Shown piece after piece: positions 1-64,000 of a stretch of DNA of 64,000 nt. The stretch's first letter is position 1, and every line of letters starts with the position of its first letter. The position numbers and the translations under genes were made by a program. The DNA is from Paracoccaceae bacterium (GTDB lineage Bacteria > Pseudomonadota > Alphaproteobacteria > Rhodobacterales > Rhodobacteraceae). The notes below the pieces were generated by a model that worked only from the letters and a program-made list of their open reading frames with translations, did not search any database and was not told where the DNA came from. The stretch is from NCBI GenBank assembly GCA_021775315.1, contig JAJFIC010000076.1, positions 1 through 64,000 of the forward strand. Reading direction: 5' to 3'.

Positions 1-1
1 G

Positions 2-1657
2 AACAATGACGCAGCAGAAGCCGGGCCAAGCCATATTCTGAACATGGACGAACAAACCGCCGCTGATTGGGCGACCTTGTCCGGCGATGGTTCTGTCCGG
101 CGCATGACGCTTGATATCGGCCAGATAAATCAGGCTTTTGCCGCAACCGATGACCCACGCGTGCTGAAACACCCGGAAGCCGGTGCCGATGATGACATCT
201 ATATCGACCTGCAAGTGGCACTTGTTTCGGCCCCTCGTATTGGGCTGAGCCTGTTGGGGGCGGCCGAATACGGCAATCTGGTTGACTGGCTGGAAGAAGG
301 CGAACAGGCCATCCTGATGATGGGGCGCGGGGCCTATTCCTATAAAGGTTCGGGTTACGTTCGGGGTGGGATTTTTGACCGCATTCAGCTTATTCAGGGT
401 GATGTGTCCGTGCGGTTTCACGACCGCCAGCAACGCCGCTTGGGCGAGGTCGCCGCCGTTGGTGCGCCGACATTTGCCGAGCTTGACGTGTTCAAAATCC
501 CTGCGAATTCCGATTTTGACCCCACCAAACCGTTTCGCATTCAGCTTTTGTCGCAGCGCGTTGTCGGGCCAGTGGAAAAGACTTATCTGACCTTTGATCT
601 GGGGTACAATATTCCGGATTATTACCTGACCGCCTTGGCCAAGCCAGTGGTTGACCCTCTGGCAGGCGCTGACGAAGATGCGGCGGCACGGGCGGCATTG
701 TGGCAGCGCATCTGGGCCAGCAAGAAGGTCGAGATTGGCGTGCTTATTGCCATGCTGACCGTGCTGACCGGGGTGTTTTTCTTTCAGGTGCAGGCAACGC
801 GAAATGCCCGGCTGTTTTACTGGTTCCGCATGGGATTTCTGGTGCTGACGCTGGTTTTCATCGGCTGGCATCAGAATGCGCAATTGTCGGTAGTGAACCT
901 GATGGCGCTTGGGGCCTCGTTGACCACGGGCTTTAGCTGGGATGCATTTCTGATGGACCCTTTGGTGTTCATCCTGTGGGTTTCCGTGGCGGTGGCGTTG
1001 TTGTTCTGGGGCCGTGGGGCGTTTTGTGGCTGGCTTTGCCCGTTTGGCGCTTTGCAGGAACTATCCAACCAGATCGCGCGGTTCTTCAAGGTTCCACAAT
1101 GGACCCTGCCTTGGGGCCTGCATGAACGCCTTTGGCCGGTCAAATACATGTTGTTCCTTGGCCTGTTCGGTCTGTCGCTGGTATCCATCCCGCTGGCCGA
1201 ACAATTTGCCGAGGTTGAGCCGTTCAAGACCTCGATCATTCTCAAATTCGTGCGCAGCTGGCCTTATGTGCTGTTTGCCGCCGTGGTTCTGGGGGCTGGC
1301 CTATTCGTTGAGCGTTTCTATTGCCGGTATCTGTGCCCGCTGGGGGCTGCCCTTGCGATCCCCGGTCGTATCCGGATGTTTGACTGGCTGAAGCGTTACA
1401 AGGAATGTGGCAGCCCCTGCCAGACCTGCGCCAATGAATGTTTCGTTCAGGCGATCCACCCGACCGGCGAAATTAACCCGAATGAATGTTTGTCCTGCCT
1501 GCATTGTCAGGTTCTGTATCAGGACAATCAGAAATGCCCCGTTTGCGTCAAGCAATTGAAGCGGCGGGCAAAAGTGGCCCAGAGCACGACCGTGTCAAGT
1601 GATGCTCTGGACCGTTTAACAAACCACCCCAACTCAACTGCAATCAAGGAGAGATGA
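2..1657 (+). CDS. nosR: NosR, membrane flavo-iron-sulfur protein for N2O reduction (5' partial)
   Basis: The frame is open to the left edge, so the N-terminus lies outside the window; about 551 residues are visible against roughly 700-770 for the family. The visible start belongs to the periplasmic FMN-binding region. It is followed by several membrane segments, two CxxxCP motifs (CGWLCPFG and CRYLCPLG), and a C-terminal polyferredoxin-type region with Cys clusters ([23 protein letters not shown]) expected to bind two [4Fe-4S] clusters. NosR is known to pass electrons from the quinol pool towards NosZ and to be needed for NosZ activity. The stop lies one base before the nosZ start. Assignment is firm; only the 5' end is missing. 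Confidence 0.96.
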
Positions 1658-1658
1658 T

Positions 1659-3563
1659 ATGTCAGATGAAACTGATACCAAAACTGGTGTAACAAGACGA
1701 GACGTTTTGACCGGTCCGGCAAAAGGCGCGCTTTTGGCGGGCACGATTGTTGCGGCCGGCGGCGGTGCGGCATTGATGCCAAGCCCTGCGGCGGCCTCTG
1801 CTTCAAACGAAGTGGCCCCCGGTGATCTGGATGAATATTACGGCTTCTGGTCGTCAGGTCAGGCGGGCGAGCTGCGCATTCTGGGTGTTCCATCCATGCG
1901 TGAATTGATGCGCGTGCCTGTTTTCAACCGCGACAGTGCCACAGGCTGGGGCCACACCAACGAAAGCCTTAAGATCCTGAACGAGAACCTGTTGCCTGAG
2001 ACCAAGGAATATCTGGCCGCTAACGGCATGCAAACTTATGACAATGGTGACCTTCACCACCCTCACATGTCCTTTACCGACGGGACATATGACGGGCGTT
2101 ATCTGTTCATGAACGACAAGGCCAACACACGTGTTGCCCGCGTCGATTGTTCTTTCATGAAACCAGACAAGATCATCGAAATCCCGAATGCATCCGACAT
2201 TCACGGCCTGCGCCCACAGAAATTCCCGCGCACCGGGTATGTCTTTGCCAATGGCGAGCATCGGGTGCCGCTGATCAATGACGGCACAAACATGGATGAC
2301 GTGGCCAACTACGTTTCGATCTTCACTGCGATTGACGGTGACAGCATGGAAATCTCGTGGCAGGTCATGGTCACAGGTAACCTTGATAACGTTGATTGCG
2401 ATTATCAGGGCAAATACGCCATTTCATCCAGCTACAACTCGGAAGGCGCTACAAACCTGCCGGGCATGATGGAAGCAGAAATGGACCATGCGGTTGTTTT
2501 CAACATCGCACGGATCGAGGCCGCAGTGGCTGCGGGTAAGTTCGAGGTTCATAATGGCGTTAAGGTTCTGGATGGGCGCAAGGGGTCTGATCTGACCGTT
2601 TACATCCCGATCCCGAACAGCCCACACGGCGTCAACTCGTCGCCCGATGGTAAATACGTGATGGTCAACGGCAAACTGTCGCCGACTGTTTCGGTGATCC
2701 AGTACGACAAGATCGAGGCTGTGTTTGGCGGTGCTGATCCACGCTCGTGTATTGTTGCGGAACCTGAACTGGGTCTTGGCCCGCTTCACACCGCGTTTGA
2801 CGGCAAGGGCAATGCCTATACCACGCTGTTCCTTGATAGCCAGATGTGCAAATGGAATATCGACAAAGCGATCCGTAAATATGCGGGTGAAGACGTCGAT
2901 CCGATCATGCACAAAACGGATGTTATGTATCAGCCGGGTCACAACCACACGTCGATGGGTGAAACCAAAGAGGCTGACGGTAAATGGCTGGTCTCGCTTA
3001 ACAAGTTTTCAAAAGACCGCTATCTGAATGTTGGTCCGCTGAAGCCTGAAAGCGAGCAGTTGATCGACATCACGATGGACAAGCCCGAAGTGGTGCATGA
3101 CAGCCCGACCTATGCTGAACCACATGATTGTATCATTGTTCACCGCTCTAAGGTGACACCGGATTCAATCTGGAAGCGTGACAACCCGATGTGGGATGAT
3201 GCGCGTGCCCAGGCCGCTGCTGATGGTGTGGATCTTGAAGAAGGTTCAGAAGAGGTTATCCGTGACGGCAACAAAGTGCGTGTTTACATGTACTCGGCGG
3301 CGCCGACCTTTTCGATGGAGCAGTTCACGGTCAAGCAGGGTGACGAAGTCACAATCTATATCACCAATATTGATGACGTAGACGACCTGACCCACGGCTT
3401 CACCCTTGGCAATCACGCTGTGTGCATGGAAGTCGGGCCGCAGGCCACGGCCTCGGTCACTTTCACGGCGAACCGTCCGGGTGTGCATTGGTATTATTGC
3501 CAATGGTTCTGTCACGCGCTGCATATGGAAATGCGTGGCCGGATGCTGGTTGAACCTGCGTAA
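1659..3563 (+). CDS. nosZ: Nitrous-oxide reductase NosZ, Tat-exported (clade I)
   Basis: This 634-residue periplasmic multicopper enzyme reduces N2O to N2. The N-terminus has a twin-arginine signal (TRRDVLTG, hydrophobic stretch, AAASA cleavage region), which marks clade I. The seven-bladed propeller carries the His-rich CuZ ligand regions (HHPHMSF, DIHGL, NSPHGVN, GPLHTAF, GHNHTSM, EPHDC). The C-terminal cupredoxin domain has the CuA motif [12 protein letters not shown]. An AAGGAGAG ribosome site precedes the ATG, which begins one base after the nosR stop. All expected copper-ligand motifs are present, so the enzyme looks functional. Confidence 0.98.
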
Positions 3564-3579
3564 GCCTGAAACCTAGGAA

Positions 3580-4842
3580 ATGACAATGTCGCGCCTTTTG
3601 TTGCTGTTGATTGTTCTGATGAACCCGGTTTTCGCCGGGGCCGTTGAACGTATCGTGCCAGCAACCGAAGGTGCGCTTGTTATGGCGATAAAATCGGCAC
3701 AGGCGGGGGATGTCCTCCGCCTGTCCAAAGGCACCCATATGGGGCCTGTTTTGATTGAAATTCCGCTAAGTTTGATCGGCGCGGGCGCGGTGATTGATGG
3801 GCAGGGCAAAGGCTCTGTTATAACGGTTGATGCGCCTGATGTGGTGATCCGGGGGCTGACAGTGATCGGCTCAGGTTCAGGTGGTGATGGGCTGGATGCC
3901 GGGGTCAAACTGACCAAGAACGCGGACCGCGCTGTTGTTCAGAGCAATCGCGTGACCGGCAATCTGATCGGCATTGACGTGCATGGCCCGCGCGATGTGC
4001 AGGTGATAGGAAATGTTATTGAGGGCCGCCAGACCGCGCGGATGAACGATCGCGGCAATGGCATTTATATCTGGAACGCGCCGGGCACCATGGTGATCGG
4101 CAACGACGTGCGATGGGGCCGGGACGGTGTGTTTGTCAACACGTCTAAGAACCTTAAGATCGCCGACAACCGATTTCGCGACCTGCGTTTTGCCGTGCAT
4201 TACATGTATGCCCATGACAGCGTCGTTTCCGGCAATATCTCGACCCGCAACCATCTGGGTTTTGCGATCATGTATTCTGACAATGTGACGATCAGGGGCA
4301 ACCTGTCGCGCGGTGATCGGGATCATGGCATCATGATGAACTACACCAACAAAAGTCAGGTCATCGCTAATAGGATCGAACAGGTCGGCGATAAATGTGT
4401 TTTCATTTACAACGCCCACAAGAACAGTTTTGAGGCCAATTGGTTTGAGGCCTGCGCCATCGGCATTCATTTCACCGCCGGGTCAGAACGCAACCTGATC
4501 AGCCGCAACGCCTTCATCGCCAATCGCACCCAAGTGAAATATGTCGGCTCAAAATGGGTGGACTGGAGCGTCGGCGGCACCGGAAATTACTGGTCCGACC
4601 TTGCCGCCTATGATCTTGACCGCAACGGCATCGCCGACACCGCTTATCGCCCAAATGACATCATGGACCATGTGTTGTGGACCCAACCAGCGGCGAAATC
4701 CCTGTTGGGCTCGCCCGCTGTGCAACTGATCCGCTGGTCGCAATCCGCCTTTCCGGCGCTGCTGCCCGGCGGCGTCATCGACCGCGCGCCCCTGATGCAA
4801 CCCGTTGAGCCGGAAATCCCGGTCTGGAAAGAAATCCCATGA
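3580..4842 (+). CDS. nosD: NosD, periplasmic beta-helix protein for NosZ copper-site maturation
   Basis: The protein has 420 residues and a Sec signal peptide (hydrophobic core LLLLLIVLMNPVF ending near AGA). The body shows the repeated short N-x-I/V-x-G-N style turns of a right-handed parallel beta-helix (CASH/NosD repeats, e.g. VIGNVIEG, VIGNDVRW, VSGNISTR, IRGNLSRG). NosD works with the NosFY ABC transporter to build the Cu-S centre CuZ. A second ATG lies two codons downstream (3586) and could be the true start. The 3' end overlaps nosF by 4 bases (ATGA), indicating translational coupling. Confidence 0.95.
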   Translation: MTMSRLLLLLIVLMNPVFAGAVERIVPATEGALVMAIKSAQAGDVLRLSKGTHMGPVLIEIPLSLIGAGAVIDGQGKGSVITVDAPDVVIRGLTVIGSGSGGDGLDAGVKLTKNADRAVVQSNRVTGNLIGIDVHGPRDVQVIGNVIEGRQTARMNDRGNGIYIWNAPGTMVIGNDVRWGRDGVFVNTSKNLKIADNRFRDLRFAVHYMYAHDSVVSGNISTRNHLGFAIMYSDNVTIRGNLSRGDRDHGIMMNYTNKSQVIANRIEQVGDKCVFIYNAHKNSFEANWFEACAIGIHFTAGSERNLISRNAFIANRTQVKYVGSKWVDWSVGGTGNYWSDLAAYDLDRNGIADTAYRPNDIMDHVLWTQPAAKSLLGSPAVQLIRWSQSAFPALLPGGVIDRAPLMQPVEPEIPVWKEIP

Positions 4843-5738
4843 CAGTTCTTAAAATCAACGCGGTTGGCAAAACCTATGGCACGCTTGAAACGGTGCGCGA
4901 CGTTAACCTCAGCGTAAATGCGGGCGAGCGGGTTGCTTTGCTGGGTCATAACGGCGCTGGTAAAACCACCCTGATGCGGATGATCCTTGGGCTGACACCG
5001 ATCAGCGCCGGCATGATCCGGGTTCTGGGCAATGCGCCGGGGTCAAAGGCCTCGCGCAGTGTCATCGGCTATCTGCCGGAAAGCGTGGCGTTTCATGCAG
5101 CATTGACCGGGCGCGAACAATTGCGCCATTTCGCCCGTCTGAAATCGGTTAAACCGCGCGCGGCTGACGATCTGCTGGATCGGGTTGGCCTGAGTGACGC
5201 GGCTGACCGCAAGATCCGCACCTATTCCAAGGGCATGCGCCAACGCATCGGTTTGGCGCAGGCCTTGCTGGGCCGCCCGAAACTGGCGTTGCTGGACGAG
5301 CCGACCAGTGGGCTTGACCCGATTTCGCGGCATCAGTTTTACGATGTCGTGGATGAACTGGCGCAAGGGGGCACTGCGGTTTTGCTGTCGTCACACGCGC
5401 TGACCGAACTTGAAGCCCGCACAGATCGTATCGCCATCATGAGCAAAGGTCGTCTTGTCGCCGATAGCAACCTGTCAGACCTGCGCCACGCCGCGCGTCT
5501 GCCGATCAGTGTGAATGTCACCACCCACAGCAAAGATGCCGATCTGGTCGCCGCCAAGCTGGGCGGGCAGCGCGTCAATGGCCGCTCGGTCGTGCTGACC
5601 TGTCAGCAGGATGACAAGGTGGCGATGCTTGGGCGGATTGCCGGGTTTGGTGATCTGATCAAGGATATCGACGTGATACCGGCCAGTCTGGAAGTGCTTT
5701 ACCGCCATTACAGCGCCGCAGAACAGGAGGGGGAATAA
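4839..5738 (+). CDS. nosF: NosF, ABC transporter ATP-binding protein
   Basis: This is a 299-residue ABC ATPase. The Walker A motif GHNGAGKT is at residues 36-43, the signature YSKGMRQRIGLAQ sits near residue 130, and Walker B LALLDEPTSGLDP with the H-loop HALTELE follow. It pairs with the NosY permease; the complex is thought to supply a sulfur species to NosD/NosZ for CuZ assembly. It overlaps nosD by 4 bases and its last base is the first base of nosY, typical of a coupled operon. Confidence 0.95.
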   Translation: MTVLKINAVGKTYGTLETVRDVNLSVNAGERVALLGHNGAGKTTLMRMILGLTPISAGMIRVLGNAPGSKASRSVIGYLPESVAFHAALTGREQLRHFARLKSVKPRAADDLLDRVGLSDAADRKIRTYSKGMRQRIGLAQALLGRPKLALLDEPTSGLDPISRHQFYDVVDELAQGGTAVLLSSHALTELEARTDRIAIMSKGRLVADSNLSDLRHAARLPISVNVTTHSKDADLVAAKLGGQRVNGRSVVLTCQQDDKVAMLGRIAGFGDLIKDIDVIPASLEVLYRHYSAAEQEGE

Positions 5739-6556
5739 TGCCCGTTTTTACCATTGCCCGGCTGGAACTGCTGATCGCGCGGCGTAATATGTGGGTGGCA
5801 ACAGCCGTTATCATGATGGCGTTGTTTACCGTGGTTCTGACGCTGGCGGGGGCGGCGCCGACCGGAACGCTGGGGGTTGATCCGCTGATCGTGGCGACCA
5901 CGTCCGTGACGACGCTGTCGGTCTATCTGATCCCTCTGATCGGCCTGCTGTTGTCGTTTGACGCCATCGCGGGCGAAGCCGAGCGTGGCACGTTGGCGCT
6001 TAACCTCGTCTATCCGGTGTCGCGCGGTGAAATCCTGCTGGGCAAGTTTCTGGCCCATCTTGCGGTTCTGGGCTTTGCTGTTGCCGTTGGCCTTGGATTG
6101 ATGGTTGGACTGACGATCTGGCAAAGCGGCGCCACCGATATGTCGCTTGCACCCGTGCTGAAGCTGTTTGTCACATCACTGGCCTTGGGGGCTGCATTTC
6201 TGGGCGTTGGGTACCTGATTTCCGCACTGGCGCGACAAACCGGCGTTGCCTCGGGCATTGTGATCATTGTCTGGCTGGTTTGCGTCGTTTTGTATGACCT
6301 TGGCCTGCTCGGCGCATTGGTGGCGGATGGCGGCGGCGATTTCACCAAAACGGTGTTTCCTTGGCTGCTGGTGGCAAATCCCGCCGATGCTTTTCGCCTG
6401 ATCAACATGCCGACCGAGGCGGTTTCCCTGCTGGCCTCTGGTGTTGGACCTGCCGGGGGGGTGTCGGGTTTTGCCGGGCAAATAACCTCGATCCTGCTGT
6501 GGCCCGTGATCGCGCTTTTCCTGGCCTGGCAAGCTTTTTTGAGGGTTGAACCATGA
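5738..6556 (+). CDS. nosY: NosY, ABC transporter permease
   Basis: This 272-residue inner-membrane protein has about six hydrophobic segments, the first near residues 20-42, then a pair around the conserved GEAERGTLALNLVYPVSRGEILLGK loop that is characteristic of ABC-2 type permeases of this family. It partners the preceding NosF ATPase. The ATG overlaps the nosF stop by one base and the 3' end overlaps nosL by 4 bases. Confidence 0.94.
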   Translation: MPVFTIARLELLIARRNMWVATAVIMMALFTVVLTLAGAAPTGTLGVDPLIVATTSVTTLSVYLIPLIGLLLSFDAIAGEAERGTLALNLVYPVSRGEILLGKFLAHLAVLGFAVAVGLGLMVGLTIWQSGATDMSLAPVLKLFVTSLALGAAFLGVGYLISALARQTGVASGIVIIVWLVCVVLYDLGLLGALVADGGGDFTKTVFPWLLVANPADAFRLINMPTEAVSLLASGVGPAGGVSGFAGQITSILLWPVIALFLAWQAFLRVEP

Positions 6557-7095
6557 AATATTCCACACCACTTGTTTCGGCTCTGGCCGTGACGCTTGCC
6601 CTGACCGCTGGCTGCAAAGACGACATCGCCTCAAGAGACTTGCCTGCGCCACTGGTTCTGACAGCAGAGGCCGCAGGACATTATTGCCAAATGGTCATTC
6701 TGGAACATCAGGGCCCAAAGGCGCAGGTTTTTCTGGCGGGGCTTGATGCCCCCTTGTGGTTTTCTCAGGTGCGTGACGGCGTTGCGTATTTGAAATCCCC
6801 GGAACAATCGGCTGAGATTTTAGTGCTTTATGTCAACGACATGGGCCGCGCCGTCAGTTGGGACCAGCCGGGAGCGGACAATTGGACCATTGCGGCGGAT
6901 GCATATTACGTAGTCGGTTCGGACGCGGTTGGCGGCATGGGCGCGCCAGAGCTTGCGCCGTTCGCGGCCCTTGTTGATGCCGAAAACTTTGCCGCCGAAC
7001 ATGGTGGCCAGATCATGCGGTTGGATGAAATACCGGCTGAACTGGTGTTGTCGCCGGTCGAATTTCAAACCAGCGCGCTGGAGGCAGGCGAATGA
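6553..7095 (+). CDS. nosL: NosL, copper-chaperone lipoprotein
   Basis: The protein has 180 residues with a lipoprotein signal peptide and lipobox LTAGC (Cys about residue 21). The mature part has the NosL metal-binding segment GHYCQMVI, with a Cys-x-Met arrangement. NosL is known to bind Cu(I) on the outer-membrane side of the periplasm and to deliver it to NosZ. It overlaps nosY and nosX by 4 bases on each side, so it is translationally coupled inside the operon. Confidence 0.92.
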   Translation: MKYSTPLVSALAVTLALTAGCKDDIASRDLPAPLVLTAEAAGHYCQMVILEHQGPKAQVFLAGLDAPLWFSQVRDGVAYLKSPEQSAEILVLYVNDMGRAVSWDQPGADNWTIAADAYYVVGSDAVGGMGAPELAPFAALVDAENFAAEHGGQIMRLDEIPAELVLSPVEFQTSALEAGE

Positions 7096-7994
7096 TCCCC
7101 CGCAGACGTGTTTTATCCATTCTTGCCGGAGCGGCGATGTTGCCTGCGTTTGGCGCAAAAGCCAGCCCGCAGATGTCGCAATGGCGCGGCATCGCCCTTG
7201 GGGCCGAGGCGCGGATCATTCTGGACCACCCCAACGCTGATGCATTGCTCGCCAGTGCCGTCAGTGAAATAGAGCGTTTGGAGCGGATATTCAGCCTGTA
7301 TCAAACAGACAGCCAGATTTCGCGCTTAAACCGCGACGGTGAATTGGAGCAACCGGCCTTTGAGCTGATCGAATTGCTGTCGATTTGTTCGCGACTGAAC
7401 AGCCGCACAAATGGCGCGTTCGATCCGACCGTGCAGCCGTTGTGGGCGCTTTATGCCGAAGGGGTTTCAGCAGGCAATACCGTGGGCGAGGCCCGGATTT
7501 CACAGGCTTTGGCCAAGACCGGCTGGCGTCTCGTTCGTTATACTTCGCAAATGGTTGCCTTTGACCGCCCCGGCATGGGCGTGACCCTGAACGGTATCGC
7601 GCAGGGCTATATCGCCGACAAGATCACACAGCTTTTCCGCCGCAATGGGGTGCAGGATGTGTTGGTGAATACCGGTGAAATCGTCGCCTCTGGGCATGGT
7701 CCGGATCACGATGGCTGGCCGGTTCACCCCGGCAGGCAGGCCGCAGCACCCGTGCAATTGCGCAATGCGGCGATTGCCACATCGGCACCTCTCGGCACCA
7801 CGTTTGATGGTGCGGGCAGGCAAGGTCACATTCTTGATCCGCGCACCGGCAGGCCGGGTGGAAACTGGTCCGAGGTTACAGTGATCGCCTCAAGTGCGGC
7901 TGAGGCTGATGGCCTATCGACCGGATTTTGCCTGATGGATGCGGCTGAGATCGCAAAAGCTAAAGGCCAAAATCAGGTGTTCTTGCGGGCCTGA
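7092..7994 (+). CDS. nosX: NosX, ApbE-type FAD:protein FMN transferase
   Basis: This 300-residue protein belongs to the ApbE family. It starts with a twin-arginine-like signal (PRRRVLSILAGAAMLPAFG). Family landmarks are visible: the LERIFSLYQTDSQISRLN region, NGAFDPTVQPLW, the LNGIAQGYIADKI motif, DVLVNTGEI, and the late TSAPLGTTFDG and HILDPRTGRPG segments. NosX flavinylates the periplasmic FMN domain of NosR. It is the last gene of the nos operon; the next gene starts 70 bases later without an evident terminator between them. Confidence 0.93.
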   Translation: MIPRRRVLSILAGAAMLPAFGAKASPQMSQWRGIALGAEARIILDHPNADALLASAVSEIERLERIFSLYQTDSQISRLNRDGELEQPAFELIELLSICSRLNSRTNGAFDPTVQPLWALYAEGVSAGNTVGEARISQALAKTGWRLVRYTSQMVAFDRPGMGVTLNGIAQGYIADKITQLFRRNGVQDVLVNTGEIVASGHGPDHDGWPVHPGRQAAAPVQLRNAAIATSAPLGTTFDGAGRQGHILDPRTGRPGGNWSEVTVIASSAAEADGLSTGFCLMDAAEIAKAKGQNQVFLRA

Positions 7995-8064
7995 GCCAGC
8001 AAGTCTTGCGAACAGCAAGGTCGCGGTGTAGCCATCAGGCTGCCATTTGCCGGAGCGCCGAACC

Positions 8065-8832
8065 ATGACCCGATTTCCAACCACGCCATCGTTTGATCTG
8101 ACAGGCAAACACGCACTTGTGGTGGGGGCAACGTCCGGCATCGGGTTTGGCGCGGCAACCGCGCTGGCCGCTGCCGGGGCGCATGTTACGTTGTCGGCGC
8201 GCACCCGCAGTAATTTAGAACGTGTTGCCGGGCATATGGTGGAACAAGGCTGGATGGCGGACATTTTGGCGATGGACATCACAGATGTCGGCGCAACCGC
8301 GCAGGCCGTGGCGGATAACGGCCCGTTTGACATTCTGATGAACTCTGCCGGGCAGGCGCGGCACACGCTGGCCACGCAAACCACGCCTGACGATTTTGAC
8401 GCGGTGATGGACGTGAATTTGCGCGGCGCTTATTTCCTGACCCAAGCGGTGGCCAAAGGGTTGCTTGCGGCTGGCAAGCCGGGCTCGTTAATCAACATAG
8501 CCTCGCAAATGGCGCATGTCGGCGGGCTTGATCGCGCGGCTTATTGTGCATCAAAATTCGCGGTCGAAGGGTTCACCAAAGCCATGGCAATCGAATGGGG
8601 CCCCAGAAAAATCCGGGTCAATACCATCTGCCCGACCTTTGTTCTGACCCCGCTGACCAAACCGACCTTTGATGACCCTCAAAAACGGCAATGGATCGAA
8701 CGGATGATAAAGCTTGGCCGCCCGGCAGAGGTCGAGGATATCATGGGCATGGTGCTCTATCTGGCCTCGGACGCCTCGGCCATGGTCACAGGGGCATCCA
8801 TGCTGATCGACGGTGGCTGGACGGCGGACTAG
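8065..8832 (+). CDS. SDR-family NAD(P)-dependent oxidoreductase
   Basis: This 255-residue short-chain dehydrogenase has the Rossmann motif VVGATSGIG, the NSAGQ region (NAG-like) and the catalytic Y-x3-K in AAYCASKFA. It ends in the usual MLIDGGW stretch seen in gluconate/3-oxoacyl-type SDRs. The substrate cannot be read from sequence. I chose the ATG at 8065; a TTG 18 bases upstream would add six residues. It follows nosX in the same direction, but the 70-bp gap and unrelated function suggest a separate unit. Its TAG stop overlaps the stop of the convergent dioxygenase gene inside a CTAG palindrome. Confidence 0.88.
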   Translation: MTRFPTTPSFDLTGKHALVVGATSGIGFGAATALAAAGAHVTLSARTRSNLERVAGHMVEQGWMADILAMDITDVGATAQAVADNGPFDILMNSAGQARHTLATQTTPDDFDAVMDVNLRGAYFLTQAVAKGLLAAGKPGSLINIASQMAHVGGLDRAAYCASKFAVEGFTKAMAIEWGPRKIRVNTICPTFVLTPLTKPTFDDPQKRQWIERMIKLGRPAEVEDIMGMVLYLASDASAMVTGASMLIDGGWTAD

Positions 8833-9710
8833 AATAACTTGACGCTGGCCAGACCATCGGCTGGGGTGACGGAACAACAGATGCTCATCAGGGTTCTGGG
8901 TTCTTGATAGGGCCACGGCTGGCCGCGATGCAGCGTCGCGCGTTCGTCCCAGATCAGAACGTCACCGACCTGCCAGTTGTGGGAATACACGTTTTCCGGG
9001 CGGGTACAGAACGCGACGGCCTGATCAATCAACGCCTCACCTTCCTTCAGCCCCAAACCCTCAATCGCAAAAGCATGCGAGGCAATGAACAAGGCCTCCT
9101 CATCCGTGACCGGATTTCGCCAAATGGCCCGCCAAGGACGATCTGGCCACTTGGTCATAGTGTTCAAGGCCGCCAGTTCAGCCGAGACTTTGGCGCGTGA
9201 ATGCGACAACCGATGCCACAGGATCGCATCGCGGAAAGGTGCCTTCAAATCCTCGGGCATTTCCGCCCAGCCAACCCGGGTCGAGGCCAGTTCCGTCTGC
9301 CCGCCAGTTGACGGCACGACCTTTGCGGTCAAGATGTTGACAAGGGCAGGGGTCGGCAAGAACGTGCTATCCGTGTGCCACAACATATTGCTTTGCAGGT
9401 TCAGTGTATGCAGGTCTTCGGCATCCGTGACACCCCCGTCGGCAGTTTCATTTGACACCGGTGACACGTTGAATTCAACGTCACGCCCCGCCGCCATTGC
9501 GTCACGGTTTTCAAGCGGGCCAAACAATTTCGCCAGCCGGGTATGGGCCGCGTCGTCCATGGATTGGGCCGGAAATAGCAGGGCTGAATGGGCATCAAAC
9601 AGGGCGCGAATTTCGGGGTACAGATGGGTTTTACTGACCTCGGAAAGATCGACATCATGGATGATTTTGCCAAATTTCGGATGTAGTTCTGTGGTCTTCA
9701 ACGCCATCAT
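8829..9710 (-). CDS. TauD/TfdA-family Fe(II)/2-oxoglutarate dioxygenase
   Basis: This 293-residue protein has the facial-triad motif HTDSTF (His-x-Asp), the distal His in TLHRGQPW, and the R region that binds 2-oxoglutarate near EPRTL. Overall layout (start ELHPKFGKII, VLIWDERATLHRG near the end) resembles TfdA-like alpha-ketoglutarate dioxygenases more than classical taurine dioxygenase. The substrate is unknown. The start has two tandem ATGs (9710, 9707) behind an AAGGA ribosome site. It lies 87 bp downstream of paaX on the same strand and may be the last gene of the paa operon, though its reaction has no known place in phenylacetate breakdown. Confidence 0.86.
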   Translation of the reverse strand: MMALKTTELHPKFGKIIHDVDLSEVSKTHLYPEIRALFDAHSALLFPAQSMDDAAHTRLAKLFGPLENRDAMAAGRDVEFNVSPVSNETADGGVTDAEDLHTLNLQSNMLWHTDSTFLPTPALVNILTAKVVPSTGGQTELASTRVGWAEMPEDLKAPFRDAILWHRLSHSRAKVSAELAALNTMTKWPDRPWRAIWRNPVTDEEALFIASHAFAIEGLGLKEGEALIDQAVAFCTRPENVYSHNWQVGDVLIWDERATLHRGQPWPYQEPRTLMSICCSVTPADGLASVKLF

Positions 9711-9800
9711 GATGTCCTTTTACACGCCTTGATATGGGCCAAGTCTGGCGGCAGGTTTTCGATCTGTCCAGAGCCGTTGCGCCACCATGATGTCGTTTTA
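9703..9800. repeat. Direct repeat of a translation-start region (two 20-bp copies)
   Basis: The copies are 9703-9722 and 9781-9800. They match at 18 of 20 bases, and each reads, on the minus strand, as an A-rich/GAC ribosome-site-like stretch followed by an ATG. The left copy is the real start of the dioxygenase gene; the right copy overlaps the paaX stop codon. Such a repeat suggests a local duplication of the initiation region. Confidence 0.6.
9720..9788 (-). CDS. Candidate 22-codon leader ORF ahead of the dioxygenase gene
   Basis: Reading leftwards, an ATG at 9788 opens 22 codons and stops with TAA at 9720-9722, just in front of the AAGGA ribosome site of the dioxygenase gene. The bases around this ATG nearly duplicate those around the dioxygenase start (see the direct repeat at 9703-9800). 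The product (MVAQRLWTDR..., ending YQGV) has no recognisable motif. It could be a leader peptide for translational coupling, or only the by-product of a local duplication. Support is positional only. Confidence 0.3.
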   Translation of the reverse strand: MVAQRLWTDRKPAARLGPYQGV

Positions 9801-10643
9801 AGAACAGGCGCGCGTAAGGTTTGCAAGCGTCGGTCTGGGCATTTGATCCAGCAGGGCAGACACCCGTTCGCGGCAAGCACCACCGCGCCAGTCACCCGGG
9901 TAAAACATCGCCGGTAAATCCGGATGGCGCAATAACAGCCGACGCCAGTTGTGAACGATCAGCACCCGCAACGTCGCGACCTCGACCGCGTTCAAAGGCC
10001 CCGCTTGGGCATGGATTTCGGCGACCAACCCAAGGGTGCTGTCCAGTTTGGCATATTGGCCCGTCAGGCCAACCGGGGCATTTGCCGCCCGCAGCCAATC
10101 GGGGATATTGCCGATTTCCCCCTTTAAAATGAGGCAATCAAGCGGCGCGTCCTTGCCTGAACCTGCGCCAAGATAGGTGCCGGGCGCCAAAGTGACATAG
10201 CCTTTGGCGGTCAAACGCTGCTCAGATTCTGCGCGGTTGATTTGGCGCATCGGTTGGGCAACTGCCAGATGCCAGTGTTTTGGCAGGGTGGCCTTGCGGG
10301 CGTAAATTCGGGGCCGAGCGGCCAGAGTTTCACCAAAACCCGTCTCGCTTAAGCTGTAAAGACTGGTCCGGCCGGACTTTTCGCTGATGATCCAGCCGTC
10401 CTTGCGCAACCGATGCAGGGCCACACGCATGGCCTGCGGTTTGATGCCCATATTGGCACAAAGGCGCGACAGAATTGTGCCGCTAATCTGATCGGCGCGA
10501 CCTTGCGCCAGATCACCAAACAGGGTGACGATGACCGACCAAACCCTGAGATCACCGACCTGACACAGCGCGCTGATGGCCTGTTGCATCTCGGGCGCAA
10601 ACGGCGGGTCTGGCTGAAAACCTTGGGCCTGATGCCGGGTCAT
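9798..10643 (-). CDS. paaX: PaaX, phenylacetyl-CoA-responsive transcriptional repressor
   Basis: This 281-residue protein has the PaaX layout: an N-terminal winged helix (residues about 15-95, including KPQAMRVALHRLRKDGWI followed by SGRTSLYSL), then the central and C-terminal PaaX domains (RVALHRL recognition region; WRRLLLRHPDLPAMFYPGDWRG is the typical C-terminal signature). PaaX represses paa genes and is released by phenylacetyl-CoA. Its start is 8 bp after the paaE stop on the same strand, so it is probably the sixth gene of the paaABCDE transcript and autoregulated. Confidence 0.93.
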   Translation of the reverse strand: MTRHQAQGFQPDPPFAPEMQQAISALCQVGDLRVWSVIVTLFGDLAQGRADQISGTILSRLCANMGIKPQAMRVALHRLRKDGWIISEKSGRTSLYSLSETGFGETLAARPRIYARKATLPKHWHLAVAQPMRQINRAESEQRLTAKGYVTLAPGTYLGAGSGKDAPLDCLILKGEIGNIPDWLRAANAPVGLTGQYAKLDSTLGLVAEIHAQAGPLNAVEVATLRVLIVHNWRRLLLRHPDLPAMFYPGDWRGGACRERVSALLDQMPRPTLANLTRACS

Positions 10644-10651
10644 CGCCGCGC

Positions 10652-11728
10652 CTATTGATCGTAATCGACGACCAGTTTATCGGTCAGCGGAAAACACTGG
10701 CAGGTCAGAACATAACCTTGCGCCACTTCATAATCTTCAAGCGCATGGTTTGCGACCATTTCAACCTCGCCCTCCAGAACCTTGGCCCGGCAGGTGGAAC
10801 AGACCCCGGCCTTGCAAGCAAACGGCGCGTCAAGATTATTTTCAATCGCGGCTTCCAACACGGTTTGGCCGTCCTTTGGCATCTGAAACGCCCGCGTCGT
10901 GCCGTCAATCGTGACGGTGGCCGACGTGGTTTTCGCGGTTTCGCCTTCGACCTTCAGGCTGGCTTTGCGCGCCGCGCGTCCCGGCTGACCACTACCAAAC
11001 AGCTCAAACTTGATCTGATCGTCGGACAGGCCGTGATCGTGTAACGCCTTGGTAATGCCCAACATCATCGGTTCAGGGCCGCAGATAAACGCGGTGTCGA
11101 CTGATTTGATGTCGATCCAATGTTCAAATAATTGCGCGCATTTTTCCGGCGTAACCATGCCGGTAAACAGGTCGATTTCCTGCGCGTCGCTTTCCAGAAC
11201 ATGGATAATCGTCAAACGACCGAGATAGGAGTTTTTCAGATCCTCAAGCTCTTCACGGAACATGATCGTATTGACGCCGCGATTTGCGTAAACCAGCGTG
11301 AATTCCGATGCTGGTTCGCGTGCAAGGGTGGTTTTCAGGATCGACAGCACCGGTGTGATGCCCGAGCCGCCGGCAAAGCCCAGATAGTGCTTGCTGGCCT
11401 TGGCATCAATCGGGTTGTGAAACTTGCCCATCGGCGGCATCGCTTCAAGCGTGTCACCGGGTTTGAGTTCCTCATTCGCCCAGCTGGAAAACGCGCCGCC
11501 ATCGACGCGTTTTATGCCGACTTGCAGCAAACCATCGTCAAGACCTGCGCAGATCGAATAGGAACGCCGTAGTTCCTGGCCATCGAAATCTCGCCGAAAG
11601 GTCAGGTATTGACCGGGGATATAGTCAAATTCAGCCGCCGCACCGTTTTGCGGTGCCAGCGTGACCACGACCGCGTCGCGGATGGTTTTGTGGATGTCGG
11701 TGACGGTCAGATTATGAAAACGGGCCAT
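10652..11728 (-). CDS. paaE: PaaE, reductase subunit of phenylacetyl-CoA epoxidase
   Basis: This 358-residue protein combines a ferredoxin-NADP reductase module and a plant-type ferredoxin. The FAD-binding LRRSYSICAG segment lies near residue 54, the NAD(P)-binding GGSGITPVLSILK near residue 121, and the C-terminal 2Fe-2S motif CKAGVCSTC plus the distal Cys in LTCQC near residue 310-345. PaaE feeds electrons from NADPH to the diiron PaaA of the epoxidase that makes ring-1,2-epoxyphenylacetyl-CoA. It follows paaD after 12 bp. Confidence 0.95.
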   Translation of the reverse strand: MARFHNLTVTDIHKTIRDAVVVTLAPQNGAAAEFDYIPGQYLTFRRDFDGQELRRSYSICAGLDDGLLQVGIKRVDGGAFSSWANEELKPGDTLEAMPPMGKFHNPIDAKASKHYLGFAGGSGITPVLSILKTTLAREPASEFTLVYANRGVNTIMFREELEDLKNSYLGRLTIIHVLESDAQEIDLFTGMVTPEKCAQLFEHWIDIKSVDTAFICGPEPMMLGITKALHDHGLSDDQIKFELFGSGQPGRAARKASLKVEGETAKTTSATVTIDGTTRAFQMPKDGQTVLEAAIENNLDAPFACKAGVCSTCRAKVLEGEVEMVANHALEDYEVAQGYVLTCQCFPLTDKLVVDYDQ

Positions 11729-11740
11729 TGGGGTTCTCGC

Positions 11741-12220
11741 TTAGATACATTTGAAATAGTCGAACGGTTCCAGACAATCCTTGCAGCGCCAAAGCGCCTT
11801 GCAAGGGGTCGAGCCGAATTGGCTGGTTCGTTCAAGATTGGTGCTGGCACATTGCGGACAGCGCGCGGGTCCACCCGCGGCTTGCGGTGGGGCGATGCCA
11901 TATTTTTCCAGCGCATCGCGACCTTTTTCGGACATCCATTCGGTTGTCCAAGCAGGTGAAAGACGCCGCTCAAGTCGCAGATTTTCCACACCTTTTTGCC
12001 GTAGGGCATCAGTGATATCCAGATTGATGATCGTCGTTGCCGGGCAGCCAGAATAGGTCGGGGTGACTGTGATCACAAATTCATCGCCGTCTTGGCTGAC
12101 GTCCCGGATGATACCCAGATCAACCAGTGAAATCACTGGAATCTCTGGATCCGGCACGGCGTCCAGCCAGCCCCAGACCTGATCGATCGTGGGGGATGTT
12201 GTGGCGATTGTGCTCACCAT
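11741..12220 (-). CDS. paaD: PaaD, Fe-S/maturation factor of the phenylacetyl-CoA epoxidase
   Basis: This 159-residue protein has an N-terminal MIP18/DUF59-type domain (DAVPDPEIPVISLVDLGII, VTPTYSGCPAT) and a C-terminal Cys-rich tail (CPQCAS...CKALWRCKDCLEPFDYFKC). The tail is diagnostic for PaaD. It is required for an active epoxidase, probably for metal-centre assembly. The start overlaps the end of paaC by 7 bases. Confidence 0.95.
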   Translation of the reverse strand: MVSTIATTSPTIDQVWGWLDAVPDPEIPVISLVDLGIIRDVSQDGDEFVITVTPTYSGCPATTIINLDITDALRQKGVENLRLERRLSPAWTTEWMSEKGRDALEKYGIAPPQAAGGPARCPQCASTNLERTSQFGSTPCKALWRCKDCLEPFDYFKCI

Positions 12221-12990
12221 TCAGCCCCGGGATAGGCGCGCTGAAGGAACTGCATATCGGCCAAGACATAGCCAAGATGTTCGGTATGTGTGCCGGATTT
12301 GCCGCCAACATGGGCAAACGGTTTTTGCGGGATGGTCAGCGTGGCCTCGGCCATCACGCGGCCAACAAGGTCGTCCCAGTCATTGCGCAGGCTGGCCGGA
12401 TCAGGTGCGATACCGTCTTTGACCAGCGCCGCATCAACCGCGTCACCAATGAACATTTCGCCCACATAGGGGTACAGATCGTCAAGTGCTGTCTGCATTC
12501 TTGCATGGCTTTCCGGCGTACCATCGCCAAGCCCGACAACTGTGTCGGCCGAGCGTTCGACGTGATAGGCGACCTCTTTACTGGCTTTTTCCGCGATTTC
12601 GGCGATCCGAATATTGGTCGATTTCATCAACTTGGCCAGCATCAGGCTTTGCCAGGCGTCAAACAGAAACTGGCGCATCAGGGTCTTGCCGAAATCGCCA
12701 TTGGGGCGCTCGACCAACAACAGATTGCGAAAATCCCAGGCGTCCCGCAGATAGGCGATTTGGTCGGCTGAGCGGCCTTTGCCTTCAACTTCGCCAGCCA
12801 GTCCCAGCCAGAACTGGGTCTGACCGATCAGATCAAGGGCCGTATTGGCCAGCGCGATGTCTTCTTCGATGACGGGCGCGTGGCCGCACCATTCCGACAC
12901 CCGGTGGCTGAGGATCAGCGTGTTGTCGCCAAGGCGCAGCAGGAACTGAAACAGGGCCTCGTCTGTTGTAAGCGCAGCGTTGGTCATCAC
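12214..12990 (-). CDS. paaC: PaaC, structural subunit of phenylacetyl-CoA epoxidase
   Basis: This 258-residue ferritin-like helical protein has the typical opening (LFQFLLRLGDNTLILSHRVSEWCGHAP, EEDIALANTALDLIGQ). PaaC forms heterodimers with PaaA but lacks a complete diiron site; it is structural. The gene overlaps paaB by 4 bases upstream and paaD by 7 bases downstream. Confidence 0.95.
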   Translation of the reverse strand: MMTNAALTTDEALFQFLLRLGDNTLILSHRVSEWCGHAPVIEEDIALANTALDLIGQTQFWLGLAGEVEGKGRSADQIAYLRDAWDFRNLLLVERPNGDFGKTLMRQFLFDAWQSLMLAKLMKSTNIRIAEIAEKASKEVAYHVERSADTVVGLGDGTPESHARMQTALDDLYPYVGEMFIGDAVDAALVKDGIAPDPASLRNDWDDLVGRVMAEATLTIPQKPFAHVGGKSGTHTEHLGYVLADMQFLQRAYPGAEW

Positions 12991-13271
12991 ATCGCCCCTA
13001 CATCGTCGGGAATGTTGAAAAACGTCGGGTGGCGATAGACTTTGGAATTTGACGGCTCGTAAAGCGGGCCTTTTTCACTGGGCGAGCTGGCCGCGATATT
13101 TGCAGCCTCAACAACCCAGATCGAAACGCCTTCGTTGCGGCGGGTGTAAACGTCGCGGGCGTTCTTGATCGCCATTTCAGCGTCCGGCGCGTGCAGGCTG
13201 CCGACGTGGCGGTGGCTCATTCCGTGTTGGCCACGGATGAAAACTTCCCAGAGGGGCCATTCGTTTGACAT
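12987..13271 (-). CDS. paaB: PaaB, bridging subunit of phenylacetyl-CoA epoxidase
   Basis: This 94-residue protein matches the normal PaaB length and signature (EWPLWEVFIRGQHGMSHRHVGSLHA, ARDVYTRRNEGVSIWVV). PaaB bridges PaaAC dimers and may help dock the reductase. It starts 10 bp after the paaA stop and overlaps paaC by 4 bases. Confidence 0.95.
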   Translation of the reverse strand: MSNEWPLWEVFIRGQHGMSHRHVGSLHAPDAEMAIKNARDVYTRRNEGVSIWVVEAANIAASSPSEKGPLYEPSNSKVYRHPTFFNIPDDVGAM

Positions 13272-13281
13272 GTGTATTTCC

Positions 13282-14271
13282 TTATTCTGCGGCGACGCGC
13301 GCGGCTTTTTTGTTTGCGTGGGCCATCAGCCCGTCCCGGACCCAGGCGCCATTGTCCCAAGCATCGACACGCGCGGCCATCCGTTCGGTGTTGCAGGGGC
13401 CATTGCCGCGCAACACTGCGAAAAATTCATCCCAGTCAGGGTCGGTATAATCATAGCCACCCTTGTCTTCGTTCCATTTCACCGACGGATCAGGGCAAGT
13501 CAGGCCAAGATATTCCATCTGCGGCATGGTCTGGTCGACAAACCGCTGGCGCAATTCATCATTGGTGTTGATTTTGATCCGCCACGCCATGGATTGCGCG
13601 GAATGGACGCTGTCTTTGTCCGGCGGGCCGAACATCATCAGGGACGGGAACCACAGGCGGTTGAGGGCGTCTTGGGCCATGGCCTGTTGGGCTTTGCTGC
13701 CCGTCGCCATTTTCATCATGATCGAATAGCCCTGCCGCTGGTGAAAGCTTTCTTCTTTGCAAATACGCACCATGGCCCGGGCATATGGCCCGTAAGAGGT
13801 TTTTTGCAACTGCACCTGATTCATGATGGCAGCCCCGTCAACCAGCCAGCCAACAGCGCCGATATCGGCCCAGTTGAGCGTCGGATAGTTGAAGATAGAC
13901 GAGTATTTCATCTTGCCCTGATGCAGCATGTCGAGCAGTTCATCGCGGCTGACGCCCAGCGTTTCACAGGCGGAATAGAGGTAAAGGCCGTGGCCAGCCT
14001 CGTCCTGCACCTTGGCCAAAAGGATGGCTTTGCGTTCAAGTGTCGGGGCGCGGGTGATCCAGTTGCCTTCGGGCAATTGGCCAACGATTTCGGAATGGGC
14101 GTGCTGGCCGATCTGCCGGATCAGGGTGGCGCGATAATCGTCGGGCATCCAGTCTTTTGGTTCAATCTTTTCGTTGCGGTCAATCTTGGCCTGAAAATCA
14201 CGCTCTTGCGCGGTCATTTCTGACGGCTTTTTGACACCGGTTCCGGCGGTTTTCACCATTTGTGCGTACAT
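13282..14271 (-). CDS. paaA: PaaA, catalytic diiron subunit of phenylacetyl-CoA epoxidase
   Basis: This 329-residue ferritin-like oxygenase is the catalytic subunit that epoxidises the ring of phenylacetyl-CoA. Visible landmarks are the diiron-ligand helices, including [18 protein letters not shown] (E/H ligands) and the [16 protein letters not shown] helix (E and H ligands). It is the first gene of the minus-strand paaABCDE-paaX operon; a GGAGGGAAG-type ribosome site lies just upstream of the ATG. Confidence 0.97.
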
Positions 14272-14486
14272 GTCTTCCCTCCTGTGCGGTCAGAATTCGC
14301 CGACCGATTGGTCAGGGATAGGGCGGGCGGTGATTCTGTGCAAGTAAAATGTTACTGAATTTTAGAATATGTCGGCATTTAGTAACATATATAGTGTGGG
14401 CGAGATTTGCTGCAAGTAAAGGGGAGTGCTCTTGGTGTGAGATTTGCGGTGAATAGGGCAACGAAACCTATGTCTAATCCAATAAC
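14272..14486 (-). promoter_or_regulatory. paaA upstream region with two candidate operators
   Basis: This AT-rich non-coding stretch is where the paa promoter must lie. Two palindromes stand out. At 14349-14356 and 14381-14388 there is a perfect 8-bp inverted repeat (ATGTTACT / AGTAACAT) with a 24-bp spacer. At 14302-14313 lies GACCGATTGGTC, with GACC/GGTC arms, which resembles TetR-type operators reported for paa regulators in other proteobacteria. PaaX, encoded in the operon, is the obvious local regulator; which site it uses cannot be told from sequence. Confidence 0.5.
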
Positions 14487-14634
14487 TTTGAAAAAATGTC
14501 AGCCCCCGGCCGGGTGGGGGCATGTGGCACAGCAAACGATCCCACTGTATCCGCAAAATATGAACCATATCGACAGGATGCACCGTTGCAAAAGCCCCCG
14601 CCATGGGGCGGTCGGGGGCTGACATTTTTTCAAA
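14487..14634. repeat. 148-bp element bounded by a perfect 22-bp inverted repeat
   Basis: The arms at 14487-14508 and 14613-14634 are exact reverse complements over 22 bases (T3-G-A6 followed by TGTCAGCCCCCG). They enclose 104 bp that hold further complementary G- and C-runs (14515-14521 and 14593-14599). No coding frame in the element is convincing, and no clear target-site duplication flanks it. It may be a MITE-like insertion, or a transcript-folding element between the paa operon and the molybdenum-hydroxylase operon. The region from 14635 to 14695 shows nothing else. Confidence 0.7.
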
Positions 14635-14695
14635 ATGCCCAAAGGTCTTTTATCGGAGGCTCCTTAGAGCGGCGGATGTCAGGTTTGCGACCAGA

Positions 14696-14941
14696 TCAGC
14701 CGCCGACCATCAGGGGCATTAGCACAACTTCGCTGTCGGGTCGGATCGGGGTGAACCACGCATCTTTGTAGATCACACCGTCGATGGCCATCGAAACCCC
14801 GGCTTTGATTTGCACCTGCAAACCGGGGTAATCGCGCGACAAAGCGTCAAGCACTTCTTTGAAGGTCGAGGCTTCAACCTCGACCGCTGCCCGGTCATCC
14901 GTGAAGGCCCGGAGCGAGCCCCAGACCGTCACCATAACCAT
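14696..14941 (-). CDS. MoaD/ThiS-family sulfur-carrier protein
   Basis: This 81-residue beta-grasp protein ends in Gly-Gly (MPLMVGG), the C-terminus that is adenylated and thiocarboxylated in MoaD and ThiS. It begins 2 bp after the stop of the molybdenum-hydroxylase large-subunit gene on the same strand. It is probably co-expressed and may serve that enzyme's cofactor, either as a dedicated MoaD or as a sulfur donor for the sulfurated cofactor. Its exact role is inferred from position only. Confidence 0.85.
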   Translation of the reverse strand: MVMVTVWGSLRAFTDDRAAVEVEASTFKEVLDALSRDYPGLQVQIKAGVSMAIDGVIYKDAWFTPIRPDSEVVLMPLMVGG

Positions 14942-14943
14942 GT

Positions 14944-17187
14944 TCAGCCCTTTTCTTTGATGGCTTTCAGCACCCGTGGCGGGGACATCGGCAATTCAGC
15001 CATGCGCACGCCAATGGTGCGTGACATCGCATTTGAAATCGCGGCAAGTGGCGGCACGATCCCTGTTTCGCCAACACCGCGCACACCGTAAGGGTGACCC
15101 GGATTAGGGATCTCAAGAATAACCGTGTCGATTTTCGGCAGGTCCGAGGCCACGGGAATACGGTAATCAAGAAAGCCCGCGTTTTGCAGACGGCCATCTT
15201 CACCATAGATATATTCCTCGTTCAACGCCCAGCCGATGCCTTGCACGGCACCGCCCTGCATCTGGCCTTCGACGTAATCCGGGTGGATCGCTTTGCCGGC
15301 GTCCTGCAACACGGTATAGCGCAGGACTTTGGTGAAACCGGTTTCGGGATCAACTTCGATATCGCAGATATGCACCCCGAAACTGACACCCGCACCATCC
15401 GCCGTCACCTCGTGATGGCCGACAATCGGGCCACCGGTGCGTGGCGAATCCGCTGCGATCTTTTCAATCGGCATCGGGTCATGTTCGCCAGCATTGGCGC
15501 CTGCCGGTTTGGCAAATCCGTCCTCCCAAACCACGGCATCGGCATCAATGCCCCAGATTTTTGCCGCGCGTCGGCACATTTCGGCCTTGGCAGCACGCGC
15601 CGCCTTGATCGTGGCCAGCCCAACGGCGAACGTCACGCGCGAGCCGTGCGTGACCTCGTTATGGCCAAGCGACGCGGTGTCAGCGACGATTGTGCGCACT
15701 TTTTCGTAAGCAATGCCCAACTCTTCCGCCGCCATCATCGACATCGCGGCGCGCGAGCCGCCGATATCCGGGTTGCCTTCGACCAGCGTGATCGTGCCGT
15801 CGAAATTCAACGCCAGCGAAACGCTGGTTTCACCGCCGAAATTGAACCAAAACCCGTTTGAGATACCGCGTCCCTGATTGGGGCCAAGCGGGGCGCTGTA
15901 ATGCGGATGCGCCTTTGCGGCCTCCAGCAGTTGGATCAGGCCGATATCGTCATAGGTTGGCCCATAGGACGATTTTGTGCCTTTTTGGGCGGCGTTTTTC
16001 AGGCGCACATCAATCGGATCAAGACCCAGAACCTCGCACAACTCATCCACAACCGCCTCGACCGCGTAGGTCGATTGCGGCGCACCGGGCGCGCGATAAG
16101 CCGCCTGAAGTGGGCGATTGGTCAGCGTGTTCAAGCCTTGCGCACGCACGGCCTCCAGATCGTAGCTGGCAAAGGCGGATTGCGCGCCGGGAAAGATGGT
16201 CGAGTTTGGCCAGGCACCGCCCTCGTACCGGATCAGCGCGTCGCCTGCGGTGATTTTGCCATCATTCGTCATCCCGATCCGCACGTCTGTCATTGAGGCA
16301 ACGGTCGGCCCGGAGGCTTTGAAAACCTCGTCGCGGGTCATGACAAGTTTGACGGGTAATCCGGCCTTTTGCGACAGCAACAAGGCCACGGGCTCAATAA
16401 ACACTGTCGTTTTACCGCCAAAACCGCCGCCAATTTCACTGGCAGTGACGCGCAGCGCGCTTTGGTCCATATCCATGATCTGCGCACAAAGATTGCGCAC
16501 CTGAAAATGGCCCTGCGTGCAGCACCACATATCGGCGCGTCCATCGGCACCCATATTGGCCAGACAAGCATTGGGTTCGATATAGCCCTGATGGGTGGAC
16601 GAGGTTTTGAACGTGCGCGTGATGATCTTGTCGGCTTTGGCAAAACCAGCCTCAAGATCGCCATGGCCGAATTCGCACCAGCCGGTGCAATTATCGGAAT
16701 AGCCTTCGGGCACATGACGGCCGCGTCTGCCGGCCTGTACGATCGGGGCGTCGGGTTTAATGGCGTCCTCGATATTGGTGACATGCGGCAGGATTTCGTA
16801 ATCAACCTTGATCAGCTTCAGGGCCTGCTTGGCCACATTGGCGTCAACCGCGGCAACGGCGGCAACCGCGTGTCCGTCATAAAGCGCCACGCCATTGGCA
16901 AGGCAATGTTCCTGCACATCCAGCGTGTCGCCTTTGGCTGTGGCGGGAAAGTCAGCACCGGTGACCACCGCTTTGACGCCCGGCAGGGCTTTGGCCGCTG
17001 AGACATCAATTGATTTGATGCGGGCATGGGCATGGGGGCTGCGCAGCATTTTGCCAACCAGCATACCGGGCAGATAGAAATCCGCACCATATTGGGCGCG
17101 CCCGGTGACCTTGTCGACCCCGTCGGGTCGTACCGGTGTTGTGCCGATGATTTTGAAGTCTCTTTTTTGATACTCGTCCAACGCCAT
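14944..17187 (-). CDS. Molybdenum hydroxylase large (molybdopterin-binding) subunit
   Basis: This 747-residue protein belongs to the xanthine dehydrogenase/aldehyde oxidase family. Landmarks are the N-terminal hammerhead domain (VTGRAQYGADFYLPGMLVGK, RSPHAHARI), GGGFGGKT in the first cofactor domain, AYRAPGAPQ, and the C-terminal GVRGVGETGIVPP containing the catalytic Glu. It groups by layout with three-subunit enzymes such as 4-hydroxybenzoyl-CoA reductase and CoxL-like hydroxylases; the substrate is not predictable. It follows the 2Fe-2S subunit gene after 3 bp. Confidence 0.92.
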   Translation of the reverse strand: MALDEYQKRDFKIIGTTPVRPDGVDKVTGRAQYGADFYLPGMLVGKMLRSPHAHARIKSIDVSAAKALPGVKAVVTGADFPATAKGDTLDVQEHCLANGVALYDGHAVAAVAAVDANVAKQALKLIKVDYEILPHVTNIEDAIKPDAPIVQAGRRGRHVPEGYSDNCTGWCEFGHGDLEAGFAKADKIITRTFKTSSTHQGYIEPNACLANMGADGRADMWCCTQGHFQVRNLCAQIMDMDQSALRVTASEIGGGFGGKTTVFIEPVALLLSQKAGLPVKLVMTRDEVFKASGPTVASMTDVRIGMTNDGKITAGDALIRYEGGAWPNSTIFPGAQSAFASYDLEAVRAQGLNTLTNRPLQAAYRAPGAPQSTYAVEAVVDELCEVLGLDPIDVRLKNAAQKGTKSSYGPTYDDIGLIQLLEAAKAHPHYSAPLGPNQGRGISNGFWFNFGGETSVSLALNFDGTITLVEGNPDIGGSRAAMSMMAAEELGIAYEKVRTIVADTASLGHNEVTHGSRVTFAVGLATIKAARAAKAEMCRRAAKIWGIDADAVVWEDGFAKPAGANAGEHDPMPIEKIAADSPRTGGPIVGHHEVTADGAGVSFGVHICDIEVDPETGFTKVLRYTVLQDAGKAIHPDYVEGQMQGGAVQGIGWALNEEYIYGEDGRLQNAGFLDYRIPVASDLPKIDTVILEIPNPGHPYGVRGVGETGIVPPLAAISNAMSRTIGVRMAELPMSPPRVLKAIKEKG

Positions 17188-17190
17188 GGT

Positions 17191-17667
17191 TCAGGCCCCC
17201 CGCATTTCAGCAGCGGCGTCCATGACCGCGTTGATAATCTTGTCATATCCCGTACAGCGGCACAGATTGCCCGCCAGCCAATATCTAAGCTCGGTTTCTG
17301 TCGGGTCCGGGTTCTTTTCCAGCAAGGCCTTGGCGGCCACCAGAATGCCGGGTGTGCAGACACCGCATTGCAGCGCTGCATGTTCCAGGAATTTGCGTTG
17401 CAGCGGGTGCAATTTTTCGCCGTCGGCCATGCCTTCGATGGTGGCGATTTCGGCCCCTTCGGTTTCAGCCGCCAGAACCAGACAGGAACAGACCAGCCGC
17501 CCATTTAGTGTAACGCTGCAAGCGCCGCAATCGCCCGAGCCGCAGCCTTCTTTGGCGCCGGTCAGATGCAGGCGGTCGCGCAACACGTCCAGAAGGCTTT
17601 CGTCGGAATTGCACAGAAATTCGGTCTGATCGCCGTTGATGGATGTGGTGATATGAAGCTTGCTCAT
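17191..17667 (-). CDS. Molybdenum hydroxylase small (2Fe-2S) subunit
   Basis: This 158-residue protein has two [2Fe-2S] domains. The N-terminal plant-type ferredoxin fold has CGSGDCGAC plus a later Cys in LVCSC. The C-terminal helical domain has CGVCTPG and CRCTGY. It relays electrons between the molybdenum centre and FAD of the partner subunits. It overlaps the FAD-subunit gene by 4 bases. Confidence 0.95.
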   Translation of the reverse strand: MSKLHITTSINGDQTEFLCNSDESLLDVLRDRLHLTGAKEGCGSGDCGACSVTLNGRLVCSCLVLAAETEGAEIATIEGMADGEKLHPLQRKFLEHAALQCGVCTPGILVAAKALLEKNPDPTETELRYWLAGNLCRCTGYDKIINAVMDAAAEMRGA

Positions 17668-18527
17668 AATGGGCCTCCGGCGCGTTGTTGGGCGATGCCA
17701 GCGGCACGTTTTGCCAGCACAGCGGTCACATCTTCGCGGAACGCTATGGTGCCGCGTTTATCATTAATCGGTTTGCAGGCGGCGGTGCAGGCGGCCCCAA
17801 GGGCGGCCAGTGCAGCGTCATCAAGCTTGCTGCCGATCAGGGCGTTGGCGGCGTCTTCAACCAACAGAACCGTTGGCGCAACAGCCCCAAGGGCGACGCG
17901 CGCATGGGTGCATATGCCGCTTGCATCAAGTGTCAGGCTAACGCCGACAGAACAAACCGCGATGTCCATTTCCGTGCGCGGAATAAACCGCAAATAGGCG
18001 TCCGAAGCATTGGCAGGCCGGGCTGGCAACAGAATGGAACTGACAAACTCACCCTTAGCGAGCGAGGTTTTGCCGGGGGCTATCGGAATATCCCCGACCG
18101 GGCAATCACGATCACCGTTCGGCCCGGTGATGCGGGCAATTGCACCTGCCGCCACGATCGCCGGAACGCTGTCAGCCGCAGGTGACGCATTGCATAGATT
18201 ACCCGCTAGCGTACAGCGGCCCTGCACTTGGGTCGAGCCGATCAGATCGAACGCTTCGGCCACGCCGGGCCACATAGCGCAGACGCCGGCATGTTCGTTC
18301 AACTCGGCACCGGATACAGCCGCACCAATGCGAAAGCCGCCGTCTTCGGGCGTGATATCGCGAATGCCTTTGATATTTTTGATGTCAACCAGCAGATCCG
18401 GTTCAATCATTCCGGCCTTCATCTGAACCAGAATATCGGTCCCTCCGGCCAGAACACGGGAGATACCCGTACCCTCGGCCAATAGCTGCGCGGCCTGCTG
18501 GCCGGTTTCGGGGGCGGCGTATTGCAT
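17664..18527 (-). CDS. Molybdenum hydroxylase medium (FAD-binding) subunit
   Basis: This 287-residue protein has the PCMH-type FAD-binding motifs AGGTDILVQMK (about residues 33-43) and TLAGNLCNASPAADSVPA (about residue 100-120), followed by the CO-dehydrogenase flavoprotein C-terminal domain. I start it at the ATG at 18527, which is preceded by AAAGGG and matches the family N-terminus MQYAAPET; a longer frame to 18551 is unlikely. It is first in the minus-strand hydroxylase operon. Confidence 0.92.
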   Translation of the reverse strand: MQYAAPETGQQAAQLLAEGTGISRVLAGGTDILVQMKAGMIEPDLLVDIKNIKGIRDITPEDGGFRIGAAVSGAELNEHAGVCAMWPGVAEAFDLIGSTQVQGRCTLAGNLCNASPAADSVPAIVAAGAIARITGPNGDRDCPVGDIPIAPGKTSLAKGEFVSSILLPARPANASDAYLRFIPRTEMDIAVCSVGVSLTLDASGICTHARVALGAVAPTVLLVEDAANALIGSKLDDAALAALGAACTAACKPINDKRGTIAFREDVTAVLAKRAAGIAQQRAGGPL

Positions 18528-18678
18528 GGCGAACCCTTTATATAGATGCAAAACATGCGCCGCTGACCGCGACGACTCTTGAGATCAGCATGAACAGTCA
18601 TCTGCCGGATTTCAAGCGGAGTTTGCGTGACTGTGATCTGAAACGTCATGGCGCAATGACTGGGTAAACCTTCAGCCC

Positions 18679-19236
18679 CTAGACCGGCATCCCCGCCAGA
18701 CGCGCCACCAGATCGGCGGAATTACGGGCCTTGAATTTGTGGATCATTTTGGCCCGGTGGGTTTCGACCGTCCGGGGTGAAATCCCTAACGCGCGCGCGA
18801 TTTCCTTGCTGGTTTTGCCTTCGGTCAGGAACATCGCCACTTGCCGTTCACGCCGGGTAAGCCCGGCACCGGGGCCGATCATCGGGCGGTTGTCAGACAG
18901 GTCGGCCATGCTCCACACTGAATGGGCCAGTGGTTGGTCCGGGGTCAGAGTCTGGCCGCGCACCCGGCACCAGAACAATGCACCAGTGGCGCGGCGCATG
19001 ATCCGCTCGTCATCATACCGCCCGCTTAGGCGCATGCTTTCATTGCCGATCTCGCCGATCCGTTGAAACTCGTCGCGCGAGGGATACAACATCGCAAGGG
19101 AATTGCCGACCAGTTGATCCCGCTGAAAGCCAAACATTTCACAAAACCGCGCGTTGCATTTTTCGATGATGCGTTCGCGGGTGACGGCAAGGCCGACCGG
19201 GGCGTGTTCAAATCCGATATCCATTCCGGTATCCAT
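18679..19236 (-). CDS. PAS-LuxR transcriptional regulator
   Basis: This 185-residue protein has an N-terminal PAS domain (about residues 8-115, FEHAPVGLAVT to VWSMADLSD) and a C-terminal LuxR/NarL helix-turn-helix (about 122-180, LTRRERQVAMFLTEGKTSKEIA, then SPRTVETHRAKM). There is no receiver or autoinducer domain, so the PAS domain is probably the sensor. It lies 151 bp upstream of the hydroxylase operon on the same strand and is divergent from the thiolase gene (95-bp gap). It may control one or both. Confidence 0.9.
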   Translation of the reverse strand: MDTGMDIGFEHAPVGLAVTRERIIEKCNARFCEMFGFQRDQLVGNSLAMLYPSRDEFQRIGEIGNESMRLSGRYDDERIMRRATGALFWCRVRGQTLTPDQPLAHSVWSMADLSDNRPMIGPGAGLTRRERQVAMFLTEGKTSKEIARALGISPRTVETHRAKMIHKFKARNSADLVARLAGMPV

Positions 19237-19331
19237 AAGCGTGGTCCCATCGCAAAACTACGTGTTTCCACGAATTGCACGTTTGGCCCAACGATTCTAG
19301 TGTTCGCCCAAATTGAACAAAGGAGTCAGTC

Positions 19332-20495
19332 ATGGACGCACGCATCGTAGGTTGGGGTCACACCCCGTTTGGCCGTTTGGATAAATCGCTGGAAGAACTG
19401 ATCGGCGACGCCGCCCGCGAGGCTATGGCCCATGCCGGGGTCGAGGCGCGTGATGTCGATGCTATCTGGCTTGGGCATTTCAACGCCGGAATGGTACCCG
19501 ACGGTTTTGCCTCGTCTTTGGCGTTGCAGGTGGATGATGATCTGCGCTTCACCCCGGCAACGCGGGTCGAAAACGCCTGTGCGTCCGGTTCAGCCGCAGT
19601 TTACAGCGCGCGCACAGCCATTCAGGCGGGCAAGGTCAAAGTGGCGCTGGTGATCGGCGTTGAAAAGATGACCTCAAACAGCACCAAAGATGTAACTGAA
19701 TCCCTGATGTCCGCCAGCTATCAGGCGGAAGAGGGCGGCGTTTCTTTCCCTCAGGTGTTTGGCCGCTTTGCCGATGCGTATTTTCAGGCCAACGGCGATC
19801 AGTCGGCGGTGCTGGCGCATATTGCCGCCAAGAACCACATCAATGCCGTGAAAAACCCGCTGGCGCAGATGCAAAAAGACGTCGGCTTTGATTTTTGCAA
19901 CACGGTCAGCGACAAGAACCCGCTGGTGGCCGCACCTTTGCGTCTGACGGATTGTTCGCTGATTTCAGATGGCGCTGCGGCGTTGGTGATGGTGGCCGAT
20001 GATATGGCCCCGGATTTTGATCGTTCGGTTCGGTTTCGGGCCGGGGTTCAGGTCAATGATTTCCTGCCAATGTCGCGCCGGGATTTGCTGAAATTTGAAG
20101 GCCCGGCCGAGGCCTTCGCGCGGGCTTATGCCGAGGCTGGCGTCACCGTTGCCGATCTTGATTTCGCCGAAGTGCATGATTGTTTCACCATCGCTGAATT
20201 GCTGGTTTACGAGGCCATGGGCCTGACGCCGCAAGGGCAGGGCGCCAAGGCTGTGCTGGATGGAACTATTTTCGCTGATGGTGCCACGCCGATAAACCTG
20301 TCTGGCGGGTTGAAGGCCAAGGGCCATCCGGTTGGTGCCACAGGTGTTTCGATGCATGCGCTGACGGCGGCACAGGTGACGGGCGAGGCTGGTAGTTTGC
20401 AAAAAGACGGGGCCGAGATCGGCTGTGTGTTCAATATGGGTGGTTCAGGCGTTGCTAATTACTGCTCCATCCTTGAAGCGGACAGCGCGGCGTGA
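19332..20495 (+). CDS. Thiolase of the SCP2 type (acetyl-CoA acetyltransferase-like)
   Basis: This 387-residue thiolase-superfamily protein has the nucleophilic Cys in VENACASGS, the HDCF motif (VHDCFTIAELL) that supplies the second catalytic Cys in SCP2-type thiolases, and the GHPVGATG histidine motif. The usual C-terminal CxGGG of biosynthetic thiolases is replaced by FNMGGSG, as expected for this subgroup. It could cleave or form a beta-ketoacyl-CoA; the substrate is unknown. AAAGGAG lies upstream of the ATG. Its stop overlaps the GTG start of the ligase gene. Confidence 0.88.
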   Translation: MDARIVGWGHTPFGRLDKSLEELIGDAAREAMAHAGVEARDVDAIWLGHFNAGMVPDGFASSLALQVDDDLRFTPATRVENACASGSAAVYSARTAIQAGKVKVALVIGVEKMTSNSTKDVTESLMSASYQAEEGGVSFPQVFGRFADAYFQANGDQSAVLAHIAAKNHINAVKNPLAQMQKDVGFDFCNTVSDKNPLVAAPLRLTDCSLISDGAAALVMVADDMAPDFDRSVRFRAGVQVNDFLPMSRRDLLKFEGPAEAFARAYAEAGVTVADLDFAEVHDCFTIAELLVYEAMGLTPQGQGAKAVLDGTIFADGATPINLSGGLKAKGHPVGATGVSMHALTAAQVTGEAGSLQKDGAEIGCVFNMGGSGVANYCSILEADSAA

Positions 20496-22021
20496 ACCCC
20501 GCCCAGTGGCTTGTCCGTACAGCAAGGCTGGTGCCTGACGCGCCTGCCTTGCTGAAAGGGCAGGTCGTTGAAACGGATTATGCCGGCTTTGCGGCCCGCG
20601 CCGCCTCTATCGGTGCGGCGCTCAAGGCCGCGCATGGTATCGGCAAGGGCGACCGGGTTGCGGTTTTTATGACCAACCGCATCGAATATCTTGAGGCCCT
20701 TTACGCCGTCTGGTTCACCGGTGCCGCCGTGGTGCCGATCAACGCCAAACTGCACGCGAAAGAGGCCGCATGGATTATCGACAATGCTGGTGCAACACTG
20801 GCGCTGGTTTCAACTGACGTTGGCAACCCGTTGCGCGATGTAGCGCCAGACGTTCTGAAAACCCTGATCGCGGCGGATAGCCCGGACTGGGCCGCGATGT
20901 ATGATCATGCGCCGATGACGCAACCCGCAGAAATCACCACGGACGAAATGCTGTGGCTGTTTTATACGTCCGGCACCACAGGAAAACCCAAGGGTGTGAT
21001 GGTGACTGCGGGTAATATTCTGGCCATGACGCTGACGTATTTCTGCGATGTGGACGAGGTGTCAGCCGATGACGCCATCCTTTACGCCGCCCCAATGTCG
21101 CATGGTGCGGGCATTTACAATTTCATGCATGTGATCCGTGGCGCGCGCCACGTGGTGCCAGACAGCCACGGCTTTGACGCCGATGAAATCCTGACACTCG
21201 CGCCCAAGATCGGCAATGTGTCGATGTTTGCCGCCCCAACGATGGTCAAACGCCTTGTTGAACGCGCCCGCGTCATCAGTTCGAACGGGGAGGGCATCAA
21301 GACAATCGTTTATGGCGGCGGGCCGATGTATGTGGCCGACATTATTGAGGCTGTGGACGTGATGGGCGACCGGTTCGTGCAGATTTACGGGCAGGGCGAA
21401 TGCGCGATGGGGATCGCATCCTTGCCACGGCATCTGGTCAGTGATCGCAGCCATAAAAACTGGCGCGCAAGGCTCGGCTCGGTCGGCGTGGCGCAAAGCC
21501 CGGTTCTGGTGCGGATCGCAGGCGAAAACGGCGAAACCTTGCCAACTGGCGAAGTCGGCGAAATTCTGGTATCCGGCCCAACCGTCATGCCGGGCTATTG
21601 GCAGAACCCTGCGGCCAGTGCCGCGACCCTGAAAGACGGATGGTTGTGGACCGGCGACATGGGCGCGATGGACGGCGATGGGTTTGTAACATTGCATGAC
21701 CGATCAAAAGACATGATTATCTCGGGTGGTTCAAACATCTATCCGCGCGAAGTCGAAGAGGTGTTGCTGGACTTAAGTGCGGTTTCAGAGGTGGCCGTGG
21801 TCGGGCGTAAACACCCCGAATGGGGCGAAGTGGTCATCGCCTTTGTCGTTCCGGCCGATGGCTGCACCCCCAGCGTGGCAGCACTTGACGCCCATTGCAT
21901 TCAGAACATCGCCCGCTTCAAACGGCCCAAGGAATACCGGATCGTCCGGGAATTGCCCAAAAACAACTACGGCAAAATCCTGAAAACCGAATTGCGGGAC
22001 CTGTTGGAAAAGGAAGGCTAA
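20492..22021 (+). CDS. AMP-forming acyl-CoA ligase
   Basis: This 509-residue adenylate-forming enzyme has the P-loop-like YTSGTTGKPKGVM motif near residue 155, the Y-G-Q-G-E motif (IYGQGECAMG), TGDMGAMDGDGF, and the C-terminal catalytic Lys region PKNNYGKILKTEL. It would activate a carboxylic acid, aliphatic or aromatic, with CoA and ATP. The start is GTG inside a GTGA overlap with the thiolase stop, and the next gene starts 2 bp after its stop. The substrate is not readable from sequence. Confidence 0.9.
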   Translation: MNPAQWLVRTARLVPDAPALLKGQVVETDYAGFAARAASIGAALKAAHGIGKGDRVAVFMTNRIEYLEALYAVWFTGAAVVPINAKLHAKEAAWIIDNAGATLALVSTDVGNPLRDVAPDVLKTLIAADSPDWAAMYDHAPMTQPAEITTDEMLWLFYTSGTTGKPKGVMVTAGNILAMTLTYFCDVDEVSADDAILYAAPMSHGAGIYNFMHVIRGARHVVPDSHGFDADEILTLAPKIGNVSMFAAPTMVKRLVERARVISSNGEGIKTIVYGGGPMYVADIIEAVDVMGDRFVQIYGQGECAMGIASLPRHLVSDRSHKNWRARLGSVGVAQSPVLVRIAGENGETLPTGEVGEILVSGPTVMPGYWQNPAASAATLKDGWLWTGDMGAMDGDGFVTLHDRSKDMIISGGSNIYPREVEEVLLDLSAVSEVAVVGRKHPEWGEVVIAFVVPADGCTPSVAALDAHCIQNIARFKRPKEYRIVRELPKNNYGKILKTELRDLLEKEG

Positions 22022-22023
22022 AC

Positions 22024-22845
22024 ATGGTTCAGACATTAAAAGGTAAAACCGCGCTGGTCACAGGCTCGGTTCAGGGTATTGGCTTTGCGGTTGCAAAAGC
22101 CTTGGCCGAGGCGGGGGCGCGGATTGCCCTGCACGGCTTGGCCGAGCAAGCCCAGATTGACGGCGCAACGTCGGAATTGCGGGCGGCAGGTGCGGCGGAT
22201 GTGAAATTCTTTGCCGGAGAAATGCGCGACCCTGATGCCATCGCGGCACTGGTGGATGCGGTCGAGAATTGGGGTGATGAGGCGCAGGGCGGCATTGATA
22301 TTCTTGTCAACAATGCCGGTATCCAGCACCCTGCCAGCCTCGCGGATCTGACGCCCGCCATTTGGGATGCCATCCTTGCGGTCAATCTGTCAGGCGCATT
22401 TCACACCATGCATCACGCCATGCCGAAAATGGCGCGCCGTGGCTTTGGCCGGGTGATCAACATTGCTTCGGTGCATGGGTTGGTGGCCTCGGTCAACAAA
22501 GCGCCTTATGTGGCGGCGAAATTCGGGCTGATCGGCCTGTCACGCGTGGCGGCGCTGGAATATGCCAAGGCGGGGAGCAAATCCTCGGGCGGGGTGACGG
22601 TCAATTGCATCTGCCCCGGCTGGACAGAAACAGCAATCATCCAGCCACAAGTCGATGCCCGTGCCGCCCAGTTTGGTGGCGACCGCGATGCGGGGATTGC
22701 TGATTTGATGGCAGAAAAACAGCCAACACAGCGGCTTTCAGACCCTTCGGAAATCGGCGCGCTGGCGTTGTGGCTATGCGCGCCTATCGCCCATAATGTC
22801 ACCGGCACCGCCATTCCGGTCGATGGCGGCTGGACCTCTCAATAG
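22024..22845 (+). CDS. SDR dehydrogenase, 3-hydroxybutyrate dehydrogenase-like
   Basis: This 273-residue SDR has VTGSVQGIG at the start, the NNAGIQHPA segment, catalytic Y-x3-K in APYVAAKFG, and CPGWTETA. The layout, including the late PTQRLSDPSEIGALALWLC, resembles D-3-hydroxybutyrate dehydrogenases. In this operon it may instead oxidise a hydroxyacyl-CoA intermediate for the thiolase. The ATG at 22024 lies 2 bp after the ligase stop; an upstream extension would overlap the ligase and is unlikely. Confidence 0.87.
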   Translation: MVQTLKGKTALVTGSVQGIGFAVAKALAEAGARIALHGLAEQAQIDGATSELRAAGAADVKFFAGEMRDPDAIAALVDAVENWGDEAQGGIDILVNNAGIQHPASLADLTPAIWDAILAVNLSGAFHTMHHAMPKMARRGFGRVINIASVHGLVASVNKAPYVAAKFGLIGLSRVAALEYAKAGSKSSGGVTVNCICPGWTETAIIQPQVDARAAQFGGDRDAGIADLMAEKQPTQRLSDPSEIGALALWLCAPIAHNVTGTAIPVDGGWTSQ

Positions 22846-22860
22846 GGCGGAAACCACGTG

Positions 22861-24150
22861 TCAGAGGCGGTCGCGCAGGCTGAACCATGTCATGGCCGCC
22901 ACCAAAAGCGGCCAGCGCAGGATCGTGCCACCGGGAAACCGGGGCGTCGGCAACTCGGCCATCACATCAAATCGTTCGGCGTGCCCGGCGATGGTTTCCG
23001 CCAGCATTTGCCCGGCCAGCGTCGCCATAGCAACGCCGTGACCTGAAAAGCCGCCCGCACTAAGCGTGTCAGGGCCAAGCCTGCTGAAATGCGGCAAGCG
23101 CGACATGGTAATGCCAAGCGTGCCACCCCAGGCATAATCAATGCGCGTGTCTTTCAGTTGTGGATAGACCTTAAGCATGGGCTTGCGCACCAATGCGGCG
23201 ATGTCAGCCGGAAAGCGATAGCCATAACTTTCGCCGCCGCCAAATAGCATCCGGTTGTCTTGGGACAGGCGATAATAGTTAATGACAAAGCGGCTGTCGG
23301 CAACCGCAAGGTTGTCGCGGATCAGGCTTTGCGCCGTCGCCTCATCCAGCGGTTCCGTGGCCGCGATGAAATTGTTGATCGGCATGACCCGGCGCGACAG
23401 CGATTTGTTCAAGTCGCTCAGATAACCGTTGGCGGCGACGATAATATGCTTGGCGTGAACCTCGCCCCCGCTGCACTTCACCGGGTTGGAAACGCTGGTG
23501 GCGCGACTGTTTTCAAAGATGCGAACGCCTGCGGCTTGGGCTGCCCGCGCAAGTCCCAATGCAAAGTTAAGCGGATGCAAATGGCCGCCACCCATATCAA
23601 GCGTGCCGCCGTGATAATCTTCAGACCCGACCAGCGATCTGATTTCGTCACGATCAATGGCGCGGATCAGATCGTAGTCATAGGTGCTGCGCAATTTGTC
23701 GGCATAGGTGTGGCTGTGGGCCACAAACCGCGCCCGATGGTCCGCATGCAGAATGCCGGGGGCAAACCCACAGTCGATATCATGTTTGGAAATCAAAGAC
23801 TTGACCAGATTGACCGAGTCAAGCCCGACATCCCACAGCATACGCGCCCGGCTTTCACCGACCAGCGGTTCAAGCTCGTCCTGATCCAGCCGTTGCCCGG
23901 TTCCGACCTGACCGCCATTACGGCCAGAGGCGCCGAACCCAACCCGATGCGCATCAATCAGCGCCACGTCATAGCCGCGTTCAGCCAGATGCAGCGCCGC
24001 AGACAGGCCCGTATAGCCGCCACCGATGACACAGACATCGGCCTTGATGACGCCAGACACCGCTGGAAATTCTTCCAGCGGCGTTGCCGTCGCGGTGTAA
24101 TACGAGGCCGGATATTGGCCCTGTTTGTCATTGGCGCTTAGGATGTCCAT
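22861..24150 (-). CDS. puuB: FAD-dependent oxidase, gamma-glutamylputrescine oxidase-like (PuuB/OrdL)
   Basis: This 429-residue DAO-family flavoprotein has the dinucleotide-binding motif VIGGGYTGLSAALHLAERG near residue 40 and the SGRNGGQVGTGQR segment typical of PuuB/OrdL enzymes. The late GGTLGITMSRLPH and GFSGHGVAMA segments also fit. It should oxidise gamma-glutamylputrescine or a related amine. It follows the aminotransferase gene by 5 bp, in a polyamine context. No gamma-glutamylputrescine synthetase gene is in the window, so the exact substrate is open. Confidence 0.85.
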   Translation of the reverse strand: MDILSANDKQGQYPASYYTATATPLEEFPAVSGVIKADVCVIGGGYTGLSAALHLAERGYDVALIDAHRVGFGASGRNGGQVGTGQRLDQDELEPLVGESRARMLWDVGLDSVNLVKSLISKHDIDCGFAPGILHADHRARFVAHSHTYADKLRSTYDYDLIRAIDRDEIRSLVGSEDYHGGTLDMGGGHLHPLNFALGLARAAQAAGVRIFENSRATSVSNPVKCSGGEVHAKHIIVAANGYLSDLNKSLSRRVMPINNFIAATEPLDEATAQSLIRDNLAVADSRFVINYYRLSQDNRMLFGGGESYGYRFPADIAALVRKPMLKVYPQLKDTRIDYAWGGTLGITMSRLPHFSRLGPDTLSAGGFSGHGVAMATLAGQMLAETIAGHAERFDVMAELPTPRFPGGTILRWPLLVAAMTWFSLRDRL

Positions 24151-24155
24151 CGGTG

Positions 24156-25547
24156 TCAGCCCGGTTTGAACATGCCGTCTGCTTTGAGCGTCGCCAAAGT
24201 TTTATCAAGCGCGCGCACCACACGTTCCATCAGAACGTCAATTTCGGCTTTGGTGATGACCAAAGGCGGCGAGATGATCATGGAATCCCGCACGTTGCGC
24301 ATAATCAACGCATCGTTAAAACAATTGTCGCGCATAATCGTGCCAACGGTGCCGGGATTGGCGAATTGGGCCCGGGCGGATTTATCAGGTGTCATTTCAA
24401 TGGCCGCCATCATGCCGGAAATACGCGCCTCGCCGACCAGCGGATGATCCGCCAATGTCCGCCATTTGCTTTCCAGATAGGGGGCGGTTTCCGCGCGCAC
24501 GGTATCAACGATGCCTTCCTCTTCAAGGATACGCAGGTTTTCAAGCGCAACCGCGCAGGATACCGGGTGTCCCGAATAGGTGTAGCCGTGGTTGAAATCG
24601 TCGCTGTCGAGCACCGCTGCAACCTCATCCGTCACGGCCGAGCCACCGATTGGCGCGTAGCCAGAACTCAACCCCTTGGCGATGGTCATCACGTCGGGCC
24701 GGATGTTGTAGGTTTGGCTGCCAAACCAGTTGCCGGTCCGACCAAAACCGCAAATCACTTCGTCCGCGATCAGCAAAATCTCATGCGCGTCGCAAATACG
24801 CTGAATTTCCGGCCAATAGGTTGACGGTGGCACGATGACTGCACCTGCACCCTGAACCGGTTCCGCGATAAAGGCCGCGACGTTGTCCTCGCCCAGACGC
24901 TCGATCTCAGCTTCCAGTTTGCGCGCACAGGCCAGACCGAATTCCTCGGGCGACATGTCGCCGCCTTCACCCCACCAGAACGGCTGGTCGATATGGGTGA
25001 TGTCGGCAATCGGCAATCCGCCTTGTGCATGCATGGGCTGCATGCCGCCCAGACTTGCACCGCCCATTGTCGAGCCGTGATAGGCGTTGTGGCGCGAGAT
25101 GATGGTTTTCTTGGTCGGTTTGCCCTTGATTGCCCAGTAATGCCGCGCGATACGGATATTGCTGTCATTGGCTTCTGAGCCGCCACTGGCGAAAAACACA
25201 TGGTTCAGATCGCCCGGCAACAACTCAGACAGCTTTTGTGCAAGCTGAATGACCGGCGGGTGCGAGGTCTGAAAAAACGTGTTGTAAAACGGCAGTTCGC
25301 GCATCTGGTCATAGGCGACCTTGGCCAGCTCGTCGCGGCCATAACCGATGTTGACGCACCACAGGCCCGCCATGCCATCCAGAATTTCAACACCTTCAGA
25401 ATCCGTCAGGGTCGAGCCCTTGGCGCGCGTGATGATACGCGCACCTTTCTTGTTCAGATCGGCGCCCTTGGTGAAAGGATGCAGGTGATGCGCCGCATCA
25501 ATGGCTTGCAGCTCTTCTGTCGGCAGATGGTTGAAAAGGACATTCAT
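24156..25547 (-). CDS. spuC: Class III aminotransferase, putrescine:pyruvate type (SpuC-like)
   Basis: This 463-residue PLP enzyme has the cofactor motifs FFASGGSEANDSNI, SRHNAYHGST, the aspartate in LLIADEVICGFGR, and the PLP-lysine in TIAKGLSSGYAPIGG. It resembles putrescine- and polyamine-pyruvate aminotransferases. It probably removes an amino group from putrescine or spermidine. It is the first gene of a two-gene unit with the PuuB-like oxidase and sits beside a polyamine importer. Confidence 0.87.
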   Translation of the reverse strand: MNVLFNHLPTEELQAIDAAHHLHPFTKGADLNKKGARIITRAKGSTLTDSEGVEILDGMAGLWCVNIGYGRDELAKVAYDQMRELPFYNTFFQTSHPPVIQLAQKLSELLPGDLNHVFFASGGSEANDSNIRIARHYWAIKGKPTKKTIISRHNAYHGSTMGGASLGGMQPMHAQGGLPIADITHIDQPFWWGEGGDMSPEEFGLACARKLEAEIERLGEDNVAAFIAEPVQGAGAVIVPPSTYWPEIQRICDAHEILLIADEVICGFGRTGNWFGSQTYNIRPDVMTIAKGLSSGYAPIGGSAVTDEVAAVLDSDDFNHGYTYSGHPVSCAVALENLRILEEEGIVDTVRAETAPYLESKWRTLADHPLVGEARISGMMAAIEMTPDKSARAQFANPGTVGTIMRDNCFNDALIMRNVRDSMIISPPLVITKAEIDVLMERVVRALDKTLATLKADGMFKPG

Positions 25548-25657
25548 AGCGAGGCTCCCTTATAAAGCTGGGTTAGGAATGGGTCGACATATCGCGACAA
25601 GTTCGGTGTGTTCAGATACCAGCCTGCATCATATGATCAAAAAAAACAGCGTCAATA

Positions 25658-25670
25658 GAATTTGATCAAA
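25658..25670. promoter_or_regulatory. Candidate GntR operator upstream of spuC
   Basis: GAATTTGATCAAA, centred on the palindrome TTTGATCAAA, lies 111 bp upstream of the spuC start and just past the gntR stop. The identical 13-mer occurs at 26457-26469 upstream of potF. A degenerate relative (ATATGATCAAAA) is at 25631-25642. Confidence 0.55.
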
Positions 25671-25671
25671 A

Positions 25672-26325
25672 TTAATGCCAGTCGAAGTTCTGGCGGACAA
25701 TCCCGAATCCTTGTTCGATGTCCTTTCGGATCGCCTCGGCCACTGCTTTGTGATCGGAATTGCGCAATGCATTGATCGCCTCGTCATGTTGGTCAACCAG
25801 ATTGCCGGTGCCGTATTTGCCGGAAATGATCCGGTAGAGCGGGCCAAACTGTAACCACAGGCTGTGGGTGATTGGCATCAGGATGTTGGAATGTGCGTGA
25901 CCATAAAGGGCAAAGTGAAACCGGTGGTTTTCAAACATATACGTTTTGGCATCGCCATTATTGATTGCGATATTCAGGTCGTCATCTATGGACCTTAACA
26001 GATCGATATCGGGTTTTTGGATGGATTTTGCCGCCATTTCCGCCAGTTTCGGCTCAATATTCAAGCGAGCATAGGACAATTCGGCGAAACGCGCCTCAGT
26101 CATTACCGGTACGGTGACGCGGCGATTGCCCAGAAACTCAAGCGCGCCTTCGGCTGTCAGACGGCGAATCGCCTCGCGAATAGGGGTCATGGACACTTTG
26201 AATTCGGCGACCAGGCCCTGAATAGTGACGGCCTGCCCGGGCGCCAGATCGCCAAACAGGATCTGGTCACGGATACGTCTGTAGACAATTTCGTGGGCGG
26301 GCGTGCTGTTGGCCGAGGAAATCAT
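25672..26325 (-). CDS. GntR-family regulator with FCD domain
   Basis: This 217-residue protein has an N-terminal winged helix (about residues 8-75, including IVYRRIRDQILFGDLAPGQAVTIQGLVAEF and VSMTPIREAIRRLTAEGAL) and a C-terminal FCD helical ligand domain (about 85-210, with metal-ligand-like H residues in NHRFHFALYGHA and DQHDEAINAL). It lies between the spuC-puuB unit and the divergent pot operon, so it is the likely regulator of polyamine uptake and breakdown. Confidence 0.9.
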   Translation of the reverse strand: MISSANSTPAHEIVYRRIRDQILFGDLAPGQAVTIQGLVAEFKVSMTPIREAIRRLTAEGALEFLGNRRVTVPVMTEARFAELSYARLNIEPKLAEMAAKSIQKPDIDLLRSIDDDLNIAINNGDAKTYMFENHRFHFALYGHAHSNILMPITHSLWLQFGPLYRIISGKYGTGNLVDQHDEAINALRNSDHKAVAEAIRKDIEQGFGIVRQNFDWH

Positions 26326-26456
26326 TGGAAAATCTGATCCGCATGTTAAACTTCAAAAGGCATGATCCGCACCAAAGCGCAGAATTCTTCTGCCAGAAAA
26401 CCTCCGTGGCAGTACGGCTACGCTATACATTAACGTTTAGGCTTGCAAATCAAGCG

Positions 26457-26469
26457 GAATTTGATCAAA
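26457..26469. promoter_or_regulatory. Candidate GntR operator upstream of potF
   Basis: This is the second exact copy of GAATTTGATCAAA, 57 bp upstream of the potF ATG in the gntR-potF divergent region (26326-26526). Its position near where the potF promoter should be fits a repressor site. Confidence 0.55.
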
Positions 26470-26526
26470 TATGTGAACGCAAATTACACGGCGACGTTTG
26501 ATCGCCGAAAATCGGGAGAGAAATAC

Positions 26527-27621
26527 ATGAAACGTAAAACCAGCCATATCCTTGCGGCGGCCATCGCTTCGATGACCCTCGCATTGCCTGCCCTCGCTGA
26601 AGAGGTGAAGGTTTACAACTGGTCTGACTATATCGACGAAGAGCTGCTGACAAAATTCGAGGCCGAAACCGGCATCAAAGTGATCTATGACGTTTTTGAC
26701 AGCAACGAAGTGCTTGAAACCAAGCTGCTGGCGGGTTCGACCGGCTATGATGTTGTTGTGCCGTCCGGCACCTTCATGTCGCGCCAGATCCAAGCCGGTG
26801 CTTTTCAGAAGATCGACAAAAGCAAGCTCAGCAATTTTGGCAATGTCTGGGACGACATCGCAGCCCGTACAGCCGTTTATGATCCCGGTAACGAATACGG
26901 TATCAACTATATGTGGGGCACCACAGGGATCGGGTATAACGTCAACAAGGTTAAGGAAATTCTGGGCGATGATGCGCCTGTAAATTCGTTGGCCTTGGTG
27001 TTTGAACCGGGCAATATGGAAAAACTCGCGGCTTGTGGCGTGCATTTCCTTGATGCCCCGACCGAGATTGTGCCAGCCGTGCTGCGCTATCTGGGTGAAG
27101 ACCCCGACAGCAAAGACAAAGACGTTCTGGCCAAAGCCCAACCCATTCTGGAAGCCGTGCGTCCGCATGTCCGCAAGTTCCATTCCTCGGAATATATCAA
27201 TGCGCTGGCAAATGGCGAGATTTGCGTTGCATTCGGCTGGTCCGGTGACATTCTGCAAGCCCGCGACCGCGCTGCCGAAGCTGACAATGGGATCGAGATT
27301 GCTTATTCCATCCCAAGCGAAGGCTCGCTGTTGTGGTTTGATATGATGGCCATTCCAGTGGATGCGCCAAACCCTGAGGCTGCGCATAAGTTCCTTAACT
27401 TCATTCTGGATGCACAAAACATGGCCGCCGCGTCGAACTATGTGTATTACGCGAATGGTAACAAAGCGTCGCAGGAATTTCTGGTTGAAGATGTGATTGG
27501 CGACACCGCGATTTACCCGGATGAAGCAACGGTCAAGAACCTTTATTCCACAACGTCTTATGATCTGAAGACGCAAAAATTCGTAACCCGGATGTGGACA
27601 AAAATCAAAACCGGTAGCTAA
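26527..27621 (+). CDS. potF: Polyamine ABC transporter, periplasmic binding protein (PotF-like)
   Basis: This 364-residue protein starts with a Sec signal peptide (MKRKTSHILAAAIASM, cleavage near ALAEE). The mature start VKVYNWSDYIDEELLTKFEAE is typical of PotF/PotD; the WSDYI aromatic and acidic residues line the polyamine pocket in characterised members. I chose the ATG at 26527, behind GGGAGAG, because it exposes the signal peptide; an upstream TTG frame reads through the operator. First gene of the potFGHI-like operon. Confidence 0.93.
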   Translation: MKRKTSHILAAAIASMTLALPALAEEVKVYNWSDYIDEELLTKFEAETGIKVIYDVFDSNEVLETKLLAGSTGYDVVVPSGTFMSRQIQAGAFQKIDKSKLSNFGNVWDDIAARTAVYDPGNEYGINYMWGTTGIGYNVNKVKEILGDDAPVNSLALVFEPGNMEKLAACGVHFLDAPTEIVPAVLRYLGEDPDSKDKDVLAKAQPILEAVRPHVRKFHSSEYINALANGEICVAFGWSGDILQARDRAAEADNGIEIAYSIPSEGSLLWFDMMAIPVDAPNPEAAHKFLNFILDAQNMAAASNYVYYANGNKASQEFLVEDVIGDTAIYPDEATVKNLYSTTSYDLKTQKFVTRMWTKIKTGS

Positions 27622-27628
27622 ACATTCC

Positions 27629-27660
27629 CCCCCGCCGGGCAACTGGCGGGGGCTTTTTTT
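27629..27660 (+). terminator. Intrinsic terminator or attenuator between potF and the ATPase gene
   Basis: An 8-bp perfect GC stem (27629-27636 with 27645-27652) with an 8-base loop is followed by C and seven T (27654-27660). It sits 8 bases after the potF stop and 11 bases before the next ATG. It should cut or reduce transcription past potF, giving more binding protein than transporter. Confidence 0.85.
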
Positions 27661-27671
27661 AGGGGGGCAGG

Positions 27672-28814
27672 ATGAACTTACCAGCCGAGCAGACCGGAGA
27701 TTTCATCCCGTGGGAAGACGCCGACGCGAAACCGATCATCCGGTTTCAGGGCGTCACCAAGAAATTCGGTGATTTTACGGCCATCGACAATCTGTCGCTT
27801 GATATTTACGAACGCGAATTTTTTGCCCTGTTAGGACCATCCGGTTGTGGCAAGACTACGTTGATGCGGATGCTTGCGGGCTTTGAAACCCCGACGTCGG
27901 GCGAAATCATGCTGGACGGTCAGAACATTGCACCGGTGCCGCCCAATAAGCGCCCGGTCAATATGATGTTCCAGTCTTATGCGCTGTTTCCGCATCTGAC
28001 ACTGGCCGACAACATCGCCTTTGGCCTTAAACGATCCGATATGCCGAAAAGCGAGATCGCCGGTCGCGTCGATGAGATGCTGTCGCTGGTGCAATTGTCC
28101 AAGTTCGGCTCGCGCAAGCCGCATCAGATTTCCGGCGGCCAAAGACAGCGCGTGGCTTTGGCACGCGCCTTGGCCAAAAGCCCGAAACTGCTGCTGCTGG
28201 ATGAACCTTTGGCAGCGCTTGACAAAAAACTGCGCGAGGAAACCCAGTTCGAGCTGATGGACATTCAGGAAAAACTGGGCACCACCTTTGTGATCGTCAC
28301 CCATGATCAGGAAGAGGCAATGACTGTCGCCAGCCGCGTGGCGGTAATGGATCATGGCCAATTGGTGCAGGTGGCCACGCCCGAACAGATTTATGAATTT
28401 CCAAACTCGCGCTATGTCGCTGATTTCATTGGCGATGTGAACCTGATCGAAGGGGCAGCGAAATCCGTCACCAAAGATGCGGCTGTGATTTCATGGGCCG
28501 AAGGTCTACCTGACATCAACGCCGCCGCACCCGAGGGGCTGGCCAAAGGCGACAATTGCTGCTTTGCAATCCGGCCTGAAAAAGTTTCGATTTCCGCAGA
28601 AAAACCAACTGATGCGGCGAATGCCTTGCCGGGCAAAGTGCTTGATATCGGCTATCTTGGCAACATGTCGACCTATCATGTTGAACTGGGCAACGGTCAG
28701 ATCATCAAAGCCCAGGTCGCCAACCAACGCCGCTTGTCACGTCGGGCTTATACCTGGGACGATCAGGTTTGGGTGTCGTTCACGGCCACCGCCGGATTGG
28801 TGTTGAGTGCGTAA
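27672..28814 (+). CDS. potG: Polyamine ABC transporter ATP-binding protein (PotA/PotG-like)
   Basis: This 380-residue ABC ATPase has Walker A GPSGCGKTT near residue 55, the signature SGGQRQRVALARAL, Walker B LLLLDEPLAALD, the H-loop VTHDQEEA, and a C-terminal TOBE regulatory domain (about residues 285-375). The extended N-terminus before the ATPase core is like PotG. A GGGGGGCAGG ribosome site precedes the ATG. Confidence 0.93.
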   Translation: MNLPAEQTGDFIPWEDADAKPIIRFQGVTKKFGDFTAIDNLSLDIYEREFFALLGPSGCGKTTLMRMLAGFETPTSGEIMLDGQNIAPVPPNKRPVNMMFQSYALFPHLTLADNIAFGLKRSDMPKSEIAGRVDEMLSLVQLSKFGSRKPHQISGGQRQRVALARALAKSPKLLLLDEPLAALDKKLREETQFELMDIQEKLGTTFVIVTHDQEEAMTVASRVAVMDHGQLVQVATPEQIYEFPNSRYVADFIGDVNLIEGAAKSVTKDAAVISWAEGLPDINAAAPEGLAKGDNCCFAIRPEKVSISAEKPTDAANALPGKVLDIGYLGNMSTYHVELGNGQIIKAQVANQRRLSRRAYTWDDQVWVSFTATAGLVLSA

Positions 28815-28815
28815 C

Positions 28816-29715
28816 ATGTTCAACCCGCGTCGCCTGTTTCTAATTCTGGTGCCTTATAGCTGGCTGTTCTTTCTGTTTTTGGTGCCCTTTGGCATCGTGC
28901 TGAAAATCTCGTTATCCGACGCGGCCTTGTCGATCCCACCCTACACGCCGCAATTTGACCCCGAAGGCGGTTGGGCAGCGATCCGCGAACTTTTCAGCGG
29001 CTTTGATCTGGAAAATTTTATCTGGCTGTCTGAGGATAACCTGTACTGGAAAGCCTATCTTTCCAGTGTCTGGATCGCATTGGTATCCGTGCTGCTGACG
29101 CTCTTGGTCGGCTATCCCATCGCGTATGCCATGGCGCGTTCGTCCGAGGAATGGCGACCGACATTGCTGATGCTGGTTATTCTGCCATTCTGGACCAGCT
29201 TTCTGATCCGGGTTTATGCGTGGATCGGTATTTTAGGCTCTAACGGCTATCTCAATCAATTGCTGCTGTGGAGCGGTGTGATTGATGAACCTCTGGTGAT
29301 CCTCAATACCAACTGGGCGGTCTATATCGGTATCGTTTATACCTATCTGCCGTTCATGGTGCTGCCGATCTATGCAACGCTGGAAAAGTTGGATGGCGAT
29401 TTGTTGGAAGCGGCCGAAGATTTGGGCTGTTCGCGGTTTCAGGCATTTTGGCTGGTGACGGTGCCGTTGTCCCGACCGGGGATCATTGCCGGGTGTTTTC
29501 TGGTGTTCATCCCGGTGGTCGGCGAATTTGTTATTCCAAGCCTGCTTGGTGGGTCGAAAACTCTGATGATCGGCAAAATCTTGTGGGATGAATTCTTTTC
29601 CAACCGTGATTGGCCGGTGGCGTCTGCGGTGGCGGTGGTGCTGTTGTTGATCCTGATTATCCCGATCATCCTGTTTCAACGCCAACAACAACGCGCACAG
29701 GAGGCAGAACAATGA
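28816..29715 (+). CDS. potH: Polyamine ABC transporter permease (PotH-like)
   Basis: This 299-residue inner-membrane permease has about six hydrophobic segments and the BPD-permease EAA-type loop (EAAEDLGCSRFQAFWLVTVPLSRPGI) near residue 205. The first segment (LFLILVPYSWLFFLFLVPFG) is typical of PotH/PotB. I chose the ATG one base after the ATPase stop; a GTG nine bases earlier is also possible. It overlaps the next gene by 4 bases. Confidence 0.93.
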   Translation: MFNPRRLFLILVPYSWLFFLFLVPFGIVLKISLSDAALSIPPYTPQFDPEGGWAAIRELFSGFDLENFIWLSEDNLYWKAYLSSVWIALVSVLLTLLVGYPIAYAMARSSEEWRPTLLMLVILPFWTSFLIRVYAWIGILGSNGYLNQLLLWSGVIDEPLVILNTNWAVYIGIVYTYLPFMVLPIYATLEKLDGDLLEAAEDLGCSRFQAFWLVTVPLSRPGIIAGCFLVFIPVVGEFVIPSLLGGSKTLMIGKILWDEFFSNRDWPVASAVAVVLLLILIIPIILFQRQQQRAQEAEQ

Positions 29716-30533
29716 GCCGTCGGTTTTCCTGGTTTAACGCCACCTCGCTGACGCTGGGCTTTGTGTTTTTGTATCTGCCGATCCTGATATTGGTGGCCTA
29801 TTCGTTCAATCAATCAAAGCTGGTGACCGTCTGGGCCGGGTTTTCGACCAAATGGTACGGCGAATTGTTCCAAAATCAGGCGTTCATGGACGCAGCGATT
29901 GTGACGCTGAAGGTGGCGGTGGTGTCATCCACGATTGCCACCATCCTTGGCACCATGGCGGCCTATGTGCTTGTGCGCCTTGGGCGGTTCAAAGGGCGGA
30001 CGTTGTTTTCCGGCATGATCTACGCGCCACTTGTGGTGCCGGATGTGATTGTCGGTTTGTCGTTGCTGCTGTTGTTCATCTCACTTGGTATGGGCCGGGG
30101 CGTGACCACAATTGTTCTGGCTCATGCGACATTTTCGATGTGCTATGTTTCGGTGGTGGTTTCTTCAAGGCTGGTCAGTTTTGATCAGTCTCTGGAAGAG
30201 GCCGCTCTTGATTTGGGCTGCACGCCGTGGGACGCGTTTCGATCCGTGACGCTGCCGATTATCGCCCCGGCGGTGATTTCCGGCTGGTTGCTGGCCTTTA
30301 CCCTGTCGCTGGATGATCTGGTGATCGCCTCGTTCGTGTCCGGCCCGTCGGCCACGACCTTGCCGATGAAGATATTCAGTCAGGTGCGGCTGGGGTTGAG
30401 CCCAGAGATCAATGCCTTGTCGACAATCATGATCGCGATTGTGACGGTCGGGGTGGTCAGTTCGTCATTGCTGAACAAACGCGCCACCGTCAGGCGTTTG
30501 CGCCAGGAACAAGACGCGCTGAAGCAGTCATAA
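29712..30533 (+). CDS. potI: Polyamine ABC transporter permease (PotI-like)
   Basis: This 273-residue second permease has about six membrane segments and an EAA loop (EAALDLGCTPWDAFRSVTLPIIAPAV) near residue 165. The LYLPILILVAYSFNQSK start fits PotI/PotC. The ATG overlaps the potH stop (ATGA). It is the last gene of the pot operon. Confidence 0.93.
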   Translation: MSRRFSWFNATSLTLGFVFLYLPILILVAYSFNQSKLVTVWAGFSTKWYGELFQNQAFMDAAIVTLKVAVVSSTIATILGTMAAYVLVRLGRFKGRTLFSGMIYAPLVVPDVIVGLSLLLLFISLGMGRGVTTIVLAHATFSMCYVSVVVSSRLVSFDQSLEEAALDLGCTPWDAFRSVTLPIIAPAVISGWLLAFTLSLDDLVIASFVSGPSATTLPMKIFSQVRLGLSPEINALSTIMIAIVTVGVVSSSLLNKRATVRRLRQEQDALKQS

Positions 30534-30563
30534 AAAACGCCCCGCCCTGTATGGGCGAGGCGT
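30532..30563 (-). terminator. Probable intrinsic terminator of acs (minus strand)
   Basis: An 11-bp stem with one mismatch (30537-30547 with 30552-30562, TGTA-type loop) is followed on the minus strand by a run of six U. It lies downstream of acs on that strand and could also act weakly on the converging pot transcript. Confidence 0.65.
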
Positions 30564-30583
30564 TGTGGCATTTGCCAAGCAAG

Positions 30584-30635
30584 CCGGGGGTTTTCCACCC
30601 CCGGACCCCCGAGGATATTTTTAAAAAGAAGAAGC
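30584..30635. repeat. Hairpin plus A/T-rich tail resembling a dispersed Rhodobacterales intergenic repeat
   Basis: An 8-bp perfect stem (CCGGGGGT 30584-30591 with ACCCCCGG 30597-30604) is followed by GACCCCCGAGGATATTTTT and a purine-rich AAAAAGAAGAAG tail up to the acs stop. I recognise this C-run plus GAGGATATTTTT plus AAGAAG arrangement as common between genes in Rhodobacteraceae. Only one copy is seen here, so the repeat status rests on recollection and not on this window. Confidence 0.4.
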
Positions 30636-30639
30636 CGGA

Positions 30640-32586
30640 TTAGCGGTTCATTCGGTTTTCGATCAGATCCTCTACCACTGACGGGTCGGCCAAGGTAGAT
30701 GTGTCGCCAAGCGCGCCATAGTCATTTTCGGCAATTTTGCGCAGGATGCGGCGCATGATTTTGCCTGAACGGGTTTTTGGCAGGCCCGGTGCCCATTGGA
30801 TAAGATCCGGTTTGGCGATTGGGCCGATTTCCTTGCGGACCCAATCAGACAGCTCTTTTCGCAATTCTTCGGTATATTCCTGACCCGCCATCAGGGTGAC
30901 ATAGGCGTAAATGCCCTGACCTTTGATGTTATGCGGATAGCCGACAACAGCGGATTCCGAGACTTTGGGATGTGCCACAAGCGCACTTTCGACTTCGGCG
31001 GTGCCCATCCGGTGGCCCGAGACGTTGATGACGTCGTCGACCCGGCCTGTGATCCAGTAATAGCCGTCGGCATCGCGACGGCAACCATCGCCAGTGAAGT
31101 AATAGCCTTTGTAATCAGCGAAATAGGTCGACACAAACCGATCGTGATCGCCGTAGACCGTGCGCATCTGGCCGGGCCAGCTGGCTTTGATACAAAGCAC
31201 GCCTTCGGCCTCGATCGTGGTGATTTCCTGACCTGTTGTTGGTTCCAGAATAACCGGCTCGATGCCGAAAAATGGCCGGGTGGCTGAACCGGGTTTGGTT
31301 GACACCGCGCCGGGCAGGGGGGTTAACAGGTGGCCGCCGGTTTCGGTCTGCCACCATGTGTCGACGATCGGGCAGGTGCCGCCGCCGACGATGTCGTTAT
31401 ACCACGCCCATGCTTCAGGGTTGATCGGCTCACCCACTGTGCCAAGTACTTTGAGCGAAGACAAATCGCATTTGGTCACGAAATCATCGCCCTGCGCCAT
31501 CAGCGCACGAATGGCCGTCGGGGCGGTGTAGAACTGATTGACCTTGTGTTCTTCGCAGACCTGCCAGAAGCGCGAGGCATCCGGATAGGTTGGGATGCCT
31601 TCAAACATCAGCGTTGTTGCGCCATTGGCCAGCGGGCCATAGACGATATAGCTGTGGCCGGTGACCCAGCCCACATCAGCCGTGCACCAGTAGACATCGC
31701 CGTCATGGTAATCAAACACCAGTTCATGGGTCATCGCCGCAAACACCAGATAGCCGCCCGTTGTGTGCACGACGCCCTTGGGCATGCCGGTGGAGCCGGA
31801 TGTGTAAAGGATGAAAAGCGGATCTTCAGCGTTCATCGGTTCCGGTGCGCAATCAGGCGAAGCCGCCGCCATCAATGCGGTGTAAGAATGATCGCGCCCT
31901 GCCTGCATCGGCACATCGCCGCCCGTGCGTTCAACCACCAGCGTGGCGACATCGCCTGCAATTGCCAGCGCTTTGTCCACATTGGTTTTAAGCGGGGTAT
32001 TGCGACCGCCGCGCGGGGCCTGATCCGCCGTAACCACCAGCGAGGCCGCGCTGCCCTGAACGCGGGCTGCCAAGGCTTCGGGGGAAAAACCTGCAAAAAC
32101 AATGGAATGGACAGCGCCGATGCGGGTACAGGCCAGCATGGCATAGGCCGCTTCGGGGATCATTGGCATGTAAAGTATGACGCGATCACCTTTGCCCACG
32201 CCAAGGGATTTATACACATTGGCCAGTTTGCTGACCTCGGAATGCAGTTCGTTATAGGTGATGTAGCGCGATGGCGCGTCAAAATCATCCGGCTCCCAGA
32301 TGATCGCGGTTTGCTCGCCGCGTGTTGCCAGATGCCGGTCAACGCAATTGGCTGACACATTCAGTTCGCCGTCTTCATACCATTTTACCGATACGTCCGG
32401 ATGCGCAAAAGTGGCGTTGCGCACTTTGGTATAAGGTTTGATCCAGTCAAGCCGTTTGCCTTGCTCGCCCCAGAACGTGTCGGGGTCATTGATCGAAGCC
32501 GCGTACATTTCGTTGTACTTGTCTTCGTCAATCAGCGCGTTTTTGACGAATTCAGATGAGGGGGCGTAAAGTTTTGAAGCAGTCAA
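30640..32586 (-). CDS. acs: Acetyl-CoA synthetase
   Basis: This 648-residue AMP-forming enzyme converts acetate, ATP and CoA to acetyl-CoA. Motifs are the phosphate-binding [19 protein letters not shown] near residue 265, [10 protein letters not shown] near 410, [31 protein letters not shown], and the regulatory acetylatable Lys in [11 protein letters not shown]. Length is normal for Acs. It stands alone, convergent with the pot operon. Confidence 0.96.
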
Positions 32587-32663
32587 GGTTCGGTCCTTTG
32601 TTGGCGTGATGGCACAATGTTCACTTGAATATAGGGCTGCAAGCTATGCAGGCAATTTCTATA

Positions 32664-33488
32664 TTATCCAGCGTCCTTTTTCATTTCTTCAATCCGCTGC
32701 AAAGCCTCGTCGCGGCTTTTGCGAATATTCGGGCGGAATTCCTGATTTTCAGCCCGAGAGCGGATTTCAGCCTCGGTTTCAGGCAAGGTATCGTAGCGCA
32801 CTGACCCCAGCGAGCTGGCGATATTCAGTTTCTTGCCCCTTTGGGCATAGGATACTGATGCCTTCATCGAGATTCTGCAATTGCCGTAATTCACCAAGAA
32901 ATACCACTTTTTCTTGGTTGCGGCGATCTGCTTTTCAATGAAGTCATAAAACCCATGTACGTCGCTGTTATTATCAAAGCTGAAATTGGTGAAATCAACA
33001 TCCATGATCTGCTTATCGTCCAGAAAACCGATACGCGGCGCAAAATCTTTGTCGGTGTATTGCGACGGCTCTAACCGACCGGCGGTGCGGGCATCGGGTT
33101 TGTCCCGGCGCATTTTTTCGACCCGTTCGACCGCTTCTTCGCGGTTGGTGAAAAAGTTGTCGCCAAAGAATTCCATATTGGGACGCTTGGCGATTTCCAG
33201 GCGCGTGCGTTCGCTGGCGTCATAACGCACAGTGCCAAGGGAATGGGCGAAATTCAAACGCGAGCCACGCCGCGAATGGGCAGGGCGCGCCGAAGATTTG
33301 ATATCGCAGTCGCGGTAATTAACCAAAAAGTACCACTTTTCGTGGCCACTTGCCGACAACGCCGCCTGAATTTCGTCATAGACCGCGTCTACTTCACGTG
33401 ACGTCACTAAGATTAGGTCGGAAAAATCGACCTCCATCGTTTCCAGATTTTCAATAAACTTTATCCGGTCGTTTGCTTTAAAATCCAT
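32664..33488 (-). CDS. Unrecognised protein made of two copies of one domain
   Basis: I do not recognise this 274-residue protein. It is an internal duplication: residues about 1-129 and 147-272 align end to end. Shared blocks are M-[DE]-V-D-F (18-22, 162-166), KWYFLVNY (51-58, 194-201), LG[ST]VRYD (84-90, 227-233) and the charged helix EEAVERVEKMRRD / DEALQRIEEMKKD (117-129, 260-272). There is no signal peptide or membrane segment, so it is probably cytoplasmic. I start it at the ATG at 33488 because that Met aligns with the start of the second copy; a longer frame to 33563 exists and neither start has a strong ribosome site. It follows the liv operon on the same strand after about 140 bp, but a functional link is not shown. 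Confidence 0.8.
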   Translation of the reverse strand: MDFKANDRIKFIENLETMEVDFSDLILVTSREVDAVYDEIQAALSASGHEKWYFLVNYRDCDIKSSARPAHSRRGSRLNFAHSLGTVRYDASERTRLEIAKRPNMEFFGDNFFTNREEAVERVEKMRRDKPDARTAGRLEPSQYTDKDFAPRIGFLDDKQIMDVDFTNFSFDNNSDVHGFYDFIEKQIAATKKKWYFLVNYGNCRISMKASVSYAQRGKKLNIASSLGSVRYDTLPETEAEIRSRAENQEFRPNIRKSRDEALQRIEEMKKDAG

Positions 33489-33627
33489 TATTTTGTCCCA
33501 CTTTTGTCTGAGCTCGGCCGCCCCCCGCCAATACATGGCTTGGGTTGGGATCAGACTTTTCATTCACATTGTCAGACTTGATCGCATTGCCAATTCCCCC
33601 GGCAATTTTGGATCGTATCGACGGAAA

Positions 33628-34395
33628 TTAGATGGCCAGGTATTCCTCGCGCAGCGCATCGTTTTCAAGCACTTCAGCCGCTGTTCCGTCAAAGACGATT
33701 TGACCGGAATCAAGAATAAGCGCACGATCCGCCAACTTAAGGGCCGCGACCGCGTTTTGTTCCACGATGATGGTGGTAATGCCGTGCGACTTAATCTCGG
33801 CCAGAGTGCGTTCAATTTCCTGAACAACCACCGGCGCCAGACCTTCATAGGGTTCATCCAGCAACAAAAGCTTGATGTCACGCGCCAGAGCACGGCCAAT
33901 GGCCAACATTTGCTGCTCGCCACCTGACAGGGTTGTGCCTTCTTGCGTGCGACGTTCGCCGAGGCGCGGGAACAGTTCATAAATGCGCTGGATTGACCAA
34001 CCGATCGGCGGGGCAATTTGCGCCAGTTGCAGGTTCTCTTCAACCGTAAGACCCTGAATAATCCTGCGATCTTCAGGGACCAAAGCCACACCGCAGGTCG
34101 CCGCCTCGTACGATGCCATGTTGTGCAGGGGTTGGTGATCCAGCCAAATTTCGCCATGTGTGACCAAGGGCACCCCAATGCGCGCAATAGACCGCAATGT
34201 TGATGTTTTACCCGCACCATTGCGCCCCAACAGGGCTAGAATTTCGCCCTCATGGATATCAAAGCTGACACCTTGAACGATATAGCTTTCGCCGTAATAG
34301 GCGTGGATGTCATGCAGCGAAAAGTAAGCCGGTTGCGATGCCCCGATATGTTTTGTGGAAACCGCGTCGGAAAAGTCTTTGTCCGTAATTGTCAT
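33628..34395 (-). CDS. livF: Branched-chain amino-acid-type ABC transporter ATPase (LivF-like)
   Basis: This 255-residue ABC ATPase has Walker A GRNGAGKTS near residue 55, the signature LSGGEQQMLAIGRAL, and Walker B LLLLDEPYEGLAP. The family mark MLAIGRAL and the ERTLAEI region are LivF-like. It is last of five co-directional transporter genes and overlaps livG by 4 bases. Confidence 0.93.
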   Translation of the reverse strand: MTITDKDFSDAVSTKHIGASQPAYFSLHDIHAYYGESYIVQGVSFDIHEGEILALLGRNGAGKTSTLRSIARIGVPLVTHGEIWLDHQPLHNMASYEAATCGVALVPEDRRIIQGLTVEENLQLAQIAPPIGWSIQRIYELFPRLGERRTQEGTTLSGGEQQMLAIGRALARDIKLLLLDEPYEGLAPVVVQEIERTLAEIKSHGITTIIVEQNAVAALKLADRALILDSGQIVFDGTAAEVLENDALREEYLAI

Positions 34396-35150
34396 ACTTG
34401 TGCCTCGCCCAAATAGGCTTCACGAACTTTCGGATGCCCTTTAATGTTGTCAGGAATGTCTTCTACGATCACGGTTCCCTGCGCCAGAACGCTGATCCGC
34501 TCGGCCAGTGAAAACACCACATGCATGTCATGTTCAATGATCGCCAGCGTGATGTTGCGCTGTTCCTTGATCTGTTTCAACAGATCAATGGTGTTGTTGG
34601 TGTCGGCCCGCGCCATACCGGCGGTCGGCTCATCCAACAACAACAGTTTCGGATCCTGAGCAAGACACATCGCCATTTCCAGCCGCCGTTTGTCACCGCG
34701 TGACAGGCTGCCGGCATGCATGTCTTTTTTATCCTGCATGTTGACATCAAGCAGCATCAGTTCCGCCTTTTCAATGATGTCCGTTTCTGAACCCACGCTT
34801 TCGATTGCATGCATCCGGAACGCGCCATCGCGTTTTGCGAAACACGGGATCATGACGTTTTCAAACACCGTCAGTTCGGTGAAAATCTCAGGTGTCTGAA
34901 ACACCCGCGAAACGCCCAACTGGTTGATCTTGTGCGGCTTGACACCCAACAGGGAATGGCCGTCAAAGATCACCGATCCGGTATCCGGGATCAACTTACC
35001 GACAAAGCAGTTCAGCAGGGTCGATTTACCGGCACCGTTTGGGCCGATGATGGCGTGGATGGTGTTTTCCTGGATGTCGAGATTGACATCATCCAGTGCC
35101 TGCAGGCCACCAAAGCGTTTTGAGACGTTTTTGACTTCAAGAATGCCCAT
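34392..35150 (-). CDS. livG: Branched-chain amino-acid-type ABC transporter ATPase (LivG-like)
   Basis: This 252-residue ABC ATPase has Walker A GPNGAGKST near residue 37, the signature LSRGDKRRLEMAMCL (a variant with SRGDK in place of SGGQQ), and Walker B LLLLDEPTAGMA, where the MA replaces the usual LN/LD. The GVSRVFQTPEIF Q-loop is LivG-like. It starts 11 bp after livM. Confidence 0.92.
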   Translation of the reverse strand: MGILEVKNVSKRFGGLQALDDVNLDIQENTIHAIIGPNGAGKSTLLNCFVGKLIPDTGSVIFDGHSLLGVKPHKINQLGVSRVFQTPEIFTELTVFENVMIPCFAKRDGAFRMHAIESVGSETDIIEKAELMLLDVNMQDKKDMHAGSLSRGDKRRLEMAMCLAQDPKLLLLDEPTAGMARADTNNTIDLLKQIKEQRNITLAIIEHDMHVVFSLAERISVLAQGTVIVEDIPDNIKGHPKVREAYLGEAQV

Positions 35151-35161
35151 TGCAGCCTCCT

Positions 35162-36397
35162 TTACTCTGCCACATGGGGCGTTGATTTCGGATGATGTTG
35201 TTTGTCAGTGCCAGCGCCGTCAGATTTCTTGCGCTTAAACAAGTTCATGATGCGTTGTCCGCCTTCGACCAGCCCACCAGGCAGGAAGATCACGACCAGC
35301 ATGAACAGGCCACCAAGGGTCAGGTGCCAGCCTTTGCCGACGAAGATATGCACGAACCAGACAACCGCGTCTTCCATGCCGTCAGGCAGCCAGCCAAACC
35401 ACCCATGCAGAACCGTATCGTTGATTTTCGAAAAGATGTTCTCAAAATACTTGATAAAGCCAGCGCCGATCACGGGGCCAATCAGGGTGCCCGCGCCGCC
35501 AAGAATGGTCATCAGCACGATCTCGCCCGATGCTGTCCATTGCATCCGCTCAGCCCCGGCCAGCGGATCCATGCTGGCCAGCAACCCACCGGCAAGACCG
35601 GCATACATGCCGGAGATTACAAAAGCGGCAAGGGTGTAGGGACGTGTGTTGATACCCGTATAGTTCAGGCGCGTCTGGTTGGTTTTAACCGCGCGCAGCA
35701 TCAGCCCGAATGGCGAGCGGAAGATGCGCAAAGCGATGTAAAACGAGATCAGCATAATGATCGCGGACAGATAATAGCCGGTGTTGAACTGGAACAACCA
35801 TGACCCAATCTCAAGATGGTAAGTGTCACGCATCTCAAAGCCATTAACCAGCGATGGCGGCAAGAGATTGGTGCTGGGCAACGTGCCGTTGGTGTTCATG
35901 CCGTCCAAAATGCGCACGTCATCAAGGGCCAATTGCAGGCCGGTTTCGCCGTTGGTCAGCGGGGTCAGCACCGAGTAAGCGATGTTAAAGCTCATCTGGG
36001 CAAAGGCCAGCGTCAGGATCGAGAAATAGATGCCCGAGCGTCTAAGGCTGATATAGCCGATCAACAAGGCAAACAGGCCGGATACGACAATGGCCAACAG
36101 GATCGCCGGGATGACGTTCATGCTCAGCAGTTTGAACATCCAGACCGCTGAATAAGAACCGACACCCAGAAACGCGGCGTGGCCGAAGGACAGGTATCCG
36201 GTCAGACCGAACAGGATGTTAAACCCGATGGCAAGAATGCCAAAGATTACAAAGCGTTGCATCAGGTCAGGGTAACCAGCGTTGAACTGCGCCATGCCTG
36301 ATCCTTGGGCGAATGGTTGCAGCAAGAAAGGGGCCAGCAGCACCATACCGGCGACGATCAACAAAAGGGTGCGGTCTTTTTTGGCTAGATTGAACAT
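35162..36397 (-). CDS. livM: Branched-chain amino-acid-type ABC transporter permease (LivM-like)
   Basis: This 411-residue protein has about nine to ten hydrophobic segments and the LivM/UrtC motifs [22 protein letters not shown] and [12 protein letters not shown]. Length is at the upper end for LivM because of a loop (about residues 150-200) and a C-terminal charged tail rich in K and H. It starts 2 bp after the livH stop. Confidence 0.92.
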
Positions 36398-36399
36398 GC

Positions 36400-37431
36400 T
36401 TATTCCTCCATCACGCCTGCACGGCCCATAAGCCCGCGGGGTCTTGCCAGCAGAATGATAATTGCAACCAGATAGATTATGATCTGGTCAATACCGGGAA
36501 AGTACACTTTCACCTGGTTCATCGAGGCAAAGCTCTCAAGGATACCCAGCAAAAAGCCCGCCAAAACGGCGCCGGGCAAACTGCCCATGCCGCCAACAAC
36601 AACAACAACAAAGGAAAGGACCAGAAAATCCATGCCCATATGGTAATTCGGTGAATTGATCGGCGTGTACATCACCCCGGCCACCCCTGCGACGGCTGCC
36701 GCGATGCCGAACATGATGGTGAAACGTTTGTCGATATTGATGCCCAGCAGGCCGACAGTTTCGCGATCGGCCATGCCCGCCCTGACAACCATGCCAAAGG
36801 TGGTATAGCGCAGAAAGGCAAACACACCGCCGATAACCAGACCGGCAAAGACAAAGTAAACCAAGCGCCAGTAGGGATAGATGATGGCGTTTTCGGCATA
36901 TCCGATCAGCACCCCAAAATCAAAAGAGCCACGGAACATATCCGGGGCGGGGGTCTGGATTGGGTTGGCGCCAAAGAAATATTTGATAATTTCCTGCAAC
37001 ACGATGGCCAGACCAAAAGTCACAAGGATCTGGTCGGCATGTGGGCGGTGATAGAAATGTTTGATCAGTCCGCGTTCCATCGCGTAGCCGACAAACAACA
37101 TCACCGGGATCGAGAACAAGATCGCCAGCGGTACAGCCCAATCTATCAGACCATTGCCGGTACTCTCGCCGAACCAATGCACGATATAGGCGGTTTTCAC
37201 CTCTAGCGGTTCACCCAGAAAGTTCTTTTGGGTCGGGTCAAGCGTCACAAACGAAAATGACAGTATTTTGCTGAACGTAACGGCTGTAAAAGCCCCGATC
37301 ATGAAAATCGCACCGTGGGCGAAATTGACGACGCCCAGCGTGCCAAAGATCAGCGTCAGGCCAAGTGCGATCAGCGCATAGGCACTGCCCTTGTCCAACC
37401 CGTTCAGCAGTTGCAGAAGGATAATGTCCAT
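36400..37431 (-). CDS. livH: Branched-chain amino-acid-type ABC transporter permease (LivH-like)
   Basis: This 343-residue permease has the LivH signature [27 protein letters not shown] near the N-terminus and about eight hydrophobic segments. I start it at the ATG at 37431, with GGTGGGA five bases upstream; a GTG nine bases earlier is possible. It has an extra loop (about residues 50-85) compared with the shortest LivH proteins. Confidence 0.92.
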
Positions 37432-37484
37432 AGATCCCACCCATATTTATGTTGGAAATTTAGGTATGTTAAATACCTCAAAAT

Positions 37485-37523
37485 CCGGTCGCGCCAAACC
37501 GGGGAGGTTTTCGGCGCGACCGG
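37485..37523 (-). other. Strong hairpin between livK-like and livH genes
   Basis: Perfect 11-bp arms at 37485-37495 and 37513-37523 enclose a 17-base loop that itself contains a 5-bp pairing (AAACC with GGTTT). On the minus strand only a short T4 follows, so it is a weak terminator at best. The position after a binding-protein gene suits transcript stabilisation or partial termination. Confidence 0.7.
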
Positions 37524-37551
37524 CAGAGCACCCTACTAAAAGGGAACTGTA

Positions 37552-38892
37552 TTAGCCAGCGTTACACTGACCCAAAGCGCCACCGGCGAACATTGGGTGA
37601 TCCACTGCGTACTCAACCTGCGAACGTGGGGTCACTTCGACAACTTCAAGAAGGTCGAATTCCGATGTTGGGTTTTCTTTACCCTTCACAACCAGCACGT
37701 CTTTGAAGCACTGGTGGTCTTCGGCGCGGTATTCAACATCACCGTTGCCCAGACCCGAGAATTTGTAACCTTCCAGAGCTTCAGCAACACCACATGGGTT
37801 ATGTGTGCCAGCGCGTTCACACGCATCCGCATAAAGCAGGGTCTGACAGTAAACCGTGTGTGCAGCCTGACTTGGCGGGAAGCCGTATTTGGTGCCGAAG
37901 GATTTAACAAAAGCTTTCGAGCCTTCATCCGTCAGGGACCAATGCCAGTTGGTTGAACCGAAGATACCTTTAACGTTGGCACCAGCACCACGAGCCATCA
38001 GGCGCGAATACAAAGGCACAACGATTTCAAAGTTCTTACCGTTAACCTGCTTGTCGCGCAGACCAAACTGAACAGCAGCGGTCAACGAGTTGACCATGTT
38101 CCCGCCGTAGTGGTTCAGAACCAGAACATCAGCACCAGAGTTCAGAACAGGCGCCACATACGAGCTGAAGTCGGTTGTCGCAAGCGGTGTCAGCACGTTG
38201 TTGACAGTTTCCCAGCCTTTGCCCTCGGTCGCAGCAGCGATCGATTCTTGCTGAGTCCAGCCCCAAGTGTAGTCGGCTGTCAGGTGGTAAGCGCGACGGT
38301 CGGAACCGTAAAGTTTCTCAAGCACAGGGGCCAGAGCCGCACCAGACATGTAACCGTTAAAGAAGTGACGGAAACCGTTGGCTTTCTTATCTTTACCAGT
38401 TGTGTCGTTCGAGTGGGTCAGACCAGCCATGAAGATCACGCCAGCGTCCTGGCACAAGCCCTGAACAGCAATCGCAACACCCGAAGAAGAACCACCAGTG
38501 ATCATCACTGCGCCGTCTTTTTCGATCATGGATTTCGCAGAAGCACGTGCCGCGTCTGATTTGGTCTGCGTGTCGCCAGTTACGAACTCAACCTTGCGGC
38601 CAAGAATACCGTTACCTTTAAGCGCATCGGACGAGAATGTGTTCATCATCCCGCCGTCGCCGCCACCATTCAGGTGCTCAACAGCCAGCTCATAAGCGCG
38701 CAGCTCATCTGCACCTTCGTCCGCGTAAGGACCAGTTTGTGGAACGTTAAAGCCCAGAACAACCGAACCACCCGATGGCTCGTTCATATAAGCACCAGCA
38801 GAGCCGGTGAAGACCAGTGGCATCGCCATGCCAGCGCCAGCAACGGCACCAGTTTTAAGCAGACCCCGACGTGTCGGATTAATAATCGACAT
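37552..38892 (-). CDS. livK: ABC transporter substrate-binding protein (LivK/amide-type), Tat signal
   Basis: This 446-residue type I periplasmic binding protein has a twin-arginine signal (PTRRGLLKTGAVAGAG, cleavage near SAGA). The mature protein shows the Leu/Ile/Val-binding fold features, such as LGFNVPQTGPYADEGADELRAYELAVEHLNGGG. Its length and Tat export fit the amide/urea-type branch of the family more than classical LivK, so the substrate may be an amino acid or a short amide. It is the first gene of the minus-strand livKHMGF-order operon. Confidence 0.85.
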   Translation of the reverse strand: MSIINPTRRGLLKTGAVAGAGMAMPLVFTGSAGAYMNEPSGGSVVLGFNVPQTGPYADEGADELRAYELAVEHLNGGGDGGMMNTFSSDALKGNGILGRKVEFVTGDTQTKSDAARASAKSMIEKDGAVMITGGSSSGVAIAVQGLCQDAGVIFMAGLTHSNDTTGKDKKANGFRHFFNGYMSGAALAPVLEKLYGSDRRAYHLTADYTWGWTQQESIAAATEGKGWETVNNVLTPLATTDFSSYVAPVLNSGADVLVLNHYGGNMVNSLTAAVQFGLRDKQVNGKNFEIVVPLYSRLMARGAGANVKGIFGSTNWHWSLTDEGSKAFVKSFGTKYGFPPSQAAHTVYCQTLLYADACERAGTHNPCGVAEALEGYKFSGLGNGDVEYRAEDHQCFKDVLVVKGKENPTSEFDLLEVVEVTPRSQVEYAVDHPMFAGGALGQCNAG

Positions 38893-39021
38893 GAATTTCC
38901 TCCCATTCGTGTCTAGTTCACGCTGCTCTTTTGTAAGGGCAACGAGCCAGAATTTGGCTGCTCGTATTATCAGGGGGGTTTGGTAAAGAACGCAACAAAT
39001 TATTGTGACGTAACGTTTTTT

Positions 39022-39094
39022 CTGTAAATTTTGGAAAAACTATGTAAAGAATACTGTAAATAACTTAACAAAACGCCAGATAGCCATCTGTAAA
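39022..39094 (+). promoter_or_regulatory. Four TGTAAA repeats upstream of the ScfR-like regulator gene
   Basis: TGTAAA occurs at 39023-39028, 39043-39048, 39055-39060 and 39089-39094, three times preceded by C, within the 216-bp gap shared with the divergent livK-like gene. This is suggestive of a cluster of binding sites, possibly for autoregulation. Confidence 0.4.
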
Positions 39095-39108
39095 ACAAGA
39101 GGTTTTTT

Positions 39109-40401
39109 ATGCCCCGCACATTGTTGGGATCGCGCATTCGCGAACGTCGCGAGGCAATCGGCCTTAAACAAATAGAGGTCGCGCGCAAATCGGGCATCTC
39201 GGCGCCCTATCTGAACCTGATCGAGCACAACAGACGAAGAATCGCCGGCAAGGTGCTGATCGACATCGCTGGCGCATTGGGGCTGGAAGTGTCGAGCCTG
39301 CTGGAAGGGGCCGACAGCGATCTGATCCAAAAGCTGCAAAATGCAGCCGCGCGGGATGTCACGGGCGAAGCAGGTGAGGTCGAACTGGACCGGGCCGAAG
39401 AACTGGTCAGCCGCTTTCCCGGTTGGTCGCGTCTGCTGGCAAATCTTGAGGATCGGACACAGCAATTAGGCCAGACTGTTGACGGCTTGTCTGACCGGTT
39501 GACCCATGATCCGTTTCTGGCCGAAAGCCTGCACGAAATCTTGTCGAGTGTCACCGCGATCCACGCGACCTCGGGTATTCTGACCAACAATCCGGCCATG
39601 GAAGGTTTGCAGCAGCGCCGCTTTCAGGCCAATATTCTGGAAGAAAGCGCGCGATTGTCTGAACTGTCACAAGGTCTGGTCAGCTATTTCGATCAACAGT
39701 CAGAAACCGAACAATCGCTTTCAACCCCTCTGGACGAGGTCGAGGCGTTTTTGGAAGGCCACGGGTTTCACTTTGCCGATCTGGAAGCCGGCAAAACCAG
39801 CATAGCGTCATTGATCGATCGGGCGGACGCGCTGATTTCGCAGGCATCACGTCAGATGGCGGCCTCGGCCTTGCAGCTTTACCTGGATGATGCCGGTTTG
39901 ATGCCTTTGCCCGCATTTTTGCGCAGTGCTGAAACCGTCGCCTACAGCCCATCTGCATTGGCGCGAGAATTCAGTGCGCCGATTGATGCGGTTTATAGAC
40001 GTTTGGCGTTTTTGCCCGATGATCCAGACCGTCCCGATTTTGGTCTGATCAGTTGCGACGGAACGGGCGCTGTTTTGCTGCGAAAGCCGCTGCAAGGGTT
40101 TGCCCTGCCGCGTTATGGCTCTGCCTGCGCGCTGTGGCCACTTTATCAGGCGATGACGCGCCCGCATGTGCCGATCACCGCAGATCTGCGCACTACCGAA
40201 AACCGGATTTTCCACGCGACCGCGCAATCAGGCTATTCAAACCCAGCCGCCGAAGTGCCGGTTTTGCGCGCCACAATGATCTTCCGATCGGCAGTAGGCA
40301 GCGAAACCGGACAGATACCGCCGCTAGAGATCGGGCTAAGCTGCCGGATTTGCACCCGCAGCGATTGCCCGGCCCGGCGGGAATTGTCGATCCACGGCTG
40401 A
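39109..40401 (+). CDS. XRE-family regulator with short-chain acyl sensor domain (ScfR/RamB-like)
   Basis: This 430-residue protein has an N-terminal XRE helix-turn-helix (about residues 8-65: RIRERREAIGLKQIEVARKSGISAPYLNLIEHNRRRI), a middle region, and a C-terminal short-chain fatty-acyl regulator domain ending in a Cys-containing segment (CRICTRSDCPARR). Related proteins (RamB, MccR, PrpR types) control acetate, propionate or glyoxylate-cycle genes in response to acyl-CoAs. An AGAGG site precedes the ATG. Its targets are not evident from the neighbours. Confidence 0.88.
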   Translation: MPRTLLGSRIRERREAIGLKQIEVARKSGISAPYLNLIEHNRRRIAGKVLIDIAGALGLEVSSLLEGADSDLIQKLQNAAARDVTGEAGEVELDRAEELVSRFPGWSRLLANLEDRTQQLGQTVDGLSDRLTHDPFLAESLHEILSSVTAIHATSGILTNNPAMEGLQQRRFQANILEESARLSELSQGLVSYFDQQSETEQSLSTPLDEVEAFLEGHGFHFADLEAGKTSIASLIDRADALISQASRQMAASALQLYLDDAGLMPLPAFLRSAETVAYSPSALAREFSAPIDAVYRRLAFLPDDPDRPDFGLISCDGTGAVLLRKPLQGFALPRYGSACALWPLYQAMTRPHVPITADLRTTENRIFHATAQSGYSNPAAEVPVLRATMIFRSAVGSETGQIPPLEIGLSCRICTRSDCPARRELSIHG

Positions 40402-40524
40402 TAGCATTGCGTTGCCCGAACGCGGCTGAGGCAAATGGCCCGACACCCCTCACGGTTTTGGTATTTGCCTCTGCCGGTTGTGGCCCTATGATCGCCCTTA
40501 GCTTTATTGAACGGGAACCACATC

Positions 40525-42519
40525 ATGACCGCTGAACTCGGCCATTTTTCTTTGATATTGGCGTTTATCGTCGCCATCGTGCAGATGATTTTGCCGATGA
40601 TCGGGGCGCAAAAGGGCTGGACCGGCTGGATGGACGTGGCCGTGCCTGCGGCCATTTCGCAATTCGTGCTGACAGCAGTCGCCTTTGGGGCGCTGATGTA
40701 TGCGTTTGCCACCTCGGATTTTTCGCTGACACTGGTTGCGGGAAACTCGCATTCCGCCAAGCCGATGCTGTATAAACTGACCGGAACCTGGGGCAATCAC
40801 GAGGGTTCGATGCTGCTTTGGGTGTTTATCCTGACTTTATTCGGCTCCATGGTTGCGTTTTTTGGCCAGAACCTGCCGCCTGAACTTAAGGCGCGGGTTT
40901 TGTCTGTTCAGGCAGCCGTTGCCGTGGCGTTTTTCGCGTTTTTGTTGTTTACCTCAAACCCGTTTACCCGGCTGGCCTTTCCGCCTTTTGATGGCCAGGG
41001 CCTGAACCCGTTGTTGCAGGATCCTGGTCTGGCCTTCCATCCGCCGTTTTTGTATTTGGGCTATGTCGGCCTTTCCATGAGCTTTTCGTTTGCCGTTGCC
41101 GCCCTGATCGAAGGTCGGGTTGATGCCGCCTGGGCACGTTGGGTGCGACCCTGGACGCTGGCCGCATGGATGTTCCTGACCATCGGCATCGCGCTTGGAT
41201 CATGGTGGGCGTATTATGAGCTTGGCTGGGGCGGCTGGTGGTTTTGGGATCCGGTTGAAAACGCAAGTTTCATGCCTTGGCTGATCGCAGGCGCTTTGCT
41301 GCATTCTGCCATTGTCGTGGAAAAACGCGAGAGCCTGAAAACATGGACAATCCTGCTGGCGATCCTCGCCTTTTCATTTTCACTGATCGGCACCTTTATC
41401 GTGCGTTCAGGCGTCATCACGTCGGTGCATGCCTTTGCCAATGATCCCGAACGCGGCGTGTTCATTCTGGCCATTCTAGCGGTGGCAATCGGCGGCTCGT
41501 TAACCTTGTTTGCGGCGCGCGCCAATGTCATGCAGTCAAAAGGTGTGTTTTCATTGGTCAGCCGCGAAAGCGGACTGGTGCTGAACAACATCCTGCTGGT
41601 GGTCGCGGCGTTTGTGGTTTTCGTCGGCACGGTTTGGCCCTTGGTGTCTGAACTGGCATTTGATCGCAAACTGTCCGTCGGCGCGCCGTTTTTCGATCTG
41701 GCCTTTACGCCGTTTATAGTGGTCATTGCCATGGTTGCGCCGATTGGGGCGGTTTTACCGTGGAAGCGGGCCTCTTTAGGAAAAGCCATGCGGCCTTTAT
41801 GGGGGTTGGTGGCTGTATCCGTGGCATTTGGGGCGCTGGTTTTGGTGTTGCAGACCGGCACGCGGATGATGGCCCCGATTGGCTTAACACTGGCGGTTTG
41901 GCTTATCCTTGGCGCGCTGGCTGATGTGGCGCTGCGGGTGCGGCTGGGCAAGATTGCCTTTGGCGAGTCCATGCGGCGGCTAAAAAACCTGCCGCGTTCA
42001 GATTTTGGTAAGATGCTGGCCCATGCGGGTTTGGGCATCACCATATTTGGCGTAGCGGCAATCACCGCTTGGGAAACCGAAGATATTCGTGTCGCCAAAG
42101 TCGGCGACAGCTTTGAAGTATCGGGACCAGTGACCACATATCAGATCCGGTTTGATGACGTCAGAAACATTCGCGGCGCCAATTACACGGCGACCCAAGG
42201 CGTGTTTACGGTTCTGGTTAACGGGCGCGAAATTTCGACGTTGCGACCGGAAAAACGGCTATACGCGGTATCAGGTATGCCAACGACCGAAGCGGCGATG
42301 GATATTGGCGTAACGCGCGATGTGTATCTGGTGATTGGCGATGCGCAGGAAAACGGTGGCTGGGCAGTGCGGTCTTATGTCAAACCGTTCGTCAACTGGA
42401 TCTGGTTTGGGGCTACTATAATGGCGCTTGGCAGTTTGCTAAGTCTGACTGACCGACGTTACCGCGTTGCAGCCGGGGCCAAAAGGCGACAAGAACCGCA
42501 AGGGGTAGCAGCCGAATGA
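40525..42519 (+). CDS. ccmF: CcmF, cytochrome c-type biogenesis haem lyase subunit
   Basis: This 664-residue polytopic protein has about 14-15 hydrophobic segments. The tryptophan-rich haem-handling motif WGGWWFWDPVENASFMPWL lies near residue 235, and the conserved GSMLLWV and HPPFLYLGYVG segments precede it. CcmF with CcmH attaches haem to apocytochromes c. The ATG at 40525 is chosen over an upstream TTG. It overlaps ccmH by 4 bases. The window shows no ccmE just upstream. Confidence 0.95.
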   Translation: MTAELGHFSLILAFIVAIVQMILPMIGAQKGWTGWMDVAVPAAISQFVLTAVAFGALMYAFATSDFSLTLVAGNSHSAKPMLYKLTGTWGNHEGSMLLWVFILTLFGSMVAFFGQNLPPELKARVLSVQAAVAVAFFAFLLFTSNPFTRLAFPPFDGQGLNPLLQDPGLAFHPPFLYLGYVGLSMSFSFAVAALIEGRVDAAWARWVRPWTLAAWMFLTIGIALGSWWAYYELGWGGWWFWDPVENASFMPWLIAGALLHSAIVVEKRESLKTWTILLAILAFSFSLIGTFIVRSGVITSVHAFANDPERGVFILAILAVAIGGSLTLFAARANVMQSKGVFSLVSRESGLVLNNILLVVAAFVVFVGTVWPLVSELAFDRKLSVGAPFFDLAFTPFIVVIAMVAPIGAVLPWKRASLGKAMRPLWGLVAVSVAFGALVLVLQTGTRMMAPIGLTLAVWLILGALADVALRVRLGKIAFGESMRRLKNLPRSDFGKMLAHAGLGITIFGVAAITAWETEDIRVAKVGDSFEVSGPVTTYQIRFDDVRNIRGANYTATQGVFTVLVNGREISTLRPEKRLYAVSGMPTTEAAMDIGVTRDVYLVIGDAQENGGWAVRSYVKPFVNWIWFGATIMALGSLLSLTDRRYRVAAGAKRRQEPQGVAAE

Positions 42520-42959
42520 AACGTTTGTTGGTAATTCTGCTGTTGCTGGCCACGCCGATTTGGGCGGTTCAGCCGGATGAAATTCTGCCTGATCCAGCAC
42601 TTGAGGCCCGTGCGCGCGTGATTTCCAAGGGCTTGCGCTGTCTGGTTTGCCGGAACGAAAATATTGACGACAGCAATGCAGGTCTTGCGCGTGATCTGCG
42701 TCTGCTGGTGCGCGAACGCATCATGGCCGGTGACGACAACGAACAAGTGGTCACCTATGTCGTTGATCGCTACGGCGAATATGTGCTGTTGCAACCAAAA
42801 ACCACGGGAACCAACCTGCTGCTATGGGCGGCAGGGCCTGTGATGCTGTTAATTGGCGGCGGCATCGGCTTTGGTGTCATCCGCCGCCGCCGAACCAATC
42901 CCGCTGTCGCGTTGAATGAAGCCGAGGCCGCGCGCCTGAAAGAGCTGATTGAAAGCTGA
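42516..42959 (+). CDS. ccmH: CcmH, cytochrome c maturation thiol-reductase subunit
   Basis: This 147-residue protein has a signal peptide or membrane anchor (residues 1-20), the redox motif CLVC in GLRCLVCRNENIDDSNAGLARDLR near residue 40, and a second membrane segment near 100-125. It keeps the apocytochrome Cys residues reduced and works with CcmF. It overlaps ccmF by 4 bases (ATGA). Confidence 0.95.
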   Translation: MKRLLVILLLLATPIWAVQPDEILPDPALEARARVISKGLRCLVCRNENIDDSNAGLARDLRLLVRERIMAGDDNEQVVTYVVDRYGEYVLLQPKTTGTNLLLWAAGPVMLLIGGGIGFGVIRRRRTNPAVALNEAEAARLKELIES

Positions 42960-43044
42960 CGCTACGTTCCTGCAATAGCTATCGCACCCAAACCCCCAAC
43001 CCTATAGAACCAGCCGAAATCCCGCTGTGAGAAGGAAAAACACT

Positions 43045-43821
43045 ATGGTTTATTCGGCAATCGACTATCGGGTTGAGGATCAGATCGCTTGGCTGACGCT
43101 GAACCGGCCTGATGTTTTGAACGGAATGAACGACCAGATGCGGGCCGAAATCACCGACGCTGTGCGCATTGCCGGTAAAGAGGCGCGGGTTCTGGTGATC
43201 ACCGGCAAGGGACGTGGGTTTTGTTCGGGTCAGGATCTGGGCGGGGCGTCTGACGTCACGCAGATTGATCTGGAAGGCGCGCTGAGGGATGAGTACGAGC
43301 CGATGTTGCGCGCAATCTATGACTGCCCAATTCCGACGATATCGGCGGTGAATGGCCCGGCGGCCGGGGCGGGGGCCAATCTGGCCCTTGCGGCGGATGT
43401 GGTGATCGCCAGCGAAAAGGCCTATTTCATGCAGGCCTTTGCGCTGATCGGCCTGATCCCGGATGCCGGCGGCACCTATTTCATGCCGCGCAATATGGGC
43501 ATGGCCAAGTCGATGGGGGCTGCTTTGTTTGCCGACAAAATCTCAGCCCGGCAAGCCAGCGATTGGGGCCTGATCTGGGAAGCCATACCGGATGAGGGTT
43601 TCCAAGACCATGTAATGGCGCGTGCCAAAACACTGGCCAGCGGGCCAACGGCGGCGTACCGGAACATCAAAAAGGTGATCCGCGCAAGTTTTGAAAACGG
43701 CTTGGATACCCAACTGGCGCTGGAAGCAAAGCTTCAGGGCGAGGCTGGCAATTCACGGGATTTTGCCGAAGGTGTGCTGGCCTTCAACGAAAAGCGCAAA
43801 CCGCAATACGAGGGGCGCTAG
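43045..43821 (+). CDS. paaG: Enoyl-CoA hydratase/isomerase, PaaG-like
   Basis: This 258-residue crotonase-fold protein has the oxyanion-hole segments RGFCSGQDLGG and NGPAAGAGANLALAAD, and the PaaG-like LIPDAGGTYFMPR and ASDWGLIWEAI. PaaG converts ring-1,2-epoxyphenylacetyl-CoA to the oxepin form, the step after PaaABCDE. The ATG at 43045 is chosen over a GTG 18 bases upstream. It lies about 29 kb from paaABCDE, alone between ccmH and a convergent gene 7 bp away. Confidence 0.85.
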   Translation: MVYSAIDYRVEDQIAWLTLNRPDVLNGMNDQMRAEITDAVRIAGKEARVLVITGKGRGFCSGQDLGGASDVTQIDLEGALRDEYEPMLRAIYDCPIPTISAVNGPAAGAGANLALAADVVIASEKAYFMQAFALIGLIPDAGGTYFMPRNMGMAKSMGAALFADKISARQASDWGLIWEAIPDEGFQDHVMARAKTLASGPTAAYRNIKKVIRASFENGLDTQLALEAKLQGEAGNSRDFAEGVLAFNEKRKPQYEGR

Positions 43822-43828
43822 GACGCGT

Positions 43829-44164
43829 TCACCGTCCGGAGGGGCCGTCATAGGCGCGTTCGACCTTGGCAACGCGCAAAGTGTAATGGCTGTACCACCG
43901 GGTTTTGCCCAGCTTTTGCGCCAGCAGGTGTTCTGTCACGTCTTTCCAGCCTTTTAACGCCGCTTCATCCCGCCAATAGCTGACGGTGATCCCCAAACCT
44001 TGTTCATCGCGGGTGCTTTCGACGCCAAGATAGCCCGGTTGCTGGGCCGCAAGTTCAACCATCTTATCGGCCATGGCGCTATAGCCAGCGTCGCCTTCAC
44101 CGCGTTGGGCCGTGAAAATCACAGCGTAATAGGGCGGCTCGGGCAGGGGGGCAAAGCGAGACAT
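43829..44164 (-). CDS. Antibiotic biosynthesis monooxygenase (ABM) domain protein
   Basis: This 111-residue single-domain protein has the ABM dimeric alpha-beta layout: PYYAVIFTAQR, MVELAAQQPGYLGVESTRDEQ, ITVSYWRDEAALKGWK, HLLAQKLGKTRWY. Such proteins include small cofactor-free monooxygenases and proteins of unknown role. The late aromatic TRWYSHYTLRVAKVER is a common feature. It is convergent with paaG; nothing links it to a specific pathway. Confidence 0.85.
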   Translation of the reverse strand: MSRFAPLPEPPYYAVIFTAQRGEGDAGYSAMADKMVELAAQQPGYLGVESTRDEQGLGITVSYWRDEAALKGWKDVTEHLLAQKLGKTRWYSHYTLRVAKVERAYDGPSGR

Positions 44165-44245
44165 GCAAGTGGTTCCAGTTTTTGAATGGCTGTTGGGTTT
44201 GCAGGCTAAAGCGCGCGCGCCGAAATGTCGTGCCTAAAACCATTA

Positions 44246-44267
44246 CCGGGCCTAATGCAAGGCCCGG
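44246..44267. other. GC-rich hairpin downstream of the peptide ABC ATPase gene
   Basis: An 8-bp perfect stem (44246-44253 with 44260-44267) with a six-base loop lies between the ATPase gene and the ABM gene. On the minus strand a T4 run follows only after several bases, so it is at most a weak terminator. Confidence 0.45.
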
Positions 44268-44306
44268 CAAGTGTTATTTGGTTTGGCTGGTCAGCCTGCC
44301 TTGGAT

Positions 44307-46394
44307 CTATTCCGCCGCGAACTTGATGACCGGTTCCATGGTTTCCAAAATTTCCTCGGTCAGGTGGCATTTCAGCTGATGACCGTTGGACAGTGTCTGG
44401 ATAGGTGGCACCTCGGTGTCACAAATTCCGCCCGGCACCTCAGATTTCCAGCGACAGCGCGTCTGGAACGGGCAACCCGGTGGCGGATTAACCGCCGAAG
44501 GAATGTCACCATCAAGCACGATGCGCTTTTTCACCACCCGCGTGTCAGCGATCGGCACCGCTGACAACAAAGCCTCGGTATAAGGATGATAGGGTGGCGA
44601 GAACACCTGATCCGTCGTGCCAAGTTCAACCACATGGCCGAGATACATCACCATAACCCGGTCGCTGAGATACCGCACAATCGACAAATCATGGCTGATG
44701 AACAACAGCGTGGTGCGTTCTTTGCGCTGAATTTCCATCAACAGGTCGGTCACAGCCGCCTGCACCGAAACGTCCAGCGCCGAAACGGGTTCATCCGCCA
44801 CAACGATCTTGGCGTCACCGGCAAAGGCGCGCGCAATACCGACGCGCTGTTTTTGTCCACCGGACAATTGGCGCGGCATCCGGTCGGCAAATTCACGCGG
44901 CAGTTTCACCAGATCCATCAGTTCCAACATATGGGCGCGGCGTTCGGAATTGTTGTCGCCGATGCCGAAAATTTCCAGCGCTCGAATGATCTGTCGGCCA
45001 ACCGACATCGACGGATTGAGGGTGTCAAACGGGTTCTGGAACACCATCTGCACCGACGACACCGTTTCTGTGTCGCGATCCTGAATAGGCACGGCGCCGA
45101 TTTCTTCGCCATGCATCTGAATCGACCCGGCCGTGGCTGTTTCCAGCCCCATCAGCACCTTGGCCAGTGTTGATTTCCCACAGCCACTTTCGCCTACAAT
45201 GGCCAGCGTTTCGCCCTCGCGGGCGTCAAAGCTGAGGGTTTCGTTGGCTTTGACAACTTTGGACGCACCGCTTGAACCAAACAGGGCGTTCGCCGATACC
45301 TCGTAATATTTCTTGAGGTTGTCAAATTTCAGAACCACGTCGCCAAGTTCAGCACTTTCCTGTTCGATGGCCACAGCAATCGGTGCATCCCAGTCGATAT
45401 CCGGGATTCTAAGGCACCGGGATTCGTGGCGGTCATCACCATCAATCGTCACCATGGACAGGTCGCTGATGTTGCATAAACCGTCCTGATAATAGTCACA
45501 GCGCGGCCCGAAATTACAGCCGTTGGGCCGTTCATGCGGCAACGGGAAGTTGCCGGGAATAGCCACCAGCGGGTGGGTGTTCTTGTCGGCACCCGGCAGC
45601 GGGATCGACCGGAACAGGGCTTGGGTGTAGGGGTGCTGCATTTTGTCAAACACATCTTTGATCGACCCGGTTTCCACCGCCTCGCCGGAATACATCACGC
45701 ATAGGCGGTCACAGACATCCATGATCAGGCCAAGATTGTGCGAAATGAACAGCATTGAGGTGCCGTATTTGACGCCAAGCGCCTTGACCAGATCAACGAT
45801 CCCGGCCTCAACCGTCACATCAAGCGCGGTTGTTGGCTCGTCCAGGATCAGCAGTGACGGTTTGGACATCAACGCCATGGCAATCACGATGCGCTGTTGC
45901 TGACCACCAGATAACTGGTGTGGAAAGCTGGACAGGATGCGTTCAGGATCGGGCAGGCGCACGTCTTCAACCACCTGACGCGCCAGATCCCATGCGGCCT
46001 CTTTGGAGGCCCCTTCGTGGATCATCGGAACTTCGGCCAACTGCTGGCCGACTTTCATCGCCGGGTTCAAAGACGCCATCGGTTCCTGATAGATCATGGC
46101 GATTTCGCTGCCACGCAGGTCGCGCAGCTCTTCCGCACTCATCTCATTCAGATCGCGGCCTTTGAACTTGATCGTACCGCTGACAACTTTGCCGTTGACG
46201 CCAAGGTCCTGCATCACCCCAAGGGCAACGGTGGATTTGCCGCAACCGGACTCGCCCACAAGGCCCATGGCCTCGCCGGGTTGTACGGTGCAGCTGAAAT
46301 CCATCACTGCCGGGATTTCCTGCATGCGTGTGAAGAACGAGATCGAAAGGTTTTCAATCTCAAGAATAGGGCCGTCGTAGTCCCATTTAGCCAT
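44307..46394 (-). CDS. Oligopeptide-type ABC transporter, fused dual ATPase (DppD-DppF)
   Basis: This 695-residue protein joins two full ABC ATPases. The first has Walker A GESGCGKST near residue 50, LSGGQQQRIVIAMAL and LLILDEPTTALD, plus the oligopeptide-type C-terminal domain with Cys residues (CNFGPRCDYYQDGLC). The second has GESGCGKST near 400, LSGGQKQRVGIARAF, VVADEPVSALD and its own Cys-rich tail (CPFQTRC). It energises the permeases encoded just upstream. Fusion of DppD and DppF is a known arrangement, as in GsiA and YejF. Confidence 0.93.
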   Translation of the reverse strand: MAKWDYDGPILEIENLSISFFTRMQEIPAVMDFSCTVQPGEAMGLVGESGCGKSTVALGVMQDLGVNGKVVSGTIKFKGRDLNEMSAEELRDLRGSEIAMIYQEPMASLNPAMKVGQQLAEVPMIHEGASKEAAWDLARQVVEDVRLPDPERILSSFPHQLSGGQQQRIVIAMALMSKPSLLILDEPTTALDVTVEAGIVDLVKALGVKYGTSMLFISHNLGLIMDVCDRLCVMYSGEAVETGSIKDVFDKMQHPYTQALFRSIPLPGADKNTHPLVAIPGNFPLPHERPNGCNFGPRCDYYQDGLCNISDLSMVTIDGDDRHESRCLRIPDIDWDAPIAVAIEQESAELGDVVLKFDNLKKYYEVSANALFGSSGASKVVKANETLSFDAREGETLAIVGESGCGKSTLAKVLMGLETATAGSIQMHGEEIGAVPIQDRDTETVSSVQMVFQNPFDTLNPSMSVGRQIIRALEIFGIGDNNSERRAHMLELMDLVKLPREFADRMPRQLSGGQKQRVGIARAFAGDAKIVVADEPVSALDVSVQAAVTDLLMEIQRKERTTLLFISHDLSIVRYLSDRVMVMYLGHVVELGTTDQVFSPPYHPYTEALLSAVPIADTRVVKKRIVLDGDIPSAVNPPPGCPFQTRCRWKSEVPGGICDTEVPPIQTLSNGHQLKCHLTEEILETMEPVIKFAAE

Positions 46395-46405
46395 GATCGC
46401 CTCCC

Positions 46406-48088
46406 TTAATCTTTCAATGATTCTTCACGCAGGCCATCGGCCAGCAGGTTCAGTCCCAACACCATGCTCATCAGCGCAAGTGCTGGTGGCAGGGCAGGGT
46501 GCACATAGATCGACAACAGTTTGCGACCGTCATTAATCGTTGAACCCCAGTCAGGACTTTCCGGGCTAAGGCCAAGGCCAAAGAAACCCAATGTCCCCAA
46601 AAGGATTGTGGTGTAGCCGATGCGCAGACAGAAATCGACGATCAGCGGGCCACGTGCGTTTGGCAGAATTTCCCAAAGCATGATGTACCACGGACCTTCG
46701 CCTCGTGTCTGGGCGGCTGCAACATAATCGCGGGTCTGGATGTCCATTGTCAGCCCACGCACAATCCTAAAGATCGTGGGCGAGTTCACAAACACCACCG
46801 CCACAAAGATGTTCAGCTTGTTGGCATCAAGCGGCAGGTACAGCAAAGGCGTATGGCCGTCGCGGGTGGCCTGCATCCATTCGCCCATCGGGTTGCCCTG
46901 ATTGAGATAGCCCATGACACTGGTCCAAAGGCCAACGAAGGGATCCATTTTGAACACCGTTCCGAAATAGATCATCAGCAGTATGATGACGATTGGCGCG
47001 GCGACACGGGTCAGAACCTTGGGCGATATCCGCCAACGGGAATAGACCAGCGTCCAGAAGAAGATCACCGGGAAGATGAACAACACGCCAGCAAGCCAGG
47101 TGATGACACCGGTTTCGCGGATCTCAGGGGTTACCAGAAGGTAGAACAACAGGATTACCGGAAAGGCCAGAACAAGGTTGGCGCTGAACGACAACAAAGT
47201 ATCAAAGCGGCCGCCGTAATACCCAGCGGGCAGTCCCAGCGTGATCCCGACCATAAAGGCAAAGACGGTTGCGGCGGGTGCGATTTTCAGCACCTCACGC
47301 GATCCGATGATCAGGCGGCTCCAGACGTCGCGGGCCAGATTGTCGCCACCTAAAAGGTAATAGGTGTCCTCTAGGCCGCGAATTGGTGTGCCTGGCAGTT
47401 TGTTTTTCATGCCGGAAATCTGCACCAGCGGATCCTGAATGATAATGGAGTCCGCGAAAGTCGCCGCAAACACCCAAAACATCACCAGACCAAAGCCAAA
47501 CATACCAACCGGGTTGTCAAACAATTTGCCGTAAAGTCCCAAACTCCGCTTGTAACGGATCGAAAGGAAGAAAACGACGGCGATGCCGACCCAGACCGGG
47601 GTTAGCCTGTCAGCCAACGTGCCGATGATACCAAGCGTGCCTTGCGGCGTCAGCATTCCAACCACGATATAGACCAGCACAATCGCGCAAAATCCAACCG
47701 CAGCCAAACGCAGGGCCAGACCGACGAAGCGCTCAGGAACCCGAAAGAGAACCCCGCTCAAGACGCTACCGGCAATTGCTGCAGCGGCGAAAACCGCGAA
47801 AAACAACGTCCAGCCGGGATCTATCCCCCAGATGGCTTGGTTTTTGATGTCCGCATATAGCGCCGTCACAACCGCGACGATGACGCCGACGATGATGCCG
47901 GGGGCCACATAGTTCCACAGCGGAGATTTAGCGTCCTTGGCGTCTGCTGCCCGGGCAAAGCCAGCGGCCTCAGGCGCGAAGGAACGCATGATGGTTGCAA
48001 TGCCTGATGCTGCCAAAAGAACGGCAAAGGTTTGCAACAGAGGGTTAATGTAAGGGCCGAATGAGCCTGTCCAGGTGAGTAATTCCAT
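46406..48088 (-). CDS. Oligopeptide-type ABC permease (DppC-like), enlarged
   Basis: This 560-residue permease is almost twice the usual 280-300 residues. The first 185 or so residues hold about five hydrophobic segments with no counterpart in DppC. The permease core follows: LYGKLFDNPVGMFGFGLVMF, LGGDNLARDVWSRLIIGSREVL, and the EAA-like AAAQTRGEGPWYIMLWEILPNARGPL near residue 450. A further insertion near residues 340-430 adds hydrophobic segments. It overlaps nothing; the next gene starts 11 bp later. The substrate may be a peptide or other solute. Confidence 0.88.
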   Translation of the reverse strand: MELLTWTGSFGPYINPLLQTFAVLLAASGIATIMRSFAPEAAGFARAADAKDAKSPLWNYVAPGIIVGVIVAVVTALYADIKNQAIWGIDPGWTLFFAVFAAAAIAGSVLSGVLFRVPERFVGLALRLAAVGFCAIVLVYIVVGMLTPQGTLGIIGTLADRLTPVWVGIAVVFFLSIRYKRSLGLYGKLFDNPVGMFGFGLVMFWVFAATFADSIIIQDPLVQISGMKNKLPGTPIRGLEDTYYLLGGDNLARDVWSRLIIGSREVLKIAPAATVFAFMVGITLGLPAGYYGGRFDTLLSFSANLVLAFPVILLFYLLVTPEIRETGVITWLAGVLFIFPVIFFWTLVYSRWRISPKVLTRVAAPIVIILLMIYFGTVFKMDPFVGLWTSVMGYLNQGNPMGEWMQATRDGHTPLLYLPLDANKLNIFVAVVFVNSPTIFRIVRGLTMDIQTRDYVAAAQTRGEGPWYIMLWEILPNARGPLIVDFCLRIGYTTILLGTLGFFGLGLSPESPDWGSTINDGRKLLSIYVHPALPPALALMSMVLGLNLLADGLREESLKD

Positions 48089-48100
48089 TGTTCTTCTCCC

Positions 48101-49147
48101 TTACCCGATCCGGATGCGTGGATTGAGGTAGACATAGCCGATATCTGATATCAGCTGGGTCACCAGCACCACGATCACTGAAACGATCCCCACTGACAGA
48201 AGCATCTCGATGTCATTGTTGCCTGCCGCTTGAACCAACAGCCAGCCAAAGCCCTTGTAGTTAAACAGGGTCTCCACAATGACCACACCGGTCAGCAGCC
48301 ACGGAAATTGCAGCATGATCACAGTAAACGGCGCGATCAGCGCATTCCTAAGCGCGTGTCTGAGAACAATATTGGGAAAGCTCACACCTTTCAGGCGGGC
48401 GGTCCGGATGTATTGCGCTGTCATCACCTCGGCCATCGAGGCGCGGGTCATGCGGGCGATATACCCCATTCCGTATAGCGCGATCGTTATCACCGGTAAG
48501 GTGAAATTGCCCAGATTGGCATCCTCCATCGCGCTGGTGGCGGTGCCCTTGAACCATTTGAGATCCACAACCCGAGATGAGAACACAACGATCAGGATCA
48601 CACCCGAGACATATTCAGGCGTTGCCGTTGTCGCGATGGAAAAGGTCGACAGGAACCGATCTAGCCTTGAACCCTCGCGCATCCCGGCCAAAACCCCGAT
48701 GATTAATGCGGATGGGATCATCACCAATAGAACAGTCAGCATCAGTTTGCCGGTTAGCCCAAGGCGTTTCCAGACAATCGGCCCGACATTATCCTTGAAC
48801 ACAACAGACCAGCCGAAATCGCCTTGCAGCACGCCGCAGCGTACCGGGGCTGTCGCCGCCTCTACACCGCGCCGAATACAGCGGCCAGTGACCTTGCCCT
48901 CGTCGTTGGTATAGGTGAAACCCGGCAAAACCCCCAGCCATTCGCCGTATCTGGTGAACACCGGCTGCGTATAGCCATTGCGTTCCAGAAACGTCGCGAC
49001 CTGTGCATCGGTCATCCGCTGGGTACCTTCCAGCTTGGCGACCTTTTCAAGGTTCGGATAAAGATTGGTCAAGAAAAAGACCACGAAGGTCAGGCAGAGC
49101 GCAGTCAGGAGCATGACTCCTAAGCGCTTGATCAAAAAGATTAACAT
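48101..49147 (-). CDS. Oligopeptide-type ABC permease (DppB-like)
   Basis: This 348-residue permease has the N-terminal first segment (LIFLIKRLGVMLLTALCLTFVVFFLTNLYPN), a periplasmic loop, the core segments and the EAA-like TARLKGVSFPNIVLRHALRNALIAP near residue 245. It pairs with the enlarged DppC-like permease, whose gene starts 12 bp downstream. Confidence 0.92.
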   Translation of the reverse strand: MLIFLIKRLGVMLLTALCLTFVVFFLTNLYPNLEKVAKLEGTQRMTDAQVATFLERNGYTQPVFTRYGEWLGVLPGFTYTNDEGKVTGRCIRRGVEAATAPVRCGVLQGDFGWSVVFKDNVGPIVWKRLGLTGKLMLTVLLVMIPSALIIGVLAGMREGSRLDRFLSTFSIATTATPEYVSGVILIVVFSSRVVDLKWFKGTATSAMEDANLGNFTLPVITIALYGMGYIARMTRASMAEVMTAQYIRTARLKGVSFPNIVLRHALRNALIAPFTVIMLQFPWLLTGVVIVETLFNYKGFGWLLVQAAGNNDIEMLLSVGIVSVIVVLVTQLISDIGYVYLNPRIRIG

Positions 49148-49223
49148 TACGGTCCCTGTCGGTTTGTTGCGTGCGATCTATTTGGCAGCCGCACTTGTCA
49201 GACCGGGAAATCCCCCCCGGGGT

Positions 49224-49249
49224 GTCAAAGGGCCCGAAGGCCCTCTGAC
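49224..49249 (-). other. Stable UUCG-loop hairpin between the binding-protein and permease genes
   Basis: Eleven-base arms (49224-49234 and 49239-49249, one mismatch) flank a tetraloop that reads UUCG closed by C-G on the minus strand, an exceptionally stable RNA fold. No U-run follows, so it looks like a stabiliser of the 3' end of the binding-protein message more than a terminator. Confidence 0.75.
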
Positions 49250-49265
49250 GGTGTTCAGTTCACAC

Positions 49266-50924
49266 TCAGGCGCGCCAGTGGAGCTTGTGAGGGTGAATTT
49301 CAAAGATTGGGTTCTTCACCGATACAAAGCCAGGCTTGGAATGGTGATAAAGCGCCCGCCAGTATGGCTGGATGATGTGACCTTCGTCCTGCATGATTTC
49401 CTGCAGTTTCTTGGAAAGCACACGACGCTTGTCAGCATCTGCAACCGACAGCGCTTCTGTCAACGTCGCATCGAAATCAGCATTTGCCATGCCGGTTTCA
49501 TTCCAGGCTTCGCCAGAACGATAAGCCAGTGCCAGAACCTGAACACCAAGTGGACGCATGTTCCAGTTGGTGGACGAGAACGGGTACTTCGCCCAGTCAT
49601 TCCAGAAGGTCGAGCCGGGCAGAATTGTCCGCTTCACCTTGATACCGGCGTCGCGCAGCTGGGCTGCAACAGCGTCGGTGGTGTTACGGCGCCAGTCATC
49701 GTCGATCGAGATCAGCTCGTGCTCGTAGTCACCCATGCCAGCTTCGTCCATCATGGCCTTAGCAGCGGCACCGTTGACTTCCTGAGCAGGCAGTTTTGCA
49801 TATTCAGGATGGATCGGAGCAACATGGTGGTTTTCAGCAACAACACCCTGGTTGGAATAACCAAGCTCAAGACAAACCGAATTGTCGACAGCTTTGGTGA
49901 TCGCCTGGCGGACTTTTTTGTCTGCATAAGGCTTTTTGCCGTCAACTTCTGCTTCAGCATGTGTCCGGATAACAATCGTCGCCGCAGTGATGGCTTCGGA
50001 TTTTTCCCAGCCAATGCTGTCAAAGATGTCCACGAACTCGCCCGAGATGTCGTAAAGTGTGTCGATCTCGTCAGCTTCTGCTGCTGCAACCCATGCCGCA
50101 GGGTCTGTGCCGTAATCGATCATTTCTACGCGATCAAGGTATGGACCACCGTAAATGTCTGTGCCCCACCAAGGTGCATCAGCTGTGACCAGCACGCCTT
50201 TGACGCCGACTTCGTAACCGGCTTCTGGCTTATAAGGGCCGGTACCGATTGGATTGTCGAGCGGGTTTGCACCGATCTGGCTGCGGTGAACAACTGCCGC
50301 TGGATAGTCAGCCATGCCCGGAATGATCGAGATGTCAGGTGCAGACAGGTTCAGGCGAACCGTGTGGCTGTCAACGATTTCAACAACACCAGCGCCGGCT
50401 TTTTCGCCGTCGATCAGTGTCGCCATACGACCAGCCATCGAGTTGCCTTCGACAGTTTTGTCAGCCCAACCAGTGATGTTGGCAGCAACATCTTCGGATG
50501 TGAAATCATCGCCGTTTGACCACTTGATGCCCTTACGGACGTTCAATGTGTAAACTGTGGCGTCGTCGTTAACTTCCCAGCTTTCAAGCAGCATGCCGTT
50601 GAAAGTACCGTCGGCCTGATACTCGACCAGATACTCGATCCAGCCGCGTGTATAGTTTGCCAGCTGCGACCAGTCATATGTACGCGGGTCTTTCAGACCA
50701 CGAACTTCTGTCTGAACGCGACCAGTGCCGCCCATTTTGGCGTGGCTGCCTGCTTCGACCGGGGCACTTACACCCAGCAGCGAATAAGCAACAGCTGTTG
50801 ATGCGCCGAGTGCGGATGCGCGCGTCAGGAATTCGCGGCGGCTTAACAAGCCTGCCTTAACTTCCTCTGCGTACATCTTGACCGCTGGATTCAGCGCCTT
50901 GTTGTACTTGGTTTCATTTGTCAT
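49266..50924 (-). CDS. ABC transporter family 5 substrate-binding protein (DppA/OppA type)
   Basis: This 552-residue periplasmic binding protein has a twin-arginine signal after an unusually long 27-residue leader ([20 protein letters not shown]). The mature protein shows the family 5 signature region ([34 protein letters not shown]). It is first in the minus-strand operon with dppB-, dppC- and dppDF-like genes. A peptide or similar solute is expected; the precise ligand is unknown. Confidence 0.92.
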
Positions 50925-50977
50925 CTAAGTCTTCTCCCTGTTAGTTACTTTAGTGTCGTGATGTTATAATTGTGCTT

Positions 50978-51014
50978 GGGAATACTGTATCCGTCGTCGA
51001 CTGAAAGTATTCCC
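50978..51014 (-). promoter_or_regulatory. Inverted repeat overlapping a candidate promoter of the peptide ABC operon
   Basis: Perfect 9-bp arms (GGGAATACT at 50978-50986, AGTATTCCC at 51006-51014) with a 19-bp spacer lie 54-90 bp upstream of the binding-protein start. On the minus strand a TATAAC box (about 50965-50970) follows, so the repeat would overlap the -35 side of the promoter. The AraC-type regulator encoded upstream is a candidate binder. The rest of the 50925-51207 gap shows nothing I can name. Confidence 0.45.
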
Positions 51015-51207
51015 GAAACGACATTCGTTAATCCAAAATGTCGCAAATAGACCCAGCTGCAGAATGCCCGGCTTTCCGGACCTCTGGCGCATTTGCCATA
51101 AGGTTGGCTCGAATCTTGTTCCTGCGGTGCAAGTAAGGCAGCTTGTCATAATGTTAATGGTTTCGGTTTCGGGTCCGCGAGTCAAGGTTTTTTGGGGCAC
51201 AATCGCG

Positions 51208-52071
51208 TCAATTGCGCCGCACAACGCGCCTTTCCGTCGGTTGAGCCTGCACGTTGCGATTGGCTGCTTGCAGGCGGAATTCACGTGGAGACAAACCTGC
51301 ATGCCGACGAAACAGCCGGGTGAAATAGGCGGCTGAACTGATGCCAAGGCTGGATGCGATATCTCCGATCCGCTGGTTGCTATCGGCAAGCGCGTATTTC
51401 GCGGCCAACACCACCCGGTCCTGAATGAGGTCCGAAGCGGGTCGCCCCAGAATATCACGACAGACCCGGCTAAGATGGGTCGGGGTGACGTTCAGCACGG
51501 CAGCATAAGTGGACACTGATAATGCCAATTGATGGTTGTCTTCTAACCGGCGCAAAAAACTATTCGCCAGACGCGCAGCCGCGGGCAGCCGGGCATTGAT
51601 GGCCCAGTCATTGCGCATCTGATTGCGTTCGATCCAGACACTGAGCAGGGTCAAATAGCTTTCCATCGCGTGCTCGCTACCAGGCCCTGTCATGCCGTGT
51701 TCAATCGAAATCTGCTCAAAATACCCCGTCATCTGGCCCTGATCAAAGATACTGGTGGCCTTTATCAGCCCCGGACTCTCTGGCACGGGCACGGGCAGGC
51801 TGTCAGGCAGATAGGCGGCGTAACCTTGCGCGTTTGTTCCCGGTTCTATGGCGTGGATTTGACCTGCGGGTATGAAAAGGACGGTGTTGGGGCCAAATCC
51901 GCGCATGGTTGCACCAATGCGTATCCGACCTTGCCCACGGGTGAACCACAGAAAAACATGGGCCGATCTGGCCTGCATTGACTGGAACCGCCAACGGCCC
52001 CGGCTGGTCAGGCCTGCAAGGGTGAAGATCTCGATGCGCTGCGGATTGGGTGAATTGCTGGATAACTGCAT
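51208..52071 (-). CDS. AraC-family transcriptional regulator
   Basis: This 287-residue protein has an N-terminal cupin-like ligand domain (about residues 20-100, with QGRIRIGATMRGFGPNTVLFIPAGQIHAI) and a C-terminal AraC double helix-turn-helix (about 185-280, with LSVSTYAAVLNVTPTHLSRVCRDILGR and IGDIASSLGISSAAYFTRLFRRHAGLSPREFR). It lies on the same strand just upstream of the peptide ABC operon and is the natural candidate regulator. Confidence 0.9.
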   Translation of the reverse strand: MQLSSNSPNPQRIEIFTLAGLTSRGRWRFQSMQARSAHVFLWFTRGQGRIRIGATMRGFGPNTVLFIPAGQIHAIEPGTNAQGYAAYLPDSLPVPVPESPGLIKATSIFDQGQMTGYFEQISIEHGMTGPGSEHAMESYLTLLSVWIERNQMRNDWAINARLPAAARLANSFLRRLEDNHQLALSVSTYAAVLNVTPTHLSRVCRDILGRPASDLIQDRVVLAAKYALADSNQRIGDIASSLGISSAAYFTRLFRRHAGLSPREFRLQAANRNVQAQPTERRVVRRN

Positions 52072-52192
52072 GTAGGTTTGGCCATTATCCCTAAAATCAT
52101 GAATTATTGTGGCATATGTGCAAGTTTATTTCAGTAAACTGTCCGGTATTCAAGGCCGTTCTGAAATCTATCCACAGGCTATTGGCACTTAC

Positions 52193-53095
52193 TCACAGGG
52201 GTTTTGTGGATAAATCAAGCCATTTCCACCCCCCCATACGGGCCTTAAACCAACTGCGCTGGCGTTTTGCGTAGCGTCTGGTGGTGATTTCAGCGGCTTC
52301 AATCGCGGCCTCCAAACGCATCTCACCGCGTAGATGGGCAATCAGTTCCGCAGCACCAATGGCGCGTGAGGATGGCAGTTTAGGGTCCCAGTCGGGCAGG
52401 TTCATGCGGCATTCTTCCAGTGCGCCCTGATCCAGCATTTGTCGAAAGCGCAGATTGATGCGCGGGGTCAGCCAGTCCTTTGGCGCGTTCAGCACGAAGG
52501 CGTTGCATTGCGACAGCGGCAGGATCGGTGGTGGGGTGTTGTCCTGCCAGTCTGACAGGCCGCGACCGGTGGCGCGCCAAACCTCCCAAGCGCGCAAAAC
52601 GCGCGCGGGATTTTGCGTGTCTATCTGCGCGAACGTATCGGGATCATGGGTGTGCAGATCATCCAGCAACGCCTGTAGGCCATCCCGCTGGTGGATAGCG
52701 TTTGCCTGCTGGCGTACCTCTTGTGGAACATCAGGTATATCCGCCAAGCCATTGGTAAGGGTCGTAAAATATAATCCGGTGCCGCCAACGATAATCGGCA
52801 GTCGTTTGGGTTGGCCTTCCAGAAATGGCGCCACCTCGCGCAACCAGTGGCCGACGGAATAATGGGTTTCAGTCGCCACATGCCCGTAAAGCGCATGCGG
52901 CAATTGCACGGTATCGTCGGGCGAAGGTCGGGCGGTTAAAGCCCGCCAACGGGCATAGACCTGCAATGCGTCTGCGTTGATGATCACGCCGTCATGCTCC
53001 CGCGCCAGTTGCATCGCCAGTGCCGATTTGCCCGATGCGGTCGGCCCGGCGATTAAAACCGGCAGGCTTGGGTCGATTTTTAGGTGAGATTCCAA
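52193..53095 (-). CDS. miaA: tRNA dimethylallyltransferase MiaA
   Basis: This enzyme adds the dimethylallyl group to A37 of tRNAs reading UNN codons. The P-loop [11 protein letters not shown], the catalytic-site segment [12 protein letters not shown], and VGGTGLYF are visible, as is the [13 protein letters not shown] region. I set the start at the TTG at 53095 (300 residues), which places the P-loop about 15 residues from the N-terminus as in E. coli MiaA. An ATG at 53143 would add 16 residues and has no good ribosome site. It is divergent from pyrH. Confidence 0.88.
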
Positions 53096-53173
53096 AGTAT
53101 TAGGCCTTGCTCCTAAAGCAAATATTGGCGGTTCCCCGCGCATGAAACACAATTGTTGTGTAACGAACCGCCT

Positions 53174-53203
53174 TTGACATTGAAACCCATTGGGATTTAC
53201 GAC
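53174..53203 (+). promoter_or_regulatory. Candidate promoter of the pyrH-led cluster
   Basis: A perfect TTGACA (53174-53179) is followed after 17-18 bp by a weak -10-like TTACGA/TACGAC (53197-53203), about 42 bp ahead of the pyrH ATG. The spacer contains a near-palindrome AACCCATTGGGATT. Position fits; the -10 box is poor. Confidence 0.35.
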
Positions 53204-53244
53204 ATTTTGCGCCTGCATCAAAAACACCAAAAGGAGAGTCGTCA

Positions 53245-53991
53245 ATGACTGAACTTGCAGCAACCGGGCAGAGCGAGGCTGATACAGGCGGCTATAAGCG
53301 GGTGTTGTTGAAGATTTCGGGCGAAGCATTGATGGGCGATCAGGGCTATGGCCTGCATCCGCCGACGGTCGAACGTATCGCGCAGGAAATCAAGAATGTG
53401 CATGACCTTGGGGTCGAGATTTGTATGGTCATTGGCGGGGGCAATATTTTCCGCGGCCTGCAAGGCAGCGCGCAGGGGATGGAACGCACCACCGCTGATT
53501 ATATGGGCATGCTGGCCACGGTGATGAACGCGCTGGCCATGCAGGGCGCGCTGGAAGCCATCGGTGTCTTCACCCGGGTTATTTCCGCAATCCCGATGGA
53601 TCAGGTATGCGAGCCTTACATTCGCCGCCGCGCCGTGCGCCATTTGGAAAAAGGCCGGGTCTGTATATTTGCAGCAGGTACCGGCAATCCTTATTTCACG
53701 ACGGACACCGCCGCGACGCTGCGGGCCAACGAAATGAGCTGTGAAGTGATCTTCAAAGGCACCCAAGTGGACGGCATTTACGACAAAGATCCGCAATCCA
53801 ACCCGGATGCGGTGCGGTATGACCGCGTCACCTATGACGAGGTTTTGCAAAAGAACCTGAAGGTGATGGATGCATCCGCTATCGCTTTGGCGCGTGACAA
53901 CAATCTGCCGATTGTGGTGTTTTCACTGGACGAGCCGGGCGGATTTGCCGGTATCCTGCGCGGTGAAGGCACCTATACAAGAGTTGGCTAA
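53245..53991 (+). CDS. pyrH: Uridylate kinase PyrH
   Basis: This 248-residue amino-acid-kinase-fold enzyme phosphorylates UMP. Landmarks are [23 protein letters not shown], the [30 protein letters not shown] stretch and the late [16 protein letters not shown] lies upstream of the ATG. It heads the conserved pyrH-frr-uppS-cdsA-dxr-rseP cluster. Confidence 0.97.
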
Positions 53992-54037
53992 TTAGGCTAA
54001 CTTGGGTGAGAAAAAGAAAATAATGGGGCCAGTGCCA

Positions 54038-54598
54038 ATGTCCGACGACGAAATTGAAATTGATCTGGACGATCTTGAACGCCGCATGGAAGGCGCAATG
54101 CACGCGCTGAAAAGCGAATTTGCGTCACTCAGAACCGGGCGGGCCTCGGCCTCGATGCTGGATCCGATCATGGTGGATGCCTATGGTTCGACCGTGCCGC
54201 TGAACCAATGTGGCACGGTGAATGTACCGGAAAGCCGCATGGTGACGGTGAATGTCTGGGATAAATCGCTGGTTAACGCGGTGGACAAAGCGATCCGCAA
54301 TTCCGGTCTGGGTCTGAACCCGGTAATGGATGGCACGATCCTGCGTCTGCCAATCCCCGAGTTGAACGAGGAACGGCGGCGTGATTTGTCAAAGGTCGCG
54401 GCCCAATATGCCGAAAGTGCCCGCATTGCCGTGCGCAATGTGCGACGTGATGGCATGGATCAGATCAAAAAGGCCAAATCAATGTCCGAGGATGACCAGA
54501 AAATCTGGTCCGAAGAGATCCAGGACCTGACGAATAAAGTCATTGCTGAGGTCGATAAATCGCTTGAGCACAAGCAAGAAGAAATCATGCAGGTCTAA
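54038..54598 (+). CDS. frr: Ribosome recycling factor
   Basis: This 186-residue protein has the RRF signature ([67 protein letters not shown]). It separates ribosomal subunits after termination. I chose the ATG at 54038, which gives the usual RRF length; upstream ATG 54023 and TTG 54002 would add short extensions. It follows pyrH by 46 bp. Confidence 0.96.
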
Positions 54599-54626
54599 GT
54601 AAAACGTGGACAGAAAGAGGGATCAG

Positions 54627-55352
54627 GTGACAGGCGAAACCGAACCCACACGAAATATTAACCATGTGGCCGTCATCATGGACGGCAACGGTCGCTGGGC
54701 GACACGGCGCGGATTGCCGCGTCTTGTCGGGCACCGCAAAGGCGCATCTAGGGTTCGTGAAATCGTTGATCTTTGCCCTGATATCGGGGTTAAGTATCTG
54801 ACGCTTTACGCTTTTTCGACGGAAAACTGGAAACGGGCCGAGGGCGAGGTTGCCGGTCTGATGTCGTTGTTTCGCCGCTATATCCTGAAAGAAGCCAAGA
54901 AACTGCACGAAAACCGGGTGCGGGTGCGGTTCATTGGAGATCGCACACGGCTTGATCGCAAGCTTATTGACCTGATGGCCTCGCTTGAGGAAAAAACCGC
55001 AGGCAACGATCATCTGAACCTGACGATTGCGCTGAATTACGGCGGCCGGGATGAACTGACACGGGCGATCCGTTCACTGACTGAAGATGCCGCCGAAGGG
55101 CGTGTCGCACCCGAAGATGTGACCGAGGAAAGCATCGGGTTTTACCTTGATACAAGATATTTGCCCGATCCCGATCTGGTGATCCGCACATCCGGCGAAC
55201 AGCGCATTTCAAACTTTCTGCTGTGGCAGTCGGCCTATGCGGAATACGCATTCGTTGAAACATTGTGGCCAGATTTTTCTGCCGCAGAGTTTGAAGATAT
55301 CGTCAAAGGCTATTCAGGCCGCGACCGGCGTTTCGGGGCTGCCTCGGCATGA
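54627..55352 (+). CDS. uppS: Isoprenyl transferase (undecaprenyl diphosphate synthase)
   Basis: This cis-prenyltransferase has the diphosphate-binding signature HVAVIMDGNGRWA, GHRKGASRVREIV, the YAFSTENWKR block and the late DLVIRTSGEQRISNFLLWQSAYAEY. It makes the C55 carrier for cell-wall synthesis. I set the GTG at 54627 (241 residues), with AGAGGGA just upstream; a GTG at 54606 would add seven residues. Its stop overlaps the cdsA ATG by 4 bases. Confidence 0.94.
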   Translation: MTGETEPTRNINHVAVIMDGNGRWATRRGLPRLVGHRKGASRVREIVDLCPDIGVKYLTLYAFSTENWKRAEGEVAGLMSLFRRYILKEAKKLHENRVRVRFIGDRTRLDRKLIDLMASLEEKTAGNDHLNLTIALNYGGRDELTRAIRSLTEDAAEGRVAPEDVTEESIGFYLDTRYLPDPDLVIRTSGEQRISNFLLWQSAYAEYAFVETLWPDFSAAEFEDIVKGYSGRDRRFGAASA

Positions 55353-56149
55353 GCAATTTCGCGGATTTGCGGCTGCGGGTGATTTCAGCAATTGTTATGG
55401 TTTTGGTCGGTGCCAGCGCGATTTGGCAGGGCGGCTGGGTTTTTCTGGCGCTTTTGACACTGGTTGGCGGTCTGATGATCTGGGAACTGGCGCGCATGGT
55501 CGACCAATCCCTTGCGCCAGCCAAAACGGTTCTATTGGCGTTAATCGCCGGGGCTGCCGTTTTGCGGGTTGGGTTTGACGCCGGTTTCATCGCTTTGCTG
55601 GCTTTGTTTTTGGCCCCGGTTCTTGGCCTTGTTTTGCTGAAAAAAGACCGTGGGCTGTTTTTGGTCTACGGAATTGCGATCCTGTTTGCCGTGCCCAGCA
55701 TTTTCTGGCTGCGCCAAGGGGGGGCGCATGGTGACGGTCTGATTTGGACATTGTGGCTGGTGCTTGTGGTGATTGCCTCGGATATTGGCGGCTATTTCTT
55801 TGGCCGCATCATCGGTGGGCCGAAAATTTTGCCGGTTATCAGCCCGAAAAAGACCTGGTCGGGCACCTTAGGGGGCTGGGCTTTGGCCGCATGCGTTGGC
55901 TTTGGGTTTGTGATTTGGGCCGGGGCCGACGGGTTTTTGGTGGTGTTCAGCATCTTTGCGGCCATTGCCGCACAAATCGGTGACGTGGTGGAAAGCGCGA
56001 TTAAGCGGCATACCGGGGTCAAGGACAGCTCTGCCTTAATTCCCGGCCATGGCGGGTTTCTGGATCGGTTTGATGCGCTGATCGGCGCGGGGTTGTTTTT
56101 GTTTGTGATCACAAAGATTTTCGGCCTGCCAATGCTTGGGGCGATCTGA
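55349..56149 (+). CDS. cdsA: Phosphatidate cytidylyltransferase
   Basis: This 266-residue membrane enzyme makes CDP-diacylglycerol. It has about seven to eight hydrophobic segments and the CdsA signature SDIGGYFFGRIIGGPKI, SPKKTWSGTLGG and the late VKDSSALIPGHGGFLDRFDALI. It overlaps uppS by 4 bases and ends 2 bp before dxr. Confidence 0.95.
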   Translation: MSNFADLRLRVISAIVMVLVGASAIWQGGWVFLALLTLVGGLMIWELARMVDQSLAPAKTVLLALIAGAAVLRVGFDAGFIALLALFLAPVLGLVLLKKDRGLFLVYGIAILFAVPSIFWLRQGGAHGDGLIWTLWLVLVVIASDIGGYFFGRIIGGPKILPVISPKKTWSGTLGGWALAACVGFGFVIWAGADGFLVVFSIFAAIAAQIGDVVESAIKRHTGVKDSSALIPGHGGFLDRFDALIGAGLFLFVITKIFGLPMLGAI

Positions 56150-56151
56150 GG

Positions 56152-57321
56152 ATGCGCCGGGTTTCAGTCTTTGGCTCGACCGGGTCGATCGGTTGTAACA
56201 CCATTGATCTTTTGCGCCGTCAGGGTGGTGCTGCGACCTATGATGTTGTGGCGCTGAGTGGTGGCAGAAATGTTACCCTGCTGGCGCAGCAGGCGCGGGA
56301 ATTGCGGGCCGATATTGCGGTGACGGCCTATCCTGATTGCCTGAACTTATTACGACAAGCCCTTGAGGGAACTGACATAAAGGCAATGGCGGGTGCAGAC
56401 GCAATTGTTGAAGCTGCAGCGCGCCCGGTTGACTGGACCATGTCCGCAATCGGGGGCTGTGCCGGGTTGGAGCCGGGATTGGTTTCGCTGCAACATGGCG
56501 GTATTCTGGCGCTTGCCAACAAAGAAAGCCTTGTCGCGGCAGGCCCGTTGATGCTGGAAACCGCGGCGCATCACAACGCCACGATCCTGCCAGTTGATAG
56601 CGAACATTCAGCGATTTTTCAGGCCCTTGGGGCCGAGGATGTCTCTAACGTCAACCGCATGATCCTGACCGCATCCGGCGGGCCGTTTCGCGATTGGTCG
56701 CGTGATATGCTGGATAAAGCCACACCCGAACAGGCGGTTGCGCATCCCAACTGGGATATGGGCCGAATGATTTCGGTCGACAGTGCTAGCATGTTTAACA
56801 AAGCGCTGGAAATGATTGAGGCGAAAGAGTTTTATCAGGTCGCACCAGATGTGATCGAGGTGATAATCCACCCGCAATCCATCATACATTCGCTGGTCGG
56901 TTTCGTTGATGGCTCGTTACTGGCCCATATGGGAACGCCGGATATGCGGTTTGCCATTGGGTACGCCCTGAACTGGCCTGAACGGCGCGACCTGCCGGTT
57001 GAAGACCTTGATCTGGCACGACTTAGCAAACTTGACTTTGAAGCACCGGACGAGGTTCGGTTTCCGGCTTTGCGTCTGGCGCGTGCGGTTATGCAGACAG
57101 GTGGGCTGGCGGGGGCGGTGTTCAACGCCGCCAAAGAAACCGCGTACGAGGCGTTTATGGCGCGGCGCATACGCTTTACGGATATGGCGGTTTATGTTGA
57201 ACAGGCGCTTGAAAATGCGGATCGCGATGGTGACCTTAAAACCACCACATTTGATCTTGATAAGGTCATGGCAGCAGACCAAAAAGCGCGCATAAAAACA
57301 AACGAAGCAATTCAATTGTAA
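56152..57321 (+). CDS. dxr: 1-deoxy-D-xylulose 5-phosphate reductoisomerase
   Basis: This 389-residue MEP-pathway enzyme starts with the NADPH-binding GSTGSIGCNTIDLLRR. It has the metal- and substrate-binding region ANKESLVAAG, PVDSEHSAIFQAL, ASGGPFRDW and DSASMFNKALEMIEA. It makes 2-C-methyl-D-erythritol 4-phosphate for isoprenoids, which feeds the neighbouring uppS. Confidence 0.96.
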   Translation: MRRVSVFGSTGSIGCNTIDLLRRQGGAATYDVVALSGGRNVTLLAQQARELRADIAVTAYPDCLNLLRQALEGTDIKAMAGADAIVEAAARPVDWTMSAIGGCAGLEPGLVSLQHGGILALANKESLVAAGPLMLETAAHHNATILPVDSEHSAIFQALGAEDVSNVNRMILTASGGPFRDWSRDMLDKATPEQAVAHPNWDMGRMISVDSASMFNKALEMIEAKEFYQVAPDVIEVIIHPQSIIHSLVGFVDGSLLAHMGTPDMRFAIGYALNWPERRDLPVEDLDLARLSKLDFEAPDEVRFPALRLARAVMQTGGLAGAVFNAAKETAYEAFMARRIRFTDMAVYVEQALENADRDGDLKTTTFDLDKVMAADQKARIKTNEAIQL

Positions 57322-57340
57322 CAGGCATCTTGAGGGCAAC

Positions 57341-58678
57341 TTGGAACTAATCAACTCGATTCCGCTGTTTGGCGGCTTTCTATTCACACTCGTGGCTTTT
57401 GTCGCGGTGCTGAGCGTTATTATTTTCATCCATGAATACGGCCATTATATCGTCGGGCGCTGGTGCGGCATCCATGCCGAGGTTTTCTCGATGGGATTTG
57501 GTAAGGTCCTGTTTTCGGGCTATGACCGGCGCGGCACGAAATGGCAGCTCGCGGCGATCCCTTTTGGCGGCTATGTCAAGTTTTTAGGCGACGCGGATGC
57601 GTCTAGCCGGTCGGACCCTGAGGCGCTGGCCGGTATGGACAGCCAAACCCGTTCAAAATCGTTTCACGATGCGGCCCTTTATAAAAAGGCGCTGACGATT
57701 ATCGCGGGTCCGATGGCGAATTTCATTTTGTCATCCGCAATCTTTACCGCAATTGTGCTGACTGTGGGTCTTGCCACTGATGTGCCAACGGTTGGCAAGC
57801 TGAAACCTTTGCCTGATGCTGCTTATGAGCTTAAGGCGGGCGATGTGATCCTGTCGGTCAATGGTGTGGAAACCCCTGATTATGCGGCTCTTTATGCCTA
57901 TTCACGCGAAGTGGATCAGGTGCAGGCGGAACAGAAATACAAAGTTAAACGCGGTGATAACACCCTGACCGCAACCGGGCCTTTCCCGCTTTTGCCGTTG
58001 ATTGAAAACGTGCAACCGCAATCTGCCGCCATGGCGGCGGGGTTGAGTGTTGGGGATCTGATCTTAAGCGTTGATGGCCAGAAAATCACTGCTTTCAGCG
58101 AATTGCAAAGCCTTGTGGCTGCGACCGAAGGCCGGGAAATGGATTTGCGCATCTGGCGCGATGGCGACGAGCAATCCGTGACGCTGGCCGCAAAAGTGGT
58201 TGATATGCCGGATGGCGATGGTGGCTTTGAAAAACGCACCCTGATCGGTATCACCGGCGGTTTGTTCTTTGAGCCGGAAACCTTTTCGCCGGGCGTGATC
58301 GACGCAGTTGGCATGGGTATTTCGCAGACCGGGCGGATTATCACCTCGTCGCTGAACGGGTTATATCACATGATTGCCGGCAAGATCTCGTCGTGCAATC
58401 TGCAAGGGCCGGTCGGCATTGCCAAAACCTCAGGCGACGCCGCGTCGCAGGGTTTCGCCAGTTTCGTATGGTTCATTGCGGTTCTTTCAACCGCCATTGG
58501 CATGCTGAACCTGTTTCCGATTCCGGTTCTGGACGGGGGCCATCTGGTGTTTTTTGCCTATGAGGCAATCACAAAACGCCCGCCAAGCGACAAGGCCATC
58601 AACATTCTGATGTCGGCGGGGTTGTTCCTGATCATCGCATTGATGGTCTTTGCGCTGAGCAATGATTTCTTTTGCTGA
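57341..58678 (+). CDS. rseP: Site-2 intramembrane metalloprotease RseP
   Basis: This 445-residue protein has the zinc motif HEYGH in the first membrane segment (VLSVIIFIHEYGHYIVGRWC, near residue 32), two PDZ regions (about residues 130-290) and the C-terminal LDGGH active-site segment (PIPVLDGGHLVFFAYEAI). It cleaves anti-sigma factor-type substrates. The start is TTG behind TTGAGGG, 19 bp after dxr. Confidence 0.94.
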   Translation: MELINSIPLFGGFLFTLVAFVAVLSVIIFIHEYGHYIVGRWCGIHAEVFSMGFGKVLFSGYDRRGTKWQLAAIPFGGYVKFLGDADASSRSDPEALAGMDSQTRSKSFHDAALYKKALTIIAGPMANFILSSAIFTAIVLTVGLATDVPTVGKLKPLPDAAYELKAGDVILSVNGVETPDYAALYAYSREVDQVQAEQKYKVKRGDNTLTATGPFPLLPLIENVQPQSAAMAAGLSVGDLILSVDGQKITAFSELQSLVAATEGREMDLRIWRDGDEQSVTLAAKVVDMPDGDGGFEKRTLIGITGGLFFEPETFSPGVIDAVGMGISQTGRIITSSLNGLYHMIAGKISSCNLQGPVGIAKTSGDAASQGFASFVWFIAVLSTAIGMLNLFPIPVLDGGHLVFFAYEAITKRPPSDKAINILMSAGLFLIIALMVFALSNDFFC

Positions 58679-58769
58679 AACTTTTTCGGGACAATGTTGA
58701 GTCATACTGTCGCCACAATGTTCGCTAGACTGACCTCATAACAAGACGAAATAATGCGAGGTTCAGATC

Positions 58770-58949
58770 ATGCAACAGGTCGCCACAGGATATAAAGGGC
58801 TCGGACTTTTGTTCGAAGTCAACAATGACAGGCTTTTGTCGATTCTGATCATCGGCGTTGCTTTGGCCGCTGTCGGCTGGGTTGGGGTTGAATACGCCAA
58901 TTCGGTGATTGTTCAGGACCACGCGGTTACGACCGCATCTTTCCTTTGA
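58770..58949 (+). CDS. Small (59-aa) single-pass membrane protein, function unknown
   Basis: The ATG at 58770 opens 59 codons ending at TGA 58947-58949, with GCGAGG about eight bases upstream. The product has a short polar N-terminus (MQQVATGYKGLGLLFEVNND), one hydrophobic segment near residues 23-43 (LLSILIIGVALAAVGWVGV) and a polar tail. It lies between rseP and bamA and is followed by an intrinsic terminator at 59007-59035, which supports a real gene. I do not recognise the family. Confidence 0.65.
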   Translation: MQQVATGYKGLGLLFEVNNDRLLSILIIGVALAAVGWVGVEYANSVIVQDHAVTTASFL

Positions 58950-59006
58950 ATGCAAGCGCTTCGGCCGTTTAGGCCGGGGCAGACCCCATATAATGTGATG
59001 TAATCG

Positions 59007-59035
59007 GGCCGCTGTTGGAAAACAGGGGCCTTTTT
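59007..59035 (+). terminator. Intrinsic terminator after the 59-aa gene
   Basis: A 10-bp stem with one mismatch (59007-59016 with 59021-59030, loop GGAA) is followed directly by T5. It ends the transcript of the small gene, and perhaps the pyrH-rseP transcript, ahead of bamA. Confidence 0.8.
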
Positions 59036-59048
59036 GGGTTTTGTCGTT

Positions 59049-59077
59049 TTGACATGGCTTGAGAATCCAACTATTCA
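59049..59077 (+). promoter_or_regulatory. Candidate bamA promoter
   Basis: TTGACA (59049-59054), a 17-bp spacer and a weak -10-like TATTCA (59072-59077) lie between the terminator and the bamA start at 59141. The terminator upstream implies that a promoter is needed here; the -10 match is only partial. Confidence 0.4.
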
Positions 59078-59140
59078 GACTGCAACGAGTCTGCATCAAT
59101 ATTGACAGCGGACCGAAATCGAGCGGTAGGAATTTGGTAG

Positions 59141-61492
59141 ATGAAGATGCATTGGTGGAATTGCAGAGCCATTAAACTTGTGATGCTGTTGGTCATGTTG
59201 ACCGGCGGATATGTGGCGTTTCCTTTTCAGGCGGCCATGGCCCAGACGACGGTGGAAACGCCGCCTCCGACCACAACATCCATGCAGTTTTCGCAGATTG
59301 TGGTGCGGGGCAATCAACGGATTGAGGCTGCAACCATCCGGAACTTCGCCGGTATCCTGCCCGGTAAACCGGTAACCCCAGGGCAAATCAACGCCGCCTA
59401 TCAGAACCTGAAGGCAAGCGGGCTGTTTGAAGAGGTCGATGTGACCCCAAGCGGCAATCGGCTGGTGATTGTGGTTCGGGAATTCCCGACCATCAACCGG
59501 ATCAACTTTGAGCGAAACAAAAAGCTGAAAGACGACAAGCTGGCCGAACTGATCACCTCGCGCCCACGTCATACCTATAGCCCGGCCCAGGCCGAGGCAG
59601 ATGCCGCCCTGATTATCGAGGCCTATCGTCAGGCCGGGCGTCAAACGGCAGAGGTCAAGCCCAAGATCATCCGGCGCAGTGACAATCGTGTCGATCTGGT
59701 TTTTGAAATCTTTGAAGGCAAGGTCGTTGAAATTCAACGGCTAAGCTTTGTCGGCAACCGAACATTTTCAGACCGGCGCTTGCGCCGCGTTCTGGCGACC
59801 AAACAGGCGGGCGTTCTGCGCGCATTCATCAAAAGTGACACATTCATCGCGGACCGTATCGAGTTTGATAAACAGGTTCTAAGCGATTTCTACCTGTCGC
59901 GTGGTTTTATCGACTTTGAGGTTCTTTCGGTCGCGGCCGAGGTTGCGCGTGAACGCAACGGGTTTTTCGTCACGTTCAAAGTGCGTGAAGGCCAAAGTTA
60001 TGACTTTGGTGAAATCACGACGACAAGTAACCTGGCCGAGATTGATCCCGACGATTATCAGCGCATTATCCGGGTGAAAACCGGCGGTACATATTCGCCT
60101 AACTTGCTGGAAGGCACGATTACCCGGATGGAAACGCTGGCCACCAAAAATGGCCTGAATTTCATCCGCGTCAATCCCCGGGTTACCCGCAACGAGGCAA
60201 CCCGGACATTGGATGTTGAATTTGTCATCGAACGTGGCCCGCGTGTTTTCGTCGAACGGATCGACATCGAAGGCAACACAACCACGCTTGATCGCGTTGT
60301 GCGTCGCCAGTTTGACACCGTCGAAGGCGACCCGTTCAACCCGCGCGAAATCCGCGAAGCTTCGGATCGCATCAGGGCCTTGGGCTTTTTCGCAGCTTCT
60401 GACGTAACAGCACGCGAAGGCTCCAGCCCTGATCGGGTCATTGTTGACGTGAATGTCGAAGAACAAAACACCGGCGCATTGTCGTTTGGTGTGTCTTACG
60501 GCGTCGGCAGCGGTGTCGGTGCAACGGTCAGCCTGTCAGAATCCAACTTTCTGGGTCGTGGCCAATTCCTGAAATTCGAACTGGGTGGTGGTGCCAACAG
60601 TTTCGCGATGGACATCACGTTCGCGGAACCGGCTTTTCTGGATCGCAACGTTCGACTGGAATTGAATGCTTACCGCACAACAACAACCCAGCAGAACGCG
60701 TTTTACGACACCGTGAATGCGGGTTTCGCACCGAAATTGTCTTTCCCAGTCAGCGAGAACGGACAGCTTGAAATTTCTTACCGCCGTTCGGGTGAACGGA
60801 TCATCAACAAAGACGCGGCCTCGTCCGCATTGGTCATTGAGGGAGCGCGCGATACCAGCGCTCTTGGCTTGTCTTATGCCTTTGACAACCGTGCGACCGG
60901 GCTGAACCCCCGCGCCGGTATGGTGTTTCGCGCAACCCAAGAGGTCGCCGGCCTGGGCGGCACAGCACGGTTTTCCAAAACCACAGCTATGATCGGTGGT
61001 CGCACGACGTTCCTGAACGACGAAGTCGCACTGAGCGTCGAGCTGGAAGGTGGCTATCTGCAAGATTTTTCCGGCACATCCAGTTTGTCTGACCGGTTCT
61101 TTTTGGGCCCTGATATCATGAGGGGCTTTGCGCAGAACGGCATCGGACCTCGTGACACGGCGGTCGCCAACATGGACGCGTTGGGTGGCAACATGTATGC
61201 CGTGGCCCGGTTCGAGGCGAATTTCCCACTGGGCTTGCCCGAAGAATATGGCCTGACCGGCGGTGTGTTTATGGATGTCGGCTCGCTCTGGGGATTGGAC
61301 AGTCTTGCGGGTGGTCTGGCGGGTTTAACACCGGTCACCACGGCAGGCATGGAAATCCGGGCTGTACTGGGCTTTTCAGTGTTCTGGAAAACTGCGGTTG
61401 GACCGTTGCGCTTTAACTTTTCAAGGGTAATACGCGGACCTTCCTATGACGAGCCTGAATCCTTTGCCCTGACTATCGGTAAAAGTTTCTGA
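59141..61492 (+). CDS. bamA: Outer-membrane protein assembly factor BamA
   Basis: This 783-residue protein has a signal peptide (to about residue 35, AAMAQ), five POTRA repeats (about 45-425; e.g. IVVRGNQRIEAATIRNFAGI, RLSFVGNRTFSDRRLRRVL, ERIDIEGNTTTLDRVVRRQF) and a C-terminal beta-barrel ending in Phe (TIGKSF), the expected terminal residue for an outer-membrane barrel. The conserved VRGF-like motif of barrel loop 6 appears as IMRGFAQNG. It inserts outer-membrane proteins. Confidence 0.97.
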   Translation: MKMHWWNCRAIKLVMLLVMLTGGYVAFPFQAAMAQTTVETPPPTTTSMQFSQIVVRGNQRIEAATIRNFAGILPGKPVTPGQINAAYQNLKASGLFEEVDVTPSGNRLVIVVREFPTINRINFERNKKLKDDKLAELITSRPRHTYSPAQAEADAALIIEAYRQAGRQTAEVKPKIIRRSDNRVDLVFEIFEGKVVEIQRLSFVGNRTFSDRRLRRVLATKQAGVLRAFIKSDTFIADRIEFDKQVLSDFYLSRGFIDFEVLSVAAEVARERNGFFVTFKVREGQSYDFGEITTTSNLAEIDPDDYQRIIRVKTGGTYSPNLLEGTITRMETLATKNGLNFIRVNPRVTRNEATRTLDVEFVIERGPRVFVERIDIEGNTTTLDRVVRRQFDTVEGDPFNPREIREASDRIRALGFFAASDVTAREGSSPDRVIVDVNVEEQNTGALSFGVSYGVGSGVGATVSLSESNFLGRGQFLKFELGGGANSFAMDITFAEPAFLDRNVRLELNAYRTTTTQQNAFYDTVNAGFAPKLSFPVSENGQLEISYRRSGERIINKDAASSALVIEGARDTSALGLSYAFDNRATGLNPRAGMVFRATQEVAGLGGTARFSKTTAMIGGRTTFLNDEVALSVELEGGYLQDFSGTSSLSDRFFLGPDIMRGFAQNGIGPRDTAVANMDALGGNMYAVARFEANFPLGLPEEYGLTGGVFMDVGSLWGLDSLAGGLAGLTPVTTAGMEIRAVLGFSVFWKTAVGPLRFNFSRVIRGPSYDEPESFALTIGKSF

Positions 61493-62080
61493 ATGCTGAC
61501 TGGATCGCATCCGGCGTGGCTACGACAGGGCGTTCTTGTTTTTCTTGTTGCAACACTTTTGCCAATGGGCCTTGCCGCCCAGCAGGGTGTGCAACGGATT
61601 TACAGCCTTAGTCAGGATCGCATGTTCAGCCAATCGGAATTTGGTGTGCGGGTGCGCAGCGAAATCGAAAGCCGTTCACAGGATATCGCAGCCGAGAATC
61701 GCCAGATCGAAGAAGAACTAAAGGCCGAGGAACAGGCGCTGACCGATCAACGCGCCTCTTTATCGCCTGCGGATTTTCGTGTGTTGGCCGATGCGTTTGA
61801 CGAAAAGGTCGAAACCTTTCGCACCACGCAGGCGCGCAAAACAAGTGACCTTAACGCCTATTCTGAATCCGAACAGCAGCGTTTCTTTAAGGCCGCGCTG
61901 CCGGTTATTGTGACGCTGGCGGAAGAACTGGGCGCAACCGCAATCCTTGACGAACGCTCGACCATAATCGCGTCGGATCAGATGGATATCACGGCCCTTG
62001 CCATTGAGCAGGTCAACAAGGCTATCGGGGACGGAACACAAACCCCGCAAGCACCAACCGAGCAACCGTCAGACCCCTGA
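61493..62080 (+). CDS. skp: OmpH/Skp-family periplasmic chaperone
   Basis: This 195-residue protein has a signal peptide (hydrophobic GVLVFLVATLLPMGLAA), then a long charged helical arm (about residues 55-130, rich in E, Q and R) as in Skp/OmpH, and a C-terminal segment (VTLAEELGATAILDERSTII). It begins on the base after the bamA stop. It carries unfolded outer-membrane proteins to BamA. Confidence 0.9.
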   Translation: MLTGSHPAWLRQGVLVFLVATLLPMGLAAQQGVQRIYSLSQDRMFSQSEFGVRVRSEIESRSQDIAAENRQIEEELKAEEQALTDQRASLSPADFRVLADAFDEKVETFRTTQARKTSDLNAYSESEQQRFFKAALPVIVTLAEELGATAILDERSTIIASDQMDITALAIEQVNKAIGDGTQTPQAPTEQPSDP

Positions 62081-62149
62081 CCGCTTGTCAGTCCGCCACG
62101 CGGTTGATAGGGAAGAGGGCACGCATTTAATGGAACAAAGGGCACGGCA

Positions 62150-62626
62150 ATGAACGACGAAACTCCACTTGAATTGCCCTCGGCGGATATCGCGACCATC
62201 CAGCGGATGATCCCGCATCGCTATCCCTTTTTGTTCATCGACAAGGTGCGCGACATCAAGGCTGGCGAAAGCGCTGTCGGCATCAAGAATGTCACCTTTA
62301 ACGAGCCGCATTTTCAGGGCCATTTCCCCGCCAAACCGATTATGCCGGGCGTCACTATCATCGAAGCTATGGCGCAAACATCCGCCGTTTTGGTGTCCCA
62401 CACCCTTGATCTGATCGACAAGAACCCGTTGGTCTATTTCATGACAATGGACAAATGCCGGTTTCGCAACATGGTCGTGCCGGGTGATGTGCTTGAACTG
62501 CACGTGACGGTGATCCGGGGGCGTGGTAAGATCTGGAAATTCTGGGGCGAAGGCAAAGTTGACGGCAACGTCGTTGCAGAAAGCGAATTTGCCGCGATGA
62601 TTGATTTGCCCAAAGGCGTTTTGTGA
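62150..62626 (+). CDS. fabZ: 3-hydroxyacyl-ACP dehydratase FabZ
   Basis: This 158-residue hot-dog-fold enzyme has the catalytic His and Glu in [36 protein letters not shown] is the typical N-terminal motif. It dehydrates 3-hydroxyacyl-ACP in fatty-acid and lipid A precursor synthesis, and lies directly ahead of lpxA as in many proteobacteria. Confidence 0.96.
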
Positions 62627-62639
62627 TCGGGATATGGCG

Positions 62640-63437
62640 ATGATTGACTCGACTGCGATTGTCCATCCTTCGGCCATTATTGAACCGGGTGCCGTTATCG
62701 GAGCCGGATGCAAAATCGGTGCCTATTCGGTTGTCGGCCACGAAGTTACGCTTGGGGACGGGGTCGAACTGGTCAGCCACGTAGCCCTGAACGGTGTAAC
62801 CACGATTGGCGCTGGCACAAAGATCTGGCCCTTTGCTTCAATCGGAAGCCAGCCACAGGATTTGAAGTTTGACGGCGAGCGGACGGTTTTGAATATTGGC
62901 TGCAATAATACCATCCGCGAATATGTCACGATGAACCCCGGCACTCAGGGCGGCGGCGGCGTCACGCAAGTGGGCGACGGCAATCTGTTCATGATGATGG
63001 TGCATGTGGGCCATGATTGCGTCGTCGGCAGCAATATCGTTTTCGCCAATTCCGTGGCCCTTGGTGGGCATGCTGTCATTGGTGACAACGCTGTGATCGG
63101 CGGACTTGCGGGCATTCACCAGTTTTGCAGGGTTGGGCAGGGTGCAATGATTGGCACCGGCGCCACTGTTGTTAATGACGTGATCCCTTACGGCACTGTC
63201 GTTTCACAAAGGGGCACGCTTGGTGGTTTGAACCTGATCGGGTTGAAAAGACGTGGCGCTGCCAAGGACCAGATGAACGAACTGCGCCGCATTTACAAAA
63301 CCCTGTTTGGCCCCGAGGGGAATTTGCTCGACCGCGCGCGTCTGCTTGAGGCCGAGGCCAGTGACAACCCGCTTGTGCAGGACGTTCTGGAATTCGTGCT
63401 ATCGAATTCCGATCGGTCGTTCTGCACCCCGGAATAG
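62640..63437 (+). CDS. lpxA: UDP-N-acetylglucosamine acyltransferase LpxA
   Basis: This 265-residue left-handed beta-helix protein (hexapeptide repeats such as IEPGAVIGAGCKIGAYSVVG, VVGSNIVFANSVALGGHAVIGDN) makes the first step of lipid A. The catalytic His is in the MMVHVGHDC region. I chose the ATG at 62640 because it gives the usual length; an ATG at 62634 is equally close. The start lies 13 bases after the fabZ stop. Confidence 0.95.
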   Translation: MIDSTAIVHPSAIIEPGAVIGAGCKIGAYSVVGHEVTLGDGVELVSHVALNGVTTIGAGTKIWPFASIGSQPQDLKFDGERTVLNIGCNNTIREYVTMNPGTQGGGGVTQVGDGNLFMMMVHVGHDCVVGSNIVFANSVALGGHAVIGDNAVIGGLAGIHQFCRVGQGAMIGTGATVVNDVIPYGTVVSQRGTLGGLNLIGLKRRGAAKDQMNELRRIYKTLFGPEGNLLDRARLLEAEASDNPLVQDVLEFVLSNSDRSFCTPE

Positions 63438-63441
63438 CCCT

Positions 63442-64000
63442 GTGACCGGCTTGGCGATCATTGCCGGGCGCGGAGCATTACCGCGTCTGCTGGCCGAGGA
63501 TTGCGCCCGGCGCAACCAAGCCTACACAATTGTCCGGTTCAAAGGTCTGTCGCTTGACTGGCTGGCGGATCATCCGGTGATCGAGGCCGGGTTTGAACAA
63601 TTCGGGGCCTTGTTTGCCGCCATGCGCGAGGTGGATTGTCAGAACGTGGTGTTTGCCGGGGGCATGGATCGGCCACAATTTGACATGGGCGCACTTGATG
63701 CGAAAACCGCAGAAATTTTACCGGACCTGATGGCGAACCTTGGAAAAGGCGACGACCAAACCCTTCGCGCCGTCATCCGGATTTTTGAGGCTGAGGGTTT
63801 CACTGTGAAAGCCGCACAAGACATCTTGCCGGATTTGCTGGCAAGCGTCGGTGCAATGGGTGCTGTGATCCCATCCCCGGCTGATCTCGCGGATTGCGCG
63901 CGGGCTTGTGAAATTGCGACGGCCCTTGGCACCATCGATGTCGGGCAGGGCGCTGTGGTGGCGCAGGGCCTGTGTCTGGGATTGGAAAGTCTGCAAGGCA
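63442..64000 (+). CDS. lpxI: UDP-2,3-diacylglucosamine pyrophosphatase LpxI (3' partial)
   Basis: A GTG at 63442, four bases after the lpxA stop, opens a frame that runs to the right edge (186 codons visible). The start VTGLAIIAGRGALPRLLAEDC and the FKGLSLDWLA, VVFAGGMDRP and DVGQGAVVAQG segments match the LpxI (DUF1009) family, which makes lipid X in bacteria lacking LpxH. Its place after lpxA supports this. The C-terminus is outside the window. Confidence 0.92.
   Translation, partial: MTGLAIIAGRGALPRLLAEDCARRNQAYTIVRFKGLSLDWLADHPVIEAGFEQFGALFAAMREVDCQNVVFAGGMDRPQFDMGALDAKTAEILPDLMANLGKGDDQTLRAVIRIFEAEGFTVKAAQDILPDLLASVGAMGAVIPSPADLADCARACEIATALGTIDVGQGAVVAQGLCLGLESLQG

Follow-up and report, generated by a model that had tools for sequence, protein, structure and literature searches.

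STAS domains are regulatory modules that bind partners or ligands. One of them, MlaB, is required for the stability of the ABC ATPase MlaF, and another, that of YchM/DauA, is part of a SulP transporter. To our knowledge, little is known about the post-translational control of Liv-type importers. In the MlaB-MlaF pair, STAS helices 1-3 bind the ATPase and helix 2 is the centre of the interface (PMC7367683). The authors of the 2020 MlaFB report state that they found no other PDB entry combining a STAS with an ABC domain (PMC7367683). In this study, we describe a protein built of two predicted STAS-like domains, whose gene follows the ATPase genes of a Liv-type (HAAT) importer operon. The gene lies in a 64,000-nucleotide stretch of a Paracoccaceae bacterium genome (contig JAJFIC010000076.1), hereafter the window.

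A sequence-only reading of the window had placed an open reading frame at 32664-33488. The coordinates are correct; the frame lies on the minus strand and runs from 33488 to 32664 with 274 intact codons, and translation of the plus strand gives 6 stops. An alternative in-frame ATG upstream, at 33563, would give a protein of 299 aa. The two similar copies that this reading had described, with KWYFLVNY, LG[ST]VRYD and a closing charged helix, were found with all these elements in both halves. Residues 8-129 and 152-273 share 48 identities in 122 positions (39%; BLASTP E = 1e-31), and local alignment of one half against the other scores 244, whereas 2000 shuffles average 28.4 (sd 4.8, maximum 58). 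Both copies also model confidently, and the proposed tandem duplication of a folded domain is borne out. The frame is taken as a real gene because it is conserved in frame in relatives and because dN/dS was 0.08-0.20 in seven close pairs of relatives, none of which included the window protein; an eighth pair gave no value owing to saturated dS. These ratios indicate that the family is under purifying selection. In the region 32400-33800, both strands together held four promoter-like sites (shuffle mean, 1.1) and five terminator-like sites (shuffle mean, 2.0). The original observation was confirmed as correct and useful. The features of the locus are listed in Table 1.

Table 1. Features of the tandem STAS-like locus in the window.
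Feature	Position	Strand	Basis
Tandem STAS-like protein, 274 aa (P0001)	32664..33488, stop included	minus	translation, relatives, AlphaFold
Copy 1, STAS-like domain, residues 5-132	33093..33476	minus	folded alone and VIA-align
Copy 2, STAS-like domain, residues 149-274	32667..33044	minus	VIA-align
Acetyl-CoA synthetase (acs), 77 bp downstream	30640..32586	minus	NCBIfam TIGR02188, 1005.8 bits (cut-off 724.95)
ABC ATPase, LivF-like (ATP2), directly upstream; proposed partner	33628..34395	minus	ORF; same order in relatives
ABC ATPase, LivG-like (ATP1); proposed partner	34392..35150	minus	ORF; related loci
Permease 2, Liv-type (HAAT) importer	35162..36397	minus	ORF; order kept in 20/20 related loci
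Permease 1, Liv-type importer	36400..37440	minus	ORF; related loci
Periplasmic substrate-binding protein (Peripla_BP_6)	37552..38892	minus	Pfam PF13458, E 1.6e-66
ScfR/RamB-type XRE regulator, divergent from importer operon	39109..40401	plus	PF09856 ScfRs, E 1.6e-10; RamB model 103.5 bits, below cut-off 700

The importer operon, the STAS-like gene and acs lie on one strand. The gene had been placed at the end of an ABC operon. This held in that the last ATPase gene lies 139 bp upstream of it, but acs continues on the same strand after a gap of 77 bp. The view that an extra protein is unexpected in such an operon was upheld by 20 loci related to the window's operon (W-type), drawn from the 28 genomes that encode a closely similar W-type binding protein; the STAS-like gene was missing from all 20, and acs was the next gene in 14. 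Residues 114-193 of the divergent ScfR/RamB-type regulator gave a weak histidine-kinase match (CreC, E 2e-5); this stretch is perhaps HisKA-like, as in the single-copy STAS relatives described below.

No credible match for the window protein was obtained in Pfam, NCBIfam, PHROGs or PDB sequences, in agreement with the earlier failure to recognise a catalogued family. PF01740 STAS, PF13466 STAS_2 and PF11964 SpoIIAA-like matched 0 of 73 family members at E <= 0.01, and at E <= 10 none of these Pfam STAS families matched the window protein or the 10 members scanned. PF22893 ULD_2, a ubiquitin-like family, gave weak matches in 16 of the 73 members (best E, 1.7e-4), which counts against a clean absence of hits; this identity was set aside because the predicted structures resemble STAS domains instead. 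No signal came from hhalign comparisons with small PF11964 and STAS_2 alignments, though the test has low power, since these two STAS families score 8.7% to each other. An IMG/VR pattern scan with the window protein found no match, and tblastn against PLSDB with L045, the Ruegeria sediminis relative, returned none at E 1e-5. Among the literature matches listed, no paper dealt with this family, and no paper was found that combined a STAS domain, CoA transferase and acyl-CoA.

Relatives were nevertheless found. The family is present in 12 of 101 near genomes, the window's own included, as ten two-copy proteins and two single-copy proteins; single-copy homologues, whose existence had been left to be checked, are therefore real, and the class-level profile search described below added more. 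A scan of one genome per species (84,980 species) gave 93 relatives, the best 80 of which were fetched and were mostly from Rhodobacteraceae according to their record titles. The main alignment (A2) comprised the window protein and 72 of the 80 relatives (73 rows); L060, L100, L102 and L106 were left out as odd or split, and L064, L070, L094 and L096 as extras. Alignment A5 held the window protein and 51 of the A2 relatives, and alignment A3 held 19 of 30 picked domains. The relatives make up a conserved family, found for the most part in Rhodobacteraceae, that is absent from Pfam and NCBIfam. A domain tree was built from 26 two-copy proteins of the 73 and four single-copy ones. Holding all first copies together was not rejected (p-AU 0.586), which accords with a single ancient duplication.

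AlphaFold modelled the whole window protein, with 73 sequences, at pLDDT 89.1 and pTM 0.76, and copy 1 alone at pLDDT 90.8 and pTM 0.83. By VIA-align, copy 2 matched 4xs5 (Z 12.4, 2.3 A over 114) and the anti-anti-sigma chain B of 1til (Z 12.1, 2.7 A over 113), and copy 1 matched 2q3l (Z 9.6, 3.1 A over 103) and the stressosome entry 2vy9 (Z 9.3, 4.2 A over 106). Foldseek E-values were modest (best 0.085 for the whole protein and 0.0057 for copy 1, none at 0.001 or better), and its top ranks all contained STAS domains: the top 18 rows for the whole protein and the top 37 for copy 1. The prediction that each copy is a STAS-type (SpoIIAA-like) domain is well supported because STAS domains rank first in both comparisons despite the modest E-values. 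The structural check on a single copy, suggested by the sequence-only reading, thus returned STAS domains as its best-ranked matches. That reading had also allowed for a nucleic-acid-binding domain; because the predicted fold is STAS-like instead, a DNA-binding role was set aside as unsupported. Assignment to a well-characterised family by a profile search, which the reading had named as its refutation, did not come about at the sequence level, whereas the fold comparison lands in a well-characterised fold; membership in a catalogued STAS sequence family is, unlike the fold, not supported.

The three groups of structural neighbours differ from the window protein in different ways. SpoIIAA, RsbS and stressosome STAS proteins share the fold (Z about 8 to 12), but structural alignments with them show 5 to 15% identity, and the window protein has neither their phospho-acceptor as a conserved feature nor a Pfam STAS match. 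The DUF3478/PF11964 SpoIIAA-like proteins (2q3l, 2ook) also share it, with Z 10.8 between 2q3l and copy 2, whereas their profile matches no family member and the profile-profile comparison, a weak test, was silent. PF11964 proteins are themselves sometimes tandem, with two matches per frame in four related genomes. These pairs (L228, L230, L232 and L237) apparently represent another STAS duplication. Entry 3ny7 (Z 8.4, 3.4 A over 114) shows the YchM/DauA STAS domain in complex with ACP; this domain is alike in fold and in linking transport with acyl metabolism, but it shares 7% identity and sits inside a transporter.

Conservation within the family is highest in beta 3 (WYFLVN) and beta 4 (LGSVRY). 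Helix 2 carries an invariant Arg and starts with Trp in 72 of 73 A2 rows, in copy 1 and likewise in copy 2. The sole exception in both copies is the window protein (R68 and S211), which is also unusual at the neighbouring positions 62, 64, 208 and 209. Where helix 2 begins, at positions 64-70 and 207-213 with equivalence taken from secondary structure, the 73 rows have no conserved Ser/Thr. Within this range the highest Ser/Thr count was at position 66 (S in 19/73), and position 209 is mostly A, E or G. Nearby, Ser/Thr is commonest in copy 1 at position 61 (43/73: T in 34, S in 9), which lies seven residues ahead of helix 2, and the matching place in copy 2 is mostly Cys.

These residues bear on a switch resembling an anti-sigma-factor antagonist, in which phosphorylation by a SpoIIAB/RsbW-type kinase, and dephosphorylation, of a Ser/Thr where helix 2 begins would release a transcription factor. 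The fold matches to SpoIIAA, RsbS and stressosome proteins would suit such a switch, as would the HisKA-like hairpin of the single-copy relatives. However, a classical STAS phospho-switch is unlikely on these sequences because the helix 2 start has no conserved Ser/Thr in either copy; position 61 lies seven residues before it, and the HisKA-like part falls just under the Pfam cut-off and by eye has no phospho-accepting His. We consider the anti-sigma-type switch as a whole very improbable.

The common setting of the gene differs from that in the window. In 70 of the 80 relatives a PaaK-like CoA-ligase gene adjoins head-to-head, and in 59 of the 80 the gene is flanked on its other side by the ATP2 gene of another Liv-type operon (O-type), which runs on the opposite strand and has its end no more than 600 bp away. 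Only L105 (1/80) has the gene beside a W-type ATP2 on the same strand. A check of neighbours, as the sequence-only reading had proposed, shows that the gene lies repeatedly next to Liv-type importers and to CoA-forming enzymes. Thirty O-type loci were kept from 48 genomes with the ligase: in 26 the ATPase and ligase genes abut (3 to 309 bp), three have the STAS-like gene, and one has no nearby ATPase gene. The O-type slot of the window's own genome is empty, with 3 bp between the genes as read at the locus and 8 bp between the search matches, and two genus mates with the gene (L016 and L017) carry it in that slot. The place after the W-type ATP2 is used by the two-copy L105 and also by the single-copy L026; L105 and the window protein are not sisters on the two-copy protein tree, in which long branches make placements uncertain. 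Both L105 and L026 stand at the end of an importer operon, and neither acs nor a PaaK-like gene was found in the stretches covered. Eight of the 80 relatives lie in other locations (L051, L054, L055, L057, L082, L083, L088 and L104), and L106 ends at a contig edge.

One explanation of the window's setting is that its copy was relocated and is diverging with little or no function left, its place beside the importer and acs being accidental. It would account for the long branch of the window protein (1.53), the loss of both conserved Trp residues together with the odd residues around them, and the varied locations of the family, including transposase-like genes (by eye) beside L029. Against it, the frame is intact over 274 codons, copy 2 still shares 63% identity with its nearest relative, L105 and L026 have the gene in the same place, and the family is under purifying selection (though the pairs measured do not include the window protein). 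We regard this explanation as unlikely.

The reading that we favour, tentatively and at somewhat less than an even chance, is by analogy with MlaB on MlaF: the protein would act in the cytosol, regulating Liv-type (HAAT) ABC importers post-translationally or serving them as an accessory subunit, and would bind their ATPases. In this role it may help to turn the uptake of nutrients on or off. The best-ranked STAS matches of both copies, the ligase and O-type ATP2 neighbourhoods, and the slots that are empty in relatives without the gene (26/30 O-type and 20/20 W-type) fit this role. The gene also directly follows ATP2 on the same strand in three separate lineages (the window, L105 and L026), and helix 2, which forms the centre of the interface in the MlaB-MlaF precedent, here carries the invariant Arg and the widely kept Trp. 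The likeness to MlaB (PMC7367683) comprises a STAS-type fold, a gene beside an ABC ATPase gene and proposed binding through a helical face. MlaB is a minimal STAS domain lacking the fifth strand and the last helix, whereas the window protein keeps the last helix in both copies. Further differences are that the window protein has two domains per chain and a Liv-type importer as neighbour rather than the Mla lipid transporter, and that MlaB has Thr52 whereas this family has no conserved Ser/Thr at the helix 2 start.

Several observations argue against the importer-regulator role. Most sampled homologous importers manage without the gene, whereas MlaF needs MlaB to be stable. In the common context the gene is transcribed against the direction of the importer and stands between the importer and ligase genes, and eight relatives are elsewhere, as in L054, where the gene precedes an ftsW-like one. 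The window copy itself has neither conserved tryptophan. The O-type ATPase bears no special imprint of gene presence: among its 289 columns, 8 tell the 68 rows with the gene from the 26 without (shuffles 0.3), and in the PaaK-like ligase 20 of 424 columns discriminate (shuffles 1.4). Both excesses are as expected from kinship alone, and these alignments give no convincing signal of ATPase coevolution. The helical subdomain of the O-type ATPase showed a weak excess (permutation p 0.045), in a region picked post hoc and confounded by kinship.

Related domains were found outside the tandem proteins. A class-level profile search matched 10 of 385 genomes, the window's own included. The single-copy proteins carry a HisKA-like hairpin in front of the STAS-like domain; three of the four scanned scored 26.4, 22.7 and 24.2 bits for HisKA (Pfam cut-off, 26.9), and by eye the phospho-accepting His is absent. 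In six genomes (E 6.1e-6 to 5.5e-13) a more distantly related domain sits C-terminally in CoA-transferases about 650-690 aa long, in frames of 653-733 aa. Two of the CoA-transferases L111-L116 were scanned (L111 and L112): CoA_trans was confirmed in both, and neither Pfam nor NCBIfam matched their C-terminal domain. Compared by hhalign, the STAS-like and CoA-transferase C-terminal domains gave 98.5% over 126 columns, and 22 control windows gave at most 1.15%. The reverse search with the CoA-transferase domain (16/385 genomes) returned two hairpin-type proteins (E 9.4e-7 and 8e-4), and a phylum-level search (11/398 genomes) added six further frames of 651-741 aa. Through this homology the CoA-transferase domain gains a likely fold.

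This reciprocal relationship favours the chief rival, in which the protein is an acyl-CoA or CoA-enzyme module. It would bind CoA thioesters or dock on CoA ligases or CoA-transferases (Acs in the window, PaaK-like enzymes elsewhere) and tune acyl-CoA formation, the importer being a mere pathway neighbour. The ligase that adjoins in 70 of the 80 relatives, acs in the window and the ACP-bound YchM STAS domain speak for this role, and the CoA-transferase domain, which is not ABC-linked by architecture, speaks against the importer. On the other hand, L105 and L026 have no acs or PaaK-like gene in the stretches covered, and L119 lies downstream of a TRAP-type transporter (by eye). We judge a role on the CoA ligase/CoA-transferase side possible but somewhat improbable.

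If the protein does regulate a Liv-type importer, its two STAS domains in one chain could contact both nucleotide-binding domains of a LivG/LivF-type heterodimer. The signal read would, speculatively, be the status of the acyl-CoA formation that follows uptake; this is the most likely signal because genes for acyl-CoA-forming enzymes are adjacent and CoA-transferases contain a related domain. The window species has the gene in a different Liv-type operon from that in the two genus mates, between the ATPase gene and acs, and the partner of the protein may have changed because the helix-2 Trp is lost in both copies. A fuller version, in which the tandem protein grips both ATPases of a Liv-type amino-acid/carboxylate importer with one domain each, couples uptake to CoA activation, constitutes a second independent STAS-ABC pair after MlaFB and descends from a single-domain hairpin-fused form, would follow the same analogy but seems rather doubtful. 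A STAS-like family beside Liv-type importers and CoA-forming enzymes makes the question of importer control testable.

Some relatives have other genes close by. The tandem STAS gene at L054:7899-8819 stands among cell-wall genes, with a murD-like gene upstream and an ftsW-like gene next downstream (by eye). In L029 the STAS gene and its PaaK-like neighbour have transposase-like genes (by eye) on both sides, at L029:5455-6605 and 9551-10867, which agrees with gene mobility. Related proteins that look caspase-like by eye are encoded close to the STAS gene at L016:9831-11477 and L021:6008-7672.
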